A stretch of 64,000 bases of DNA from Thauera sp. 28. GTDB lineage: Bacteria; Pseudomonadota; Gammaproteobacteria; Burkholderiales; Rhodocyclaceae. Under the pieces are notes generated by a model, which saw nothing but the letters and a program-made list of their open reading frames with translations, had not been told where the DNA came from and did no database searches. The position numbers and the translations under genes are program-made. Below, one piece after another: positions 1 to 64,000 of this stretch. The DNA lies in NCBI RefSeq assembly GCF_000310145.2, contig NZ_AMXA01000014.1, forward strand, positions 1-64,000, given 5' to 3'. Numbering within the stretch: the first letter of the stretch is position 1; the number at the start of each line of letters is the position of its first letter.

Positions 1-43
1 GATAGTGAGGTCCGCCCTCGTGAAAGTAGGTCATCGTCAGACT
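1..43 (+). rRNA. 5S ribosomal RNA, 3' end (partial)
   Basis: The first 43 bases match the 3' third of a betaproteobacterial 5S rRNA, ending in the conserved GTAGGTCATCGTCAGACT tail. The rest of the gene, and presumably a 16S-23S-5S operon, lies left of the window. A strong hairpin follows 12 bases later. Recognition is by eye from the conserved tail; the exact 3' end could differ by one or two bases. Confidence 0.85.
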
Positions 44-55
44 AACCCACAAAAC

Positions 56-87
56 AAAGCCCTGCTCTCAAAAGAAAGCAGGGCTTT
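56..87 (+). terminator. Rho-independent terminator of the rRNA operon
   Basis: Perfect 11-bp inverted repeat AAAGCCCTGCT / AGCAGGGCTTT with a 10-base A-rich loop, directly after the 5S tail. The right arm ends in TTT. It separates the rRNA operon from tag. Confidence 0.8.
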
Positions 88-124
88 GGCGCGTCAACGC
101 GTAGTTGAGCCACAGGAGACCCCT

Positions 125-706
125 ATGACCGAGCGCTGTGCCTGGTGTGGCAACGACCCCATGTACGTCGCCTATCACGACGCTGAGTGGGGCGTCCCCA
201 GCCACGACGACCGCCACCTGTTCGAGATGCTGGTACTCGAAGGGGCACAGGCGGGGTTGAGCTGGATCACCATCCTGCGCAAGCGGGAGCATTACCGCCG
301 CGTGTTTGCCGATTTTGACGCGGAGCGGGTTGCACGTTACACCGACGACGACGTGATGCGATTGCTTGCCGACCCGGGCATTGTGCGTAATCGGCTCAAG
401 GTGGCGTCTGCGATTGCGAATGCGCGCGCGGTGCTCGATGCGCGTGAACGCTTCGGCTCACTCGATGCCCTGGTGTGGCAGTTCGTCGATGGGGTGCCGC
501 GCAATGACGTGCGCCGATCATTGGCCGACGTGCCCGCCGAGACAGCCGCGTCGCGAGCGATGAGCCGCGAGCTCAAGCGCCTAGGCTTCCGCTTTGTGGG
601 GCCGACGGTGTGCTATGCCTTCATGCAGGCGGTGGGGATGGTGAACGACCACGTCGAGGGTTGCTTTCGCCAGCGCGAGATCGCCGCCGGGTGCAGCATC
701 ACTTGA
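125..706 (+). CDS. tag: DNA-3-methyladenine glycosylase I
   Basis: Base-excision repair enzyme that removes 3-methyladenine from alkylated DNA. The 193-aa product starts MTERCAWCGND and has the family's zinc-site residues near both ends: Cys5 and His18 at the N terminus, and the His and Cys of NDHVEGC near the C terminus. The acidic position in LVLEGAQAGLSW corresponds to the active-site Glu of E. coli Tag (187 aa). The frame is open upstream to base 5, but the ATG at 125 is preceded by CAGGAGAC and gives the family length. The gene sits just after the rRNA terminator and its last 8 bases overlap the convergent protease gene. Confidence 0.95.
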   Translation: MTERCAWCGNDPMYVAYHDAEWGVPSHDDRHLFEMLVLEGAQAGLSWITILRKREHYRRVFADFDAERVARYTDDDVMRLLADPGIVRNRLKVASAIANARAVLDARERFGSLDALVWQFVDGVPRNDVRRSLADVPAETAASRAMSRELKRLGFRFVGPTVCYAFMQAVGMVNDHVEGCFRQREIAAGCSIT

Positions 707-2033
707 CCACGCCCCAGGCCTTGAGCCGGCTGTAGGAGTACTGCGCTGCATTACCTTGCTGACTCTGGCGAAGGTAGGCGAGGTAATGCTGAGCTGCAGC
801 CTGGCGGTTGCCAATGCCCTCTAGCGCGATGCCCTTGAGGAAAGTGGTGCCTGCATCGCCGGGCAGCAGGCGGTCGAAACGGTCAAGGTGCTCGAAGGCG
901 CTGCCTGGATCGCGTTGCTGGAGCGCGAGCACCCCGGAGAGTTTGTGCGCCTGGGCCTCTTGCGGGTAGATCTCGCGGGCGACGCTGGCGTAGGTGCCGG
1001 CTCTGCCCGTCTCGCCCTGCGCCTGCAGGCACTGAGCCATGCGCAGGTTGCTGGCGTAGTCGCGCGGGGTCTTGGCGATTGCCGATTCGAACTCGACTTG
1101 GGCCGCCGTGTATTGCTTGGCTGCCATCGCGGTTTCGCCGTTCTTGCAGGCGTTGATGGTGGGGCGGATGCGGCGCAGGCTGGCGGTGCTGTCCATGAAG
1201 CGTTCGCGCCGGGCGTCCTGGCTGTTGCTGATGCGGTACTGGTTGTCGGCGGCGGCCTGTGCGGCCTGCATGCGCTCGTGGCTCATCGGGTGGGTTGAGA
1301 ACATGGTACGCAGCAGCGAGGGTGCAGCCTTTTCCTCATCAACGAGCAACTGGTGCAGGCGGACCATTCCGGTGGCCGGGTAGCCGGCCTTGACGAGGTA
1401 GTCCTGGCCCAGCGCATCGGCTTCGCGTTCGTGTTCGCGCGAGTAGCTGGCGAGCAGGGCGCTGGCGCCGATCTGTCCGCCAATGGCCATCACCCCGCCC
1501 CAGTTGGAGTCCTGCGCCGCGACGTTGAGCCCGGCGAGCGCAGCTTGCGCGATCAGGCTCTGGCCCTGGCGTTGGGCGGCATGGCGGGCGTTGACGTGGC
1601 CAAGTTCGTGGCCCAGAAGTGCGGCGAGCTGGGCCTCGTCGTCGAGCTCGGCAAGGATGCCACGGGTGATGCCCATGGCGCCGCCGGGGAAAGTGTAGGC
1701 GTTGACGTAGTTGGCGTTGAGTACCCGGTAGGAATAGGGCATCAGCGGACGGTGGGTCAACCCTCCCATGCGTTTGCCGAGTTCGGCCACGTAGCGGTTG
1801 ACCGTTTCGTCCTGGATGGCGCCGAGGTCCTGGGAGAACTGGTGCGGCGCGACCTGGGCGTCGGCCAGTTTTTCCTGGGCCTCACTCATGCCGACCAGGA
1901 TGGTCTTGCCGGTGACCGGCGATGCTGCGCAACCAGACAGCGCGGCCGTGCCGGCACCAAGCAGCCAGAGCGCCTGGCGTCGGGTGATGCGGTTGCGTTC
2001 AAGACTGCGAGCGAGGGCGTCGAAGCGGCTCAT
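699..2033 (-). CDS. M48 family metalloprotease with TPR repeats (BepA/YfgC-like), lipoprotein
   Basis: Zinc protease of the M48 family; BepA-type members work in periplasmic quality control of outer-membrane proteins. The 444-aa product has a twin-arginine-like RITRRQ at residues 15-20, a hydrophobic stretch and a lipobox LSGC with the acceptor Cys at 35. HELGH (zinc site) is at 142-146, and the downstream EREADALG supplies the third ligand. The last ~150 residues look like TPR helices (repeated A-x-x-Y, G-x-A). The frame is open to 2261 but the extra N-terminal stretch overlaps corA; the ATG at 2033 puts the signal peptide at the start. Export by Tat is inferred. Confidence 0.88.
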   Translation of the reverse strand: MSRFDALARSLERNRITRRQALWLLGAGTAALSGCAASPVTGKTILVGMSEAQEKLADAQVAPHQFSQDLGAIQDETVNRYVAELGKRMGGLTHRPLMPYSYRVLNANYVNAYTFPGGAMGITRGILAELDDEAQLAALLGHELGHVNARHAAQRQGQSLIAQAALAGLNVAAQDSNWGGVMAIGGQIGASALLASYSREHEREADALGQDYLVKAGYPATGMVRLHQLLVDEEKAAPSLLRTMFSTHPMSHERMQAAQAAADNQYRISNSQDARRERFMDSTASLRRIRPTINACKNGETAMAAKQYTAAQVEFESAIAKTPRDYASNLRMAQCLQAQGETGRAGTYASVAREIYPQEAQAHKLSGVLALQQRDPGSAFEHLDRFDRLLPGDAGTTFLKGIALEGIGNRQAAAQHYLAYLRQSQQGNAAQYSYSRLKAWGVVK

Positions 2034-2092
2034 GACGTTTCGTCTGTCGAGGGGGGCGGGATTGGGTGGTCTGGCGCAGGTCCGGTCGCCGT

Positions 2093-3058
2093 CTATAGCC
2101 AGCCCGCCTTGCGGAAGCGCCACCACAGGAAGCTTGCGGCGCTGGCGATGACGCCCAGGCCGAAGAGGTAGCCGTACTCCCAAGTCAGTTCGGGCATGTG
2201 ATTGAAGTTCATGCCCCAGATGCCGGCAAAGGCGGTGGCGACGGCAAAGATGCCCGCCCATGCGGCGAGGCGCTTGCTGATCTCGGTCTGGTCGATGGTA
2301 ACCATGGAGAGGTTCACCTGGATGGCGGTGCCGATGGTGTCGCGGATGCCGTCGAGCGAGGCGTTGATGCGGGCGAGATGGTCATAGACGTCGCGGAAAT
2401 AGTGTCGGCTCTTGGCGCAGACCTCGGGGACGCGGCCGCTGTGCAGTTTGCCGGCAGCTTCCATCAACGGCAGAACGGCATGGCGAAGCAGCGTCACCTT
2501 GCGCTTCAGGCGGTACAGGCGGCGGATGTTGGAGCGCGCCGCGCCGCGGGTGAAGATGCGTTCTTCCAGCGCCTCGACCTCGGTCTCGAGTTTTTCGATG
2601 AGCGGGAAGTAGCCATCCACCACGGCGTCCATGAGCGCGTAGAGCACATAGCCCGGGCCCTTGGCGAGCATCTTCGGCTCGCGCTCGCAGCGTGCGCGTA
2701 CGCCGAGGAAGTCTCGTTCGTGGTTGTTGCGCACCGACAGGATGTAGTTCGCGCCGACGAAGACGTGCACTTCGCCCACCTGGAGCTTGCCTTCGCGCTC
2801 TTCGACGAGGTGCATGACAGCGAAGAGCTCATCCTCGTACTCCTCAACCTTGGGGCGTTGGTGGCGGTGGTTGGCATCCTCGATGGCGAGCTCGTGCAGG
2901 TCGAACTCGTCCTTCATCACCGCCAGTTCGTTGGCTGAGGGGTCCTTGAGTGCGACCCAGACGAAGGTGTCGGGTTGCTGCAAGGTGTCGCGGATGGCCT
3001 CGACCGGAATATCGGCGAGCTTGCGGCCGTGCTGGTAGGCGGTGCAGTTGATGAGCAT
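2093..3058 (-). CDS. corA: CorA-type divalent cation (Mg2+/Co2+) transporter
   Basis: Inner-membrane pentameric cation channel. The 321-aa product is a typical CorA: a long acidic and helical cytoplasmic domain, then two C-terminal membrane segments. The signature GMN lies at the end of the first segment (IWGMNFNHMPEL), followed by a hydrophobic second segment and a basic tail (WWRFRKAGWL). It is 59 bases upstream of the protease gene on the same strand and 21 bases downstream of the GGDEF-EAL gene. Whether it carries Mg2+ or another metal cannot be told from sequence. Confidence 0.93.
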   Translation of the reverse strand: MLINCTAYQHGRKLADIPVEAIRDTLQQPDTFVWVALKDPSANELAVMKDEFDLHELAIEDANHRHQRPKVEEYEDELFAVMHLVEEREGKLQVGEVHVFVGANYILSVRNNHERDFLGVRARCEREPKMLAKGPGYVLYALMDAVVDGYFPLIEKLETEVEALEERIFTRGAARSNIRRLYRLKRKVTLLRHAVLPLMEAAGKLHSGRVPEVCAKSRHYFRDVYDHLARINASLDGIRDTIGTAIQVNLSMVTIDQTEISKRLAAWAGIFAVATAFAGIWGMNFNHMPELTWEYGYLFGLGVIASAASFLWWRFRKAGWL

Positions 3059-3079
3059 CGTGTTGAGGCTGGGCGCAGT

Positions 3080-4849
3080 TCAGGCTGTGGCGATGCACTC
3101 AGCTTGCGAGGCGTCGATCGCCTTGGGGCCGGTGTCGGGAAGGAAGTGACCAGGGTGGTTGATATCCTGCAGGATCAGCATTTCCGCCTGGGTCGCGGTG
3201 ACCGGGCGCGAATACATGAAGCCTTGTACGTGGCTCGCGCCAAGCGCGCGCAGTAAGGCCTCCTGCTCGATGCGCTCGACCCCTTCGCAGATGACCTCGA
3301 GTTTGAGCTGTTTGGCAAGGCTCAGGATGGTCTCGACAAAACTGCGGTCAGTCGGCCGGGTGTCGATGTGTTCGATGAAGGAGCGGTCGATCTTCAGCGC
3401 ATCGATCGGCAAGCGGTGCAGATAGGACAGGGACGAATAGCCGGTGCCGAAATCGTCGAGCAAGAGCTTCAAGCGGGAGCGTTTTAACGCTACGAAAAGC
3501 TCGATCGCCCGCTCGGCATCGTCCATCATCGCGCTCTCGGTGATCTCTAGCTTCAGATGGCGCGGGGCGAGACCGCTCTGACGCAGGCTCTGGCGGATGT
3601 CCTTGAGCAGGTTTGGATAGGCGATCTGGCGGGCGGCGAGGTTTACGCTGACGGTCAGTGCCGGTCGGCGAGGGTGGGTGTTTTGCCAGCGCTTCAGGTC
3701 GGTACAAGCCCGCTCCAGGATCCAGCGTCCGATCGGAACGATGAGGCCGCTTTCCTCGGCCAGCGGGATGAAGCGGGCGGGCGATATGAGGCCGCGTTCG
3801 GGGTGATTCCAGCGTGCCAGGGCCTCGAAGCCGACCAGCCGCCGGTCTCTGATCCGTACGAAAGGCTGGTAGTAAACCTCGATCTGGTTGCGTTCCAGGG
3901 CCCGCCGCAGATCGAGTTCGAGATCGAGCCGGTTGAACGCTTCCTCGTGCAGTTTGCGATCGAAGATGACATGAGCGCCGCCACCTTGAGTCTTTGCGCG
4001 CTTGAGGGCCATGCCCGCATCGCGCAGCATGGCATCGGCTTCGTCGTAGTCCGGTGTCGAGAGCGTCATGCCTGCCGACAGGCTCATAACGACCTCCTGC
4101 TCATGGAGCTCGAAGGGCAGGGTGCAATGTGCTTGCAGGCGCTTGATGACACGGATCGGCGAGGTTTCGTCACGGATATCCTCGAGCAGGATGCCGAACT
4201 CGTCGCCGCCGAGGCGCGCCACCATGTCGGTCGGTCGCGTCGAGCGGCGCAGCAAGTTGGCAAGCTCGACCAGCAGCAGATCGCCGATGCGGTTGCCGAG
4301 GCTATGGTTGATGACGCTGAAGCGGTCGATGCCACAATGGATGACGGCAAATCGCAGCTCCGGATTGCGCCGTGCGCGCTGAATGGCGTGACCGATGCGG
4401 TCGACGAAGAGCCCGCGATTGGGCAGCCCGGTGAGGCCGTCGATCAAGACTTCCGGAAGTCCGCCCGCGTCAGTGCGCAGACGTACACCTGTTTCATGCG
4501 CGGAGACATAGTAGAGGTGATGCTCGCGGTCCAGATTGACGTTCCAGGCCAGCCCCACGTAGTGGCCGTCCGCGTGGCGGCATCGGCATGAGAACCTCAG
4601 GGTGGTCTTGTCTTGGCCGAGTTGTGCGAGGCGGTCGCGCACGCTGTTGCGATCGTCGTCGTGTATGAATGCGGCAAAGGGGCGCCAGCGCAGTGCTGCT
4701 TGGCCGACACCGAGGACATCTTGCCAGGCCTCGCTCATCATCTGGACGTTCCCGTCTTCATCCAGGACCATCAGCAAGGTGCCGGGCAGCCTGAAGAAGG
4801 CGCTCTCTGTCGGGAAGGCTTGAGGTGGCTTGCGGTAAACCTTGATCAT
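3080..4849 (-). CDS. PAS-GGDEF-EAL cyclic-di-GMP signalling protein
   Basis: A 589-aa soluble protein with a PAS-like sensor region (about 20-125), a GGDEF domain and an EAL phosphodiesterase domain. GGDEF is at 214-218, preceded by RPTD in the position of the product-inhibition I-site (RxxD). The EAL domain begins FEALARWNHP at 341-350 and keeps the later metal and catalytic motifs KLEITES, DDFGTGYSSL and EGVE. Both halves therefore look catalytically competent: it could make and break c-di-GMP. No membrane segment is visible, so it probably senses a cytoplasmic signal. It lies on the same strand as corA, 21 bases upstream of it. Confidence 0.93.
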   Translation of the reverse strand: MIKVYRKPPQAFPTESAFFRLPGTLLMVLDEDGNVQMMSEAWQDVLGVGQAALRWRPFAAFIHDDDRNSVRDRLAQLGQDKTTLRFSCRCRHADGHYVGLAWNVNLDREHHLYYVSAHETGVRLRTDAGGLPEVLIDGLTGLPNRGLFVDRIGHAIQRARRNPELRFAVIHCGIDRFSVINHSLGNRIGDLLLVELANLLRRSTRPTDMVARLGGDEFGILLEDIRDETSPIRVIKRLQAHCTLPFELHEQEVVMSLSAGMTLSTPDYDEADAMLRDAGMALKRAKTQGGGAHVIFDRKLHEEAFNRLDLELDLRRALERNQIEVYYQPFVRIRDRRLVGFEALARWNHPERGLISPARFIPLAEESGLIVPIGRWILERACTDLKRWQNTHPRRPALTVSVNLAARQIAYPNLLKDIRQSLRQSGLAPRHLKLEITESAMMDDAERAIELFVALKRSRLKLLLDDFGTGYSSLSYLHRLPIDALKIDRSFIEHIDTRPTDRSFVETILSLAKQLKLEVICEGVERIEQEALLRALGASHVQGFMYSRPVTATQAEMLILQDINHPGHFLPDTGPKAIDASQAECIATA

Positions 4850-5001
4850 CGGGCGTGCCCAGGTTCGTAATGAGGCTGTAACGGCGGGATGTTAAGCGCT
4901 TCCTGTGGTGTCGGGCTAGTTGATGAGAGCGGGAAGAGGCGCAGCGATGACCGACACGCGCCGAGATGGCACTCGCCGCCGAGACGTCCGTGTCGGCCTC
5001 G

Positions 5002-8000
5002 CTACCCCGCCTTCACCGCATCGAGCAGGTCCTTTACGGCCTTCACCCTGTCCTTGAGATTGGGCAGGCTCACGCGGCGCACAAGCTTCTCGGGCCCGGC
5101 CATCTTGGTGCTGCGGTCCTTCTGGATCAGGAAGATGACCTTGACCGGGTCGATGGGGGCGTCCTTGGCGAACTGCACGCTGATCTGCGCGTCCGAGGCG
5201 TCGAGCTTGTTCACCCCGTAGTCTTTAACAAGCATGCGCAGGCGGTGGGTTTCGACGAGCGCTGCAGTTTGCGGCGGTACCTCGCCGAAACGGTCGATGA
5301 GTTCTTCCTGCAGCGCGCGCAGGTCTTCCTCCATCTCGCAGTTGGCCAGCCGCTTGTACAGCGTCAGGCGCTCCTGCACGTCGGGGCAGTAGTCAGTGGG
5401 CAGCAATGCGGGGGTGTGCAGGTTGATCTCGGACACGACCTCGAGCGGCTGCGACAGGTCGGGCTCCTTGCCGGCCTGGAGGTCCTTGACCGCGCGCTTG
5501 AGCATCTCGGTGTACAGGCTGAAGCCAACCTGCTGGATCTCGCCCGACTGATTTTCGCCCAGCACCTCGCCGGCGCCGCGGATCTCCAGGTCGTGCATGG
5601 CCAGGTAGAAGCCGGAGCCGAGATCCTCCATCATCGCAATCGCTTCGAGCCGCTTCTGTGCCTGCGCGGTGGGCTTTGCGCCGGGCATGGTCAGCAGGTA
5701 GGCGTAGGCCTGGTGGTGGCTGCGGCCGACACGGCCGCGCAACTGGTGCAGCTGCGCCAGTCCGAAGCGGTCGGCACGGTTGATGATGATGGTGTTGGCG
5801 GTGGGGATGTTGATACCGGTCTCGATGATGGTGGTGCACAGCAGCAGGTTGGCGCGCTGCTGGGTGAAGTCGCGCATCACGCGCTCGAGCTCGCGCTCGG
5901 GCAACTGGCCATGGCCGACGACGATGCGGGCCTCGGGCAGCAGCTCTTCGAGGTCGTTGCGCATGTTGTCGATGGTGTCGACCTCGTTGTGGAGGAAGTA
6001 CACCTGGCCGCCGCGCTTGAACTCGCGCAGCACCGCCTCGCGGATCACGCCGCGGCTGGAAGGCTGGACGAAGGTCTTGATCGCCAGGCGCTTCTGCGGT
6101 GCGGTGGCGATCACCGAGAACTCGCGCAGGCCTTCCATCGCCAGGCCGAGCGTTCGCGGGATCGGCGTGGCGGTCAGCGTCAGGATGTCGACTTCGGAGC
6201 GTAGCTGTTTGAGCGACTCCTTCTGGCGCACACCGAAGCGGTGCTCCTCGTCGATGATCACCAGCCCCAGGCGTTTGAACACCACATCCTTCTGCAGCAG
6301 GCGATGCGTGCCGATGATGATGTCGACCTTGCCCTCCGACAGTTGCTGCAGGGCCTCGGCCTGCTCCTTGGCTGACTTGAAGCGCGACAGCTCGGCGATC
6401 CTGATCGGCCAGTCGGCGAAGCGGTCGGCGAAGGTCTGGTAATGCTGCTCGGCGAGCAGGGTGGTCGGACACAGCACCACCACCTGCTTGCCATCGGCCA
6501 CGGCGATGAAGGCGGCACGCAGCGCGACCTCGGTTTTGCCAAAGCCGACGTCGCCGCACACCAGGCGGTCCATCGGCCGGCCGGACTTCATGTCGCCGAC
6601 CACAGCGTCGATCGCGGCCTGCTGGTCGGGCGTGGTCTCGAAGCCGAAGCCTTCGGCAAAGGCTTCCAGGTCGTGCTGCTTGAAGTCGAAGCGGTGGCCG
6701 GGACGTGCGGCGCGCTGGGCGTACAGGGCCAGCAGCTCGGCGGCAGTATCGCGCACCTGCATCGCCGCCTTCTTCTTGGCCTTCTCCCACTGGCCCGAGC
6801 CGAGGCGGTGAAGGTCGACTGCCTCGGGGTCGGCACCAGCGTAACGGGTGATGACATGCAGCTGCGACACCGGCACGTAGAGCTTGTCGCCCCCGTTGTA
6901 CTCCAGGTGCAGAAACTCGGTGTCGCCCTCACCCAGGTTCATGTGGATGAGCCCAAGGTAGCGGCCGATGCCGTGGGATACATGCACCACCGGGTCGCCG
7001 ATCTTGAGTTCGGACAGGTCGCGCAGCCAACCTTCCATGGTCGCGGCCTTGCGCGCATCACGACGGACTCGGCTGCGCGCGGTGGTGGCATAGAGTTCGG
7101 TCTCGGTGAGCACCGCCAGCTTCGCCGCGGGCAGCACGAAGCCGCGCGCGAGCGGCGCAACGCCCAGCGCGAGGCGGGCATCGGTATCGAGGAAGGCGCC
7201 AAAGTCAGCGCTGGCCTCCGGCTTGACGCCGTACTCGCCGAAAAATTCGGCCATGGTCTCGCGTCGGCCAGGCGAGTCCGACAGCAGCAGCACGCGGCCG
7301 TCGAAGCTGTCGAGGAAGGCCTTGAGCTTGTGCAACGGGTCGGTGGCCTTGCGCTCGACAGCGACCTCGGGCGGCGGCAGGGCAAGTGCGCCGGCGGTGT
7401 CGGCGCAGGCTTCGACACCCATCGAGAGCTTCGGAAGGTTCTTCAGTGCGATGAAGAAGGCTTCGTCGCTCAGGAAGAGTTGGTCGGGTGGCAGCACCGG
7501 ACGAGTGCGGTCGCCCTTCAGAAGGTCGTAGCGCGAGCGCGTGTCTTTCCAGAACTCCGCGATCGCCGCCGGCACGTCGCGGTGCAGCAGCACCGGTGTG
7601 TCGGCAGGCAGGTAGTCGAGCAGGGTCGCGGTGTCGTCGAAAAACAGCGGCAGGTAGTACTCGATACCGGCAGGCGCAATGCCGTTGGAGACGTCCTTGT
7701 AGATCGACGCACGCGTCGGGTCGCCCTCGAAGGTCTCGCGGAAGCGGCTGCGAAAGCGCGTGCGGCCCTTGTCGTCGAGAGGAAACTCGCGCGCCGGCAG
7801 CAAGCGGATCTCCTTGGTCGGATACACCGTGCGCTGGGTGTCCGGGTCGAAGGTCTTGATGCTCTCGACCTCGTCGTCGAAGAGGTCGATGCGAAAGGGC
7901 AGCGGCGAGCCCATCGGGAACAGGTCGACCAGCCCGCCACGCACCGAGAACTCGCCCGGGCTCACCACCTGAGTGACATGCGCATAGCCGGCGAGCGCCA

Positions 8001-8454
8001 TCTGTGCCTTGAACTGCTCGACATCGAGCTTCTCGCCCTGCTTGAGGAAGAAGGTGTAGGCGGCCAGGTAGGCCGGTGGCGCCATGCGATACAGCGCGGT
8101 CGAGGCTGGCACCAGCACGAGGTCGGTCTCGCCGCGGCTGATCGCGTACAGCGTCGAAAGGCGCTCGGAGATGAGATCCTGGTGCGGAGAGAAGTTGTCG
8201 TAGGGCAGGGTTTCCCAGTCGGGCAGCAGGTGCGCGCGCAGGCCAGGGGCGACCCAGGCGATCTCGTCCTGAAGGCGCTGGGCGTCGAGCGGGTTGGCGG
8301 TGATCACCACCAGCATGCGGCCGCGGCCGGCGAGCTGGGCGATGGCAAGCGCGTCGGCCGAGCCGGCCAGTGCGCCGGTCTCCAGCCGCGTGCCGGGCTT
8401 GGGAAGCACGAGCGTGGAAAGCGGGCGGAGCAGGGCGTCGAGGGATGTGGGCAT
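5002..8454 (-). CDS. mfd: Transcription-repair coupling factor
   Basis: DNA translocase that displaces stalled RNA polymerase and recruits UvrA. The 1150-aa product has the family layout: UvrB-like N-terminal module, RNA-polymerase interaction domain (around GDPVVHVSHGIGRYLGL), RecG-like translocase with Walker A GDVGFGKTEVAL and DEEH box VIIDEEHRFGV, then the C-terminal TRCF domain. The frame is open to 8535, but the ATG at 8454 (MPTSLDALL) gives the normal length. It is transcribed leftward with a 152-base gap before the next gene. Confidence 0.97.
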   Translation of the reverse strand: MPTSLDALLRPLSTLVLPKPGTRLETGALAGSADALAIAQLAGRGRMLVVITANPLDAQRLQDEIAWVAPGLRAHLLPDWETLPYDNFSPHQDLISERLSTLYAISRGETDLVLVPASTALYRMAPPAYLAAYTFFLKQGEKLDVEQFKAQMALAGYAHVTQVVSPGEFSVRGGLVDLFPMGSPLPFRIDLFDDEVESIKTFDPDTQRTVYPTKEIRLLPAREFPLDDKGRTRFRSRFRETFEGDPTRASIYKDVSNGIAPAGIEYYLPLFFDDTATLLDYLPADTPVLLHRDVPAAIAEFWKDTRSRYDLLKGDRTRPVLPPDQLFLSDEAFFIALKNLPKLSMGVEACADTAGALALPPPEVAVERKATDPLHKLKAFLDSFDGRVLLLSDSPGRRETMAEFFGEYGVKPEASADFGAFLDTDARLALGVAPLARGFVLPAAKLAVLTETELYATTARSRVRRDARKAATMEGWLRDLSELKIGDPVVHVSHGIGRYLGLIHMNLGEGDTEFLHLEYNGGDKLYVPVSQLHVITRYAGADPEAVDLHRLGSGQWEKAKKKAAMQVRDTAAELLALYAQRAARPGHRFDFKQHDLEAFAEGFGFETTPDQQAAIDAVVGDMKSGRPMDRLVCGDVGFGKTEVALRAAFIAVADGKQVVVLCPTTLLAEQHYQTFADRFADWPIRIAELSRFKSAKEQAEALQQLSEGKVDIIIGTHRLLQKDVVFKRLGLVIIDEEHRFGVRQKESLKQLRSEVDILTLTATPIPRTLGLAMEGLREFSVIATAPQKRLAIKTFVQPSSRGVIREAVLREFKRGGQVYFLHNEVDTIDNMRNDLEELLPEARIVVGHGQLPERELERVMRDFTQQRANLLLCTTIIETGINIPTANTIIINRADRFGLAQLHQLRGRVGRSHHQAYAYLLTMPGAKPTAQAQKRLEAIAMMEDLGSGFYLAMHDLEIRGAGEVLGENQSGEIQQVGFSLYTEMLKRAVKDLQAGKEPDLSQPLEVVSEINLHTPALLPTDYCPDVQERLTLYKRLANCEMEEDLRALQEELIDRFGEVPPQTAALVETHRLRMLVKDYGVNKLDASDAQISVQFAKDAPIDPVKVIFLIQKDRSTKMAGPEKLVRRVSLPNLKDRVKAVKDLLDAVKAG

Positions 8455-8564
8455 GATGTTGTTGTTCGGTTGCTGCTTGAGGCGATTGGGGCGAGGCGGT
8501 GCCAGGAAACGCCAGCCATTGGCGCAGGCCGGCATTATCCCCGCAAAAATGCCTGTTGTTGTAT

Positions 8565-9278
8565 TCAGGCCATCAGATCCAGTCCGGGCGGTCGTGCGGC
8601 CAGCGCCGACCCTGCCATGGTCTCGTAGGCCGAACGCGCCTGGCGCACGAGATAGGCGGACGGCGAGTCGGCAGCTGTTGCGGCGGCTGCGGCGGCAGGC
8701 CTGCCGCCATCGACACCGTCGCCAGCCTCTTCAGGGGGGATTGCTTCGCGCTCGAAGACCTGGCGGGCAAGCTCCATACGAGCCTCCATGGCCATGCGGG
8801 TGGCCTGTGCCGCGACCTGTCGATCTTGTGGCGAGGGGTCGGCTGGGGCGAGTGCGGCGGCACGGATCTGCTCGGCCTTGGCAAGCGTCTCCTCGGGTGT
8901 CCGTCCGGGCGAGGTATCGATGCTGACCTCGCCGCCGACTGCATAACGCTGTCCGTCGGGGCCTGTCTGGTAGGTGTAGCTTGCGCCTCGTGTGACCAGG
9001 CCGGCGCCTGCGGCGACGTGGGCCATCTCGTGTGCCCTGACCTCGCGGTCGCGCTGCTGGAGTTGCTGGAGTAGGCGCTGTTCCTGATCGGTAAGCGCAG
9101 ATTCATCACGTGCGTAAGCGCCGCCACCGCCCTCGAGCTCGGTCTGCGGGTCGTCTGGCGTCACCTCGGCTGCGGTCGAGCCCGCGGCTTGGCTTCGATC
9201 CTGGCGGGTGGTGGTGGGCGCCGGGTAAATGGCCTGAGTGGATGCCCAGGCGGCAACGCCGGCAGCGGGAATGGCCAT
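8565..9278 (-). CDS. SprA-related putative metalloprotease
   Basis: A 237-aa protein with the core of the SprA-related family: a charged segment, then VRAHEMAHVAAGAG (zinc-protease-like HExxH), then SYTYQTGPDGQRYAVGGEVSID. Family members are annotated as putative metalloproteases; no substrate is established. The N terminus (MAIPAAGVAAWAS) is Ala-rich but not a clear signal peptide, and the region between the two ends is low-complexity. It lies between mfd and a hydrolase, all leftward. Family recognition is firm; enzymatic activity is inferred from HExxH only. Confidence 0.75.
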   Translation of the reverse strand: MAIPAAGVAAWASTQAIYPAPTTTRQDRSQAAGSTAAEVTPDDPQTELEGGGGAYARDESALTDQEQRLLQQLQQRDREVRAHEMAHVAAGAGLVTRGASYTYQTGPDGQRYAVGGEVSIDTSPGRTPEETLAKAEQIRAAALAPADPSPQDRQVAAQATRMAMEARMELARQVFEREAIPPEEAGDGVDGGRPAAAAAATAADSPSAYLVRQARSAYETMAGSALAARPPGLDLMA

Positions 9279-9309
9279 GCTGCAGGAATGCCTTGATTGA
9301 AAACGCCTT

Positions 9310-9966
9310 CTATTCTAGTGCAGCACTTTCCGTGGTGCCCAGATGTTGCTCCAGCCAGGCGCAGGCCGCCCGTGCCTGCAGACGTTCGTCTTCGCGCTCG
9401 TCGGCACCATCCGGTAGAGCCAGCCAGTGGCGGGGGCCTTTGAGCAAGGCATAGGCTTTCTCGAGGATGGCGCTGTCCGGACTGCGTGGGGTGACGATGA
9501 AGCGTACCGGGCAGCGCAGTGCGCGCAGAGGCTCGGCGCCAGCGAGATCGGGGCGGCCGTTGAGGAAGACCAGGGCGGTGAAGCGGTCTGGGTCGCGTAC
9601 CACGGCACGCACGGCGGCGGCGCAGCCGGTGTCCTGTCCGACCAGGCCGAGCCTGAGTGCCCCGATCGGCGGCTGATGGGCGATCCATTCCACTGTGCTC
9701 TGGATGCGCTCGCTCAGGCGGGGAATGTTGTAGGCGGCGTCCGGGTCGCGGTGGACTTCCTGGCGGGTGAGCAGGTCAAGCGTGACGGTGGCGAAGCCAT
9801 GGCGATGCAGCTCGCCTTCGAGAGCGGACTCCGGCCCGTCGAGCGCAGGGTGTCCGGTGGAGTGCAGACGCAGCACCAGCCCGCGCACGTTGGGTGCGTG
9901 ACAGAGCAGTCCTTCGAGCCAGACGCCCTGTGCGGGAATACTGATGAGTGTCTTGCGTAGCTTCAC
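9310..9966 (-). CDS. Alpha/beta-hydrolase-like protein
   Basis: A 218-aa protein starting at GTG (9966). It shows an alpha/beta-hydrolase pattern: strand VRGLVLRLHSTG, a diffuse middle, LRLGLVGQDTGCAAA at the usual nucleophile elbow, then FTALVFLNGRPDLAG and a late acidic/His region (GPRHWLALPDGADE). In place of the usual G-x-S-x-G the elbow reads GQDTG, so a Ser nucleophile is missing and hydrolase activity is uncertain. Related proteins are annotated as dienelactone hydrolase-like. It sits between the SprA-like gene and the amr operon with an 81-base gap. Confidence 0.6.
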   Translation of the reverse strand: MKLRKTLISIPAQGVWLEGLLCHAPNVRGLVLRLHSTGHPALDGPESALEGELHRHGFATVTLDLLTRQEVHRDPDAAYNIPRLSERIQSTVEWIAHQPPIGALRLGLVGQDTGCAAAVRAVVRDPDRFTALVFLNGRPDLAGAEPLRALRCPVRFIVTPRSPDSAILEKAYALLKGPRHWLALPDGADEREDERLQARAACAWLEQHLGTTESAALE

Positions 9967-10047
9967 GTCGATGCCATTGTGCAGGGTTCGGGCTGTGCTC
10001 GCGGTGGCGGGCTCGGCTAGGTGCTAGCGCGAGCACTGGCTCGGTGT

Positions 10048-11165
<1,118 letters not shown>

Positions 11166-11169
<4 letters not shown>

Positions 11170-11732
11170 ATGTGCGCTCCCGTAGCTTCGCTCCACTTCT
11201 GCACGCGGTAGCGCGCAGCCATCAGGCCCGGCACGGCCCGGTCGGTAGGCAGGCCGGCCTTGCGCTTGAGTGCGGCAAGGAAGGCCTCAGGGGTGGGCAG
11301 CTGCGTCCAGACCTGGGGCAGGAAGGTGGCTGACCTGCAGCCGGAGAACAGGATCAGCCCGTCCTCGTGCGGACGCAACTGCGCGAGCAGCGCGGTTTCA
11401 TCGGCGAAGTCGATGAACTCGGGTTCGCTCAGCACCGACACTTCAATGCATACGGTGTCGAGTTCGTCACCAGTAAGCGGCTGAAAGCGCGGGTCCTGCG
11501 TTGCGGCTGCGATGGCGTTGGCGATGACGTCCTCGCCGAGCGGACGGGAGCGCCTGAGGCTGCCGATGCAGCCTCGCAGGTCGCCATTCTCGGTGAGCGT
11601 CACGAAGCTGGCGCCGCGTTCGTGCAGGCGTTCGTCTTCGGGCAGGGAGGGGCGCGGGCCGCGACCGAGATTGTGGGCGATCGCCGTTCGGGCGAGGCGG
11701 AGGAGAATGGGACCGAGTTCAGTGTCGTGCAT
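11166..11732 (-). CDS. amrA: AmmeMemoRadiSam system protein A (AMMECR1 domain)
   Basis: A 188-aa AMMECR1-domain protein. The conserved core GDLRGCIGSLRRSRPLGEDV and later DGLILFSG, typical of the family, are visible. Function is not established. The ORF extends upstream to 11948, but that part lies inside amrB; the ATG at 11732 (MHDTELGP) gives family length and a 14-base overlap with the end of amrB. The ATGA junction with amrS shows the genes are read together. Confidence 0.93.
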
Positions 11733-12543
11733 GGCTTGGGGGGTCCGCTTCGCAGAAGGCAACGCTGGCGTAGCCCACGACGCTGGCACGATCGCCGGCC
11801 GTGTCACCGGAGTTGCGCAGGTCGAGCAGGCGGGCATGAAGATGATGGTTCTGTGCCGCGAGCAACAGGCCGTTGATGGGTGTGGCGCCGCAGGCCTGCT
11901 CGTGGTCGAGGCCGGGACGCAGCGCCAGGATCTCCTCGATCGCGGCACGGTCGGACCATTGAGCCTCGTGGTAGCTCAGGTAGTGAGACAGGTCGGAGCT
12001 GACCAGGAGCAGCGTCTCCGGTCCACCCCATAGATCCTCGAGCAGATTCGCCACGGCTTGCGGGCGCGCATCGCCGACCAGGATAGGCACGATCTCGAAG
12101 CGTTCGAGCAGACTTTGCAGGAAAGGCAGCTGCACTTCCAGGCAATGCTCCAGCGCATGGGGGCGATCATCGACGACGATGTCGTCGCGCGCTTGCAGGC
12201 GCAACCAGTCGGCCCGCGCAAGAGGGACCTCGCCGAGCGGGGTGGCGAATGCCTGCGCTGCGGGCAGCGCAAAGCCGCGCACCGCAACTCGGTGGGTAGG
12301 GCCGAGCATGACGACGCGGCGGATACGGTCGCGCATCGGGGTGAGCTGGGCGTAAGCGGTCGCGGCAATCGGGCCGGAGTAGATGTAGCCGGCGTGCGGC
12401 ACGATGATGGCCTTGGGCCAGCGCGCGTGCTCCATTGCTACGGCGGTGGACATCAACTCGGCGAGCTGCGTCCGCAGCACGCGTTCATCGCGTGGGTAAA
12501 ACTGCCCGGCCACCGCGGCCGGGCGGATCGAAGCGAGTGCCAT
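11719..12543 (-). CDS. amrB: AmmeMemoRadiSam system protein B (MEMO1 homologue)
   Basis: A 274-aa MEMO-family protein related to extradiol dioxygenases. It begins RPAAVAGQFYPRDE and has the family metal-site pattern: His in IIVPHAGYIYSGP, His in LGPTHRV, the HALEHCLEVQLPF block and SSDLSHYLSY. First gene of the leftward amr operon. The ATG at 12543 is preferred to the one at 12573 because family members start at this point. A 94-base divergent spacer separates it from ispD. Confidence 0.93.
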   Translation of the reverse strand: MALASIRPAAVAGQFYPRDERVLRTQLAELMSTAVAMEHARWPKAIIVPHAGYIYSGPIAATAYAQLTPMRDRIRRVVMLGPTHRVAVRGFALPAAQAFATPLGEVPLARADWLRLQARDDIVVDDRPHALEHCLEVQLPFLQSLLERFEIVPILVGDARPQAVANLLEDLWGGPETLLLVSSDLSHYLSYHEAQWSDRAAIEEILALRPGLDHEQACGATPINGLLLAAQNHHLHARLLDLRNSGDTAGDRASVVGYASVAFCEADPPSHARH

Positions 12544-12624
12544 GGACGTGAGCCCCGGGGATGCCTGCGGCACAGGCGAACAATTAAATTATAGGCCTTC
12601 GCCACAGCCGCTGCAGGGCGCAGC

Positions 12625-12630
12625 TAGAAT
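12625..12630 (+). promoter_or_regulatory. Candidate -10 box of the ispD-ispF-thpR operon
   Basis: TAGAAT lies 7 bases before the ispD ATG at 12638, in the only spacer before this operon. The same hexamer recurs shortly before ppx (21087) and tsaB (39640). No convincing -35 hexamer was found, so this is tentative. Confidence 0.4.
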
Positions 12631-12637
12631 GCGCGCC

Positions 12638-13348
12638 ATGCAGAAATCCCGCTCCCGCCATTATGCGATCGTGCCTGCGGCCGGCACGGGTTCGCGCATG
12701 GGCGCCGCCCAGCCCAAGCAGTATCTGCCTCTGCTCGGGCGGCCACTCATCCACCACGCGTTGTCCGTACTGTGCGCTGCACCCGAGATCGACGCCGTGT
12801 TCGTCGTGCTGTCGGTCGATGACCGCGAATGGGCGCGCCACGATTGGTCCGGCCTCGGCCCCAAGCTCAAGCCGCTGTTCTGTGGCGGTGCGACACGCGC
12901 CGACAGCGTGCTGGGCGGCCTGCGCGCGATCGCGCATGAAGCGGAGCAAAGCGACTGGGTGCTGGTGCATGATGCGGCGCGCCCGTGCCTTGCACCTTGG
13001 CATGTTGACAAGCTGACTCGCGAGCTTGCGCACGACGAGGTCGGTGGCCTGCTTGCCGTACCGGTGGCCGACACGCTAAAGCGCGCTGATCAGCATCGCC
13101 ATGTCGTCGAGACCGTGGCGCGCGATAGCCTGTGGCAGGCGCAGACGCCGCAGATGTTCCGTTACGTGATGCTCAGACGGGCGCTGGAGGGAGCGCGTAA
13201 CGTCACCGACGAGGCGAGCGCGATCGAGGCCGCGGGCCTGCGCCCCCGGTTGGTGCAGGGCGATGCGACCAACCTCAAGGTGACCTATCCGCTCGATCTT
13301 CATCTGGCCGAGTGGATTCTTCAGAACAGGGAGGGTGTGCAGCAATGA
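12638..13348 (+). CDS. ispD: 2-C-methyl-D-erythritol 4-phosphate cytidylyltransferase
   Basis: Third step of the MEP isoprenoid pathway: CTP-dependent activation of MEP. The 236-aa product equals E. coli IspD in length and has the nucleotide loop [20 protein letters not shown] and the later VHDAARPC. An alternative in-frame ATG lies at 12629, partly inside the -10-like TAGAAT, so 12638 is preferred. Its stop overlaps the ispF start as ATGA, so the operon is translationally coupled. Confidence 0.95.
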
Positions 13349-13836
13349 GTTTTCCGTTCCGTATCGGCCAGGGCTTCGATGTCCATGCCCTCGTTCCTGG
13401 GCGCGCATTGATTGTCGGTGGAGTAGATATCCCCTTTGATCGTGGCCTGCTCGGGCACTCGGATGCCGACGTGTTGCTGCATGCGCTGACTGATGCGCTG
13501 CTCGGCGCGGCAGGCCTCGGCGACATCGGCCGCCTGTTCCCGGACACGGACCCGGCCCACGCCGGGGCTGACAGCCGGGTGCTTCTGCGCGAAGCCTTTG
13601 CGCGTGTTCGCAGCGCAGGTTGGGAGGTCGTGAATGTGGATGCCACGTTGATCTGCAAGGCGCCGCGAATCCTGCCCCATGCGCCGGAGATGGTTGCGAA
13701 TATTGCCGCAGACCTCGAGATCGACCCAGCGGCAATCAACATCAAGGGCAAAACGACCGAGAAACTGGGCTTTACCGGTCGCGGCGAAGGTATTGCGGCC
13801 CAGGTCGTAGCCATGCTGGCGCGCGTCCAGCCATGA
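13345..13836 (+). CDS. ispF: 2-C-methyl-D-erythritol 2,4-cyclodiphosphate synthase
   Basis: Fifth step of the MEP pathway. The 163-aa product has the zinc-site [35 protein letters not shown] and [15 protein letters not shown] motifs of IspF. It overlaps ispD by ATGA at the start and thpR by ATGA at the end. The longer frame (from 13312) would overlap ispD and is rejected. Confidence 0.96.
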
Positions 13837-14396
13837 CTGCGATGTGCGGGGGTAAAGCGCCGCCGGACGATCACGAACACTTGCGCGTGTTCTTCGCGTT
13901 ATGGCCCGACGCTGCGACGGCTAACCGTCTTCATGCGCTGGCGCGCGCCTTGCAGCTGCTCTGCGGTGGGCGTGTGATGCGTCGTGACACGCTCCACCTC
14001 ACGCTCGCCTTTCTGGGGGAGGTCCCGACTGTTGCGCTCGAGTCTGTGCTGCGGCTCGGACGGCAGATCAGGGGTGAAGCCTTCGCCCTGACTGTGGATG
14101 TGGCCGGAAGCTGGCATGGCAACCGCGTCGTGTGGGCTGCGCCATCGACCCCACCGGGTGCCTTGCAGGCGCTGGCGGCACAACTTTGCACCGGTGTCCG
14201 TAATGCCGGCCTGGCGCTCGATGAGCGGGCCTTCAATCCTCATGTGACCTTGCTTCGCAAGGCACATGACGCACCACCAGCAGGCCCTGTGGCGCCCGTG
14301 CACTGGCAGGTGGCGAGTTTCGCCTTGATGGCTTCCGAGCGCACGGCACAGGGCGCTTCGTATCGGACTTTGGCGCGCTGGCGGCTGCACCAATGA
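13833..14396 (+). CDS. thpR: RNA 2',3'-cyclic phosphodiesterase (LigT/ThpR family)
   Basis: 2H phosphoesterase family enzyme; ThpR hydrolyses 2',3'-cyclic phosphodiester ends of RNA. The 187-aa product carries the two catalytic HxTx motifs, HLTLAFLG and HVTLLRK, about 85 residues apart. [10 protein letters not shown] near the start is typical. Third gene of the coupled ispD-ispF-thpR unit; its stop codon lies inside the following hairpin. Confidence 0.88.
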
Positions 14397-14426
14397 GAAC
14401 GGGACGCAGAGCGTCCCGTTCTCATT
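14392..14426. terminator. Strong inverted repeat at the end of thpR
   Basis: Perfect 16-bp arms (AATGAGAACGGGACGC and its complement) around the 3-base loop AGA. It includes the thpR stop. There is no T run after it, so it may act as a terminator in either direction or as an RNA 3'-end stabiliser. Confidence 0.65.
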
Positions 14427-14610
14427 GAAGGTGGCATATCAGCCCTTCCAGTGTCCCATTAGGGAGACACATCTTTCGCTTGGGTTCCTGCTTTCGATAC
14501 GGAAACTACGATTTTCTCACCAGGATCAAATGCGTCCTCCTTTGTCTGCAGGCCTTCGGCCCTCGACGAGTGACAGATCGGGTACGGCGAAAGCGTGAAA
14601 ACACCCTCCT

Positions 14611-15051
14611 TCAGAGAAAGATCGCGGAACCAAGACGTTCGCTGAGTTCGTTCTGCGTGGTCTTGGTGTAGTCCTTTTCAAAACGGTCGGTGACCATTTG
14701 CGCCGTGGGTGCATCGATGACGCTGTTGAGCATGCCCATGAAGGCCGGCGGAGCGACCAGGATCGCCCGCTTGAAGGCGTTCTTGGCCCTTCCCTGGTAC
14801 AACTCCTGAGCGATCTCCTGTGCAAAGACCTTGGCTTCGTGCTGCTTGGGCAGCGTCTGGGGTTGCATCGAACCGCCTCCCGAACCGTTCGCGGCCATGG
14901 CGCCCGAGCGGTCGGTGACGAGTTCGGCATTCTTCTGACGGCTTTCCGGGTGGATCAGTTCCTTCACCAGTGTCAGGCCCTTGTTGGGCCCCAAGTTGGC
15001 ATAGAGTTTGGCGAGACTGGCGTTGGCAACAAGAATCCAGGTTATGGCCAT
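14611..15051 (-). CDS. Host-attachment protein family member
   Basis: A 146-aa protein starting MAITWILVANASLAKLY, characteristic of the family annotated 'protein required for attachment to host cells'. Conserved features include the early strand plus ANASLAK, a central HEAKVFAQEIAQEL helix and LVAPPAFMGML. Fold relatives are release-factor-like. The name comes from a plant-attachment phenotype in Agrobacterium, and the molecular role is unclear. Monocistronic, leftward, flanked by spacers of about 215 bases on each side in which no other gene was seen. Confidence 0.8.
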   Translation of the reverse strand: MAITWILVANASLAKLYANLGPNKGLTLVKELIHPESRQKNAELVTDRSGAMAANGSGGGSMQPQTLPKQHEAKVFAQEIAQELYQGRAKNAFKRAILVAPPAFMGMLNSVIDAPTAQMVTDRFEKDYTKTTQNELSERLGSAIFL

Positions 15052-15267
15052 GAGACACCCTCCGTTGCTACTAAAAAGGGCGTTGCCTCGAGCACCGGGC
15101 CGGGCCCGAAGGGCATACGCGCTTTCAGCTTAGGACACGAAATCGGGGTCTGCCAAATGGAGTTGTTACCGTTTGATGAACGCGGCTTTCACTTCGCGAA
15201 AACGTCACCCTTGCCCGCTGGAATGGCGAACGTCATATCCGTGGCGGTGCGCCGTCAGGCGGCCGTT

Positions 15268-15732
15268 TCAGAACACGCCCATCGACAGGCCTGCGGCCAT
15301 GGCTTCGCCGAGTTCCTCGGCGTCGGTGAGTGCCTGTGGTGTGATCGACTTGCGTACGATCAGCGCTTCGGCGACTTGCTTCCAGCCGTAGCCGTTGGCG
15401 ATGCGCCCTATTTCGCGCACCGCGCCGGTGCCATCGTTGCCTGCGCTGACGAAGACGGCGTAGGGCAGACCGGTGAGCTTGCCTTCGCACGGGTAGTAGG
15501 TACGGTCGAAGAAATCCTTGAGTGCGCCGGACATGTAGCCGAAGTTCTCCGGGGTACCAAGCAACAGACCGTCGCAGCGGAGCAGATCTTCGGTGCCGGC
15601 GTCGAAGGCCCGCAACAGCATGGTATCGACCTCGGCGACCTGGCCTGCCCCGCGCAGCACGGCTTGCGCAAGCTGGCCGGTATTGCCGCTCTGGGTGTGA
15701 TAGACGATCAGCAGGTGCTTGCGTTCAGTCAT
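15268..15732 (-). CDS. Flavodoxin-family NAD(P)H-dependent oxidoreductase
   Basis: A 154-aa flavodoxin-like protein with the FMN phosphate loop HTQSGNTGQLAQAV near the start and LLLGTPENFGYMSGALKDF (WrbA-like) in the middle. It likely binds FMN; its electron partner is unknown. The frame extends upstream to 16017 but that lies within the next gene; the ATG at 15732 (MTERKHLL) overlaps the upstream mtfA-like gene by 8 bases, so the two are probably co-transcribed. Confidence 0.8.
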   Translation of the reverse strand: MTERKHLLIVYHTQSGNTGQLAQAVLRGAGQVAEVDTMLLRAFDAGTEDLLRCDGLLLGTPENFGYMSGALKDFFDRTYYPCEGKLTGLPYAVFVSAGNDGTGAVREIGRIANGYGWKQVAEALIVRKSITPQALTDAEELGEAMAAGLSMGVF

Positions 15733-16507
15733 GCTGGCTTTGCCCAGTCGCGCGCTCGCCGGCCGCAGGGTCGAGCTGGTACAACTGCCTGAGCTGCTCA
15801 TAGACCGCTGGGAAGCGCGTCTGCAACACACAAGGGGTTTCGAAGAAAGCCTCGGAAACCACGGCGAAGAACTCCCCCGGGCTGTCGGCACCATAGGGGT
15901 CGACGGCGCAAGGGCGACCAAGATCGACGTCTGCGCAGAAGTCTTCATAGGCCTTCGAGAAGGCGTCCGCCCAGACTGCGCGCGACATCCCGGGCCGCAG
16001 CTGGGGCAGGCCGTCAACGCCGCCGTTCTCCATGTCCAGCTTGTGGGCGAACTCGTGGATCACCACATTGATGCCGGCAGGCTGTTCGCCATGCTCGAAC
16101 CAGGCGATCAGCACCGGCCCTCCTTCCCAGGCCTCGCCCAGGACCTCGTCGTCGTATTCGTGCAGGACGCCGGCATCGTCAAACTCACTGCGTGGGATGA
16201 GGATGTCGCCTGGATAAATGACGACACCCACCCAGTTGGCGTAGGCCTGAAGCCCGGTGTTGAGGATCGGCAGGCAGGCCTGCAGTGCGATCGCGAGCAA
16301 GGTATCGTCGTCCAGCTGCAGGCCATGGGCGCCGTGGAACTCCTTCGTCGCCAGAAAGTCGAGCGCGAGCGAGCGCAGGCGCTCGCGCTCTGCAGCGGGC
16401 AGGAAGGCGAGGAAGGGAAGGCGGGCCTCGACACGCGCCCACTGTGCGGGCTGGATGGCACGCTGTTTGTGTCGGAGTCCGAACAGGCTGCGGATGCGGT
16501 CGAGCAT
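15725..16507 (-). CDS. mtfA: MtfA-like zinc peptidase (M90 family)
   Basis: A 260-aa cytoplasmic protein of the MtfA family; in E. coli MtfA binds the Mlc repressor and has peptidase activity. The zinc motif VIHEFAHKLDM is present, and EFFAVVSEAFFE supplies the expected downstream Glu. Length matches E. coli MtfA (~265 aa). It is the first gene of a leftward pair with the flavodoxin-like gene. No mlc homologue is in the window, so its partner is unknown. Confidence 0.85.
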   Translation of the reverse strand: MLDRIRSLFGLRHKQRAIQPAQWARVEARLPFLAFLPAAERERLRSLALDFLATKEFHGAHGLQLDDDTLLAIALQACLPILNTGLQAYANWVGVVIYPGDILIPRSEFDDAGVLHEYDDEVLGEAWEGGPVLIAWFEHGEQPAGINVVIHEFAHKLDMENGGVDGLPQLRPGMSRAVWADAFSKAYEDFCADVDLGRPCAVDPYGADSPGEFFAVVSEAFFETPCVLQTRFPAVYEQLRQLYQLDPAAGERATGQSQHD

Positions 16508-16647
16508 CGAAGTGTGTCTGCCGAGTGGGTCGGGCGCTTGTCGTGGTGCGCCGATGATGGCACAGCCGCGGCGCCGATTGAAAGGAAGGGGGCAGAGCGC
16601 TGCCGCTTCTGCATCTGCAGCCGGCCGATGTGGGATAATCCGACGCC

Positions 16648-18852
16648 ATGGTTTCCGTCACTCACGCCATCGCCCCGGGCGACACCGCGGCTCCCCTCGA
16701 CATGCTCGCCACCGGCCTGGATGAGGCTGGCCGCGGCCAGATCCAGTCTGCGCTCGACTGGATTGCCGACCTTTACGAAGACAAGGTGCTGGGCACCGGA
16801 GAATCCACCTGGACGCATGCGATCGGTGCGGCGCTGATCACCGCGTCGCTGCGCATGGATCTCGAGACGCGACTGGCTGCGCTGCTGTTTGCGGTGTGGG
16901 AGGAGCTCGAGGACCCGGTCGAGGAGGTCGGCGCCCGCTTCGGCAGTGAGGTTTCCGCCCTCGTCCGTGGGCTGCATCGCCTCAACGGCCTGCGCGTACT
17001 CACACGCATGACGGCAACCGCGTCAGCGCCCGAGATCCGCGCCCAGACCGAAGTGCTGCGCAAGATGCTGCTGGCCATGGTGGAGGACATCCGCGTGGTG
17101 ATGGTGCGGCTCGCGTCGCGCACGCAGACGCTGCGCTACTACACCGAGCTGCCTGGCGAGGCGCGTGTGGACGTTGCCCGCGAGAGCCTCGACATTTACG
17201 CACCGCTCGCCAATCGCCTGGGCGTCTGGCAGATCAAGTGGGAACTCGAGGACCTCTCGTTCCGCTTCATCGAGCCCGACACCTACAAGCGCATCGCGAA
17301 GATGCTGGACGAACGCCGGGTCGAGCGCGAGCAGTTCATCCAGGACGCCATCGAGCGGCTCAAGCGCGAGTTGTCTGCCGTTGGCATCGAGGCCGAGATT
17401 ACCGGTCGAGCCAAGCACATCTACAGCATTTACAACAAGATGCGCAAGAAGCGGCTCGATTTCTCGCAGGTGTTCGACATCAGGGCGCTACGGGTGCTCG
17501 TGAATGACGTGCGCGACTGCTACACCGTGCTCGGTTTCGTCCACCAGATATGGCAGCCGATTGCGCAGGAGTTCGACGACTACATCACCAAGCCCAAGGG
17601 CAACAATTATCAGTCGCTGCATACGGCGGTACTGGCCGGTGACGGGCGCGCGCTCGAGGTGCAGATTCGCACCCACGATATGCACAAGCACGCCGAACTG
17701 GGCGTTGCAGCCCATTGGCGCTACAAGGAAGGGGCGCGCGACGGCGGCGACTACGACGAGAAGATTGCGCTGTTGCGGAACCTGTTGTCCTGGCGCGATG
17801 AGGTCACTGATTCCGCGCAATGGATGGAGCAGTTCAAACGCGCCTCGCTCGACGATACGCTGTATGTACTGACCCCCCAGGGCAAGGTGGTGGACCTGCC
17901 GCGTGGAGCGACCCCGATCGACTTCGCCTATCGACTGCATACCGACCTTGGCCACCGCTGCCGGGGTGCCAAGGTGGATGGCCACCTGGTGCCGCTCAAC
18001 ACGGCGCTCGAGAGCGGTCAGACCGTGGAAATCGTGTCGGCGCGCGAGGGCGGGCCGTCACGCGACTGGCTCGACGCCCGCCAGGCCTATGTGGCCACCT
18101 CGCGCGCGCGCTCCAAGATCAAGCAGTACTTCGCTCAGCTCGATGAAGAAGACTTGCTGGCGCGCGGCCGCAGTTTCGTGACCAAGGAGATGCAGCGCGA
18201 TGGCCACGCCCAGGCCAACATCGACGGGCTGGCCGAGCGCATGGGCTTCAAGAACGCAGAGGCGCTCTTCCTGGCGGCAGGTCGGGGCGAGGTCGGACCG
18301 CGTGCAGTGCAGACCGCGCTGCGCGAGGGCACGGCACCTGTGGCTGCGCCCAGCGAGGAAGAAGCGTTCGTCGTCAGCCGCAGTCGCTCGGGCGACAACC
18401 AGGACAAGATCCTGATCGTCGGGGTCGGCAAGCTCATGACTTCGCTGTCACGCTGCTGCAAACCGGCCCCGCCCGATGCGATCGAGGGTTTCGTCACCCG
18501 CGGCCGGGGCATTTCGATCCATCGTGTCGATTGTCACGATTTCCAGCAACTTGCGGCCAAGCACCCCGAGCGCGTCATCGCCGCCGACTGGGGCGAGCGT
18601 GCAAACGATAGCCGTACGGCGCTCTATCAGGTGGATATCGTCGTCCAGGCAATCGACCGCCAGGGCTTGCTGCGCGACATCTCCGAAGTGCTGTCACGCG
18701 AGAAGCTCAACGTGATTGCCGTCAATACCCTGACCAAGAAGGGTACGGCCTACATGCGCTTCACGATGGAGGTGGGCGGCGTAAAGCAGATGCAGCGCGC
18801 GACCACCCTGATCCGTGAGGTGTCCGGGGTGATCGACGCGCAACGCAAGTAG
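16648..18852 (+). CDS. relA: GTP pyrophosphokinase (ppGpp synthetase)
   Basis: Stringent-response alarmone synthetase, 734 aa. The N-terminal HD hydrolase domain is degenerate: where SpoT proteins have HD, this reads LFAVWEELED. The synthetase domain is intact, with FDIRALRVLV and EFDDYITKPKGNNYQSLHTA; the EFDD acidic patch is typical of RelA rather than SpoT. A TGS domain (GATPIDFAYRLHTDLG) and a C-terminal ACT domain follow. GATAAT at 16634 could be the -10 element, 8 bases before the ATG. Confidence 0.95.
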   Translation: MVSVTHAIAPGDTAAPLDMLATGLDEAGRGQIQSALDWIADLYEDKVLGTGESTWTHAIGAALITASLRMDLETRLAALLFAVWEELEDPVEEVGARFGSEVSALVRGLHRLNGLRVLTRMTATASAPEIRAQTEVLRKMLLAMVEDIRVVMVRLASRTQTLRYYTELPGEARVDVARESLDIYAPLANRLGVWQIKWELEDLSFRFIEPDTYKRIAKMLDERRVEREQFIQDAIERLKRELSAVGIEAEITGRAKHIYSIYNKMRKKRLDFSQVFDIRALRVLVNDVRDCYTVLGFVHQIWQPIAQEFDDYITKPKGNNYQSLHTAVLAGDGRALEVQIRTHDMHKHAELGVAAHWRYKEGARDGGDYDEKIALLRNLLSWRDEVTDSAQWMEQFKRASLDDTLYVLTPQGKVVDLPRGATPIDFAYRLHTDLGHRCRGAKVDGHLVPLNTALESGQTVEIVSAREGGPSRDWLDARQAYVATSRARSKIKQYFAQLDEEDLLARGRSFVTKEMQRDGHAQANIDGLAERMGFKNAEALFLAAGRGEVGPRAVQTALREGTAPVAAPSEEEAFVVSRSRSGDNQDKILIVGVGKLMTSLSRCCKPAPPDAIEGFVTRGRGISIHRVDCHDFQQLAAKHPERVIAADWGERANDSRTALYQVDIVVQAIDRQGLLRDISEVLSREKLNVIAVNTLTKKGTAYMRFTMEVGGVKQMQRATTLIREVSGVIDAQRK

Positions 18853-18857
18853 GCCGC

Positions 18858-20942
18858 TCAGCTGCTGGCTGCGAGCTCATTGAGCAGGATGAGCTGGGCC
18901 GCACGGCGTACGCTGCGCGGATGCTTGCGCCGGTAGCTGCCGCTGGGCTGCATTTCCCAGGCCTGGCAATTGTCGCCGAGGTAGGGGCGCAGGCCTTCCT
19001 TCATCACGCGGCGCTTCAGGCGCGGGTCCAGCACCGGGAAGGCGATCTCGATGCGACGGAAGAAGTTGCGGTCCATCCAGTCGGCGCTGGACAGGTACAC
19101 CAGGTCTTCGCCGTCAGCGTGGAAGTGGAAGATGCGGTGGTGCTCCAGGAAACGCCCGACGACCGAGCGCACGCGTATGTTCTCCGACAAGCCGGGCACG
19201 CCGGGGCGCAGCGCGCAGGGGCCACGGATGATCAGGTCCACCTCGACACCGGCTTGCGACGCTTCGTAGAGCGCCTCGATCGTTTCCGGCTCGAGCAGGG
19301 CGTTCATCTTGGTGATGATGCGTCCGCGCCGGCCGGCGCGGGCGATCTCGGCTTCTCGGCGAATCGCCGCCACCACGTTGGGTTGGAGCGAAAACGGTGC
19401 TTGCCAGAGGTGGCGCAGTTCCGTGGCGCGCCCAAGTCCGGTCAGCTGGGTAAAGACCGCTGCGACGTCCTCGCCGATCTCCTTGTTGCAGGTCATGAGG
19501 CCGAAGTCGGTATAGAAGCGGGTGGTGCGCGGATGGTAGTTGCCTGTGCCCAGATGTACGTAGTGGCGCAGACCGTCTTCCTCGCGTCGCACGACCATCA
19601 GCAGCTTGGCATGGGTCTTGTAGCCGAAGACGCCATACACCACATGGGCGCCGACTTCTTCGAGGCGGTTGGCCAAAGTGATGTTAGCCTCTTCGTCGAA
19701 GCGCGCCATGAGTTCGAGCACGACGGTGACTTCCTTGCCCTTTTGCGCCGCGCGCGCCAGGTGCTCCATGAGCACCGAATCCGTCCCGGTCCGGTACACC
19801 GTCATCTTGATCGCCAGCACCTGGGGGTCGTCAGCCGCAGCGCGCAGCATTTCAATGACCGGGGCGAAGCTCTGGAAAGGGTGATGGAGCAGGATGTCGC
19901 CGTTGCGGATCGCCGTGAAGATCTGGCGGCGCTTGTCGAGACCTCTCGGAAGGCCGGGCACGAAGGCCTGGTACTTGAGGTCGGCGCGCTCGACCCAGTC
20001 GGGTACCTGCATCAGGCGGACGAGGTTGACGATGCCGGGCGCGCGATAAAGGTCGCTGGGCGTGAGATGAAAATGCTGCAGCAGGAAGCTGGCCATTTCA
20101 TCCGAGCAGTTGTCGGCCACCTCAAGGCGCACCGCGTCGCCGAAATGACGCTGCTGGAGTTCGCCCTTGAGCGATGCGCGCAGATCCTTCACCTCTTCCT
20201 CATCCACGAACAGGTCGGAATTGCGGGTGACGCGGAACTGGTAGCAGCCGAGCACCTGCATGCCTGCAAACAACCTGGCAACGTGGGCATGCAGCACCGA
20301 GGACAGGAATACGAAGGTGTACTCCTGCGTTGAAATTTCTCGCGGCAGCCTGATCACGCGCGGCAGCGCACGCGGCGCCTGCACGATGGCGGCACCCGAG
20401 TCGCGGCCGAAGGCGTCGCGACCTTCGAGCTCGACCGCGAAGTTCAGGCTCTTGTTGAGCACACGCGGGAACGGGTGGGCAGGATCGAGACCGACCGGGG
20501 TCAGGACCGGCATCACCTCGCGCACGAAGTAGTCCTCGATCCAGTCACGCTGGGCCTCGGTCCATAGGCTGCGGCGCAGGAAAACTACGCCTTCGTTCTC
20601 GAGTGCGGGCAGGATGTCGTCGTTGAGCAGTTCGTACTGCTCGGAGATGATCTCGTGCACCTCGTCGCTGACGCGTGCGAGCAGGTCGGACGGCGTGATG
20701 CCGTCCTCGCCCGACTTTCGGCTGCCGATACGGATCTGTTCCTTGATGCCGGAGACGCGGATCTCGAAGAACTCATCGAGATTGCTCGACACGATGCACA
20801 GGAAACGCAGGCGTTCGAGCAGGGGAACGGTCGGGTCGGCCGCCTGCGCCAGGACGCGGCGCTGGAATTGCAGCAGGGACAGTTCGCGGTTGAGGAAATG
20901 ATCGGCCGGGTACTGCATGGAGGTGCGATTGAACTGGGGCAT
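18858..20942 (-). CDS. ppk: Polyphosphate kinase
   Basis: Makes inorganic polyphosphate reversibly from ATP. The 694-aa product has the PPK1 layout: N-terminal NRELSLLQFQRRVL, then the phospholipase-D-like core with the phosphohistidine region YGVFGYKTHAKLLMVVR, and HLGTGNYHPRT. The frame is open to 21098; the ATG at 20942 (MPQFNRTS) has AGGA 9 bases upstream. Divergent from ppx across a 188-base spacer and convergent with relA (5 bases apart). Confidence 0.95.
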   Translation of the reverse strand: MPQFNRTSMQYPADHFLNRELSLLQFQRRVLAQAADPTVPLLERLRFLCIVSSNLDEFFEIRVSGIKEQIRIGSRKSGEDGITPSDLLARVSDEVHEIISEQYELLNDDILPALENEGVVFLRRSLWTEAQRDWIEDYFVREVMPVLTPVGLDPAHPFPRVLNKSLNFAVELEGRDAFGRDSGAAIVQAPRALPRVIRLPREISTQEYTFVFLSSVLHAHVARLFAGMQVLGCYQFRVTRNSDLFVDEEEVKDLRASLKGELQQRHFGDAVRLEVADNCSDEMASFLLQHFHLTPSDLYRAPGIVNLVRLMQVPDWVERADLKYQAFVPGLPRGLDKRRQIFTAIRNGDILLHHPFQSFAPVIEMLRAAADDPQVLAIKMTVYRTGTDSVLMEHLARAAQKGKEVTVVLELMARFDEEANITLANRLEEVGAHVVYGVFGYKTHAKLLMVVRREEDGLRHYVHLGTGNYHPRTTRFYTDFGLMTCNKEIGEDVAAVFTQLTGLGRATELRHLWQAPFSLQPNVVAAIRREAEIARAGRRGRIITKMNALLEPETIEALYEASQAGVEVDLIIRGPCALRPGVPGLSENIRVRSVVGRFLEHHRIFHFHADGEDLVYLSSADWMDRNFFRRIEIAFPVLDPRLKRRVMKEGLRPYLGDNCQAWEMQPSGSYRRKHPRSVRRAAQLILLNELAASS

Positions 20943-21086
20943 GGGGCGTCCTGAACGAGATGCGGCATTCATGATTATGTGACACTTTCGTTGCGAGAAC
21001 ATGACAGCGCGCAGCCCTTGTGCGGCGTGGTTTGCGCCATGTGTTGGGGCGAAACGAATGGCCCCTGATGCAACGCGGCGCGGTGC

Positions 21087-21092
21087 TAGAAT
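21087..21092 (+). promoter_or_regulatory. Candidate -10 box upstream of ppx
   Basis: TAGAAT in the divergent ppk-ppx spacer, 38 bases before the ppx ATG. No good -35 element is visible, so confidence is limited. Confidence 0.35.
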
Positions 21093-21130
21093 CCGCACTT
21101 CCGGCGCCGGTGGCGTCAGTTTCCTAAAGC

Positions 21131-22633
21131 ATGATGCAAGATCTCATCGCGGCAATCGACCTGGGTTCCAACAGTTTCCGGCTGCAGGTGGGCCGCATCG
21201 TCAATGACCAGATCTATCCGCTGGACGGCCTCAAGGAGGCCGTGCGCCTGGCCGCCGGCCTTTCTCCCGACAAGAAGCTTGATCTCGCTTCTCAGCAGCG
21301 TGGCGTCGCGGCGCTGCAACGCTTCCACGAGCGCCTGCGTGATTTTCCGCCTACCCGGGTGCGTGCGGTTGCCACCAACACCTTGCGCGTGGCGAAGAAC
21401 GCGACCGATTTCCTCATCCGTGCCGAAGCGGCACTCGGCTTTCCGATCGAGGTGATCGCGGGCCGCGAGGAAGCGCGCCTGATCTATGTCGGGGTTGCGC
21501 ATACCTTGCCCGACCCGCACAAGCAGCAGCTGGTCGTAGATATCGGTGGAGGTTCCACCGAGTTCATCATCGGCAAGAGCTTCGAGCCGGCCTTGCTCGA
21601 GTCGCGCTATATGGGCTGTGTCGGCTATAGCCTGCGTTTTTTCCCTGATGGCCAGATCGACAAGCGTGCGTTCCGCGAGGCCGAACTGGCAGCGCGGCGC
21701 GAATTGCAGACCATCTCCCAGACCTATCGCGACACCGGCTGGGAGGAGGCCGTGGGCTCAAGCGGTACCGCAAAGGCGCTGGTTGAGATCCTGGAGCAGA
21801 ACGGCTTCTCTTCGGGGGGGATCACTCGCGACGGCCTCGAGCAGCTCAAGGCCGTGCTCTTGCGCGCAGGTCGCCTCGATGCGATCGACCTCGCAGGCCT
21901 CAAGGGCGACCGCCTGCCAGTGATCCTGGGCGGATTTGCCATCATGAGCGCTGTGTTCAAGGAGTTCGAGCTCGAGCACATGCTGTTCTCCGAGGGGGCC
22001 CTGCGTCTCGGCGTGCTGTATGACCTGCTTGGCCGTTACCACCACCATGACCTGCGCGACGCGACGATCAGCGCCTTCGTGCGTCGTTACGGCGTCGATC
22101 TGCGCCAGGCCCAGCAGGTGGCAGATACCGCCTGCCACCTGCTGGGCCAGCTCGAGCCGGCAATGACGGACCCAGAGCACCCGGACCGACGTTTCCTGCG
22201 CTGGGCCGCGCTGGTGCACGAGATCGGGATCTCGGTCGCGCACTCGAGCTATCACAAGCACAGCGCCTACATCGTGGCCAATGCCGACATGCCTGGTTTT
22301 TCGCGCATGGACCAGGCACGCCTGGCGCGCCTGGTGCTGGCGCACCGAGGCAAGCTCGAACGAGTGGCTTCAATTGATGCAGGCAGTTCGGACTGGATGC
22401 TGATCGCCTGCCTGCGCCTGGCCGTTGTCATCCATCGCGCACGCGACGCCCGTGGTCTGCCGCCGATCACCATGAAGCGGGAGGGCAGGGGGTTCTCGGT
22501 GACGGCAGCGCCGGGGTGGCTGCAGAAGCTGCCATTGACCGCGGCCGCGCTCAACGAGGAGCAGCGCCAATGGATGGGGCTTGGGCGCGGGCTTTACGTG
22601 CGCGCACTGAGCGTACGCGGCGCCACCGCATAA
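21131..22633 (+). CDS. ppx: Exopolyphosphatase
   Basis: Releases orthophosphate from polyphosphate ends; a member of the Ppx/GppA family (ASKHA fold). The 500-aa product shows the phosphate-1 loop IDLGSNSFRLQVG, the VRAVATNTLR segment, VVDIGGGSTEFI and a C-terminal HD-like helical domain (LVHEIGISVAHSSYHKHSAYI). Paired divergently with ppk, so synthesis and breakdown of polyphosphate are encoded back to back. The gene may be co-transcribed with the MCE transporter, whose first ATG is 6 bases downstream. Confidence 0.93.
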   Translation: MMQDLIAAIDLGSNSFRLQVGRIVNDQIYPLDGLKEAVRLAAGLSPDKKLDLASQQRGVAALQRFHERLRDFPPTRVRAVATNTLRVAKNATDFLIRAEAALGFPIEVIAGREEARLIYVGVAHTLPDPHKQQLVVDIGGGSTEFIIGKSFEPALLESRYMGCVGYSLRFFPDGQIDKRAFREAELAARRELQTISQTYRDTGWEEAVGSSGTAKALVEILEQNGFSSGGITRDGLEQLKAVLLRAGRLDAIDLAGLKGDRLPVILGGFAIMSAVFKEFELEHMLFSEGALRLGVLYDLLGRYHHHDLRDATISAFVRRYGVDLRQAQQVADTACHLLGQLEPAMTDPEHPDRRFLRWAALVHEIGISVAHSSYHKHSAYIVANADMPGFSRMDQARLARLVLAHRGKLERVASIDAGSSDWMLIACLRLAVVIHRARDARGLPPITMKREGRGFSVTAAPGWLQKLPLTAAALNEEQRQWMGLGRGLYVRALSVRGATA

Positions 22634-22639
22634 GCGCTC

Positions 22640-23770
22640 ATGAGTCCCGGTGGCCAGGCAGAAGCGAGACAAGGCGGCAGCCTGGTGCTGACGCCCGCCT
22701 CGGCCCGGTTGAGCGGTGACTGGACCTTGCGTGCGCTGGGGCCGCAGTTGCCAGGACTGCGCCGGCAGTTGCGCATGGCGTCCGCCGATGCGGCCTGGAG
22801 TCTCGAAGCGGTCGAACGGCTGGACAGCTTTGGGGCGACCCTGCTTTGGCAGGCCTGGGGGCGGCGCTGGCCGACGCAACTCAGCCTGCGCCCGGCGCAT
22901 CGTCAAACGCTGGAGCGCGTCGCACGCAGCGCGGAACGGCCGCTGCCGCAACTGTCGGCTTTCACGCCAATCGATGCGGTGGTGGCGCTCGGCGGTGCAC
23001 TGATCGCGTTCCTGGCGCATGTGCGGGACTTCGTTGCCCTGCTCGGACAGATCTTCCTCGACCTGCTGCACGTCTTGCGCCACCCGCGCGACTGGCCTTG
23101 GCTCGAGATCTCCGCAAACGTGCACAAGGTCGGCGTCAAGGCCATGCCGGTGACTGCGCTGGTGGGCTTCCTGATCGGCGTTGTGTTGTCCTATCTGTCT
23201 TCACTCCAGCTCAAGGTGTTCGGCGCGGACGTGTTCATCGTCAATATCCTGGGCCTTGGGATCATTCGAGAACTGGGGCCGGTGCTGGTTTCGGTGCTCG
23301 TGGCGGGCCGCTCGGGGTCGGCGATGACCGCACAGTTGGGGGTGATGCGGGTGACCGAGGAGATCGATGCGCTTGCCGCCATGGGGGTGTCGTGCTCGCT
23401 GCGCCTGGTGTTGCCCAAGGTGATCGCGCTCGGCCTTGTGATGCCGCTGCTGGTACTGTGGACCTCGACCATTGCGCTGTTGGGTGGCTGGGTGTCGGCC
23501 TGGGTGGAGCTCGACCTGAGCTTGCGTTACTTCGTAGACGCGCTACCTGATGCCGTGCCGGTCGCGAATGTCTATATAGGCCTCTCCAAGGGCGCGGTGT
23601 TCGGTGTCTTGATCGCCCTTGTCGCCTGCCACTTCGGGCTGCGTGTAAAGCCCAATACCGAGAGCCTGTCGGCGAACACCACGGCTTCGGTTGTGACGGC
23701 GATCACGGCGGTAATCCTGGTTGACGCGCTGTTCGCAATCGCCACCAAGTCGATCGGGATCCCGGGATGA
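22640..23770 (+). CDS. MlaE-family ABC transporter permease with N-terminal STAS-like domain
   Basis: Inner-membrane permease of an MCE-type lipid transport system. The first ~110 of 376 residues resemble a STAS (MlaB-like) domain fused to the permease (SLVLTPASARLSGDWTLRA ... SLEAVERLDSFGATLL). The rest is MlaE-like: about five to six membrane segments and the conserved IRELGPVLVSVLVAGRSGSA, followed by GVMRVTEEIDALAAMGV. It starts 6 bases after ppx and overlaps the ATPase gene by ATGA. Confidence 0.88.
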   Translation: MSPGGQAEARQGGSLVLTPASARLSGDWTLRALGPQLPGLRRQLRMASADAAWSLEAVERLDSFGATLLWQAWGRRWPTQLSLRPAHRQTLERVARSAERPLPQLSAFTPIDAVVALGGALIAFLAHVRDFVALLGQIFLDLLHVLRHPRDWPWLEISANVHKVGVKAMPVTALVGFLIGVVLSYLSSLQLKVFGADVFIVNILGLGIIRELGPVLVSVLVAGRSGSAMTAQLGVMRVTEEIDALAAMGVSCSLRLVLPKVIALGLVMPLLVLWTSTIALLGGWVSAWVELDLSLRYFVDALPDAVPVANVYIGLSKGAVFGVLIALVACHFGLRVKPNTESLSANTTASVVTAITAVILVDALFAIATKSIGIPG

Positions 23771-24561
23771 ACCCGCCAGCAAGCTCGCCCGCCACAGTCG
23801 TCTCCCTGCGTGGAATTACAACCCGCTTCGGTCGCAACGTTGTGCACGAAGAGCTGGATCTCGACGTGGCCCGAGGTGAGATCGTCGCCCTGGTGGGAGG
23901 TTCGGGCAGTGGCAAGACGACCTTGCTGCGCCACATCATAGGCCTGACCCGGCCCGCAGCCGGTACGGTGCAACTGTTCGGCGAACTGCTGCAAGCAGGC
24001 GACCGGAGCGCGCGGCTTTCGCGCCAGCGTCGGTTCGGGGTTCTGTTCCAACAGGGCGCATTGTTTTCGGCCTTCACGGTCGGCGAAAACATCGCCTTTC
24101 CGATGCGCGAGCTGGGCATCATGAGTGCTGCAGAGATCGACGATCTCGTCGCGCTCAAGCTCGCCATGGTGGAGATGGAGCCCGAGCATTCCGTGCTGAT
24201 GCCGGCTGAGCTCTCCGGTGGCATGGTCAAGCGTGCCGCGCTCGCGCGTGCGTTGGCGCTCGAACCTGAGCTGCTGCTGCTCGACGAGCCGACTGCAGGG
24301 CTCGATCCTGAGCGCAGCGCCTCATTCGTGCGCCTGATCCGGGCGCTGCATGGCGATCTGGGGCTGACCGTGGTGCTGATCACACACGATCTCGATACCC
24401 TGGCAGCGATGGCGAGCAAGGTTGCGGTACTTGCCGATCGGCGCATACTGAGCTATGCCCCGCTCGAGGAGACGCTGCGCGTGGATCACCCCTTCATCGA
24501 GCGCTTTTTCCGCGGTGCGCAAGGACAGCGGGCCTTGGCGCGCGCGACTGGAGCAAATTGA
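23767..24561 (+). CDS. MlaF-like ABC transporter ATP-binding protein
   Basis: Cytoplasmic ATPase of the MCE transporter, 264 aa. Walker A GGSGSGKTTLLR, Q-loop region VLFQQGALFSAF, signature ELSGGMVKRAALARAL and Walker B LLLLDEPTAGLD are all present. ATGA overlap with the permease gene; one base separates it from the MCE gene. Substrate (phospholipid or another lipid) is inferred from the family. Confidence 0.92.
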   Translation: MNPPASSPATVVSLRGITTRFGRNVVHEELDLDVARGEIVALVGGSGSGKTTLLRHIIGLTRPAAGTVQLFGELLQAGDRSARLSRQRRFGVLFQQGALFSAFTVGENIAFPMRELGIMSAAEIDDLVALKLAMVEMEPEHSVLMPAELSGGMVKRAALARALALEPELLLLDEPTAGLDPERSASFVRLIRALHGDLGLTVVLITHDLDTLAAMASKVAVLADRRILSYAPLEETLRVDHPFIERFFRGAQGQRALARATGAN

Positions 24562-24562
24562 C

Positions 24563-25504
24563 ATGGAGAATCGTGCGCATGCACTGGCTGCCGGGCTGTT
24601 CGCGCTGATCCTCGGGGCAGGTATCGCATTGGCACTGTGGTGGTTCTCCCAGGAGCGCGAACCGGTGCGCGAACTGGTGCTGGTTGCGCAAGGCGACATC
24701 AACGGCCTGGGGGCGCAGTCCAGGGTGCGCTTTCGCGGCTTGGCGGTAGGGGCGGTCAGCAGTGTTCATATAGACCCCGATGACTCGCGCAACGTGCTGG
24801 TGCACGTGCGCGTTACACGCGATCTGCCGCTGACGCGGGGAGCACGGGCAAGCTTGGGCACGCTCGGTGTCACCGGATTGGCGTATGTTCAGCTCGATGA
24901 CCGCGGCGGTGAGCCACTGCCTTTGGTGGAGGCTTCCGGCTTGCCGCCACGCATCGAATTGCAGCCAGGGCTGCTGGACGTGCTCGCCGAGCGCGCGCTC
25001 GAGATGGTCGGGCAGTTTCAACGGGTGAGCGAGCGCATGGCGGTCCTTCTTGATGATGACACGCTTGGTCGAGTGCGCGCCGCACTGTCCAGCATCGAGA
25101 GCGCTGCCTCTGGGTTCGACCGCAGCCTGGCCGAGATGCCGCAGACGCTGCAGAGTGTCCGCAGCGCCTTCACCCCGGCCAACCTGGCTGCGCTGTCCGG
25201 CCTGCTGGCAAGCCTTGAACGGACCAGTGCGGAAGTCGCACCTACGCTCGGCGAACTCCGCCAGCTTCTGCGTCGGCTGGATACCATGGCGGTACGCGTC
25301 GATCACGCGGCGGTCGCGGCCAGCGACGGCTTGCTCGAAGGGACGCTGCCACAACTCAACGAGCTGCTGCGCGACTTGAGTGCAACCTCGCGGCGGATCA
25401 GCAGATTGGTCGAGGAGGTCGACAGTACGCCGCAGGTGCTGCTGACGGGACGTCCCGCCACCGAGCCGGGGCCCGGCGAAGCGGGCTTTTCCAGCGGGCG
25501 TTGA
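24563..25504 (+). CDS. MCE (MlaD-like) substrate-binding protein
   Basis: Periplasmic, membrane-anchored lipid-binding subunit of the transporter, 313 aa. One N-terminal membrane segment (ALAAGLFALILGAGIALALW), an MCE domain (INGLGAQSRVRFRGLAVGAVSSVHI) and a long helical tail that could form a tube like other MCE proteins. The ORF opens upstream at 24455, but the ATG at 24563 (MENRAHAL) fits the operon spacing and the anchor. Confidence 0.9.
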   Translation: MENRAHALAAGLFALILGAGIALALWWFSQEREPVRELVLVAQGDINGLGAQSRVRFRGLAVGAVSSVHIDPDDSRNVLVHVRVTRDLPLTRGARASLGTLGVTGLAYVQLDDRGGEPLPLVEASGLPPRIELQPGLLDVLAERALEMVGQFQRVSERMAVLLDDDTLGRVRAALSSIESAASGFDRSLAEMPQTLQSVRSAFTPANLAALSGLLASLERTSAEVAPTLGELRQLLRRLDTMAVRVDHAAVAASDGLLEGTLPQLNELLRDLSATSRRISRLVEEVDSTPQVLLTGRPATEPGPGEAGFSSGR

Positions 25505-25581
25505 TTGGGAACAAGAACATGCGAGGGCCGGACCTTGACGATGGGGATCTTGACTTGAGGTATGCAGCATTGTTTTCGTAC

Positions 25582-26199
25582 ATGGTGCCTGATGGCCGCT
25601 GTTGGCTTGCCGGCCTACTGCTGCTGGCGCTTGCCGGGTGTGGAGGATTCTCTTTGCAGCCGAGGCCGATGGCGCTCTACGAGCTTGGCCTCGGGGCGTC
25701 TGCCGCGGTCAGACCTGCGCTCGTGCCTGCGCGGGTCGAGGTGGCGAGTCCCCCATGGCTCGAGACGACAGCAATGCAGTACCGCCTGGCCTGGAACGAT
25801 CCGGGGCGTCGGCGTGCCTATGCCGAGAGCCGCTGGGTGTCGCCACCGGCAGCCATGCTGGGTCTGAACCTGCAGCGCGCGCTGCAGCCCGCGGCAGCAC
25901 CAGGGCGTTGTCGCCTGCATGTCGATGTGGACGAGTTCATCCAGGAATTCGCGACCGCGGAGCGCAGCCATGCGCGCATCGTCCTGCGTGCTGCGCTCTA
26001 TCCATCTCGCAGCGAGACAGCGGTCGCGATGCGCGAGTTCAGCGGGAGCGCCGATGCGTCGCGGGCAGATGCCAGCGCCGGCGCCGAGGCCTTACGCGTC
26101 GCCACCGACAGGGTGGTGGCCGAGATTGTCGCCTGGCTCGCGGCGCTTGACCGCGGCGAGGACGGAGCGTTGAATGCGGCAGGCCGCTGCAGCGCTTGA
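25582..26199 (+). CDS. ABC-type transport auxiliary lipoprotein (PqiC/YmbA-like)
   Basis: Outer-membrane lipoprotein partner of MCE systems, 205 aa from the ATG at 25582. The N terminus MVPDGRCWLAGLLLLALAGC ends in a lipobox LAGC, and the later YELG, VASPPWLETTAMQYRLAW and LRAALYPS blocks match the family. The frame also opens at TTG 25501, overlapping the MCE gene stop, and at ATG 25519; 25582 is preferred because it gives a normal-length signal peptide. It completes the permease-ATPase-MCE-lipoprotein set. Confidence 0.75.
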   Translation: MVPDGRCWLAGLLLLALAGCGGFSLQPRPMALYELGLGASAAVRPALVPARVEVASPPWLETTAMQYRLAWNDPGRRRAYAESRWVSPPAAMLGLNLQRALQPAAAPGRCRLHVDVDEFIQEFATAERSHARIVLRAALYPSRSETAVAMREFSGSADASRADASAGAEALRVATDRVVAEIVAWLAALDRGEDGALNAAGRCSA

Positions 26200-26255
26200 G
26201 TAACGGCAACCCGCGCCTGGCTGAGCAGGGCGGGGAACCACCATAAGGAGACGAG

Positions 26256-27908
26256 ATGAGCGAGACGAGACTGTCGCCCTACGCACAAGGGCTTGAGAAG
26301 ACCGTGGCGAACTACGTGCCGCTGACGCCGCTAACCTTCATCGAGCGCAGTGCCTACGTTTATCCCGAGCGTGTCGCGGTCATCCACGGCGCGCGCCGCT
26401 ACACCTGGCGCGAGAGCTATGTGCGCTGCCGCCGCCTGGCGTCGGCCCTGAAGCAATTGGGCATCGGTAAGGGCGACACCGTTGCTGCGATCCTCAACAA
26501 CACCCCCGAGATGTTCGAATGCCATTTTGGCGTGCCGGCTTGTGGGGCGGTGCTCAATACGATCAACACCCGCCTGGACGCAGAGGCGGTCGCGTTCATC
26601 CTCAATCACGCTGAAGCGAGGGTGCTGATCACCGACCGCGAGTATTCGCGCATGGTGAAGAAGGCGGTGGAACTGGCCGGGCGGGCAGACCTGGTGGTGA
26701 TCGATGTGGACGATCCGGAGTACACAGGGCCGGGCGAATGCCTCGGGCGCATGAACTATGAGGCACTGATTGCAGGCGGTAGCGCCGATTTCGTGTTCGA
26801 GCAGCCTGCAGACGAGTGGGACGCCATTTCGCTCAACTACACCTCGGGCACGACCGGCAACCCGAAGGGGGTGGTGTATCACCACCGCGGGGCCTACCTG
26901 AATGCGATGTCCAACATCGTGTCCTGGGGCATGCCGCCGCATGCGGTCTATCTGTGGACCCTGCCCATGTTCCACTGCAACGGCTGGTGCTTTGCATGGA
27001 CGATGGCGGCCAACGCGGGCGTCAACGTGTGCCTGCGCCGAGTCGATCCGCGACTCATCTTCGACGCCATCCGCGAGCACGGTGTCACGCATTACTGCGG
27101 TGCGCCGATCGTGCACTCGATGCTTGCCAATGCGCCCGAGGAATGGCGCAAGGGCATCAACCACAAGGTGTCCGGCCTGGTGGCGGCAGCACCGCCGCCA
27201 GTTGCGGTGATCGAGGGGATGGCGAAGATTGGCTTCGACATCACCCATGTGTATGGGTTGACGGAAACCTACGGGCCTGCCGCAGTGTGCGCCAAGCACG
27301 ATGAGTGGCGCGAACTGCCGCTGGCCGAGCAGGTGTCGCTCAATGGCCGGCAGGGCGTGCGCTACCACGCCCAGGAAGGAATCACGGTCATGGACCCAGC
27401 CACCATGGAGCCCGTGCCCTGGGATGGTGAAACGATGGGCGAGATCATGTTCCGCGGCAACCTGGTCATGAAGGGCTATCTCAAGAACCCCGATGCGACG
27501 GCGGAGTCGTTCCGCGGCGGCTGGTACCACACCGGCGATCTGGCGGTGATGCAGCCTGATGGCTACGTCAAGATCAAGGATCGCTCCAAGGACATCATCA
27601 TCTCCGGTGGTGAGAACATCTCGTCGATCGAGGTCGAGGATGCGTTGTACAAGCACCCTGCGGTCATGGCTGCAGCGGTGGTGGCGCTGCCCGACGACAA
27701 ATGGGGGGAAGTGCCGTGCGCCTTCGTGGAGCTTCGCGAAGGGGCGGAGGTGGCCGCCGACACGCTCGTTGCCCACTGCCGTGAACACCTCGCTGGCTTC
27801 AAGGTACCCAAGCGCATCATCTTCGGCGAGCTGCCCAAGACATCCACGGGCAAGATCCAGAAATTCGTGCTGCGCGACCAGGCGCGCTCGACGGCGTCCT
27901 TCGGGTAG
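26256..27908 (+). CDS. Acyl-CoA synthetase (AMP-forming, AlkK-like)
   Basis: Activates a carboxylic acid to its CoA thioester. The 550-aa product carries the AMP-binding signature YTSGTTGNPKGVVYHHRGA, the motif VYGLTETYGP and the C-terminal hinge/lysine regions GWYHTGDLAV, IKDRSKDIIISGGENIS and PKTSTGKIQKFVLR. Sequence resembles medium-chain fatty acid ligases (AlkK type) and the methylthiopropionate ligase DmdB; the substrate cannot be fixed. AAGGAGACGAG precedes the ATG. It stands before an enoyl-CoA hydratase gene, 147 bases away. Confidence 0.88.
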   Translation: MSETRLSPYAQGLEKTVANYVPLTPLTFIERSAYVYPERVAVIHGARRYTWRESYVRCRRLASALKQLGIGKGDTVAAILNNTPEMFECHFGVPACGAVLNTINTRLDAEAVAFILNHAEARVLITDREYSRMVKKAVELAGRADLVVIDVDDPEYTGPGECLGRMNYEALIAGGSADFVFEQPADEWDAISLNYTSGTTGNPKGVVYHHRGAYLNAMSNIVSWGMPPHAVYLWTLPMFHCNGWCFAWTMAANAGVNVCLRRVDPRLIFDAIREHGVTHYCGAPIVHSMLANAPEEWRKGINHKVSGLVAAAPPPVAVIEGMAKIGFDITHVYGLTETYGPAAVCAKHDEWRELPLAEQVSLNGRQGVRYHAQEGITVMDPATMEPVPWDGETMGEIMFRGNLVMKGYLKNPDATAESFRGGWYHTGDLAVMQPDGYVKIKDRSKDIIISGGENISSIEVEDALYKHPAVMAAAVVALPDDKWGEVPCAFVELREGAEVAADTLVAHCREHLAGFKVPKRIIFGELPKTSTGKIQKFVLRDQARSTASFG

Positions 27909-27999
27909 CACAGGGGCGGGCACGGATGCAGAGCGCATCCATGCCCGCTCGCGTTTGACGATGGCCTTGGGACACAGTGCGCGGTAGTATTGGTGTACG

Positions 28000-28015
28000 T
28001 TGACGTTAACGTAAA
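28000..28015. promoter_or_regulatory. Palindromic operator upstream of the enoyl-CoA hydratase gene
   Basis: TTGACGTTAACGTAAA is an almost perfect 16-bp palindrome (one mismatched pair) lying 40 bases before the ATG. It resembles, from memory, sites of MerR-family LiuR regulators of branched-chain acyl-CoA catabolism. No liuR gene is in the window. Confidence 0.5.
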
Positions 28016-28055
28016 TAACGATGACTGTTCCCCATTCTGATTACGGAGGCGAGAC

Positions 28056-28856
28056 ATGAGCGCAGTACCCGTTCCCGATGACCAGCCGATGCTGTTGCGT
28101 GAAGACCGCAACGGCGTGACCACCCTCACGCTGAACCGGCCTGCGCAGTTCAACTCGCTGTCGTTCGCGATGCTCGAGACCCTGATCGCGGCTGTGGATG
28201 AGATCGCGCGTGACGAGAGCGTTCGTGTTGTCGTTCTGGCAGGCGAGGGCAAGGCGTTCTGCGCCGGGCACGATCTCAAGGAGATGCGTGCCAACCACGC
28301 GCTCGAGTTCCAGCAACGCCTGTTTCGCCTGTGCGGCAAGTTCATGATGAAGCTGACGGAAATGCCGCAGCCCGTGATTGCCCGTGTCCATGGCATCGCT
28401 ACCGCGGCAGGTTGCCAACTGGTGTCGATGTGCGACCTCGCGGTCGCGGCTGACGTGGCGCGCTTTGCCGTGAGTGGTATCAATGTGGGGCTGTTCTGCG
28501 CTACGCCGGGTGTCGGCCTGTCGCGCAACATGGGGCGCAAGGAGGCCTTCGAGATGCTGGTGACCGGTGACTTCATCGACGCTCGGGAGGCTCAGCGCCG
28601 CGGCCTGGTGAACCGTGTCGTCCCGATCGAGCAACTCGATGATGAGATTGCTGCCCTTGCTGCGTCGATCGTTGCCAAGTCGCCGGTTGCCATCCGCATG
28701 GGCAAGCAGCTGTTCTACAAGCAACTCGAAATGGGAATCGACGCCGCCTACCAAGTTGCGGCCGAGACGATGGCGTGCAACGCGATGTGCGAAGACGCTG
28801 CCGAGGGCATCGACGCCTTCATCGCCAAGCGCAAGCCAGCGTTCAAGGGGCGCTGA
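28056..28856 (+). CDS. Enoyl-CoA hydratase/isomerase family protein
   Basis: Crotonase-fold enzyme, 266 aa. It has the oxyanion-hole segments AFCAGHDLKEM and HGIATAAGCQLVSMCDLAVAA. The sequence GINVGLFCATPGVGLSRNMG resembles the ECHDC3-like branch, so exact reaction and substrate are uncertain. An ATGAGC start follows a GGAGGCGAG ribosome site. It lies downstream of the acyl-CoA ligase and is preceded by its own palindrome at 28000, so it may be separately controlled. Confidence 0.85.
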   Translation: MSAVPVPDDQPMLLREDRNGVTTLTLNRPAQFNSLSFAMLETLIAAVDEIARDESVRVVVLAGEGKAFCAGHDLKEMRANHALEFQQRLFRLCGKFMMKLTEMPQPVIARVHGIATAAGCQLVSMCDLAVAADVARFAVSGINVGLFCATPGVGLSRNMGRKEAFEMLVTGDFIDAREAQRRGLVNRVVPIEQLDDEIAALAASIVAKSPVAIRMGKQLFYKQLEMGIDAAYQVAAETMACNAMCEDAAEGIDAFIAKRKPAFKGR

Positions 28857-28886
28857 CGCGAGCGGCCGCGCCGGGAACTGCCGCAC

Positions 28887-29657
28887 ATGCTCATCGACAC
28901 CCATGTCCATCTCGACGCAGCGGAGTTCGACGGCGACCGCGAGGCGCTGATCTCACAGGCACGCGCCGCAGGGGTCGCAGGTTTCGTGGTGCCGGCCGTT
29001 GCCGCGGCTAACTTCGCCGCGGTCCGCGCGCTTGCAGGTGCGCGGACCGACACCTGCTGTGCGCTGGGTATTCACCCGCTTTACGTCATGCAGGCGCAGA
29101 TGGCGGACCTTGATGTGCTGGACGACGAGTTGCAGCGCGGTGGGGTGGTCGCAGTCGGCGAGATCGGGCTGGACAACCATGTCACCGACGTCGATCCGGT
29201 CCGCCAGCACGAGTTCTTCGTCGCTCAGCTCAGACTGGCGCGTCGGCATGCCTTGCCAGTGATCCTTCATGTGCGTCGAGCGATCGACCCCATCCTTGCC
29301 CAGTTGCGCCGCTTCGAATTGCGTGGCGGTATTGCCCACGCCTTCAATGGTAGCCGTCAGCAGGCCGAGCAGTTCATTGCACTCGGCTTCAAACTGGGAT
29401 TCGGGGGGGCAATGACCTTCGATGGTTCCACCCGTATCCGCGACCTGGCGCGTTGCCTGCCGCTCGATGTCATCGTGCTCGAGACCGATGCCCCGGATAT
29501 CCCTCCGGCGTGGGGGCAGGGCAGCCGCAATCTGCCGTGCAACCTCAAACGCTATGCAGAAGTGCTTGCAGGATTACGCGGTATTGGGGTCGATGAGGTG
29601 GTGGCGGTTACGGGTCGCAACGCAAGCGCAGCGCTGGGCGGGTGGCAGCCTGGATGA
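28887..29657 (+). CDS. TatD family metal-dependent DNase
   Basis: A 256-aa TatD/amidohydrolase-fold nuclease. Metal ligands are visible in order: THVHLD at the start, VGEIGLDN (Glu), VILHVRRA (His), AHAFNGS (His) and LETDAPDIPP (Asp). TatD proteins are metal-dependent deoxyribonucleases. It starts 31 bases after the hydratase gene on the same strand and ends 27 bases from the convergent tetR gene. Confidence 0.87.
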   Translation: MLIDTHVHLDAAEFDGDREALISQARAAGVAGFVVPAVAAANFAAVRALAGARTDTCCALGIHPLYVMQAQMADLDVLDDELQRGGVVAVGEIGLDNHVTDVDPVRQHEFFVAQLRLARRHALPVILHVRRAIDPILAQLRRFELRGGIAHAFNGSRQQAEQFIALGFKLGFGGAMTFDGSTRIRDLARCLPLDVIVLETDAPDIPPAWGQGSRNLPCNLKRYAEVLAGLRGIGVDEVVAVTGRNASAALGGWQPG

Positions 29658-29683
29658 GTCGCAGGCACGATTGCCCCGCGGGC

Positions 29684-30274
29684 TCAGGCACGCGGACTCG
29701 ACGACCGGGCGATGAGATCTGCAATGTCGCGCTTCAGGCGTGGGATGTCGCTGTCGAACTTGTCGTAGATCATCAGCGAAACGCCAAATACGTACGCATA
29801 GAGCAGCATGCATCGGCTCGAAGCTTCTTCGAGTGGTACACCACAGGCGAGAAAGAGCTCGCGCGCGCAGCGCAGGCGGACATCATCGACTTCGGCGACG
29901 ATTGCGCTTGCCTCCGCGTCGCGACGCGCCCAGTCGCGCACTGCAAGCTCGATCATCATGCCGCGCCGGCTTCGATTCGCGCTGTACACGTCGATGACGT
30001 GGTAGATCTGCTCAAGCTCGCGCCCCGGCTGGGCTCGCGTCTGTTTGATGATGTCGCGGATGCGCCCTTCCTTCCAGTGCTGCAGAACACCGAGGAGCAG
30101 GTCGCGGCGATCGGTGAAGTGCCAGTAGAAGCTGCCCTTGGTGACCTTGAGGCGCTTGGCCAGGACTTCCACCCGCAGGCCGGCAATGCCTTCTTCGGCC
30201 AGGACTTCGATTGCGCCGACAATCCAGGCGTCGCGGTCGAGCTGGGTGCGGGGTTTCTTTGCTATGGTTTCCAT
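29684..30274 (-). CDS. TetR family transcriptional regulator
   Basis: A 196-aa regulator. The N-terminal helix-turn-helix is clear: AIEVLAEEGIAGLRVEVLAKRLKVTKGSFYWHF, ending in the typical GSFYWHF. The C-terminal ligand domain is specific to the protein. Start chosen at METIAKKP (30274); an upstream in-frame ATG at 30304 falls in the operator region. It is divergent from etfBA, with two operator-like palindromes in between, so it may repress both itself and the ETF genes. Ligand unknown, plausibly an acyl-CoA. Confidence 0.88.
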   Translation of the reverse strand: METIAKKPRTQLDRDAWIVGAIEVLAEEGIAGLRVEVLAKRLKVTKGSFYWHFTDRRDLLLGVLQHWKEGRIRDIIKQTRAQPGRELEQIYHVIDVYSANRSRRGMMIELAVRDWARRDAEASAIVAEVDDVRLRCARELFLACGVPLEEASSRCMLLYAYVFGVSLMIYDKFDSDIPRLKRDIADLIARSSSPRA

Positions 30275-30301
30275 ACGGCGTAGTATTGACGATTCTGCCT
30301 C

Positions 30302-30337
30302 CATACGCTACCGTATGCGCCATACCAATCCGTATGG
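30302..30337. promoter_or_regulatory. Two palindromic operator candidates between tetR and etfB
   Basis: CATACG-CTAC-CGTATG at 30302-30317 has perfect 6-bp arms. CCATAC-CAATC-CGTATGG at 30320-30337 repeats the same half-sites. A further CCATACGG half-site covers the regulator's start codon at 30271. Repeated CATACGG half-sites next to a tetR gene are the usual autoregulation pattern. Confidence 0.6.
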
Positions 30338-30391
30338 CTTCTGTGCCGCAGTGCAGCAGTGCCTTCCGGTGAGGGCGGTGACATAATTCAT

Positions 30392-30418
30392 GAGTCCCTG
30401 TACGCGGTGCAGGGACTC
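30392..30418 (+). other. Hairpin in the etfB leader
   Basis: GAGTCCCTG / CAGGGACTC, perfect 9-bp arms with a 9-base loop, 30 bases before the etfB GTG. There is no T run. It could be a leader RNA structure or a weak terminator for transcription arriving from the left. Confidence 0.4.
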
Positions 30419-30447
30419 AATCAGTAATAACAGAGGAGCGCGGCAGA

Positions 30448-31197
30448 GTGAAGATTCTGGTACCCGTCAAACGCGTTGTCGATTACAACGTCAAGGTTCG
30501 CGTCAAGGCCGACGGCAGTGGTGTGGACATCGCCAACGTCAAGATGAGCATGAACCCCTTCGACGAGATCGCAGTGGAAGAAGCTGTGCGCCTGAAAGAG
30601 GCCGGTGTGGCCACCGAAGTCGTTGCGGTAAGTTGCGGCATCGGTGCTTGCCAGGAAACCTTGCGCGCGGCGATGGCTATCGGTGCCGATCGCGGCGTCC
30701 TGGTAGAGACCGACGTCGAGCTGCAGCCCCTGGCCGTTGCCAAGCTGCTCAAGGCGGTGTGCGACAAAGAGCAGCCTAACCTGGTGATCTGCGGCAAGCA
30801 GGCCATCGATGATGACGCCAACCAGACCGGCCAGATGCTTTCTGCGCTGATGGGCTGGCCGCAGGCAACGTTTGCGTCGAAGGTGGCGCTTGCCGACGGC
30901 AAGGCGGCGGTGACGCGCGAGATCGACGGCGGCCTCGAGACGCTGTCCGTCTCGCTGCCGGCGGTGGTGACCACCGATCTGCGCCTGAACGAGCCGCGCT
31001 ACGCCACGCTGCCCAACATCATGAAGGCCAAGAAAAAGCCGCTCGACACCGTCAAGCCTGCCGATCTGGGCGTCGATGTTGCTCCGCGCCTGACCACCCT
31101 CAAGGTCTCCGAGCCGCCCAAGCGCAGTGCAGGTGAACGCGTGGCTGATGTTGCGCAGCTGGTCGACAAACTCAAGAACGTTGCGAAGGTGATCTGA
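30448..31197 (+). CDS. etfB: Electron transfer flavoprotein, beta subunit
   Basis: AMP-binding subunit of ETF, which takes electrons from acyl-CoA dehydrogenases to the quinone pool. The 249-aa product starts at GTG with [20 protein letters not shown] and has the ETF-beta signature region [19 protein letters not shown] and [26 protein letters not shown] lies upstream. Two bases separate it from etfA. Confidence 0.96.
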
Positions 31198-31199
31198 AC

Positions 31200-32129
31200 A
31201 TGGCCATTCTCGTCATTGCTGAACACGACAATCAGTCCATCAAGGCCGCCACGCTCAACACCGTCACCGCAGCAGGCAAGCTCGGCGGCGACGTACACAT
31301 GCTTGTTGCGGGCGCCGGTTGCAGCGCCGCGGCAGAGGCGGCGGCCAAGGTCGCCGGCGTGGCCAAGGTGCTGGTGTGCGACGCGCCCCACTACGAGACC
31401 CAGACCGCCGAGAACGTTGCCGAGTTGGTGAAGGGTCTGGCGCAGGGCTACAGTCACGTGCTTGCGCCCGCTACCTCGGCTGGCAAGAACATGCTGCCGC
31501 GCGTGGCCGCGCTGCTCGACGTCGCACAGATCAGCGATATCGTCGCTGTTGAGGCGCCCGACACCTTCGTCCGCCCGATCTACGCCGGCAATGCGCTGGC
31601 GACCGTCAAGAGTGCGGATGCCATCAAGTTGATTACCGTGCGTACCACAGCCTTCGATGCCGCAGGCGACGGCAATGCCGCGCCGGTCGAGGCGGTTGCC
31701 GCAGGCGCTGATCTGGGCACGACCGCGCTGGTTGGCCGCGAGATCACGAAGAGCGCGCGTCCCGAGCTCGGGGCGGCCAAGATCATCGTTTCCGGTGGTC
31801 GTGGCCTTGGCAGCGGTGACAACTACCACCAGTTGCTCGAACCGCTCGCCGACAAGCTCGGTGCGGCGCTGGGTGCATCGCGCGCGGCGGTCGACGCGGG
31901 CTATGTGCCGAACGACTACCAGGTCGGTCAGACTGGCAAGATCGTTGCGCCGCAGCTCTATATCGCCATCGGTATCTCGGGGGCGATCCAGCACCTGGCA
32001 GGCATGAAGGATTCCAAGGTGATCGTGGCGATCAACAAGGACCCCGAAGCGCCGATCTTCCAGGTTGCCGACTACGGTCTCGTGGGCGACCTGTTCCAGG
32101 TCGTGCCCGAGCTGACCGGCGCGGTCTGA
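31200..32129 (+). CDS. etfA: Electron transfer flavoprotein, alpha subunit
   Basis: FAD-binding subunit of ETF, 309 aa. The C-terminal FAD domain is intact: [52 protein letters not shown] and [22 protein letters not shown]. Together with EtfB and the acyl-CoA dehydrogenase downstream it forms an acyl-CoA oxidation unit. Confidence 0.96.
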
Positions 32130-32156
32130 TCGGTCAGTACCGGCGCGGTCGCCAGC

Positions 32157-32822
32157 GTGAACCTTCCTGCATCGCTGTATTCCACGGCGTGGCATGGGGT
32201 GATGCTGGCGATCACGCTGGCGGCTTTATACGGTATCGCGCGCCGCGCTCCCTGGGCGCGGCTGCGTGACGGCAGTCAGGTCAATCTCTTGCTGGGTTTC
32301 GCCGTCGGCGTGATGCTGATGTGGAGCCTGAAGGCCGGGGTGCAACCCGGCTTGAACCTGCACATGCTGGGAGCGATGGCTGCAACGCTGGCGCTCGGTC
32401 CGTGGCTTGCCCTGGTGGCGCTCGCGCTGGCATTGACCGGTGTGACCTTGAATGGCGCCGTGGAGTGGGTGGCATGGCCGCTCAACTTCGTGCTGATGGC
32501 CGTGGTGCCGGTAGGCCTCGCCTACGCGATTCAGCGTGCGATCGAGCGCTGGTTGCCGGCGCACTTCTTCGTGTTCGTATTCCTCACCAGCTTCGCGGGT
32601 GCCGCGCTGACGGTGATCTTGCAGGGAACGGTGAGCTCGCTCTCGTTGGTGCTTGCTGGCGCATACAGTGCCGGTTTCCTCCTTGGCGAGTATTTGCCGT
32701 TCTTCCTGCTGCTCGGTTTTTCTGAGGCCTGGATCAGCGGGGCAGTCATCACGCTGATGGTGGTCTATCGACCCGACTGGGTGGCGGCATTCGACGATCG
32801 CCGTTACCTGATCGGCAAGTAA
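32157..32822 (+). CDS. CbiM-like energy-coupling-factor transporter permease
   Basis: A 221-aa integral membrane protein with about six hydrophobic segments, starting at GTG 28 bases after etfA. The pattern (GFAVGVMLMWSLKAGVQPGLNLHMLGAMAATLALGP early, AGAYSAGFLLGEYLPF late) matches the CbiM/substrate-binding family used for cobalt or nickel uptake, although CbiM's N-terminal metal-binding His region (M-H-x) is absent and no ATPase gene is nearby. It lies inside the acyl-CoA gene cluster, so transport of something else is possible. Confidence 0.6.
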   Translation: MNLPASLYSTAWHGVMLAITLAALYGIARRAPWARLRDGSQVNLLLGFAVGVMLMWSLKAGVQPGLNLHMLGAMAATLALGPWLALVALALALTGVTLNGAVEWVAWPLNFVLMAVVPVGLAYAIQRAIERWLPAHFFVFVFLTSFAGAALTVILQGTVSSLSLVLAGAYSAGFLLGEYLPFFLLLGFSEAWISGAVITLMVVYRPDWVAAFDDRRYLIGK

Positions 32823-32868
32823 CAAATCCGTATCGGCTTAATACACCTTCCCTGGAGCGACGACCCTG

Positions 32869-34665
32869 ATGAGCAACTACAACGCCCCTCTCCGTGACAT
32901 GCAGTTCGTCATGAACGAACTCGCCGACCTCGATGCCGTGATCCAACTGCCGGGCAACGAGGAAGTGTCTGCCGACCTCGTGGACGCAATTCTCGAGGAG
33001 GCCGACAAGTTTGCGTCCGGCGTGCTGGCCCCGCTGAACTGGACTGGTGACCAGGAGGGTGCCAAATGGAGCGACGGTGAAGTCGCGACCGCACCAGGCT
33101 GGAAGGACGCCTACAAGCAATTCACCGAATCTGGGTGGACTGCACTTCCTTGCGACCCCGAATACGGTGGTCAGGGCCTGCCCAAGCTGCTGGCGACTGG
33201 CGTGATGGAGATGTGGAAGTCGGCCAACATGGCCTTCTCGCTGTGCCCGATGCTGACCAGTGGTGCAATCGAGGCGCTCATGCTGCGCGGCACGGATGAG
33301 CAGAAGAGCATGTATCTGCCCAAGATGGTCTCCGGCGAATGGACCGGCACCATGAACCTGACGGAGCCGCAGGCCGGTTCCGACCTGGCCGCCGTGCGTA
33401 CCAAGGCCGAGCCGCAGGGTGATGGCACCTACAAGATCTTCGGTCAGAAGATCTTCATCACTTATGGCGAGCACGACCTCACCGACAACATCATTCATCT
33501 CGTGCTGGCCCGCCTGCCGGATGCACCCGAAGGCGTGAAGGGCATCTCGCTGTTCGTGGTGCCGAAGTTCCTCGTCAATGCCGATGGCAGCCTGGGCGCA
33601 CGCAACGACGTGCACTGCGTGTCGATCGAACACAAGCTCGGCATCCACGCAAGCCCGACCGCCGTGCTCGCCTTCGGCGACAAGGGCGGCGCGATCGGTA
33701 CTCTGGTCGGCGAGCCGAACCGCGGCCTCGAGTACATGTTCATCATGATGAACGAAGCCCGCTTTGCAGTCGGCATGGAAGGCCTGGCCCTGTCCGAGCG
33801 CGCCTACCAGCATGCGCTGCAGTACGCCAAGGATCGCGTGCAGGGTACGGACGCCGGCGTGCGGGGCGGCCCCAAGGTCAACATCCTGCATCATGCCGAT
33901 GTGCGCCGCTTGCTCATGAACATGAAGAGCAAGACCGAAGCCATGCGTGCGCTCGCCTACGTCGTCGGCGCGGCCTTCGACAAGGCGCACAACCATGCTG
34001 ACGAAGCCGTGCGCGTACAGAACCAGGCTTTTGTCGACCTGATGATCCCTGTGGTCAAGGGTTGGTGCACGGAGAACGCGATCGACGTCACGTCCAATGG
34101 CGTGCAGGTGCACGGCGGCATGGGCTTCATCGAGGAGACGGGTGCAGCGCAGCACTTCCGTGACGCTCGCATCACGACCATCTACGAGGGCACGACTGCG
34201 ATCCAGGCCAATGACCTGATCGGCCGCAAGATCGCCCGCGAGAACGGCGTGACCATTGCCGGCGTGGTGGCTCAGATGCGTGCAGTCGAGGCCGAACTCG
34301 CCGCCGTCGACGGCGAGGCCTTTGCTGCCATCCGCAAGGCACTGGGTGCCGGCATCGCTGCTGTGGAGGAGGCGGTTGCCTACATCCTCGCCACCTACGC
34401 TAAGGACATCAAGGCGGCCTCGGTTGGCTCGGTGCCTTTCCTGAAGCTGCTTGGCATCGTCGCCGGTGGCTGGCAGATGGCGCGCGCGGCACTGGTGTCC
34501 CGGCGCAAGCTGGAAGCTGGCGGGGGCGAGGCGAGTTTCTACAAGACCAAGATCGTCACCGCACGCTTCTATGCCGATCACGTCCTGGCGCAAGCACCTG
34601 GCCTCGCCTACACGGTGGTCAATGGTGCAGCCGGTGCTCTGGAACTCGCCGAAGAGAACTTCTGA
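32869..34665 (+). CDS. Acyl-CoA dehydrogenase (large, DmdC-like)
   Basis: Flavin-dependent acyl-CoA dehydrogenase of 598 aa, belonging to the long form with an extra C-terminal domain. Visible motifs: MNLTEPQAGSDLAAVRTKA (FAD/substrate region), KIFITYGEHDL, VQVHGGMGFIEETGAAQHFRDARI and IYEGTTAIQANDLIGRK. Similar proteins include the methylthiopropionyl-CoA dehydrogenase DmdC. It sits downstream of etfBA, its likely electron acceptor, and ends before a strong terminator. Substrate not determined. Confidence 0.9.
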   Translation: MSNYNAPLRDMQFVMNELADLDAVIQLPGNEEVSADLVDAILEEADKFASGVLAPLNWTGDQEGAKWSDGEVATAPGWKDAYKQFTESGWTALPCDPEYGGQGLPKLLATGVMEMWKSANMAFSLCPMLTSGAIEALMLRGTDEQKSMYLPKMVSGEWTGTMNLTEPQAGSDLAAVRTKAEPQGDGTYKIFGQKIFITYGEHDLTDNIIHLVLARLPDAPEGVKGISLFVVPKFLVNADGSLGARNDVHCVSIEHKLGIHASPTAVLAFGDKGGAIGTLVGEPNRGLEYMFIMMNEARFAVGMEGLALSERAYQHALQYAKDRVQGTDAGVRGGPKVNILHHADVRRLLMNMKSKTEAMRALAYVVGAAFDKAHNHADEAVRVQNQAFVDLMIPVVKGWCTENAIDVTSNGVQVHGGMGFIEETGAAQHFRDARITTIYEGTTAIQANDLIGRKIARENGVTIAGVVAQMRAVEAELAAVDGEAFAAIRKALGAGIAAVEEAVAYILATYAKDIKAASVGSVPFLKLLGIVAGGWQMARAALVSRRKLEAGGGEASFYKTKIVTARFYADHVLAQAPGLAYTVVNGAAGALELAEENF

Positions 34666-34713
34666 GCCCCGACCCGGAGGCCGCTGCCTACTGAGGCGGC
34701 GGCAAGCGGAGCA

Positions 34714-34750
34714 AAAAGGCCCGACCGGCGCATGCCGGGTCGGGCCTTTT
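34714..34750. terminator. Bidirectional terminator between the acyl-CoA dehydrogenase and ppiC
   Basis: Perfect 13-bp arms AAAAGGCCCGACC / GGTCGGGCCTTTT around an 11-base loop. T-run on the right and A-run on the left allow termination in both directions, matching the convergent genes. Confidence 0.85.
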
Positions 34751-34802
34751 GGTGTAGGCGCGCCTGACTTGGCAGACGCAGTGCAGGCGCGCCGTCAGTG
34801 CG

Positions 34803-35585
34803 TCACTCCACCTTCGCCTTCTCGCGCAGCTCGAGCACATGGCGTTCGACCATCTGCTGCTGCAGGCGCTGTTGAAGCTGGGGCTTCACCTCTTCGAACG
34901 GAGGGGCCTGGACAGCGCGCACGTCATCGAGCTGGATGACGTGATAGCCAAAATCGCTCTTGACCGGGGTACGGGTGTACTTGCCCTTCTCGAGGCCCAC
35001 CATTGCATCGGCAAAGGGCTTCACGAACATGCCGGGGTTGCTCCAGCCGAGTTCGCCGCCACGCTCACGAGAGCCCGGATCACGGGACTCCTTGGCGACT
35101 TCTGCAAATGGCGTACCGTTCTGCAGGCGGGCGATGATCGCCTTGGCCTCAATCTCGGTCTCCACGAGGACATGGCGCGGGAGGTATTCCTTGTCGCCCA
35201 TGCGCCCCTTGATGGCATCGTATTCCTTCTGCAGTTCGGCGTCGCTCACGGCGTTGGTGCGTACGTACTCCTGCAGGTAGGCGCGGATCAGGATGGCTTG
35301 GCGCGCCATGTCCATCTGAGCCTGCACATCAGCCTTCTTGTCCAGCCCCTTCTTGGCGGCTTCCTGCGCCAGCACTTCGCGGCGCACGAGTTCCTCGCGG
35401 ATCGCGCCCTGCAGTTGTTCGCTCTCGGGAACGCCCTGGGCACGCTGCTCGGCCATCATGGCTTCTGCACGCGCAGCCGGAATGGCAACGCCATTGACCT
35501 TGGCGAGCGAGTCGGCAGCGAGTGCGGGGAGGGCGAGGAAGCCGGCCAGCAGCGTGACGGCGAGGCGGCTCGGGAACTGTTTCAT
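34803..35585 (-). CDS. Periplasmic parvulin-type peptidyl-prolyl isomerase
   Basis: A 260-aa PpiC/SurA-type foldase. The start MKQFPSRLAVTLLAGFLALP and ALAADS give a Sec signal peptide. A parvulin domain runs from about EYLPRHVLVETEIEAKAI through GGELGWSNPGMFVKPF to SDFGYHVIQLDDVR. An upstream ATG at 35606 is in frame, but 35585 has GAAGGAATCTCC in front and gives the compact signal peptide. It is 10 bases after bolA on the same strand; the two may be co-transcribed. Confidence 0.87.
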   Translation of the reverse strand: MKQFPSRLAVTLLAGFLALPALAADSLAKVNGVAIPAARAEAMMAEQRAQGVPESEQLQGAIREELVRREVLAQEAAKKGLDKKADVQAQMDMARQAILIRAYLQEYVRTNAVSDAELQKEYDAIKGRMGDKEYLPRHVLVETEIEAKAIIARLQNGTPFAEVAKESRDPGSRERGGELGWSNPGMFVKPFADAMVGLEKGKYTRTPVKSDFGYHVIQLDDVRAVQAPPFEEVKPQLQQRLQQQMVERHVLELREKAKVE

Positions 35586-35595
35586 GGAGATTCCT

Positions 35596-35883
35596 TCAGT
35601 TTTCATGTGTGGTGGCCTCTGTGGCCGAAAGCGCGCGAATGGCAAGCGCATGGATGTCCTTCTTCATCATGTCGCCAAGCGCGGTGTAGATCATACGCTG
35701 TCGCTGCACTCTGCTGCAGCCTTCGAAAGCATCGGAAACGATGTAAAGCCGATAGTGCCCACCGCCTTCTCGGGCGCCGGCGTGGCCGGCATGCAGGGCA
35801 CTCTCGTCCTCGATCTCGAGTACCCGGGTCTGGAAGCCCTGGGCCAGGATTGCGCGCATGCGCTCGACGGTCTGCGCGCTCAC
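35596..35883 (-). CDS. bolA: BolA family protein
   Basis: A 95-aa BolA-type protein, which usually works with monothiol glutaredoxins in iron handling. Family features: VERMRAILAQGF at the start, LEIEDESALHAGHAGA, HYRLYIVSDAFEG and a late HALAIRAL. The GTG at 35883 overlaps the yciI stop (GTGA); no better start in this frame lies outside yciI. Operon with yciI and yciB upstream and ppiC downstream. Confidence 0.85.
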   Translation of the reverse strand: MSAQTVERMRAILAQGFQTRVLEIEDESALHAGHAGAREGGGHYRLYIVSDAFEGCSRVQRQRMIYTALGDMMKKDIHALAIRALSATEATTHEN

Positions 35884-36179
35884 GGCAAGGTCTTGCGGAA
35901 AGGACGCACGGTCACCTGCGCGAACACGCCGGCCCGGGTATAGGGGTCTTCGCGTGCCCACGCTTCAGCGCTGGCGAGCGAGTCGAACTCGGCCACAATC
36001 AAGCTGCCCAGGAAGCCCGCAGGCCCCGGGTCGGGTGAGTCGATTGCGGGCATCGGACCCGCCAGCAACAGCCGCCCTTCGTTGCGCAGCAGCTCCAGGC
36101 GAGCGACGTGTTCGGGACGGACGGCAAGTCTCGTATCGAGCGTGCCCGGTGCGTCCTCGCCGATCAATGCGTAGTACAT
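35880..36179 (-). CDS. YciI family protein
   Basis: A 99-aa small protein of the YciI fold starting [14 protein letters not shown]. The late block SLASAEAWAREDPYTRAGVFAQVTVRPF is characteristic. Catalytic role unknown. It shares a base with the yciB stop (TGATG) and 4 bases with bolA, so the three genes are translationally coupled. Confidence 0.87.
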   Translation of the reverse strand: MYYALIGEDAPGTLDTRLAVRPEHVARLELLRNEGRLLLAGPMPAIDSPDPGPAGFLGSLIVAEFDSLASAEAWAREDPYTRAGVFAQVTVRPFRKTLP

Positions 36180-36787
36180 CAGTTGGTTTCCTCTTCCATG
36201 TGGCGTGACAGATAGAAGCCTTGAGCCAGAACGAATGCGAGCATCAGGCCAAGGCCGCCGAACATCTTGAAGTTGACCCATGCTTCTTCGCTGAAGTTGT
36301 AGGCGACATAGAGGTTGAGCACACCCATGGCAACGAAGAAGCACGCCCATGCGGCGTTGAGCCGTCCCCACACCTGATCGGGCAGTTGGATCTGCGCTTC
36401 AAGCATTTTGCGGATGAGGTTGCGCTTGAGGATCAGGGCCGATCCAAGCAACACGAAGCCGAACAACCAGTAAAGTGCCGTCGGCTTCCACTTGATGAAG
36501 GTGGGGTTGTGAAAGAACAGTGTGGCACCGCCGAACACGACAATGATGCCAAGGCTAACCCACAGCATGTTGTCGACCTTGCGATGACGGAGCCATACAA
36601 GCGCGATCTGCAAGCCTGTGGCGACGATGGCGACGAACGTGGCGATGAGGATGGGCGCCTGCGACGGCGCGATGTCACCCCCGAGCCAGCCGGAGGCCAA
36701 TGCATGGGCGGTATCCGGGTTTGCACCGCCGAGCTTGTAGGCGGCAAAGAACAGGATGACGGGGAGGAGATCGAAGAGGATTTTCAT
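36179..36787 (-). CDS. yciB: Septation protein A / YciB family inner-membrane protein
   Basis: A 202-aa protein with about five membrane segments, starting [20 protein letters not shown], typical of the YciB (IspZ) family linked to septation and envelope integrity. Its conserved [19 protein letters not shown] and a C-terminal charged tail are visible. ATGA overlap with the sensor kinase gene upstream and shared base with yciI downstream. Confidence 0.93.
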
Positions 36788-38214
36788 GGTTCGTGGCCGG
36801 GGCCCAAGTCTGATTGATTGATTCTATCGCGGCCGCCGTCACTTGCGACGGCGGGCAGGCAGAGGATGGCCCTCAGGCCACCGCCTGTGCGTGGCAGCAG
36901 CTCGAGTCGTCCGTGGTGTGATGCCACGATGCGTTCAACGATCGCCAGGCCAAGGCCTGCTCCCTTCGTGTTCGAGCGCGCCTTTTCGAGACGGGTGAAG
37001 GGCTGGCGCATGCGCTCGACTTCTGTCTCCGGGATGCCGGGGCCACGATCTGCAACTTCGATGCACGCCTCATCGTCACTCACGCTGACGACAATATCGA
37101 GCGGGCACTCGTCACCCGCGTAACGGAGAGCATTGTCTATCAGGTTGGCCAGCGCCCGTCGTAGCGACAGTGCACGAACTGCTACGACCAGATGATCCGG
37201 AGTGCTGAGGCGTATGTCGACACCACGCAGGCGGTAAGGGTCGGACACCTCGCGGCAAAGTGTGACGAGGTCGAGCAGCGCAAAAGCCTCCTGCGGTGTC
37301 CCGCGCCCGAAGTCAAGGAACTGCCCGATGATGCGGTCCATCTCCTCGATGTCGGTCACCATCGCAGCGACGTCGTCGTCAGGTGCGCCGGACATTTCGA
37401 TGCCGAGTCGAAGTCTGGCCAATGGTGTGCGCAGGTCATGCGACACACCAGCGAGAATCAGGGCACGATCGGCATCCATGCGCGCAAGGTCGCTCGTCAT
37501 CTGGTTGAAGGCACGGGCGACCACGGCGATCTCTTGCGGGCCGGATTCTTCCTGCGGCGGCGGCGTGACCCCACTGCCCACCTGCCGTGCCGCACGTGCG
37601 AGCTGGCGAAGTGGGGCGCTTACCCGAGACACGATCAGGAAGGCGCCAAGCAAGGCCGCAAGCAGGGCGCCACCGCCCCAGCCCAGCCAGCCAAAGCTGT
37701 CCGGATTCTCGATGCGCTCCGGGGGCAGCATGACCCAGTATTCATCGTTGGCGTCTTCGGGGTCGAGGCGGAAACTCACCCAGAAACCGTTCAGCGTCTT
37801 CCAGCGCGTGGCGAAGCGTGTGTGCTCACCCAGCTGACGCCTGACATCGTTCACCAGCAAGCGATGAGGTCGGGTGTCGGGCAAGGGCTCAAGCTCATCG
37901 CTTTGCTCGGCCGGATAGATACGGATGCCCTCGAGCGCAGCCATGTCGATGAGCAGGTCCACCCTGCGGTCGATATCGGCGTTGATCAGCGCGGTACGCG
38001 TCAAGTTCACAACGGATACGACCATCTGTGCTACGTCACGAGCGCGCGCAGGCTCCTGTACGTAGCGAAAGATCTGCGACCATGCGCCCAGCGCCACGAT
38101 GAGCAGCAGCGCGACGAGCAGAAAGGTCTGCCACAACAGGGTATGCGGCAACAGGCGAGCAGCCAGGGGTGTCCTGGCCGCCCGCTCCAGTGTGCGCAGT
38201 GGCGCCTCGGTCAT
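36784..38214 (-). CDS. EnvZ/RstB-like sensor histidine kinase
   Basis: Membrane sensor kinase, 476 aa. Two membrane segments (about 27-47 and 170-195) flank a periplasmic domain, followed by HAMP and the kinase core: H-box [14 protein letters not shown] with the phosphoacceptor His, N-box [12 protein letters not shown]1 ADRGPGI and G2 [12 protein letters not shown]. Start at MTEAPLRTL; the frame opens further at 38433 inside the regulator gene. Just downstream of the OmpR-like regulator gene (7-base gap). Confidence 0.9.
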
Positions 38215-38221
38215 CCAGGGC

Positions 38222-38983
38222 TCAGGTGGCCGCGTCCGGCTTGGCGTCTTCCTCGCCGCCACCCTTCTGCCCGTCGGGTACGAACACATAGCCGAAGCCC
38301 CACACGGTCTGAAGGTAGCGCGGCTTGGCGGGGTCGTCCTCAACCAGCTTGCGCAGGCGAGACACCTGGACATCGATGGCGCGATCGAACACGCCGTACT
38401 CGCGCCCGCGCGCGAGTTCCATGAGCTTGTCACGCGACAGCGGCTGACGCGGATGTGTCAGCAGCACCTTGAGCAGGGAGAACTCCCCCGTGGTGAGCTG
38501 GATCTCCTCATCATCCCGGGTCAAGGAGCGCGTGCCGAGATTCACCTTCACGCGGCCGAAGGCGACGACCTCGTCCTCAGCGGTCGGGGCGCCGGGCAGC
38601 GTTTGCGGCTGCCTGCGCATGACGGCCTGGATGCGCGCCACGAGTTCGCGTGGATTGAAGGGCTTGGCGATGTAGTCGTCTGCTCCCATCTCAAGACCGA
38701 CGATACGGTCTACGTCGTCGCCCTTGGCTGTCAGCATGATGATGGGGATCGTGTTCTCAGCGCCGCGAAGCCGTCGACAGATGGCGAGACCATCTTCGCC
38801 CGGCAGCATCAAGTCGAGCACTACCAGATCGTAGTGCTCACGATGCAGCGCCCGATCCATCATCGGTGCGTCACCCACGGCCTTGACGGCGAATCCCTGC
38901 TCCTGCAGGTAGCGGGACAGGAGTTCGCGCAGACGTGCGTCGTCATCGACGACGAGAATGCGATAGCGTGTCTTCTGGTTCAT
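38222..38983 (-). CDS. ompR: OmpR-like response regulator
   Basis: A 253-aa response regulator: receiver domain with RILVVDDDARLRELL, phosphoacceptor VVLDLMLPGEDG and KPFNPREL, followed by a winged-helix DNA-binding domain ending RYLQTVWGFGYVF. Cognate of the downstream kinase. The pair is very like OmpR/EnvZ; that it controls porins or osmoresponse is inferred only from similarity. Confidence 0.92.
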   Translation of the reverse strand: MNQKTRYRILVVDDDARLRELLSRYLQEQGFAVKAVGDAPMMDRALHREHYDLVVLDLMLPGEDGLAICRRLRGAENTIPIIMLTAKGDDVDRIVGLEMGADDYIAKPFNPRELVARIQAVMRRQPQTLPGAPTAEDEVVAFGRVKVNLGTRSLTRDDEEIQLTTGEFSLLKVLLTHPRQPLSRDKLMELARGREYGVFDRAIDVQVSRLRKLVEDDPAKPRYLQTVWGFGYVFVPDGQKGGGEEDAKPDAAT

Positions 38984-39216
38984 GTGAGGAATGCTAGCCT
39001 GAGTCTCGAGCGCTTGCCAGTAGGCTCGTCGGCGGGCACTGAATTTGCCGGGTAACCCTTCGTAAGCGCCTAGGGCAGAGGCAATATCACCTTACAAAAC
39101 GCCCGTGGCTTTGACCTGGCGCACTACACATCGATGGTCATTTGCCGTAAGGTCCGTAGCCTGAAGCCTCATATTCGGTGGGCCGCGTTGACGGACTCGC
39201 CGTCCAGACAGACCAG

Positions 39217-39588
39217 ATGAATCAGACTCCCAGATCAGCCTCTTCCGCAGTGAGCGTCCTACGCTCGCAGCCCAGGACGTCGCACAGGCTGCACGCGATT
39301 TCGGGCGTGGTGGCCTGCATGCTTGCCACGCTCCTGCCGTCCGCCGAGGCAATGGCGCAGGGCGTGAGCGAGGCTGTCACGGGCGAGGCGCATGCCGTGA
39401 AGCCTGTCGTCCAGCGTGCCACGAAAGACTGGCGGCAGACTCTCGAGGATTCCGGCAAGGACAGTAACACCACGCCGCAGCGCCGCAGCATCAGTGCGGA
39501 GGAGCGCGGGCATCTGCGCCGACACGTCAGCGATGCGGCGCGCGGGGCCTACCAGGACGACAAGGTCTCCGGGCGGGGCAAACGCTGA
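39217..39588 (+). CDS. Small secreted protein, unknown function
   Basis: I do not recognise this gene. The 123-aa product has a signal-peptide-like stretch ending ATLLPSAEAMAQG after a long basic N-region, so export by Sec is likely. The mature part is polar and highly charged, ending ISAEERGHLRRHVSDAARGAYQ and a basic tail. The frame opens at 39178 too, but the ATG at 39217 is preferred. The 233-base spacer to ompR on its left holds no other gene that I can see. Confidence 0.55.
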   Translation: MNQTPRSASSAVSVLRSQPRTSHRLHAISGVVACMLATLLPSAEAMAQGVSEAVTGEAHAVKPVVQRATKDWRQTLEDSGKDSNTTPQRRSISAEERGHLRRHVSDAARGAYQDDKVSGRGKR

Positions 39589-39639
39589 GCCTTGCCCGCG
39601 AGGGCTTTACGACGCCTGTCGGGGGGCGCCCCGAGCCGG

Positions 39640-39645
39640 TAGAAT
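39640..39645 (+). promoter_or_regulatory. Candidate -10 box of the tsaB-rimI-udg operon
   Basis: TAGAAT 9 bases before the tsaB ATG. Same motif and short spacing as at ispD. No clear -35. Confidence 0.35.
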
Positions 39646-39654
39646 GGCGCCACC

Positions 39655-40347
39655 ATGAACGTCCTATCGATCGAGACCGCCACCGAGCATGGCAGCGTCG
39701 CCTTGCTTGCGGGTGGAGCGTTGCTCAGCCGCCGTATTCACGGTGCCGCAAATCATTCCGAAGCGGTGTTGCGAGACGTACGCGCAGTGTTGGCCGAGGC
39801 GGGCCTTGCAGCAACACAACTGGATGCGGTTGCGTTTGGCGCAGGCCCTGGTGCGTTTACCGGCTTGCGCCTGGGTTGCGGTGTCGCACAGGGCATTGCA
39901 CTGGGCGCCGACCTGGGGGTTGCTGCCGTGTGCAGTCTGCAGGCTCTGGCTTTGCAGGTGCCTGCACCCCGCGTGCTGGTGGCTACCGATGCGCGCATGG
40001 GCGAGATGTATCACGCCACTTACGAGCTTGACGGGGACGGCCTGCCCGTCGCCCTCAACGGTCCACGCTGTGACGCACCTGGCGCATTCGAACTGCCGCC
40101 GGGCGACTGGTTTGCTGCAGGGTCTGCTTTTGCGGCATGGCCCGAGGAACTCGAGGCGCGTACGCTTGGCCGACTCACCGGGTGCAGGCCCGACCTTGTG
40201 CCGCGTGCGGACGAAGTCGCTCGCCTGGGCGCTGCGATGGCGTTGAGGAAGGAGTTGGTCGCCGCTGAGTACGCGCTGCCGCTTTATGTGCGCGATAAGG
40301 TCGCCTTCACGACGGCCGAACGACTCGCTCGGGGTGGACGGGCCTGA
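39655..40347 (+). CDS. tsaB: tRNA N6-threonylcarbamoyladenosine biosynthesis protein TsaB
   Basis: Partner of TsaD/TsaE in t6A37 modification of ANN-decoding tRNAs. The 230-aa product has the N-terminal ASKHA pattern NVLSIETATEHGSVAL, and GAGPGAFTGLRLGCGVAQGIA, the family's hallmark. It overlaps functionally with rimI, which starts 3 bases later: a frequent pairing. Confidence 0.93.
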   Translation: MNVLSIETATEHGSVALLAGGALLSRRIHGAANHSEAVLRDVRAVLAEAGLAATQLDAVAFGAGPGAFTGLRLGCGVAQGIALGADLGVAAVCSLQALALQVPAPRVLVATDARMGEMYHATYELDGDGLPVALNGPRCDAPGAFELPPGDWFAAGSAFAAWPEELEARTLGRLTGCRPDLVPRADEVARLGAAMALRKELVAAEYALPLYVRDKVAFTTAERLARGGRA

Positions 40348-40350
40348 TTC

Positions 40351-40797
40351 ATGAACGCCTGCGTGATCACGCCGATGACGGCGAACGACCTCGACTGGGT
40401 GTGCGCTGAGGAAGCTTGCCTTCATGCACACCCCTGGACGCGCCGTAACTTCGAGGATGCGCTGGCCGCCGGCAACGATGCCTGGGTGATGCACGCTGGT
40501 GGCGAAGCGTTAGCGTACGCGGTTGTTCTGCGCGTCCTCGATGAGGCGCACCTGCTCGACATCGGCGTGAGTCTTCGGGCGCAGGGCAGGGGGTATGGAC
40601 GACAGTTGCTGGACTGGATTGCGGATTTCGCCCGTGATCAGGGCGCAGTCGCGTTCTTTCTCGAGGTGCGCGTTTCGAACGCGACTGCCCTGGCACTTTA
40701 TGAGCGCTCGGGTTTCAGTGAGATTGGCCGTCGTCGTGGCTACTATCCGGCAGTCGATGGGCGCGAGGATGCGATCGTGATGAGGCGGGACCTATGA
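40351..40797 (+). CDS. rimI: Ribosomal protein S18-alanine N-acetyltransferase
   Basis: GNAT-family N-acetyltransferase, 148 aa, with LDIGVSLRAQGRGYGRQLLDWI (acetyl-CoA loop RxxGxG/A) and FFLEVRVSNATALALYERSGFSEIGRRRGYY. The tsaB neighbour supports RimI over other GNATs. Stop overlaps the next start as ATGA. Confidence 0.88.
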   Translation: MNACVITPMTANDLDWVCAEEACLHAHPWTRRNFEDALAAGNDAWVMHAGGEALAYAVVLRVLDEAHLLDIGVSLRAQGRGYGRQLLDWIADFARDQGAVAFFLEVRVSNATALALYERSGFSEIGRRRGYYPAVDGREDAIVMRRDL

Positions 40798-41648
40798 TCG
40801 CGGGTACGCAAACATCCCGCCGTGATGCGTTGCTGAGGGAAATGGGCCTTGGGCCGGTCTGGCGGTTGCGCAGGACTGCCGATGAGGCTCAGGACGACAT
40901 AGGCGTGGCAGCCCAGGGCGTCGAGTCGTCACCTCAGCTGTCGCGGGACGAGCGTGCGCCGTCGCGGCCCGACACACGGGCGCGCGCGCGCGTCGAGCCG
41001 CCTGCCAAGCCTCTACCCGAAGATGTCGCGCCGCCGTCCGCCGATGACGCGATCAGCAGCGTGCGCGCCCAGCGGATTGCCAGCCTTCAGTGGGACGCCC
41101 TCGAGGAAGACATGCGCGCCTGCCGCGCTTGTGGCCTTTGCGAGCAGCGCAGGCAGGCCGTACCTGGTGTTGGTGACCGCAATGCACGCTGGATGTTCGT
41201 CGGCGAAGGGCCGGGCAGCGAGGAGGATCTTCGAGGCGAACCTTTCGTTGGTCCGGCGGGCCGCCTGCTCGACAACATGTTGGGTGCCATCGGCCTGGAC
41301 AGGCGCCACGACGTTTTCATTGCCAATGCGGTCAAGTGCCGGCCGCCGCACAACCGCACGCCTCAGGGGGCCGAGTTGGACGCCTGTCTGCCCTATCTGC
41401 AGCGCCAGATCGAGTTGGTCAGGCCGCGGCTGCTGATTGCGCTCGGCCGTCCCGCCGCACAAGCGTTGCTGAATCGTGAGATCGCAATCTCTGCCGCACG
41501 CGGCAAGCGTTTCGAGCGCAATGGCGTGCCAGTGATGGTGACTTATCATCCGGCTTATCTGCTGCGCAATCCGCAGGACAAGGCCAAAGCCTGGGAGGAT
41601 CTGTGCTTTGGCCGTCGCTTGATGGGCGGCGTCTGCGCGTCGGACTGA
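40794..41648 (+). CDS. Uracil-DNA glycosylase, family 4 (Fe-S)
   Basis: Removes uracil from DNA. The 284-aa product has an N-terminal ~90-residue linker rich in Arg, Pro and Asp, then the catalytic domain: iron-sulfur cysteines CRACGLC and later CRPP, catalytic motif GEGPGSEED, QxxGxP-like PFVGPAGRLLDNML, and YHPAYLLRNP. It overlaps rimI by ATGA. The N-terminal extension is longer than in many family 4 enzymes. Confidence 0.87.
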   Translation: MIAGTQTSRRDALLREMGLGPVWRLRRTADEAQDDIGVAAQGVESSPQLSRDERAPSRPDTRARARVEPPAKPLPEDVAPPSADDAISSVRAQRIASLQWDALEEDMRACRACGLCEQRRQAVPGVGDRNARWMFVGEGPGSEEDLRGEPFVGPAGRLLDNMLGAIGLDRRHDVFIANAVKCRPPHNRTPQGAELDACLPYLQRQIELVRPRLLIALGRPAAQALLNREIAISAARGKRFERNGVPVMVTYHPAYLLRNPQDKAKAWEDLCFGRRLMGGVCASD

Positions 41649-41666
41649 GCATGCTTGGGGTGCTGC

Positions 41667-42917
41667 TCAGTGCGTGCGGTCCTCGAGCAGGGCGACATTG
41701 TCGAATTCGCGCTGGTTTGCCTCGTGGCGGCGTTTGACGACGAGCATTGTGCCGGCGACGAAGATGCCGAAGAGCGCGATCACGGTGTTGATCGACAGCC
41801 CGAACATGATCAGCAAGGCATAGGTGCCGGTCATGACGAGGATCGACAGGTTCTCGTTGAAGTTCTGCACTGCGATTGAGTGGCCAGCGCCCATCAGAAT
41901 ATGGCCGCGGTGCTGCAGCAGTGCATTCATCGGCACCACGAAGAAGCCCGCGAGTCCGCCCACGACCACCATGAGCGCCATCGCGATCCACGCCTCTGTC
42001 ACGCCGATCATCAAGGTGACAACGATCCCCATCGCGATGCCAAGCGGGATCACCCTCACGGACTGACGCAGTGAGATGTAGCGCGCGGCAAGGATCGAGC
42101 CGGCGGCGATTCCGAGCGCCACCACGCCCTGCAGCATGGAGGCTTCGGAGAGGCTCATACCCAGGTTGTGTTCGGCCCACTTGATGACGATGAACTGCAA
42201 GGTTGCCCCGGCGCCCCAGAACAGCGTGGTGACGGCGAGAGAGATTTGACCGAGCTTGTCGCGCCACAGCAGGCGCAGACAGTGGTTGAAATCATGAAAC
42301 AGGTAGATCGGGTTGTTCTTGAGCGGCTTGTGGTCGACACCGGTATTGGGGATGAACATGTTGAACACGGCCGCGGCGAGATAGAGCGAGCCGATGACGA
42401 ACACTGCCGCCTCGAAGGCGTTGTCGGCAAAGGGCAGCCCCAGGCCCATCAGGGCCGCAGAGACGTCGTCGCGGATCATGATGCCGCCCATCACGGTACC
42501 GATGATGATTGCCCCCACCGTGAGCCCCTCGATCCATCCGTTGGCGACCACCAGCAGGCGGTGAGGGAGGTACTCGGTGAGGATGCCGTACTTGGCGGGC
42601 GAGTAAGCGGCCGCACCGAGTCCTATCACGGCGTAGGCCAGCAGCGGGTGGCTGCCCAGAAACAGCATCAGGCAGCCGCCGATCTTGATCGTGTTGCTGA
42701 TCAGCATCACCCGCCACTTGGGCATCGAGTCGGCGAAGGCGCCGACGAATGCGGCCAAACCGACGTAGGACAGGGTGAAGAACAGCTTGAGCAGCGGCTC
42801 GAACTCGGACGGTGCGGCCATGTCCCGGAGCATTGCGATCGAGATGATGAGCAAGGCATTGTCGGCGAGCGCAGAGAAGAACTGCGCAGCCATGATGATG
42901 TAGAAGCCGAGCGGCAT
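41667..42917 (-). CDS. lplT: Lysophospholipid transporter LplT (MFS)
   Basis: A 416-aa major-facilitator protein with about 12 membrane segments that flips lysophospholipids across the inner membrane. Features match LplT: MPLGFYIIMAAQFFSALADNALL at the start and the internal AAAYSPAKYGILTEYLPHRLLVVANGW. Divergent from the LysR gene (185-base spacer), convergent with the glycosylase gene. No acyltransferase partner is fused or adjacent. Confidence 0.9.
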   Translation of the reverse strand: MPLGFYIIMAAQFFSALADNALLIISIAMLRDMAAPSEFEPLLKLFFTLSYVGLAAFVGAFADSMPKWRVMLISNTIKIGGCLMLFLGSHPLLAYAVIGLGAAAYSPAKYGILTEYLPHRLLVVANGWIEGLTVGAIIIGTVMGGIMIRDDVSAALMGLGLPFADNAFEAAVFVIGSLYLAAAVFNMFIPNTGVDHKPLKNNPIYLFHDFNHCLRLLWRDKLGQISLAVTTLFWGAGATLQFIVIKWAEHNLGMSLSEASMLQGVVALGIAAGSILAARYISLRQSVRVIPLGIAMGIVVTLMIGVTEAWIAMALMVVVGGLAGFFVVPMNALLQHRGHILMGAGHSIAVQNFNENLSILVMTGTYALLIMFGLSINTVIALFGIFVAGTMLVVKRRHEANQREFDNVALLEDRTH

Positions 42918-43102
42918 CGTGCGGTAGCAGGCTCACGGTAGCAGGAGCGCGGTTTATATCACGAAGGCGTGTGCATGGTGATGACGCCGATCAATGCCCG
43001 AAATCAGCGCCAGCTTTGGCACCAAACCCCGGCGTCTGTGGGATCGCCGAACGCCTGCATTTGTGCTTTAATTCGAGTTGATAAACCATCCTTATCCTGA
43101 TC

Positions 43103-44020
43103 ATGGCAGATCGCAGACTTCAGGTTTTCCACGCGGTAGCGAAGCACGGCTCGTTCACGCGCGCGGCAGAACACCTTCACATGACGCAGCCAGCCGTCAC
43201 CTTCCAGATCAAGCAGCTGGAAGAGCACTTCGACACCCGGTTGCTCGATCGCGGGCATGGCAAGATCTCCCTGACACCTGCGGGCGAACTTGTGCTGGCC
43301 TACGCCGAGCGGATTCTCGGACTCTCCGCCGAGCTGGACTCGCGCGTGTCCGAGCTTACCGACGAGCTTGCGGGCCAGATCAAGATCGGCACCAGCACAA
43401 CGATCGCCGCTTACTGGCTACCGCACATCCTTGAAGGCTTCAAGCGCCGCTACCCACGCGTGTTGCCGCGTGTGGTGGTCGGCAACTCGAAACTGACCGA
43501 AGATGCCGTTGCTGCGCGTGATCTGGACATCGGCCTCATCGAGATCGTTACCGAGCAACACGCCATTGAGCGCCGCAGTGCTGCACGCGACGAGCTGTTC
43601 GTGATCTGCAGTCCCGACAACCCGCTTGCGGCGTTCAAGAGTCTGCGAGCGAAGGACCTGGTCGGCCACCCCTTCATTGATCGTGACCCGGGTAACGGCA
43701 TCCGTCAGATTGCCGACGAGTTCTTCGAGGCTGCCGGCATTGCCGGTAGTGAGATCACCCTGTGCGCTGAGATCGGCAGTCTGGCGACGATCAAGCACCT
43801 TGCGGCTGCGGGGCTGGGCTTTGCCATCGCGTCCAAACGCGCGATCCAGCGAGACCTGGAGGATGGCCGTCTGGTTGCGATTGCCCTCGAGCCGAGGATC
43901 TACACCCCGCTCGAAGTCATCCTGCCCCGTGACAAGTTCCGCTCGCGACTGATCACCGCCTTTGCAGACTTTGCCTGCGAGGAATTCGCGCGGATGGCCG
44001 ATCGCGACAGCGCGGCCTGA
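43103..44020 (+). CDS. LysR family transcriptional regulator
   Basis: A 305-aa LysR-type regulator. The N-terminal winged HTH is clear: VAKHGSFTRAAEHLHMTQPAVTFQIKQLEEHF. The effector domain has KIGTSTTIAAYWLPHILEGFKRRYPRV. It resembles CysB/CbbR-type proteins, but no target gene is evident nearby. It reads rightward, divergent from lplT, and is followed by radA after 48 bases. Confidence 0.9.
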   Translation: MADRRLQVFHAVAKHGSFTRAAEHLHMTQPAVTFQIKQLEEHFDTRLLDRGHGKISLTPAGELVLAYAERILGLSAELDSRVSELTDELAGQIKIGTSTTIAAYWLPHILEGFKRRYPRVLPRVVVGNSKLTEDAVAARDLDIGLIEIVTEQHAIERRSAARDELFVICSPDNPLAAFKSLRAKDLVGHPFIDRDPGNGIRQIADEFFEAAGIAGSEITLCAEIGSLATIKHLAAAGLGFAIASKRAIQRDLEDGRLVAIALEPRIYTPLEVILPRDKFRSRLITAFADFACEEFARMADRDSAA

Positions 44021-44068
44021 CCCGATGTCAGACGGCCAATTTCCGACTGCCCGCACCGTAACTGACTG

Positions 44069-45478
44069 ATGGCACGCGCGAAGACTGCGTTCGTGTGCAC
44101 CGAGTGCGGTGCACAGGCGGTGCGCTGGCAGGGTCAGTGCCCGCAGTGTCAGGCCTGGAACACGCTGGTCGAAACCGTCCTTGAGCCGGCAACGTCATCG
44201 GCCGGCAACCGCTTTGCGGCCCTGGCCGGCGATACCGCGCGACTGCGCCCCCTGTCTGCGCTGCAGCCCAAGGAGGAACCCCGCCAGCCAACCGGACTGG
44301 ACGAATTCGACCGTGTGCTCGGCGGCGGACTGGTGAGCGGCGGTGTCGTGCTGATCGGTGGCGATCCGGGGATCGGCAAGTCGACGCTGCTGTTGCAGGC
44401 CCTGTCCAACCTTGCGACGCTGCAGCAGGGGGCAGGCGCGGGCGCAGAGGAGGTGCGCACGACCGCAGTTTATGTGAGCGGCGAGGAGTCGGGCGAACAG
44501 GTCGCGCTGCGTGCCCAGCGCCTGCAGCTGCCTGCGACGCCCTTGCAGATGCTGGCCGAGATCAACCTTGAGCGCATCCTGCACACACTGCGCGAGGCGA
44601 GGCCGCGGGTGGCGGTCATCGACTCGATCCAGACCGTCTATTCCGAAACCCTGCAGTCGGCCCCGGGTTCGGTGGCGCAGGTGCGCGAATGCGCGGCCCA
44701 GCTCACGCGCTTTGCCAAGCAGAGCGGCACCTGCCTGATCCTCGTCGGCCATGTCACCAAGGACGGGGCGCTCGCCGGTCCGCGGGTGCTCGAACACATC
44801 GTCGATACCGTGCTGTACTTCGAGGGCGACACGCATTCGAGCTTCCGTCTCATCCGTGCTTTCAAGAACCGCTTCGGTGCGGTCAATGAGCTCGGCGTGT
44901 TCGCGATGACCGAGCGTGGGCTGCGCGGCGTGTCCAACCCGTCGGCGATCTTCCTGTCGCAGCACTCCCAGCAGGTGCCGGGCAGCTGCGTGCTGATCAC
45001 CCAGGAGGGAACGCGTCCGCTGCTGGTCGAGGTGCAGGCGCTTGTCGATGCGTCGCAGAGCCCCAACCCGCGCCGGCTTTCGGTCGGCCTCGAGCAGACG
45101 CGGCTGGCCATGCTGCTGGCGGTGATGCATCGCCACGCCGGCATTGTGTGCTTCGACCAGGACGTGTTCGTGAATGCGGTGGGCGGGGTGAAGATCACCG
45201 AGCCGGCTGCCGATCTCGCGATCCTGTTCGCGATCGTGTCCTCGCTGCGCGATCGCCCCTTGCGTCGTGGCCTGGCCGTGTTCGGCGAGGTCGGCCTTGC
45301 CGGTGAGATCCGCCCCGCGCCGCGCGGCCAGGAGCGCCTGAAGGAAGCAGCCAAACTCGGCTTCGACGCCGCCATCGTGCCGCGCGCGAATGCGCCCAAG
45401 CAGGCCATCGACGGATTGCGGGTGATCGCCGTGGAGCGCGTCGACGAGGCGCTGGAGGCCTTGCGCGAACTCGAGTGA
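44069..45478 (+). CDS. radA: DNA repair protein RadA
   Basis: RecA-like branch-migration helicase, 469 aa. N-terminal zinc finger CTECGAQAVRWQGQCPQC, Walker A GDPGIGKSTLLLQAL, the RadA-specific KNRFGAVNELGVF and a C-terminal Lon-protease-like domain are all visible. The family length matches (about 460 aa). Its last 8 bases are just before the convergent hoxW stop. Confidence 0.96.
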   Translation: MARAKTAFVCTECGAQAVRWQGQCPQCQAWNTLVETVLEPATSSAGNRFAALAGDTARLRPLSALQPKEEPRQPTGLDEFDRVLGGGLVSGGVVLIGGDPGIGKSTLLLQALSNLATLQQGAGAGAEEVRTTAVYVSGEESGEQVALRAQRLQLPATPLQMLAEINLERILHTLREARPRVAVIDSIQTVYSETLQSAPGSVAQVRECAAQLTRFAKQSGTCLILVGHVTKDGALAGPRVLEHIVDTVLYFEGDTHSSFRLIRAFKNRFGAVNELGVFAMTERGLRGVSNPSAIFLSQHSQQVPGSCVLITQEGTRPLLVEVQALVDASQSPNPRRLSVGLEQTRLAMLLAVMHRHAGIVCFDQDVFVNAVGGVKITEPAADLAILFAIVSSLRDRPLRRGLAVFGEVGLAGEIRPAPRGQERLKEAAKLGFDAAIVPRANAPKQAIDGLRVIAVERVDEALEALRELE

Positions 45479-45486
45479 GGCCGCGC

Positions 45487-45963
45487 TCAGCCGCCTTCGG
45501 GCGCCGGCGGGCTGGTTGTGCACCACGCCTGCGCCCAGTCCAGGGCCGCTGCGAGCCGGGCCATTGCCTGCGGCGACGGCTCGGTACCCAGCGCCCACTG
45601 CTCACCGCGGATGGCGAGGAGCGTTGAAGGGGGCGGCGGGCATCGCTCCAGGTCCTCGAACACACTCAGCACCACCTGCGGCGACACCGCATGCGTGGTG
45701 AAGCTGGTGTCGCGCGCCGGCAGGACTGTGCTGACCTCGAAAGGGTGCCCGGCGTCGACCGAAGCATCGACGAAGAGCACGCGCTGCCGGTCGCGCAGGT
45801 CGAGTGCATGTTCGACCTGGAGCTGGAAGTCTGTCAGGCACTCGACACCGGGCAGCGCGCGACCAGCGAGGGCGTCGATGAAAAGGGGGCCGAGTGCGTC
45901 GTCACCGCGGCTGGGGTTGCCCCAGCCGAACACGAGAATCGGCGGCGGCGTCCGTATGCTCAT
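45487..45963 (-). CDS. hoxW: Hydrogenase maturation protease HoxW
   Basis: Endopeptidase that trims the C terminus of the large hydrogenase subunit after nickel insertion. The 158-aa product begins ILVFGWGNPSRGDDALGP, the GxGNxxxxDD signature of this family, and has FVDASVDAG (Asp) and THAVSP (His) as nickel-sensing residues. Frame open to 45990; the ATG at 45963 leaves 23 bases after hoxH. Last gene of the hox operon. Confidence 0.88.
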   Translation of the reverse strand: MSIRTPPPILVFGWGNPSRGDDALGPLFIDALAGRALPGVECLTDFQLQVEHALDLRDRQRVLFVDASVDAGHPFEVSTVLPARDTSFTTHAVSPQVVLSVFEDLERCPPPPSTLLAIRGEQWALGTEPSPQAMARLAAALDWAQAWCTTSPPAPEGG

Positions 45964-45986
45964 GTCAGCATGCGCTGTGCCCGGGC

Positions 45987-47453
45987 TCACTGACGGCAGC
46001 GGCGGTCGAGCTCCTCACCCGCGGCGTCGACCAGCCGTACCTCGAGCGGCATCCTGCCCAGGGCGTGGGTCGCGCACGACAGGCAGGGGTCGTAAGCGCG
46101 AATGGCAACCTCGATGTGATTGAGCAGCCCTTCGGTGAGCTCGCGGCCGTCCAGGTAGCGCCTGGCCACCTCGCGCACCGCGGCATTCATCGCCTGATTG
46201 TTGTTGGTGGTCGACACAATGAGGTTGGCCATGGTGACGAGGTCGTCGTCGCCGACCTGGTAGTGGTGGAACAGGGTGCCGCGCGGCGCCTCGATGACAC
46301 CGACGCCCTCGCGCCGGCGGGCCCCGCTCACCATCAGCTCGTCACCCTCGATATCGTCGTCGTGGAGGAGATCCTTGATCGTCTCCGCGGCAAACAGCAT
46401 CTCGATCATGCGCGCCCAGTGATAGCCCAGCGTGGCGTGCATCGGGCGCTCACCGGCGTAGGCAAGCAGGGTCCGCCGCTCATGGTCGGCAAACGGCGTG
46501 GGGATGCTGTCGCAGTTCTGCACTCGCGCCAGCGGTCCGACCCGGTACCAGCCGCGCTCGGGGCCGAGTGCGGCGAGGTAGGGGAACTTCATGTAGGTCC
46601 AGGGTTTGACCTCTTCCATGATCAGGCTGTCGTAAGTCTGGTAGTCGACCTGGTCGAAGAGGATGCGCCCGTCTGCGTCACGAGCACGCAGCGCGCCGTC
46701 GTAGAGGTCGAGGCTGCCGTCGGGGGCGACCATGCCCATGAAGTTCGACTCGAAGCTGCCGAAACTGTCGTAGAGCGTGGGGTCCTGTTCATGGATGCGG
46801 CGGACGATCTCGACCGCCTCCCGGCTCCAGGCGATCATCTGGTAGGCGTCTCTGAGCAGCAACTGGCGCTCGGCGCTGCTCAGCGAGCGATTGACGCCAC
46901 CTGGCACAGCACCGGTGCCATGGACGCGCTTGCCTGCGGTGAGCCGGATCACCTCCTGTCCGTATTTGCGCAGCAGGATGCCCTTGCGGGCAATGTCGGG
47001 AAACTGCTCCGCCACGCCCACGATGTTGCGGCGACCGGGCTCGGACTCGAAGCCGAACAGCAGGTCGGGCGAGGACAGATGGAAGAAGTGAAGCGCATGC
47101 GACTGCAGGATCTGGCCATAGTGCATGAGCCGGCGCATTCTGTCGGCCGTCGGCGTCAGGGTCGTGGCGCCGACGATCAGGTCGAGCGCCTTGCTCGCCG
47201 CGAGATGATGGGACACCGGGCAGATACCGCACAGACGCTGCACCATCACCGGTACTTCCCAGTAAGGTCGGCCCTGGATGAAGCGCTCGAAGCCGCGGAA
47301 CTCGACGATGTGCAGGCGCACCTGATGCACCTTGTTGTCCTCGTCGAGCAGGATGGTGACCTTGCCGTGGCCCTCCACGCGCGTGACCGGGTCGATGGCG
47401 ACGCGGCGTAGTCTGTCGCGTGCAACGGTTGCGGTTTCGAGATCCAAGCTCAT
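45987..47453 (-). CDS. hoxH: NAD-reducing hydrogenase large subunit HoxH
   Basis: Catalytic subunit of the group 3d [NiFe] hydrogenase, 488 aa. The N-terminal Ni-binding motif is RLCGICPVSHHLAASKA and the C-terminal one DPCLSCATHALGRMPL, with a C-terminal tail after the DPCxxCxxH motif of the type HoxW removes. RVEGHGKVTI is typical. Start at 47453 (MSLDLETA) chosen because AAAGGACAGACGCC precedes it; an in-frame ATG at 47474 is less well placed. Confidence 0.95.
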   Translation of the reverse strand: MSLDLETATVARDRLRRVAIDPVTRVEGHGKVTILLDEDNKVHQVRLHIVEFRGFERFIQGRPYWEVPVMVQRLCGICPVSHHLAASKALDLIVGATTLTPTADRMRRLMHYGQILQSHALHFFHLSSPDLLFGFESEPGRRNIVGVAEQFPDIARKGILLRKYGQEVIRLTAGKRVHGTGAVPGGVNRSLSSAERQLLLRDAYQMIAWSREAVEIVRRIHEQDPTLYDSFGSFESNFMGMVAPDGSLDLYDGALRARDADGRILFDQVDYQTYDSLIMEEVKPWTYMKFPYLAALGPERGWYRVGPLARVQNCDSIPTPFADHERRTLLAYAGERPMHATLGYHWARMIEMLFAAETIKDLLHDDDIEGDELMVSGARRREGVGVIEAPRGTLFHHYQVGDDDLVTMANLIVSTTNNNQAMNAAVREVARRYLDGRELTEGLLNHIEVAIRAYDPCLSCATHALGRMPLEVRLVDAAGEELDRRCRQ

Positions 47454-47510
47454 GGCGTCTGTCCTTTGCGGCATATCCGTGTTGAGCGCATGGGGTGCCT
47501 ATGTACCGTC

Positions 47511-48053
47511 TCAGTCGTACTGCAGCAGGCCGTGGCCGAGCCTGGGCGCACGACCTTCGATGAGATCGTTCAGGAATGACCAGATCGCATCAGCCGAGGG
47601 CGGGCAGCCAGGCAGGAAGTAGTCGATCCGCACTACCTCGTGCACCGGATGCACCTGGTTCAGCGGCAGTGGCAGTTCGGGGTCGTCGGGTACGGCGCTG
47701 CCCGGCGCCAGCCCGTGCCCGGTGCGATACACCATCTGCAGGATCTCGCCGACGTCGAGCGCATTGCGCTGCGCCGGCAGGCCGCCATTGACCGCACAGG
47801 CGCCGAGTGCGACCAGCACCTTGCAGTTGGCGCGGAACTCGCGCAGCACGTGCACGTTCTCGGCATTGCACACGCCACCCTCGATCAGTCCGATGTCGCA
47901 GGGGCTGCAGTGCTTGATGTCGGTAATCGGTGAGCGGTCGAACTCCACCCTTTCGAGTAACGTCAGCAGGCGTTCGTCGATATCCAGCAAAGACATGTGG
48001 CAACCGAAGCAACCTGCCAGCGACACGGTCGAGACCTTGAGCTTGCCCGCCAT
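47511..48053 (-). CDS. hoxY: NAD-reducing hydrogenase small subunit HoxY
   Basis: Fe-S subunit of the hydrogenase module, 180 aa. Cluster cysteines: LAGCFGCHMSLLDID, GGVCNAENV, GACAVNGG and LPGCPPSADAIW. Short form without the C-terminal extension of respiratory small subunits, as expected for HoxY. Its start shares one base with the hoxU stop. Confidence 0.94.
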   Translation of the reverse strand: MAGKLKVSTVSLAGCFGCHMSLLDIDERLLTLLERVEFDRSPITDIKHCSPCDIGLIEGGVCNAENVHVLREFRANCKVLVALGACAVNGGLPAQRNALDVGEILQMVYRTGHGLAPGSAVPDDPELPLPLNQVHPVHEVVRIDYFLPGCPPSADAIWSFLNDLIEGRAPRLGHGLLQYD

Positions 48054-48775
48054 CAGCCTGGCTCCTTGTCGGTGTGCACGGTGTCTGCCCGGACGGCCCC
48101 GATCGGTTCGCGATCATAGGTGCGCTTGCCGATCGGCACGGCGAAGCCCACGCGCTTGCGCAGGATCACGCCCACCGGACAGATCGTGGCCGCACGATCG
48201 CTGGCGGCAAAGCGCGTTTCCGCCAGCTGGCCGGAGACGCTGTTGACGATGAGATGCGAACGCGTGCCGCGCCCGGACAGGGCAAACACGTCCTTGCCAT
48301 CAATGTCGCGGCTGGCCTGCACGCACAGCTCGCACATGATGCAGCGGTTGAAGTCGAGGAGTACGTCCGGGTGCGAGGCATCGACGGCCCGGTCGGGATA
48401 GAAGTGGTCGAAGTGGGGGCTGAGCATGCCCAGCCTGTAAGCCGTGGCCTGCAGCACGCAATCGCCGCTCTTCTCGCAGGATGGGCAGAAGTGGTTGCCC
48501 TCGACGAACAGCAACTGCAGCAGGGTACGGCGCTTGTCTGCCAGTTCCTCGGTTTCGCTTTCCACTGATTGGCCCGCCGCCGCACGCACGGTACAGGCGG
48601 TCGCCAGCCGGCCGTCGATCCTCACCGTACACAGCTTGCAGGATCCGTGCGCAGCAAAGTCCGGATGCCAGCACAGGTGCGGGATGTACTTGCCAGCAGC
48701 AGTTGCTGCCTGCATCACCGTCTGGCCCGGCGTGAAGGCCACTTCTTCGCCATCAAGCAGGAAGGTGTCCTTCAT
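48053..48775 (-). CDS. hoxU: NAD-reducing hydrogenase diaphorase subunit HoxU
   Basis: Electron-transfer subunit linking HoxF to HoxY, 240 aa. N-terminal [2Fe-2S] domain (HGSCKLCTVRIDGRLATAC), then [4Fe-4S] motifs FCPSCEKSGDC and FNRCIMCELCVQA and late ATICPVG. Homologous to the N-terminal part of complex I NuoG. Coupled to hoxF by ATGA. Confidence 0.94.
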   Translation of the reverse strand: MKDTFLLDGEEVAFTPGQTVMQAATAAGKYIPHLCWHPDFAAHGSCKLCTVRIDGRLATACTVRAAAGQSVESETEELADKRRTLLQLLFVEGNHFCPSCEKSGDCVLQATAYRLGMLSPHFDHFYPDRAVDASHPDVLLDFNRCIMCELCVQASRDIDGKDVFALSGRGTRSHLIVNSVSGQLAETRFAASDRAATICPVGVILRKRVGFAVPIGKRTYDREPIGAVRADTVHTDKEPG

Positions 48776-50646
48776 GGCTGTTCATCCTTCGCAGGGCTTG
48801 GCGTAGCGGGGAAGGGCGCGTATGTCGCATCACCCCAATCGGGCGGATGCCGATGGGTGTCGATAGCGCTAAGGTTGCTGCCCAGGTGAGCGCCCGGATC
48901 GTCCCGGCCGGTCATCTGGCGCGCCCGCGACAATGCGGCATCCAGATCGAAGGCGGGCTCGTATTCGCTTGACTGGAGCCTGCTCTCGAATACCGAACGG
49001 AAGCGGGAGAGCATGTCGTTGACTGCGATGGTCGCGGTATTGCCAAGTCCGCAATGGCTCGCCCCTTGCATGAGAACGTGCATCTTCGCCATCTCCTCAA
49101 GGTCGTAGGGCGAGCCACGCCCGGCAGCCAACTTATCAATCAGGCGGGCAACCACCACGGTGCCGACCCGGCACGGTGTGCAGAAACCGCAGCTCTCATG
49201 GGCGAAGAAGTGAGCGAAGTTGCGCGCGACCTCAAGCATGTCGCGGCTGCGGTCGAACACCATGATCGAGCCGCCCGTGGCCACGTCCTCGAAGGCAATC
49301 CGGCGCCCGAACTCGTGCTCATCCAGACAATGACCTGCCGCGCCCGCACTGGTGACGGCCAGGGTGTCGCGGGCGCCCGCGGCCTGCAGCACGTCGGCCA
49401 CGGTAACCCCGAAAGGAAACTCGTAGATCCCCGGACGGGCGACGTCGCCCGACACCGACAGCAACTTGGTGCCGGTGGAGGCGGGCGTGCCGATGGCGCG
49501 AAACCACTCGCCGCCACGGACGGCAATGAGGGCTGCGAGGGCGAGCGTCTCAACGTTATTCACCGTGGTGGGCTGACCCCGGTAGCCGTTGGTGACAGGG
49601 AAGGGCGGCCGGATACGCGGCTTACCCGGTTTGCCCTCGAGCGATTCGATGAGTGCCGACTCCTCGCCGCAGATATAGGCGCCGGCACCAAGGTGAATAT
49701 CGATGTCGAAGCTGAAGCCGCGGCCCAGGATGTTGCGCCCCAGCAGGCCTTGTTCGCGGCGTTGCGCCAGGCGTGCCTGGAGGCGGTCGAGCAGGTAGCG
49801 GTATTCGCCGCGCAGGTAGATGAAACCCTTGCTCGAGCCAATCGCGAGGCCGGCGATGCACATGCCATCGACGACGAGGTCGAAGTAGCTGTTGAGCAGG
49901 ACACGATCCTTGAAAGTACCTGGCTCGCCTTCGTCGGCATTGCAGATAACGTAGTGCGCGTCGCCCCAGGCGTCGCGGCACGAGCGCCATTTGATGTCGC
50001 TGCCGAAGCCTGCGCCCCCCCGACCACGCAGGGACGACCGCTCGATCTCGGCAAGCAGCCCGGCTGCGCCACGGTCGAGCGCCGCTGCGAGCGCTTCGCC
50101 CGGGCTCAACCGATGATCGAGCAGGACGTCACGACGCTGGATGTTGTCCGCCACCTCGAACCATTCGGGTGGCCAATCGCCGATGGGTACGCGGCTGCGA
50201 ACGAGGTGCGCCATCTCGTTGATCCGGTCGACAGTCAGGCGGGTGATCGCACGGCCGTTCGCGAGCAGGGCTGGCCCCTGGTCGCACATGCCGGTGCACG
50301 ATGTCGTGTCCACGCGCACCAATCCATCCTCGGAAAGCCGGCCTGGTTCGAGCCAGAGTTGCTCGCATAGGGCGCTCATCAGCCCGGTGTTGCCGAGCAT
50401 ACGGTCAGTGATGTTGTCCGAGAACAGCAGCCGGTATTCGCCTGCAGGCTGGGTGTGGAGAAAACTGTAGAAGCTCGCCGTGCTCTCGACCCGCACACGC
50501 GGCACGGCTAGCGCGGACGCAATGGCGCTGATGACGTCCGGCGGCAGCCATCCCGCCTGTTCCTGCACATCGATAAGGATCTGCAGAAGTTGAGAGGGCT
50601 CTCGGCGATGTTGCACGAGAATGCGATCGAGCTCCGATGCGTCCAC
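48772..50646 (-). CDS. hoxF: NAD-reducing hydrogenase diaphorase subunit HoxF
   Basis: NAD(H)-binding subunit, 624 aa. The N-terminal ~165 residues are NuoE-like with DTTSCTGMCDQGP, and the C-terminal part NuoF-like: NADH site RGRGGAGFGSDIKWRSC, FMN region CNADEGEPGTFKDRVLL, GAGAYICGEESALIES and the [4Fe-4S] motif ESCGFCTPCRVGT. First gene of hoxFUYHW. The GTG at 50646 has GGGAG in front. It starts 98 bases from the prophage left end. Confidence 0.94.
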   Translation of the reverse strand: MDASELDRILVQHRREPSQLLQILIDVQEQAGWLPPDVISAIASALAVPRVRVESTASFYSFLHTQPAGEYRLLFSDNITDRMLGNTGLMSALCEQLWLEPGRLSEDGLVRVDTTSCTGMCDQGPALLANGRAITRLTVDRINEMAHLVRSRVPIGDWPPEWFEVADNIQRRDVLLDHRLSPGEALAAALDRGAAGLLAEIERSSLRGRGGAGFGSDIKWRSCRDAWGDAHYVICNADEGEPGTFKDRVLLNSYFDLVVDGMCIAGLAIGSSKGFIYLRGEYRYLLDRLQARLAQRREQGLLGRNILGRGFSFDIDIHLGAGAYICGEESALIESLEGKPGKPRIRPPFPVTNGYRGQPTTVNNVETLALAALIAVRGGEWFRAIGTPASTGTKLLSVSGDVARPGIYEFPFGVTVADVLQAAGARDTLAVTSAGAAGHCLDEHEFGRRIAFEDVATGGSIMVFDRSRDMLEVARNFAHFFAHESCGFCTPCRVGTVVVARLIDKLAAGRGSPYDLEEMAKMHVLMQGASHCGLGNTATIAVNDMLSRFRSVFESRLQSSEYEPAFDLDAALSRARQMTGRDDPGAHLGSNLSAIDTHRHPPDWGDATYAPFPATPSPAKDEQP

Positions 50647-50743
50647 AGCGTACTCCCGGCCATTGCGTGCTCTTGCTCCTGCATTATGGCGGGAAGCGTG
50701 GAGTATCAGTTATCAAGTTTCCAATGGCGTGATCAACTCGTTA

Positions 50744-50771
50744 AGTTTACATAACGCAGATCGTGGTGAGG
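50744..50771. repeat. attL: dif-like junction, left end of the prophage
   Basis: On the plus strand the site reads AGTTTACATAA, central CGCAGA, TCGTGGTGAGG. The left arm (XerD-type, compare ATTTAACATAA of E. coli dif) is chromosomal; the right arm (XerC side) is phage-derived and poor. The 13-bp core ACATAACGCAGAT recurs at attR. Confidence 0.65.
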
Positions 50772-51121
50772 GCAGAAACGAGCAAGGGCGCGGCAATGGC
50801 GGGCGAGGGTGACAGTAGCAAAATGACACCAGCGCCCGCAGTCAATGACGCTGCCATGCCGCCGAGCTTCGCGATTTTTTCCCAATAGGCGCGCCGATTG
50901 CCGTCCTTCTCGCGTTCTGCATTCGCTTGCGCGATCACCTTCAGCGGGTCGATTCCGACAAGTCCAGCCAGCCGGGCGGCTGTGTAGTCGTCGATGATCC
51001 GCTCGCCGTTGTAGTACTTCGTCATGGCTGCACGGCTCAGACCCAGTGCGCGGGCGAGTTCTGCGTTTGATTCAGCGCCGATCTTGCGGCGCGCGGCGTC
51101 TAAGTATTCGCGGGTGTGCAT
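50747..51121 (-). CDS. Phage repressor with C-terminal membrane segment (DUF3693-like)
   Basis: A 124-aa regulator. The N-terminal HTH (MHTREYLDAARRKIG, NAELARALGLSRAAMTKYYNG) resembles DUF3693/Cro-CI-type proteins of filamentous phages. Residues about 88-124 are hydrophobic (MAASLTAGAGVILLLS, APLLVSALTTICV), predicting a membrane anchor. Start at 51121 after GGAGACGACC. Its stop falls within attL, so the last codons come from the junction. It faces operators at 51160-51220 and probably controls lysogeny. Confidence 0.8.
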   Translation of the reverse strand: MHTREYLDAARRKIGAESNAELARALGLSRAAMTKYYNGERIIDDYTAARLAGLVGIDPLKVIAQANAEREKDGNRRAYWEKIAKLGGMAASLTAGAGVILLLSPSPAIAAPLLVSALTTICVM

Positions 51122-51145
51122 GGTCGTCTCCATGTTTTGCAATTC

Positions 51146-51197
51146 AGCATATGTTCTGCGTTGGCACTTGACAACATAGTTGGCAGGTGGTTACAGT
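51146..51197. promoter_or_regulatory. Overlapping divergent phage promoters
   Basis: Leftward (repressor): -35 TTGTCA (complement of 51169-51174), 17-bp spacer, -10 TATGCT (complement of 51146-51151). Rightward (early genes): -35 TTGACA at 51168-51173, then -10 TACAGT at 51192-51197. The two -35 boxes overlap by five bases. Hexamers read by eye. Confidence 0.55.
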
Positions 51198-51220
51198 TCG
51201 CTCCGTTGGCAGGTGCCAAC
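51160..51220. promoter_or_regulatory. Three repressor operator candidates
   Basis: GTTGGCA repeated: O1 GTTGGCACTTGACAAC 51160-51175, O2 GTTGGCAGGTGGTTAC 51179-51194, O3 GTTGGCAGGTGCCAAC 51205-51220. O3 is a perfect palindrome except for the central GG; O1 and O2 are degraded. O1 covers both -35 boxes. Confidence 0.65.
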
Positions 51221-51228
51221 AATTACCC

Positions 51229-51244
51229 CCCCCTCAGGAGGGGG
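51229..51244 (+). terminator. GC-rich hairpin in the phage early leader
   Basis: CCCCCTC-AG-GAGGGGG, perfect 7-bp arms with a 2-base loop. A second hairpin GGCCCGT/ACGGGCC follows at 51266-51287. No clear T run; leader structure or attenuator. Confidence 0.4.
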
Positions 51245-51292
51245 TAGAAAGCCGCAAGGCTTGAAGGCCCGTCTAGTAATACGGGCCTAATT

Positions 51293-51341
51293 CGGTAGCG
51301 CGGCGTCTGAACTCGCGTAAGCGGTTCGACGGTAGCGCGGC
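51293..51341 (+). repeat. 12-bp direct repeat in the phage early leader
   Basis: CGGTAGCGCGGC occurs at 51293-51304 and 51330-51341, 37 bases apart, just before the first early gene. Role unknown: Rep- or regulator-binding site, or part of a leader RNA. Confidence 0.5.
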
Positions 51342-51369
51342 CTTAATCAACCAGTTTGGGAGAACTGCC

Positions 51370-51636
51370 ATGCAACAAGCCACGACCAGTCAAAGCCCCT
51401 CGCAACTCCCGGCGGCGCAAGCCGTCGCGGGGGGCGTCCCTACGCTCGATGTCCCGTTGTTGATCGACATTGCGTATCAGTCCAGCACAGACACGCGGGG
51501 AGGTGATCCGGCGCGGCTGTTCTTCGCCCGTCTCGTCGGTGCAGTTGAGACCCGTCACGGTTCCAGTGTTGCCGCTTCGCTCGCCCTGGCGCTCGGGTTT
51601 GATCACCTCATTGCTGATTCGGAGCGCGGGCAATGA
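51370..51636 (+). CDS. Phage early protein, unknown function (88 aa)
   Basis: I do not recognise this protein. It is 88 aa with a Gln/Ala-rich start and TRGGDPARLFFARLVGAVETRHG in the middle; no membrane segment. TTGGGAGAACTGCC precedes the ATG. First gene after the operator region, and it overlaps the next small ORF by ATGA, so it belongs to the early operon leading to rep. Confidence 0.6.
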   Translation: MQQATTSQSPSQLPAAQAVAGGVPTLDVPLLIDIAYQSSTDTRGGDPARLFFARLVGAVETRHGSSVAASLALALGFDHLIADSERGQ

Positions 51637-51800
51637 TCACCATCGGGCGGAAAACGATCACGGTGTCGGTCCTTCGCTCGGGCCGTACCGGCAAGCTATT
51701 GCCTCCGGTTGTGCGCCTTGGGCGCGCGCCGCTCGGCGTCCCGGATGCCGTGGCCTATGGCCTCCATTTTCTTCCGGCCTGGTTGGAGCTTTCGCAATGA
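51633..51800 (+). CDS. Small phage protein upstream of rep (55 aa)
   Basis: Frame of 55 codons starting MITIGRKTITVSVLRSG and ending PAWLELSQ. Its ATG overlaps the previous stop and its stop overlaps the rep start, both as ATGA. The double coupling supports a real gene; no function can be assigned. Confidence 0.6.
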   Translation: MITIGRKTITVSVLRSGRTGKLLPPVVRLGRAPLGVPDAVAYGLHFLPAWLELSQ

Positions 51801-52822
51801 GTACCGCCTTCATTGACTTCCTCGGCGTCACCTTCTGGATGGATGCCACCAACGCCAAGCAAAGCATCGAAATCCTGCTTCGCGGCTGGCTCGGTGTCGA
51901 AATCAAGGTGTCCGAGACCTGCAAGGGGTGGAACGGCTATAAGCACCGCCTTGACGTGGATGGGATTGGCCTTGTCGCATTCGGCGGCAACGGTGACACC
52001 GTGCATATCGAGATGACCGGCGCGGGCTGCATGCAAGTCAAGGATTGGGATGCGGTCGCCGATTCGCTCACGATGCTCGAAGCCCGTATCACCCGCCTGG
52101 ATTTGGCCGTCGATGATTTCGACGGCACCAGGTACAACCTGGATTGGTGCAAGGCGGCGTACGAAAGCGGCGAGTTCAATCCCGCGCGAGGCGCAAAGCC
52201 GGTGCCGCGTCTGGTCGATGACATGGGCAGCGGTAAGGGCTGCACGTTCTACCTGGGCTCACGCGAAAGCGGCAAGCTGTTTCGCGGCTACGAGAAAGGC
52301 AAAGAGCAGGGCGACCCGGCGTCGCCGTGGTTCCGCTGCGAGGTCGAATGGCGCAACCGTCACCGGGAAATTCCCGTCGATGCGATCCGCCAGCCGGGGA
52401 AGTACTTCGCCGGATCGTACCGCGCGTTCGAATCGCATTCCCTCGAACAGCGCGTGATCAAGACGATTGCGCACGTCGCTCAGGCGCACATCGAGCGAGC
52501 AACCGACCACGCCCGGAAGCAGGCCGGTCGCGTCATACATGGCCTGCTCGCCCTCGGCTTGACGGTGCAGGAAGTGATGGCGCGTCTGCATGTGCCTGAG
52601 TTGCCGAAGAAGCTGGTAGCGCCAATCCGCGCGTTCCTGGCTTTGGATGAGTCCGAGCGCACGTACACCACCGCCACCGCTCCGGCATGGGCGGCTAAAG
52701 CCACACCCGATGAGGTGTCAGACCTCTACAAGGCATTCCGGCTCCAGCGCGCGAAGTGGCGCGTAGGGCAGGGCACGAACGGCATGCATGCAGTTGAGGG
52801 GGTCGCATGGCTCGGCGCGTAG
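51797..52822 (+). CDS. Phage replication initiation protein (RstA-like Rep)
   Basis: Rolling-circle replication initiator of filamentous phages, 341 aa. Starts MSTAFIDFLGVTFWMDA; ITRLDLAVDDFDG and the HIEMTGAGC block match the Rep_trans (PF02486) family that includes CTXphi RstA. The ORF extends upstream to 51470 but that overlaps two small genes; the ATG at 51797 is coupled to the 55-aa ORF. It nicks the double-stranded origin and drives plus-strand synthesis. Origin location not determined. Confidence 0.88.
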   Translation: MSTAFIDFLGVTFWMDATNAKQSIEILLRGWLGVEIKVSETCKGWNGYKHRLDVDGIGLVAFGGNGDTVHIEMTGAGCMQVKDWDAVADSLTMLEARITRLDLAVDDFDGTRYNLDWCKAAYESGEFNPARGAKPVPRLVDDMGSGKGCTFYLGSRESGKLFRGYEKGKEQGDPASPWFRCEVEWRNRHREIPVDAIRQPGKYFAGSYRAFESHSLEQRVIKTIAHVAQAHIERATDHARKQAGRVIHGLLALGLTVQEVMARLHVPELPKKLVAPIRAFLALDESERTYTTATAPAWAAKATPDEVSDLYKAFRLQRAKWRVGQGTNGMHAVEGVAWLGA

Positions 52823-53373
52823 GTTTGCCGCCCGCGTTCTGCGGCCTCGAGCAACAACGGGTGTATGCGCCTGGAAACCTCGCCATTCCACATGAGTGGC
52901 AAGGGCGCGGACGCTGGCGGGGTGGCCCCCTTCATACGTTTGTAGATGACTACCGGCAAGAGTTCTTCTGGCGGCGACCGGAAGAGGGCGCGCTAATCGC
53001 GCGTGCAGCCGGGATCGTGACCGCACCTGATTTTACGGCGTACCTCGATGACCCCCAGCAGTGGCGCACGTACCAAGCGTGGCGCTCGGCCACAGTCGCC
53101 AAGTACTGGCAGAGCTTCGGCGTTTCGGTCCTCCCGGTCGTGTCGTTTCGCAGCGGCTGTGCGTACCACGTCGAAAGGGACTCCGTGTGGGCCATCCGCG
53201 CACCCCGGCCCGAGAACCGCCAGCAATGGGAAGAGGAAGTTACGAAGTGGGCGGAAGAGGCGGAACCGCTTGCGCTCGTCGTGTTTGGGCGTAGATGGGA
53301 GTGTTTTCTGCCCGTGCCGCTGGTCTGGCGAAGTCTTGCCAGCAAGGTTACTGCTGCACAAAAAGAGGCGTAG
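52807..53373 (+). CDS. DUF4417-like phage protein
   Basis: A 188-aa protein starting MARRVGLPPAF, overlapping rep by 16 bases. The central block EEGALIARAAGIVTAPDFTAYLDDP, and YQAWRSATVAKYWQSFGVSVLPVVSF, resembles the DUF4417 family seen in phages and plasmids. No known biochemical function. It lies between rep and the ssDNA-binding gene, so it may take part in replication or early regulation. Confidence 0.65.
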   Translation: MARRVGLPPAFCGLEQQRVYAPGNLAIPHEWQGRGRWRGGPLHTFVDDYRQEFFWRRPEEGALIARAAGIVTAPDFTAYLDDPQQWRTYQAWRSATVAKYWQSFGVSVLPVVSFRSGCAYHVERDSVWAIRAPRPENRQQWEEEVTKWAEEAEPLALVVFGRRWECFLPVPLVWRSLASKVTAAQKEA

Positions 53374-53375
53374 CC

Positions 53376-53579
53376 GTGGGGGGCAGAACACGACGGGAAG
53401 AGTACCCAGATAGGGAAAGCTGGATTACTGAGGTGTCAGATCAGCGCCTGGAACAGTACCGCCAGCTCACCTATGCCAGTGGTTTTAATCAGCGCATTGA
53501 TGGTGCATCCAGGTCGGGTGGCCAGCAATCATATTTCACAGACCTTATCGAACGCGAACGGGCGAGACGCCAGAAGTAA
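53376..53579 (+). CDS. Small phage protein, unknown function (67 aa)
   Basis: A GTG-started 67-aa frame (MGGRTRREEYPDRESWITEV ... ERERARRQK), 2 bases after the DUF4417-like stop. Highly charged with no membrane segment. Tight spacing supports it being a gene; function unknown. Confidence 0.5.
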   Translation: MGGRTRREEYPDRESWITEVSDQRLEQYRQLTYASGFNQRIDGASRSGGQQSYFTDLIERERARRQK

Positions 53580-53638
53580 CGCCCCAGGGACCTATGCCGC
53601 AAGTCCCGAAATCCTTAATAGCGGCTGGAGATTAAAAA

Positions 53639-53896
53639 ATGCGTTTCCCTTTCGAACTCACGGCATCCCGCGTCATTCAGGGTCGCAAAGACCCCTCGCG
53701 CCATTTCACCATCGTTGAAGGGCTGATCACCCTCCCGGACAACAAGCGCGTGTTCATGGAAGCGCTCTTGCCGGATCGCCAGCACTTCGTCCCTGGTCAG
53801 TACGCCGTGGAGGTCGCCCTTGACACCGACCGCAATCGCCGCCTCACCGCCTTCGTGCGTGCGCTGCATCCGGTTCAACAGAAAGCGGCTGCGTAA
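53639..53896 (+). CDS. Candidate single-stranded DNA-binding protein (gpV-like)
   Basis: An 85-aa protein in the position of the filamentous phage ssDNA-binding protein, upstream of the coat gene. Starts MRFPFELTASRVIQGRKDP; alternation of hydrophobic and basic/aromatic residues (FTIVEGLITLPDNKRVFMEAL) fits an OB-type beta-barrel. Length matches M13 gpV (87 aa). GGAGATTAAAAA precedes the ATG. Assignment rests on size and position as much as on sequence. Confidence 0.6.
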   Translation: MRFPFELTASRVIQGRKDPSRHFTIVEGLITLPDNKRVFMEALLPDRQHFVPGQYAVEVALDTDRNRRLTAFVRALHPVQQKAAA

Positions 53897-53901
53897 CCGT
53901 A

Positions 53902-54180
53902 ATGGCTCAGTGCATCCACATTGAATTGGACGGCACGCATTACACGTGGCCTATGACGGTGGAAAACGGCGTCGATGACTGCGGCGATTATTACCTCCTG
54001 GAACGGTCGGAGTATTACGACCTCACCCACGGACTTGCAAGTATTCCTGACTTTGCAACTTACGGCATCACGCCTGAAACGGTGACGGAAGTCGCCGCCT
54101 GGGGGTTCGGTGCCGTGATTGCGGGTTGGGCTTTGGGCCTCGTTACCGGATGGGTGGCAGAGGCAATTCGTAGGGCATAA
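53902..54180 (+). CDS. Small phage membrane protein (92 aa)
   Basis: A 92-aa protein with a polar N-terminal half and one membrane segment near the C terminus (EVAAWGFGAVIAGWALGLVTGWVAE). It lies between the ssDNA-binding and coat genes. Could be a minor coat or assembly protein; not recognised. Confidence 0.6.
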   Translation: MAQCIHIELDGTHYTWPMTVENGVDDCGDYYLLERSEYYDLTHGLASIPDFATYGITPETVTEVAAWGFGAVIAGWALGLVTGWVAEAIRRA

Positions 54181-54207
54181 CGCCCAATTTCAAAAGGAGT
54201 AGTACAA

Positions 54208-54342
54208 ATGGCTGACGTTCTCGCTGCTGTCTCGTTCGGTGACGCCCTCACCGCTGTGGTCGCCCTGCTGGTGGTCGGTATCGGCATCAACATGGCGTTC
54301 AAGGGCTCCGCCTTCGGCAAGCGCGCCATCAAGGCGGCGTAA
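54208..54342 (+). CDS. Major coat protein (pVIII), leaderless
   Basis: A 44-aa coat protein starting directly MADVLAAVSFGDALTAV. An acidic N-terminal half (Asp3, Asp12), a hydrophobic core and a basic C terminus (KGSAFGKRAIKAA) give the classical pVIII layout, but no signal peptide precedes it. Same length as the leaderless Pf3 coat (44 aa). AAAGGAGTAGTACAA gives it the best ribosome site of the prophage. Followed 2 bases later by a 33-aa ORF. Confidence 0.85.
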   Translation: MADVLAAVSFGDALTAVVALLVVGIGINMAFKGSAFGKRAIKAA

Positions 54343-54344
54343 AG

Positions 54345-54446
54345 ATGATCGCCGGGCCGATCCTCGCCTTGTTCTGGGTGATTGTTGCTCTGATCGGGGC
54401 GGCGGTCGCGCTCGCCATCGTCTGGGGTGTAGGGGGGCGCTTGTGA
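54345..54446 (+). CDS. Minor coat protein candidate (pVII/pIX-like, 33 aa)
   Basis: Frame of 33 aa, almost entirely hydrophobic (MIAGPILALFWVIVALIGAA) with a basic end (VWGVGGRL). Size equals M13 pVII (33 aa) and pIX (32 aa). It begins 2 bases after the coat stop and its own stop overlaps the GTG start of the adsorption protein gene. No enzymatic motif. Confidence 0.65.
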   Translation: MIAGPILALFWVIVALIGAAVALAIVWGVGGRL

Positions 54447-55924
54447 GAGCGCTCCGCCTCGCCTTGTTCTTCGTCGTCGGGCTCCTGTTCGGGGGCGCGG
54501 TGACGTTCGCGTATGCGCAACAGCAGCTCAACGGGCCAGCGCGCTACGGATCATCGATCAACTTCAACTACCCCGACGGCATCAACGCCCCTCGCCGTAC
54601 GGGTGGCCCGATCTACGATTTCCCAGACGCCCCCGATGGATGGGGAAAGATGCGGGACATCAACAAAATCAAGATGGGTTCGCATACGTTCGATGTGCAT
54701 GGGGTACGCAAGTTCTCGCCGGGGACGCTCGCAAAGATGGGCGTCGGCCTAGCCAGGAAAGCCGGTCCCATTGGTATTGGGCTCACGCTCGCGGACCTCG
54801 TATGGGATGAGGCCCAAGGCTGGCTGATTCCCGGAGAAGACGACGGTCAGCCCGACCCGACGCTGGGCGGTTTTACCGTGATCGGCGGTTTCAGTGGCGG
54901 AGATGTCTTCCCAACTCGACATTGCTTTGATGCGCGAAAGGCTGTCGCTGAGGCATTCGCAGGTTGGTGGGACCCCGATAAAACCGCCTTGGCGAACAAA
55001 GTCGGGCAAGCCGCGCCGGTCACCATTACTTGCATTGTTTCGGACGGCCCGCCTGTCCAAACGATCACGTACACAAAGGCCGATGCATCACTCACGACGG
55101 TTGACCGCATCCGTATTCGTTATACCTATAACGGAAACAATCAATATGCGTATATGAGATACAGCGGTGCCGAGATTTGTGAGAGCGGCCAACGTTTGAC
55201 CGTTAGTGGCCGATGCGTCAATCCGACCCGACCAGCGACGGACAAAGAACTCGAAGATGCCATTTACGTTGATCTAGTTGGGCGGGGCATGGGCTCGGAC
55301 CTCGCAAGGCGCTTGATTGAAGCGGGCTACACGCCCACACCTGACGGCCACGAGGCGGACGGCCCGACGACCGTGCCGGGTGAGACGACCACGACCACTA
55401 CCACCAGTCCGGCGGGCACCACGACCATCACCACCAACACCACCAACAACCTCACGTACAACACGAACACGACGAACAACACGACCACGATCACGATCAC
55501 CCAGACCACGACGACCACGACCACGAACCCGGACGGCACCCAGACCGAAAGCACCGAGACGAAACAGCCACAGCCGGGGGAGCGCGAAGAGCCCGAGCAA
55601 TACAGCCTCACCTATTCGCCGTCATCTCTCCCGGAGGTGCCAGACTTCTACGAGCAGAAATACCCGGACGGGTTTGCGGGAGAGTGGGACGGCTTCAAGC
55701 AGCGTATTGACGGGTCCAGTCTGGCGAACTTCATGCGGTCGCTCACCAACGGCATACCGTCTGGCGGTGAGTGCCCATCGTGGTCGCTCACGTTCAACTT
55801 CGGGGCAATGGGCAATTTCGGCACGATGGTCATGCAGCCGCCGTGCATCATCTGGCCGTTCATCAAGGCGGTGATGATTCTCAGCGCCTTGTTCGTCGCG
55901 CGGCGCTTAGTCATAGGGGGCTGA
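54443..55924 (+). CDS. TspB-like phage adsorption protein (pIII)
   Basis: A 493-aa surface protein starting at GTG, coupled to the preceding 33-aa ORF. Signal peptide (RALRLALFFVVGLLFGGAV ... AYA before QQQ), globular N-terminal region, then a long low-complexity Thr/Asn-rich linker (about 325-380), and a C-terminal domain ending in a membrane segment (WPFIKAVMILSALFVARRL). The C-terminal GECPSWSLTFNFGAMGNFG block resembles the Neisseria TspB family carried by MDA phage. In this phage it is the likely receptor-binding protein. Confidence 0.78.
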   Translation: MRALRLALFFVVGLLFGGAVTFAYAQQQLNGPARYGSSINFNYPDGINAPRRTGGPIYDFPDAPDGWGKMRDINKIKMGSHTFDVHGVRKFSPGTLAKMGVGLARKAGPIGIGLTLADLVWDEAQGWLIPGEDDGQPDPTLGGFTVIGGFSGGDVFPTRHCFDARKAVAEAFAGWWDPDKTALANKVGQAAPVTITCIVSDGPPVQTITYTKADASLTTVDRIRIRYTYNGNNQYAYMRYSGAEICESGQRLTVSGRCVNPTRPATDKELEDAIYVDLVGRGMGSDLARRLIEAGYTPTPDGHEADGPTTVPGETTTTTTTSPAGTTTITTNTTNNLTYNTNTTNNTTTITITQTTTTTTTNPDGTQTESTETKQPQPGEREEPEQYSLTYSPSSLPEVPDFYEQKYPDGFAGEWDGFKQRIDGSSLANFMRSLTNGIPSGGECPSWSLTFNFGAMGNFGTMVMQPPCIIWPFIKAVMILSALFVARRLVIGG

Positions 55925-55925
55925 C

Positions 55926-56282
55926 ATGGGTGCAGTGTTCGCCGCCATTGGGCGGTTTTTCTCGGACCTGCTCAAGGCGATTACTGATGGTCTCGATTTC
56001 ATCGCGCGTCTCTTCGTGCAGGTCTTCGTGGATCTGTGGGAGTTCGCAACGGACTTGCCGGTATGGATCTTCGCCCAAGTCCTCGACATCGCAGCGGCGG
56101 CGGTGGAAGCCCTCGACCTCGACGGGCTCACACAATACGCCTCGACCTGGGGCGCGTTGCCAGCGGAAATCCTCAATGTGCTGGGCTTGATCGGACTCGC
56201 CGAGGCGCTCGGCATCATCGCCACAGCGGCGCTCATCCGGCTGGCAATGCAGGTGATTCCGTTCGTTCGCCTGGGCTCCTGA
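55926..56282 (+). CDS. DUF2523-type minor coat protein (pVI-like)
   Basis: A 118-aa mostly hydrophobic protein with about three membrane segments (MGAVFAAIGRFFSDLL; ATDLPVWIFAQVLDIAAAA; ILNVLGLIGLAEALGIIATA). Position between the adsorption gene and zot and the DUF2523 appearance fit filamentous phage pVI, which caps the virion next to pIII. Confidence 0.7.
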   Translation: MGAVFAAIGRFFSDLLKAITDGLDFIARLFVQVFVDLWEFATDLPVWIFAQVLDIAAAAVEALDLDGLTQYASTWGALPAEILNVLGLIGLAEALGIIATAALIRLAMQVIPFVRLGS

Positions 56283-56283
56283 C

Positions 56284-57510
56284 ATGATTAATCTTCTGCT
56301 AGGTGCTCCAGGGGGCGGCAAAAGCTACGAGGCCGTCGCGTACCACGTCCTGCCGGCCTTGTCGCAGGGTCGCAAGGTCATCACGAACCTGCCGCTGCAA
56401 CTCGATGAAATCTACGCGCTGGAGCCGTCCTATGCGGGCCTGATCGAGCTTCGGCACGAGACCAGGGCACCACGCCGCAATGACGGCAAGTATCAGAATC
56501 GAGCGGCCTTCAGCCATGCCGAGGACTACGGGGACGACTGGAGGCACCCCGAGACGGGAGCCGGCCCGTTGTATGTCATCGATGAGTGCCACATTCCTCT
56601 GCCCGCGCAAGGCACGCCGATTGAGGTCGAGCACTGGTATTCCCTTCACCGGCACGAGTCGGCTGACGTGCTCCTGATCACCCAGAGTTACGGCAAGATC
56701 AACCGCGCGATCCGCGACCTCGTTCAGGTGGTCTATCGCGTGCGCAAGGCGACCGCGCTCGGCACCAGTACGAGTTACATACGGAAGGTGCAGGACGGCC
56801 TACGCGGGGCCGTAGTCAACGAAGCCGTTCGCAGCTACAAGCCGGCGTACTTCAAGCTGTACAAGAGTCACACCAGGGGAGGGGGGGCCGAACTCGCAGC
56901 GGGCGACATCCGCCCGATCTGGCATCACTGGTCGTTCAAGGGTGCAGCGGTCCTCCTGCTGGGCGGGCTCGGATACCTCATCTTCGGCGATTGGGCACTC
57001 TTCCCGGAGCCGAAACAACCGGAGCCACGCCCGACCGGGCAACAACAAGTACAGACACAGCCCACGGTGGTCGCCGCACCCGTGCGGACACACGAGCCTG
57101 ACCGCGTAACGACGGCAGCGCCACCAGTCACAGCGCCGGTCGCCAGCTCGAAGCGGGCCCCATTCGATGGCCTGGGCATGCACGTCACCGGCTATATCCA
57201 GATGGGCGATCGTATCCGCTATGGACTCGCGTTCAGCCAGAACGGTCAGGTAGTCCGGCAGACCACCGACGAAGAGCTACGCACAGCGGGCTATGGCGTC
57301 GAGCCAGTGGGCGAGTGCCTATTCAGGGCCACCTACGAGGGCAACGCCATGTGGGTACGATGCGATGCACCTATGGCAACGGTCACGCCGTTCGGGGGCG
57401 TCACCACAGCAAGGCCGACCGCAGCGCAGACTGACGGGGGGGACCCCGCTCGCGGGGGGGACCCGGCAGGGAAAGCGCCGGGCGGAACCGTGAAGGAAGT
57501 CACGAGCTAA
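56284..57510 (+). CDS. zot: Zonula occludens toxin-like assembly ATPase (pI)
   Basis: A 408-aa inner-membrane ATPase for virion extrusion. Walker A GAPGGGKSYEAVAY at the start, Walker B LYVIDECH, one membrane segment near residues 220-240 (AAVLLLGGLGYLIF), then a Pro/Gln-rich periplasmic tail. The family name comes from Vibrio Zot; here it is an assembly protein. It needs an outer-membrane secretin, and none is encoded in the prophage. Confidence 0.92.
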   Translation: MINLLLGAPGGGKSYEAVAYHVLPALSQGRKVITNLPLQLDEIYALEPSYAGLIELRHETRAPRRNDGKYQNRAAFSHAEDYGDDWRHPETGAGPLYVIDECHIPLPAQGTPIEVEHWYSLHRHESADVLLITQSYGKINRAIRDLVQVVYRVRKATALGTSTSYIRKVQDGLRGAVVNEAVRSYKPAYFKLYKSHTRGGGAELAAGDIRPIWHHWSFKGAAVLLLGGLGYLIFGDWALFPEPKQPEPRPTGQQQVQTQPTVVAAPVRTHEPDRVTTAAPPVTAPVASSKRAPFDGLGMHVTGYIQMGDRIRYGLAFSQNGQVVRQTTDEELRTAGYGVEPVGECLFRATYEGNAMWVRCDAPMATVTPFGGVTTARPTAAQTDGGDPARGGDPAGKAPGGTVKEVTS

Positions 57511-57538
57511 CCAGGGCCGTCCCGGTATATTCCGGCGC

Positions 57539-57802
57539 ATGGAAACCCATGTCATAACCATCGCCGGTGTCCTGGTAGCCGTATTGCTCATGCTGCTTCT
57601 TGTACGCCGTCGCCGACGCAAGACGCCGACCTCGAGAGGGATCACCCGGCCACGCCATGATCCGTTACTGACTGCCTGCCTGGGCGATGCTGCGAAGGCG
57701 CAACGCCTCGCAGAGTACGAGCGCAGGAGGCATCCATACCTTTCGATGGAGCAAGCGCGCCAACTGGCGTACGAGAAGCTGACCGAAGATCGCAGGCGCT
57801 GA
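57539..57802 (+). CDS. Small phage membrane protein (87 aa)
   Basis: An 87-aa protein with an N-terminal membrane segment (HVITIAGVLVAVLLMLLLV) followed by RRRRRK and a charged C-terminal part containing EQARQLAYEKL. Last rightward gene of the structural run. Unknown role; not recognised. Confidence 0.55.
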   Translation: METHVITIAGVLVAVLLMLLLVRRRRRKTPTSRGITRPRHDPLLTACLGDAAKAQRLAEYERRRHPYLSMEQARQLAYEKLTEDRRR

Positions 57803-57853
57803 AACAGGCGCTCAGCGGATTAACGTGTGGTGAGTGAGTCATGTTGAGATCGG

Positions 57854-58582
57854 TCACGCAGCTTCCTTAGGGGCGCGGCCCAGTGAGAATTGAGAATGCT
57901 GTTGCTGCCACAAGTGGAACTTGTCCATTTCTAATGGCATCAGTGCGCTCCACCCCATAGGCCAACCCATCATCCACTCTTCGAAACTGGCGCAGCGCAC
58001 CGAAGCAATCTCCGTCCCACGGAATGGATTCCCTGAACCTCCCCACTCGTCCAGCCTGCCGGCTACATGGTTCTTCCCTGATGTGCAGCCGCTCGGCGTC
58101 GGCCACAACCCAGAGGCGATCACGCTTATGGGGCGCTCCGCAATCGGATGCTGATAGACGCAGCCACTGCGCGTCATACCCCAATTCGGCAAGGTCACTG
58201 ATGACCACGGCAAGGCCTCTTCCCACAAGCAGCGGTGAGTTCTCCACGAAGACAAATCGAGGTCGTACTTCACCGACGATTCTAGCCATCTGCCGCCAAA
58301 GCCCTGAGCGCTCTCCAGATATGCCAGCGCCAAAACCGGCGGAGGATATGTCCTGGCACGGAAACCCGCCAGAAACCACGTCAACAAGGCCGCGCCATGG
58401 TCTTCCGTCAAAACTGCACACGTCAGACCAAATCGGGAAAGCTGGGAGGGCTCCATCGTTTTGCCTAAGCGCCAGAACTTGTGCGTCGTAGGCATCACGT
58501 TCAACTGCGCAGATGGTGCGCCATCCCAGCAGGTGGCCGCCGAGTATTCCGCCACCAGCGCCTGCGAAAAGAGCCAGCTCAT
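57854..58582 (-). other. Second open frame overlapping the methyltransferase gene (242 codons)
   Basis: A frame of 242 codons, offset by +1 from the methyltransferase and open over its full length, ending 13 bases beyond it. Its product is not random: SSWRTHRCLWEEAL, VTLPNWGMTRSGCVYQHP, SGLWPTPSG and MMGWPMGWSALMPLEMDKF recall, from memory, phage proteins found next to or fused to cytosine methyltransferases. Whether this frame is translated is unknown. Listed separately because both frames may carry protein information. Confidence 0.45.
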
Positions 58583-58586
58583 TCAT
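57867..58586 (-). CDS. Orphan phage cytosine-C5 DNA methyltransferase
   Basis: A compact 239-aa C5-methyltransferase from the ATG at 58586. Motif I LFAGAGGGILGG, motif IV GGFPCQDIS with the catalytic Cys, motif VI VFVENSP, motif VIII GAPHKRDRLW and a short C-terminal motif X region AIRNGQVPLVAATAF are in order. The target recognition part is very short. In motif X the usual Gly-Asn reads Arg-Asn. No restriction enzyme is nearby, so an anti-restriction role is the natural inference. It lies opposite to the phage structural genes. Confidence 0.82.
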   Translation of the reverse strand: MNELALFAGAGGGILGGHLLGWRTICAVERDAYDAQVLALRQNDGALPAFPIWSDVCSFDGRPWRGLVDVVSGGFPCQDISSAGFGAGISGERSGLWRQMARIVGEVRPRFVFVENSPLLVGRGLAVVISDLAELGYDAQWLRLSASDCGAPHKRDRLWVVADAERLHIREEPCSRQAGRVGRFRESIPWDGDCFGALRQFRRVDDGLAYGVERTDAIRNGQVPLVAATAFSILTGPRP

Positions 58587-58629
58587 AGTCCCTTCCACAC
58601 GATATTCCGAATAGCCGAAACAGGCAGGA

Positions 58630-58896
58630 TCAACGAGCGATTCCGTAGAAGTTGCAGTCACGCACGCCGTAGAACCGGATCGCCTCCGCGCGCACCAGTC
58701 GCGCAGTGTTCGCGGCACCGTTACTGCTGTGACGGTCGATCAGCCGCAGCGCTTCGGCGATGAGGGCGCGTGCCTTCTTCAGCGGGTCTTGAGCAGCCCT
58801 GATCCGGTCTGCAATTCGGCCTGTTATGTCGGCGAGTGCCAACACCATCTGACGGGACAGGAATTCTGCTGACTTGCGAAGGCTTGCGGGGATCAT
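58630..58896 (-). CDS. Phage protein of unknown function (88 aa)
   Basis: An 88-aa, helical, basic protein (MIPASLRKSAEFLSRQMVLA ... CNFYGIAR) 43 bases upstream of the methyltransferase on the same strand. GGTAGGAGAGAAAACC gives a good ribosome site at 58896; the frame is also open to 59145 but that upstream part covers the structured intergenic region. Not recognised; probably co-transcribed with the methyltransferase. Confidence 0.6.
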   Translation of the reverse strand: MIPASLRKSAEFLSRQMVLALADITGRIADRIRAAQDPLKKARALIAEALRLIDRHSSNGAANTARLVRAEAIRFYGVRDCNFYGIAR

Positions 58897-59218
58897 GGTT
58901 TTCTCTCCTACCGGGTTCCTAGATTCGGAGCCGATCGTTTGATCCTCTCCGGTTGTTGCATCGCTGGCTGAGTCCTTCCGTACTTCCTGAGTTCGTCGCC
59001 GTAAGCGTGGGGGCCGCCTGTCAGGGCGGAACGTCAAGGGCGGGCCCGTCCCGTACACTTCACCCTTGATGGGACGAACTGACAGGCGGACAACAAAGCG
59101 AAGGGGACGAAACGAGGGAAGGAAGGAAGGGCGGTGGAGGTGCAACGAGCGGTGAGCCTGCCGGGAGGCACTCAGCGCGTAGCGCTCTGACTTTCTATTG
59201 GCCTTGCAGCCCGCAACG
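58897..59218. other. Phage intergenic region, no convincing gene
   Basis: Between the 88-aa leftward gene and a small rightward ORF. It contains the large inverted repeat 59014-59089 and a purine-rich stretch (59091-59150). It is the only sizeable non-coding stretch of the phage outside the operator region, so it is a candidate for origin and packaging signal. Confidence 0.5.
59014..59089. repeat. Long inverted repeat / packaging-signal candidate
   Basis: Outer arms CCGCCTGTCAG 59014-59024 and CTGACAGGCGG 59079-59089 are perfect (11 bp). Inside, TCAAGGG 59034-59040 and CCCTTGA 59063-59069 are perfect (7 bp). Single-stranded phage DNA would fold here into a two-step hairpin. Confidence 0.7.
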
Positions 59219-59461
59219 ATGTTTCCAGATTGGTCCCAGAATCTCCGGCAACTCTACTGGTTTCGTCGCATGGCGAGGCCAGCATCGACGCCGACCGTCA
59301 GGACATGGCAGCGGCGGATTCAGCACGAGAAGCGGCGGCTCTTGGAGGCGGGCGTCTGTCCGTTCGAGCTGCACGCGGTCTGTCGCGTGCTCATGCATCC
59401 ATCATGCGAAACATCAGCGGCACGGCTGGAGCGCATCATGCAGTCCACGGTGGCTACTTAA
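59219..59461 (+). CDS. Small phage ORF at the right end (80 aa)
   Basis: A frame from ATG 59219 to a TAA within attR. The 80-aa product MFPDWSQNLRQLYWFRRMARP ends ERIMQSTVAT; basic and helical, with CPFELHAVCRVLMHPS in the middle. Also open from TTG 59198. No family recognised. Convergent with the repressor gene in the circular form. Confidence 0.35.
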   Translation: MFPDWSQNLRQLYWFRRMARPASTPTVRTWQRRIQHEKRRLLEAGVCPFELHAVCRVLMHPSCETSAARLERIMQSTVAT

Positions 59462-59483
59462 CATAACGCAGATTATCGTGTTT
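59456..59483. repeat. attR: dif-like junction, right end of the prophage
   Basis: Plus strand reads ACTTAACATAA, central CGCAGA, TTATCGTGTTT. On the minus strand it is AAACACGATAA, TCTGCG, TTATGTTAAGT, whose last arm matches the E. coli XerD arm TTATGTTAAAT at 10 of 11 bases and whose first arm ends in the ATAA typical of the XerC side. Confidence 0.7.
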
Positions 59484-59635
59484 TTGTGATCGCAGAGGGT
59501 GGGGGAAAGAGTCACTCTGCAGGCTGTCTCGCGCTTCGGCAGTTTGGGCACCACTGCACCAATACTGCCCACACGCATCCGCGAATGCGGTCAGGCCACG
59601 TCACGGCCTGGCTTGAAAGGCCTTTTAAAACAATG

Positions 59636-59720
59636 TGGTGCGGGGAAAGAGACTCGAACTCTCACGCCTTGCGGCGCTGGAACCTAAATCCAGTGCGTCT
59701 ACCAATTCCGCCATCCCCGC
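59636..59720 (-). tRNA. tRNA-Leu (anticodon UAG)
   Basis: 85-base tRNA including an encoded CCA. Acceptor arms GCGGGGA/TCCCCGC, anticodon stem CTGGA-TTTAGGT-TCCAG with anticodon TAG, variable arm GCGCCGCAAGGCGT (class II) and T-arm GAGAGTTCGAGTCTCT. It reads leftward, 152 bases right of attR, and is not interrupted by the prophage. Confidence 0.95.
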
Positions 59721-59798
59721 GGGTGTCACGTCTGAAGCGGAGCGCATTATACACAGCACCTGCCCGATCGGCCGTCAGGTGCCGTGCCATGCGTCCCG

Positions 59799-61247
59799 TC
59801 AGCTGGCGGTGCGGCCGTAGTTGTCCTCGAAACGCACGATGTCATCCTCGCCAAGATAGCTGCCAGATTGCACCTCGATGATCTCCAGCGGCAGCTTGCC
59901 CGGGTTGGCGAGGCGATGCGTGTGTCCCAGCGGAATGTAGGTGGATTCGTTCTCGCCGAGCAGGAAGGTCCGGTCGCCATTGGTGACCTCGGCCGTACCC
60001 TTCACCACGATCCAGTGTTCGGCGCGGTGATGATGCATCTGCAGGCTGAGCTTGGCGCCGGGATTGACGACGATGCGCTTGACCTGAAAACGCTCGCCGG
60101 CGTCGATCGAGTCGTACCAGCCCCAGGGCCGGTACACCTTGCGATGGCTCTGCGTCAGGCTGCGGCCTTCGGCCTTCAGGCGCGCCACGACCTTCTTGAC
60201 GTCCTGCGTTCGCTCCTTGTGCGCGACCATCACCGCATCCGGCGTCTCGACCACGATCATGTCCTCGCAGCCGATCGCGGCGACCAAACGGCTGCCGGCA
60301 TGTACCAGAGTGTTCCGGCTTGATTCGAACAGCACCTCGCCGCGCGCGGCGTTACCGTCTGCATCCTTGTCCGAGACGGCCCATAGCGCATCCCAGGCAC
60401 CAACGTCCGACCAGCCGGCGGATAAGGGTACGACCACCCCCTGCCCCAGCTCCGGCGCTTCGGCGATGCGTTCCATGACCGCGTAGTCGATCGAATCGCT
60501 CGGGCTGGCCTCGAAGGCGGGGGCGTCAAGGCGGATGAAGTCCGCATCCGTGCTGCGGGCGGTAAAAGCGCGCGCGCAGGCGGCTTCCATGTCGGGATTG
60601 AAACGCGCGATCGCCTGACGCCACACCGAGGCCTTCATCATGAAGATGCCGCTGTTCCAGAAGTAGGCCCCGCTCGCGACATAGCGCTCGGCAGTGGCGC
60701 GGTCCGGCTTCTCGACGAACTCGGCCAGGCCACGTGCCGTGCCGGTGTCGGCAACCGGGGCCCCGGCTCGGATGTAGCCGTAGCCGGTCTCAGGCCGGTC
60801 CGGCACGATGCCGAAGGTCACCAGCGCACCTCCTGCGGCGGCTCGCGCGCCTTCTGCGATCGCCTGCTGGAAGGCCGTGACATCGCTGATCACGTGGTCG
60901 GCTGGCATCACCAGCAGCACCGGATCACCCTCCTCCAGTGCAGCCAATGCCGCCAGCGTGAGCGCTGGCGCCGTATTGCGACCGACCGGCTCGAGCACGA
61001 TCTGCGGCGCTCGTACGCCGATCTGGCGCAATTGCTCGGCGATGATGAAGCGGTATTCCTCGTTGGTAACGATCAGCGGCCGAGGATCGACCTCGGCGCC
61101 AGCAAAGCCCTTCAGGCGGACCGCGGTCTCCTGCAGCAGGGACAGTTCGCCGGTCAGCGGCAGCAACTGCTTGGGGTAACTTTCACGCGAGGCAGGCCAC
61201 AGGCGGGTGCCTGAGCCGCCGGAAAGGATCACGCTCTTGATGGTCAT
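59799..61247 (-). CDS. manC: Mannose-1-phosphate guanylyltransferase / mannose-6-phosphate isomerase
   Basis: Bifunctional 482-aa enzyme supplying GDP-mannose for surface polysaccharides. N-terminal nucleotidyltransferase with GGSGTRLWPASR and the FVEKPD motif; C-terminal cupin isomerase with LQMHHHRAEHW metal residues. Same strand as rfbD and rfbB, 18 bases after rfbD, so it is part of one sugar-nucleotide operon. Confidence 0.93.
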   Translation of the reverse strand: MTIKSVILSGGSGTRLWPASRESYPKQLLPLTGELSLLQETAVRLKGFAGAEVDPRPLIVTNEEYRFIIAEQLRQIGVRAPQIVLEPVGRNTAPALTLAALAALEEGDPVLLVMPADHVISDVTAFQQAIAEGARAAAGGALVTFGIVPDRPETGYGYIRAGAPVADTGTARGLAEFVEKPDRATAERYVASGAYFWNSGIFMMKASVWRQAIARFNPDMEAACARAFTARSTDADFIRLDAPAFEASPSDSIDYAVMERIAEAPELGQGVVVPLSAGWSDVGAWDALWAVSDKDADGNAARGEVLFESSRNTLVHAGSRLVAAIGCEDMIVVETPDAVMVAHKERTQDVKKVVARLKAEGRSLTQSHRKVYRPWGWYDSIDAGERFQVKRIVVNPGAKLSLQMHHHRAEHWIVVKGTAEVTNGDRTFLLGENESTYIPLGHTHRLANPGKLPLEIIEVQSGSYLGEDDIVRFEDNYGRTAS

Positions 61248-61265
61248 GGTCGGGAGTGTCCTTGG

Positions 61266-62152
61266 TCAGGTCTGCAGTTCGCGCAACATGCGCGCGACGC
61301 CGTCGCGCCAGTCTGGCAGGTGGAGCCCGAAGGCATGGCGCAGCTTGGTGGTGTCGAGGCGGGAATTGAGCGGACGCACGGCCGCGGTGGGATAGTCGGC
61401 GCTACCGATCCTGGCGATCTCGCGTACCTTGAGCGCGCGCCCGAGGTTGCGCGCTTCGTCAATGACGAACTGTGCATACCCGTGCCAACTCGTCACGCCG
61501 GCCGCGGCGAGGTGGTAGGTGCCATCAAGCTCCGGCCGGCTCAGGCAGGCGCGCAGGGCGTGGGCGCTGACGTCTGCAATGAGATCTGCGCCGGTGGGGG
61601 CGCCGAACTGATCGGCGATCACGCTCAGCACCTCGCGTTCGGCCGCCAGCCGCAGCATGGTGCGCGCAAAGTTTCCGCCGCGTGCAGCATGGACCCAGGA
61701 TGTACGCAGGATCAGATGCCGGCAAGCACTTTCGCGGATCGCCTGCTCGCCCTCAAGCTTGGTACGCCCATACACCGACAGCGGTCCGGTTGCATCGGCC
61801 TCCGTCCAGGCTCGCTCGCCACTGCCGTCGAAGACATAGTCAGTCGAGTAATGCACCAGCAGGGCGCCCGCATCGCGGGCTGCACCGGCGAGTGCCCCCA
61901 CCGCCTCGGCGTTGATGAGACGAGCCTGGGCGGCTTCGGTCTCCGCCTTGTCCACCGCGGTGTAGGCCGCGGCATTGACGATCACCGTTGGTGCCACACG
62001 GCCTATGGTGCTGGTCAGTTCATCCGGGCGAGAGAGGTCTCCGCACAGGCCTGCGTCTGCATGGCGATCGAGCGCGACCAGCTCGCCGAGCGGCGCGAGT
62101 GCGCGCTGCAACTCCCAGCCCACCTGGCCGTTGCGGCCCAGCAGCAGTATCC

Positions 62153-62156
<4 letters not shown>
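61266..62156 (-). CDS. rfbD: dTDP-4-dehydrorhamnose reductase
   Basis: Last step of dTDP-L-rhamnose synthesis, NAD(P)H-dependent. The 296-aa SDR enzyme begins [20 protein letters not shown] (nucleotide site) and has [10 protein letters not shown] (YxxxK catalytic pair). It overlaps rfbB by 4 bases (ATGA). rfbA and rfbC are not seen in the window. Confidence 0.94.
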
Positions 62157-63229
<1,073 letters not shown>

Positions 63230-63416
63230 GATACGGCTCCTGTCCTGATTGCAAAGGCTGGATTATGGCATCGGGAAGCGGCCGGGCACAGTCCGGATGT
63301 GGCAGCTGGCACCTGCGGCACCGTGGTCGGGCCCTGGCGGGTCTTTCGAGGTGGGGCCCGGGGCGCCAAGAGACATGATTGCGTCGCTCCAGCGGCTGTT
63401 CCCGTGGCGCCTCGCG

Positions 63417-64000
63417 TTACATCGCGAGGCGTTCGGCGTAGCCCGTCATCTCGAGATAGCCTTCACCGATCGCACGCGCCTCGTCTGCCGCACCCAGTTC
63501 GAACAGGCGAACCGCGCCCTCCCAGTAGATCGCCCCGGTCGACGCGCGGCTGTCCAGTTCCTGGTCATCGATCAACGGTCGCAGGCGCAGGCGGCGCCCG
63601 GCGAGCTCGATCTCCCACTCCACCGGGTAGCGGATGCCGGTGCGCGGTGATTGCCAGTGGCGCAGCGGGGTAAAACGCAGCTCGTCGGGGCCATGGATGC
63701 GCGAGGCACCGTCCTCTTCGCTCAGCGTGCCTGCATGCCAGAGCGCCCTGCCCTCGCCATCGCGCATCTGAAAGGCCATCAGTCCGCCGCCGCCATACAG
63801 ATTGATACCGACCCAGTCCCAGCCGCGCGCGCCTTCGGGCAGGATCTCGCTAGACCACTCGTGATCGAGCCAGGCATGGCCCTCAACCTCGCGCACCGTG
63901 CCGCCGATACGCATGCGCCCGCCCACCATCATCTGTGGTCGGCTGTAGTAATAGCTGGCATTGAGTGGATCCGGCGCCTTCTGGCTGAAGCCCTGCTTGC
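63417..64000 (-). CDS. CrtC/AttH-like (carotenoid 1,2-hydratase family) protein, 5' end missing
   Basis: The frame runs off the right edge of the window; an ATG at 63932 is internal. The visible ~194 residues include FSQKAPDPLNASYYYSRPQ, GHAWLDHEWSSEIL, GWDWVGINLYGGGGLMAFQM and YWEGAV, typical of the AttH/CrtC lipocalin-like family (predicted lipoproteins often next to ABC transporters). Carotenoid hydratase activity is not implied by this family membership. It is on the same strand as rfbB but with a spacer. Confidence 0.75.
   Translation of the reverse strand, partial: KQGFSQKAPDPLNASYYYSRPQMMVGGRMRIGGTVREVEGHAWLDHEWSSEILPEGARGWDWVGINLYGGGGLMAFQMRDGEGRALWHAGTLSEEDGASRIHGPDELRFTPLRHWQSPRTGIRYPVEWEIELAGRRLRLRPLIDDQELDSRASTGAIYWEGAVRLFELGAADEARAIGEGYLEMTGYAERLAM

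Follow-up and report, generated by a model that had tools for sequence, protein, structure and literature searches.

M.EcoHK31I and M.EaeI are C5-cytosine methyltransferases made of two subunits, and the small subunit of M.EcoHK31I is read in another frame inside the gene of the large subunit. In PMC3404938, the large subunit of M.EcoHK31I is described as carrying motifs I to VIII and motif X together with a predicted target-recognition domain (TRD), and the small subunit as carrying motif IX; the same paper presents M.AquI as an enzyme split before motifs IX and X, with both motifs in the small subunit. The prophage C5 enzyme M.BatI, whose recognition domain is very short, is reported in PMC8936443 to be active when a single gene is cloned. 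For phage ShiLan, an out-of-frame HNH endonuclease gene within the phage methylase gene is reported in PMC11855218.

In the present study we have analysed a locus in which a C5-cytosine methyltransferase gene (frame 0, product alpha) shares its DNA with an open +1 frame (product beta). The locus lies in the window, that is, the whole stretch of 64,000 nucleotides of Thauera sp. 28 DNA analysed here. From the sequence evidence we consider it very probable that the locus encodes one two-subunit C5-cytosine methyltransferase, in which alpha would hold motifs I to VIII and X and beta the recognition segment and motif IX, both being made from neighbouring starts on one mRNA. An account of such an overlap in phages was sought in an open-access library, and none was listed there.

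By its description, M.EcoHK31I (YGGCCR) resembles the locus in having a large subunit with motifs I to VIII and X; the motif-IX-like block of beta may correspond to the motif IX on its other subunit. The locus differs in that the start of beta follows that of alpha by only 4 nt, so that the two genes overlap over nearly the whole of alpha, in that the recognition segment seems to lie in beta whereas the TRD of M.EcoHK31I is predicted in the large subunit (PMC3404938), and in that it is located in a prophage and has relatives in many phages and genomes. With M.AquI (CYCGRG) it would share the split and the presence of motif IX on the second polypeptide; motif X is in alpha here, whereas the small subunit of M.AquI carries X as well as IX (PMC3404938). 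The single-chain enzymes M.HhaI and M.HaeIII (PF00145) possess the same catalytic domain as alpha, but single-chain C5 methyltransferases contain the whole profile in one chain, and among our control loci of this type the +1 frame was open in 0/29 and the spacing of motifs IX and X described below was seen in 0/30. ShiLan likewise has an out-of-frame gene inside a phage methylase gene; the inserted homing endonuclease is, however, a separate element and not a part of the enzyme (PMC11855218). Relative to the known two-subunit enzymes, the new aspects are the nearly complete overlap, the apparent placing of recognition in the +1 frame and the wide spread. If the overlap in M.EcoHK31I is as given above and the sequences are related, the locus would be better placed within the kind of M.EcoHK31I.

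Layout of the locus

An initial annotation, which gave no strand, had described a methyltransferase frame and a +1 frame as both open and protein-like at this place. We confirmed this on the minus strand, at 57867-58586 and 57854-58582. The features are the following:

57867..58586, minus strand: frame 0 (alpha), ATG start, 239 amino acids, predicted C5-cytosine methyltransferase catalytic subunit
57854..58582, minus strand: +1 frame (beta), ATG start, 242 amino acids, overlapping gene with putative recognition segment and motif IX
58576..58586, minus strand: double start ATGAATGAGCT; upstream, the +1 frame is closed by the inner TGA, and it opens with the second ATG
58590..58596, minus strand: Shine-Dalgarno-like GGAAGGG, read from the sequence, preceding the ATG of alpha by 3 nt and that of beta by 7 nt
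58353..58370, minus strand: motif IV of frame 0, GGFPCQ, which contains the catalytic Cys77; constraint on the +1 frame is lowest here
57983..58111, minus strand: GLWPTP and target-recognition-like segment of the +1 frame, GKNHVAGRLDEWGGSGNPFRGTE; identity higher in +1 than in frame 0
57950..57979, minus strand: motif-IX-like stretch EWMMGWPMGW of the +1 frame, residues 202-211, with residue conservation in 68 sequences
57897..57935, minus strand: motif X of frame 0, IRNGQVPLVAATA, overlapping the C-terminal part of beta; N220 invariant in alignment A2
51668..57802, plus strand: inovirus-like prophage genes (replication initiator, DUF2523, Zot-family protein), adjoining the pair
59636-59720: tRNA-Leu gene, beyond the methyltransferase pair

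In the window sequence the ATG of beta is located 4 nt downstream of that of alpha, and the +1 frame is open over its full length. A GTG at 58718 is a possible earlier start of frame 0; homologues align from 58586. The pair is found at the right-hand end of the inovirus-like prophage, on the strand opposite to the prophage genes, which match Rep_trans (E 3.5e-19), DUF2523 (7e-7) and Zot (5e-24), and a 7.1-kb IMG/VR contig (L007) carries the same pair at 100% identity. The position at the edge of a prophage makes protection of phage DNA from restriction a likely function.

Frame 0 and the catalytic motifs

The frame 0 product matches PF00145 (DNA_methylase) with an E value of 4e-29 over profile positions 4-169 of 324 only, which correspond to motifs I to VIII, and an in-frame motif X follows. 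Against TIGR00675 it reaches 73.3 bits, below the cut-off of 100.65, over positions 4-161 of 329, and it thus lacks what defines a single-chain C5 methyltransferase, namely all motifs in one chain and a score above this cut-off. A motif IX was looked for in the frame-0 translation of the window and none was seen; frame 0 has the composition of an M.EcoHK31I-type large subunit, with I to VIII and X present and IX absent. The motif names I to X represent a reading from the PF00145 and PDB alignments combined with the known motifs of C5 methyltransferases. Residues G73-C77 and the motif-X residue N220 are invariant in the frame-0 alignment A2.

The matches of frame 0 among PDB sequences are M.HaeIII and M.HhaI. 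An AlphaFold2 model of alpha (pLDDT 77) was aligned to the chains of these two enzymes over about 167-217 columns, the best Foldseek results being M.HaeIII (1dct, E 4e-14, 29% identity, 173 columns) and M.HhaI (2uz4, E 8e-13, 24% identity, 217 columns). In the proposed enzyme alpha would supply S-adenosylmethionine binding, the catalytic Cys in PCQ, motifs VI and VIII, and motif X.

The protein encoded in the +1 frame

Beta gave no match to Pfam or to PDB sequences. Among the PHROG families it matches phrog_1008, named 'DNA methyltransferase' (E 1.2e-8), and phrog_26627 (E 6e-9), as well as 35493 and 27243. Both phrog_1008 and phrog_26627 are matched by 68/68 +1 proteins of alignment A1, which bears out the earlier suggestion that families of phage proteins are read in an overprinted frame of the enzyme. 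In Gordonia and Streptomyces phages phrog_1008 covers a +1 protein that combines, in a single frame, the recognition segment with motifs IX and X, and in Salmonella phage S9-5 (1/13 annotated records) its positions 36-141 and 248-281 are found in the +1 frame and its positions 275-316 in frame 0. A Gordonia protein matches phrog_116 at 424-487, and positions 212-382 of phrog_116 match frame 0 of the window. Thus, phrog_1008 and phrog_116 tie beta-type proteins to the C-terminal part of the methyltransferases.

In the 68 sequences E202, M205 and P208 of beta are invariant, and W203, W207, G210 and W211 are conserved in at least 90%, the consensus of the block being LNPxWVEWLMGWPIGW. When beta was compared by hhalign with a profile of 33 methyltransferase ORFs, which includes L354, in which no motif IX was seen, the sole local match was to their motif IX, and a weak one (probability 0.1-0.2%, E 0.3-0.5); the PHROG matches given above are the stronger links. 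On this short-motif and profile evidence the block EWLMGWPxGW seems to be the missing motif IX of the enzyme, and the segment ahead of it is likely the target-recognition segment. The sequence GKNHVxGRLDEWGGSGNPFRGTE is common to seven loci from two subfamilies, L002 and L088 being nearly identical among them. This recognition-like segment shows a mean pairwise identity of 71% in the +1 frame versus 44% in frame 0, with the +1 value higher in 21/21 pairs, and being better conserved in +1 it seems to be held by that frame here. In this respect the analysis goes beyond the initial annotation, as the +1 frame seems to carry both the missing motif IX and the recognition segment and the pair reads as one split enzyme, in which beta would supply the parts missing from alpha. 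An AlphaFold2 prediction of beta alone gave a poor fold and no usable model (pLDDT 56, pTM 0.26).

WPTP-type units, located between GLWPTP and motif IX, vary in number in beta, with one in the window and more in L029, L066 and other loci; these might be tandem recognition units.

Register of motifs IX and X

The Pro of motif IX in the +1 frame precedes the Asn of motif X in frame 0 by 32 nt in 176/180 distinct segments, by 38 nt in 3 and by 20 nt in 1. The register was counted where both motifs were detected, that is in 214/356 entries (355 loci and the window, some contigs being counted twice), corresponding to the 180 distinct segments. Detection by set was 61/79, 49/62, 25/80 and 62/80, while a search by motif pattern for the same arrangement in 30 single-chain loci gave 0/30; such pattern counts are rough, as the IX and X patterns miss variants and the IX pattern, having been adjusted to the phage type, picked up an in-frame motif IX in no more than 7/29 single-chain controls. 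The 32-nt register is also present in a Mycobacterium phage, a Microcystis phage, a Leptospira plasmid and a Lacticaseibacillus plasmid.

Three loci from genomes of the window's class (L349, L350 and L352) encode distant methyltransferases with a +1 motif-IX-like block 38 nt from motif X, possibly reflecting a separate origin or a shifted register.

A two-subunit enzyme or two independent proteins

We infer that beta is expressed by initiation at the second ATG, that it forms a heterodimer with alpha and determines its specificity, and that the complex has an anti-restriction role. Following this proposal, a single mRNA would give rise to both subunits, which would pair into an active C5-cytosine methyltransferase; its marks on the prophage DNA would most likely serve as protection from restriction by the host. 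Should this pairing hold, seemingly truncated methyltransferases would prove complete, a role could be given to phage families that lack one so far, and the overlooked frame would be the place to look for methylation specificity. The locus would then be, in addition, a long and widespread example of one DNA sequence shared by two proteins of the same complex.

The +1 frame might instead be a real overprinted gene whose product is an independent accessory protein, for instance anti-restriction or regulatory, with alpha acting as a complete minimal enzyme or together with a host partner. The selection tests described below show just that the +1 frame is coding, beta alone has neither a confident fold nor a PDB match, and M.BatI, whose recognition domain is very short, is reported active from one gene (PMC8936443), all of which would agree with such a protein. 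However, alpha is devoid of motif IX and a motif-IX-like block is present in beta at a fixed spacing, the phrog_1008 and phrog_116 matches connect beta-type proteins with the C-terminal part of methyltransferases, and fused and re-split relatives exist, and we therefore regard this explanation as unlikely.

Start region and route to two proteins

The pair of start codons is conserved. In 99 distinct contexts the alpha/beta starts are ATG/ATG in 57, GTG/ATG in 28, TTG/ATG in 3, ATG/GTG in 3, TTA/ATG in 2 and others in 6. A Shine-Dalgarno motif was counted in 88/99 of these contexts and in 74 of them it stands 4-5 nt before the alpha start, hence 8-9 nt before that of beta; the GGAAGGG of the window is a weaker form, outside the motifs counted. 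For the two-subunit enzyme, one Shine-Dalgarno site serving both starts is probably the simplest route to both subunits, in which ribosomes would load at this site and start at either of the two codons 4 nt apart.

The initial annotation had left open whether the phage families arise from an overprinted frame or from frameshifting. Programmed frameshifting would join the N-terminus of alpha, with motifs I to VIII, to the C-terminus of the +1 protein, with recognition and motif IX, and such a joined frame is indeed present in the DNA of L118 and L164, while a 15-G tract lies between the frames in L147/L150. A fusion, however, would lose motif X and needs neither the +1 start codon nor +1 codons 1-70, both of which are conserved, the latter also under selection (dNN/dNS 0.37, dSN/dSS 0.20). 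Since the +1 start, 4 nt after that of frame 0, and the selected +1 N-terminus are conserved, a frameshift product is not supported as the main route, and we find programmed frameshifting very unlikely as an explanation of the locus. Of the earlier interpretation, the overprinted and conserved coding frame thus stands, with purifying selection and protein families in +1, and frameshifting as the main route finds no support.

Openness of the +1 frame and selection

Loci for the viral set were chosen solely by frame 0, and the best 80 of 238 relatives were taken; 77 of the 80 are distinct over the first 480 nt and one (L007) is the window's own prophage. No +1 stop occurs before the last ten codons in 79/80 of these loci, and each of the four other frames is open in 0/80. 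Counting up to the frame-0 stop, there are no +1 stops in 56 loci, one in 23 and two in 1, while synonymous codon shuffling of the same 80 loci predicts 3.7 +1 stops per gene, with a probability of an open frame of 0.004 in the median and 0.10 at maximum. In the bacterial-genome set, formed by the best 80 of 448 hits picked with a frame-0 alignment, 77/80 are without a +1 stop in the same stretch and stops are present in 3/80; 0/80 are open in the +2 frame. The single-chain control, defined by an end-to-end PF00145 match in one frame (29/30 loci usable), showed an open +1 frame in 0/29, with a median of 18 +1 stops and a longest open +1 run of 64 codons in the median and 263 at maximum. The openness of the +1 frame is far from chance. 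Two of 63 loci, L118 and L120, have a broken beta with frame 0 still open.

Two candidate controls were rejected: L150-L229, taken as 'single-frame', proved to form a second subfamily with overlapping frames, and a Lacticaseibacillus gene shows the overlap itself. Pairwise +1 similarity was dropped as proof, because other frames also look similar when synonymous sites are conserved (17 pairs). The argument was built instead on counts of stops, on synonymous constraint at individual sites and on substitution ratios for the two frames. For these ratios, substitutions were counted by their effect in both frames, the +2 frame serving as the sole control.

In 44 independent close pairs, drawn from loci chosen by frame 0 together with loci chosen by +1, the +1 frame gave dNN/dNS 0.36 and dSN/dSS 0.28, against 1.59 and 0.94 for the +2 control. 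A replicate with 17 genome pairs picked on frame 0 gave 0.41 (CI 0.35-0.47) and 0.41 (CI 0.31-0.55), with +2 values of 1.59/1.05, and 18 pairs of the second subfamily, picked by the +1 motif, gave 0.47 and 0.41, with +2 values of 1.42/0.85. The constraint on beta is relaxed over codons 75-105 (0.63/0.58). The fraction of identical frame-0 codons in 15-codon windows is 0.76-0.82 over codons 25-63 and 0.84-0.85 over 193-215, and drops to 0.35-0.46 over codons 73-103, where the catalytic motif of frame 0 faces a variable +1 protein; the synonymous sites of codons 81-95 fall to 0.35, close to the random level, which is about 0.33 in pairwise tests. Frame 0 is better conserved over codons 1-160 and the +1 frame over 200-215, which indicates a division of labour along the gene.

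Individual fourfold sites of frame 0 spell +1 hallmarks. Codon 209 is GCC in 106/106 sequences and spells the motif-IX Pro of beta, codon 226 is GTG in 109/109 and spells a Trp, codon 230 is GCA in 108/108 and spells a His, codon 136 is GGG in 112/113 and spells a Gly, and codon 217, also among these sites, is GCC in 101/102. Averaged over all 50 conserved fourfold sites, the diversity of the third base is 0.385, with values of up to 0.74. This set was reduced from 143 to 113 sequences by dropping L133, L145, L147, L148, L149 and duplicates; it is shared with the start-context, same-codon and 44-pair analyses, and its loci were selected partly by frame 0 and partly by +1.

The +1 protein is under purifying selection, and with a frame open beyond chance this is what characterises an overlapping gene. 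A check of synonymous constraint in both frames had been suggested in the initial annotation, for which conservation not exceeding what frame 0 imposes, and a lack of database proteins read in +1, would have spoken against its idea; both the fourfold sites and dNN/dNS reveal +1 amino-acid conservation beyond that imposed by frame 0, and database proteins in +1 exist. That the +1 frame is a mere spandrel, open and similar only through frame-0 composition and common ancestry, could appeal to pairwise +1 similarity being indecisive on its own, other frames being similar as well with conserved synonymous sites, but is extremely improbable given the 3.7 stops expected, the median probability of 0.004, the +2 ratios near or above 1 and the near-invariant synonymous sites that spell beta residues.

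Rearranged forms and spread

Other distributions of the motifs over the two frames were found among the relatives. Motifs I to VIII, recognition and IX are joined in one frame in L118 and L164. In L134 and L136 frame 0 ends before motif X, and IX and X stand together in the +1 frame; an AquI-like split with overlapping frames was observed in these two loci, in Gordonia phage Upyo and in Streptomyces phage Vash. Motifs IX and X in the small subunit, the mark of the M.AquI type, were found in L134, L136, L232 and L235, and in the window motif X is in frame 0.

In the second subfamily a +1 motif-IX-like block is present in 59/72 ORFs of at least 200 codons, that of L173 (VLDLPMGH) being probably due to chance; for the remaining 13 ORFs the block is in frame 0 in two (L150, L164) and in no frame in 11. 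The motif-IX pattern was detected in +1 of 62/80 loci of the bacterial-genome set and in frame 0 of one, some of the misses being variants. From 185 sampled genomes belonging to the window's class we chose ten further loci in which the PF00145 match is partial or broken. The arrangement is visible in translation in L349, L352, L353 and L355, and in L350 by motif pattern only; motif IX is in frame 0 in L351, L357 and L358, and L354 and L356 showed neither. Genome matches come mainly from Pseudomonadota, by record title, and other titles name Akkermansia, Phycisphaerae, Anaerolineales, Desulforhopalus, Spirochaetales, Fluviicola and Patescibacteria, many of them metagenome bins.

Of the 13 annotated phage and plasmid records (L002-L006, L230-L237), 10 give just frame 0 and one, PP083311, just the +1 frame. 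The two others, MT521997 and MK450421, give both, and in these the annotated start of the second gene is well inside a longer open +1 frame. Gene callers tend to keep one frame, so that 11/13 records lack one half of what may be a single enzyme.

We lean towards the view, with some reserve, that overprinted two-subunit C5 methyltransferases are a common and old architecture of mobile elements, in which several lineages would keep motif IX in +1 over motif X in a near-fixed register and many 'truncated' methyltransferases and unexplained phage families would be their two halves. The lineages considered are the window's subfamily, the FFAGIG/YGNAINAEAA subfamily, the Lacticaseibacillus plasmid type and several of the sampled genomes of the window's class.

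In L147:1423-1437 (IMGVR_UViG_3300048918_000106), 15 consecutive G are located between motifs VI and VIII, with motifs I to VI in frame with recognition and IX, and VIII and X in another frame; this may be due to slippage, phase variation or an assembly error. The 'dcm' gene of the Lacticaseibacillus plasmid (L238:1375-2157) has no in-frame motif IX and contains a long open +1 stretch that ends in EFQETMMGFPKGWTDLKH.
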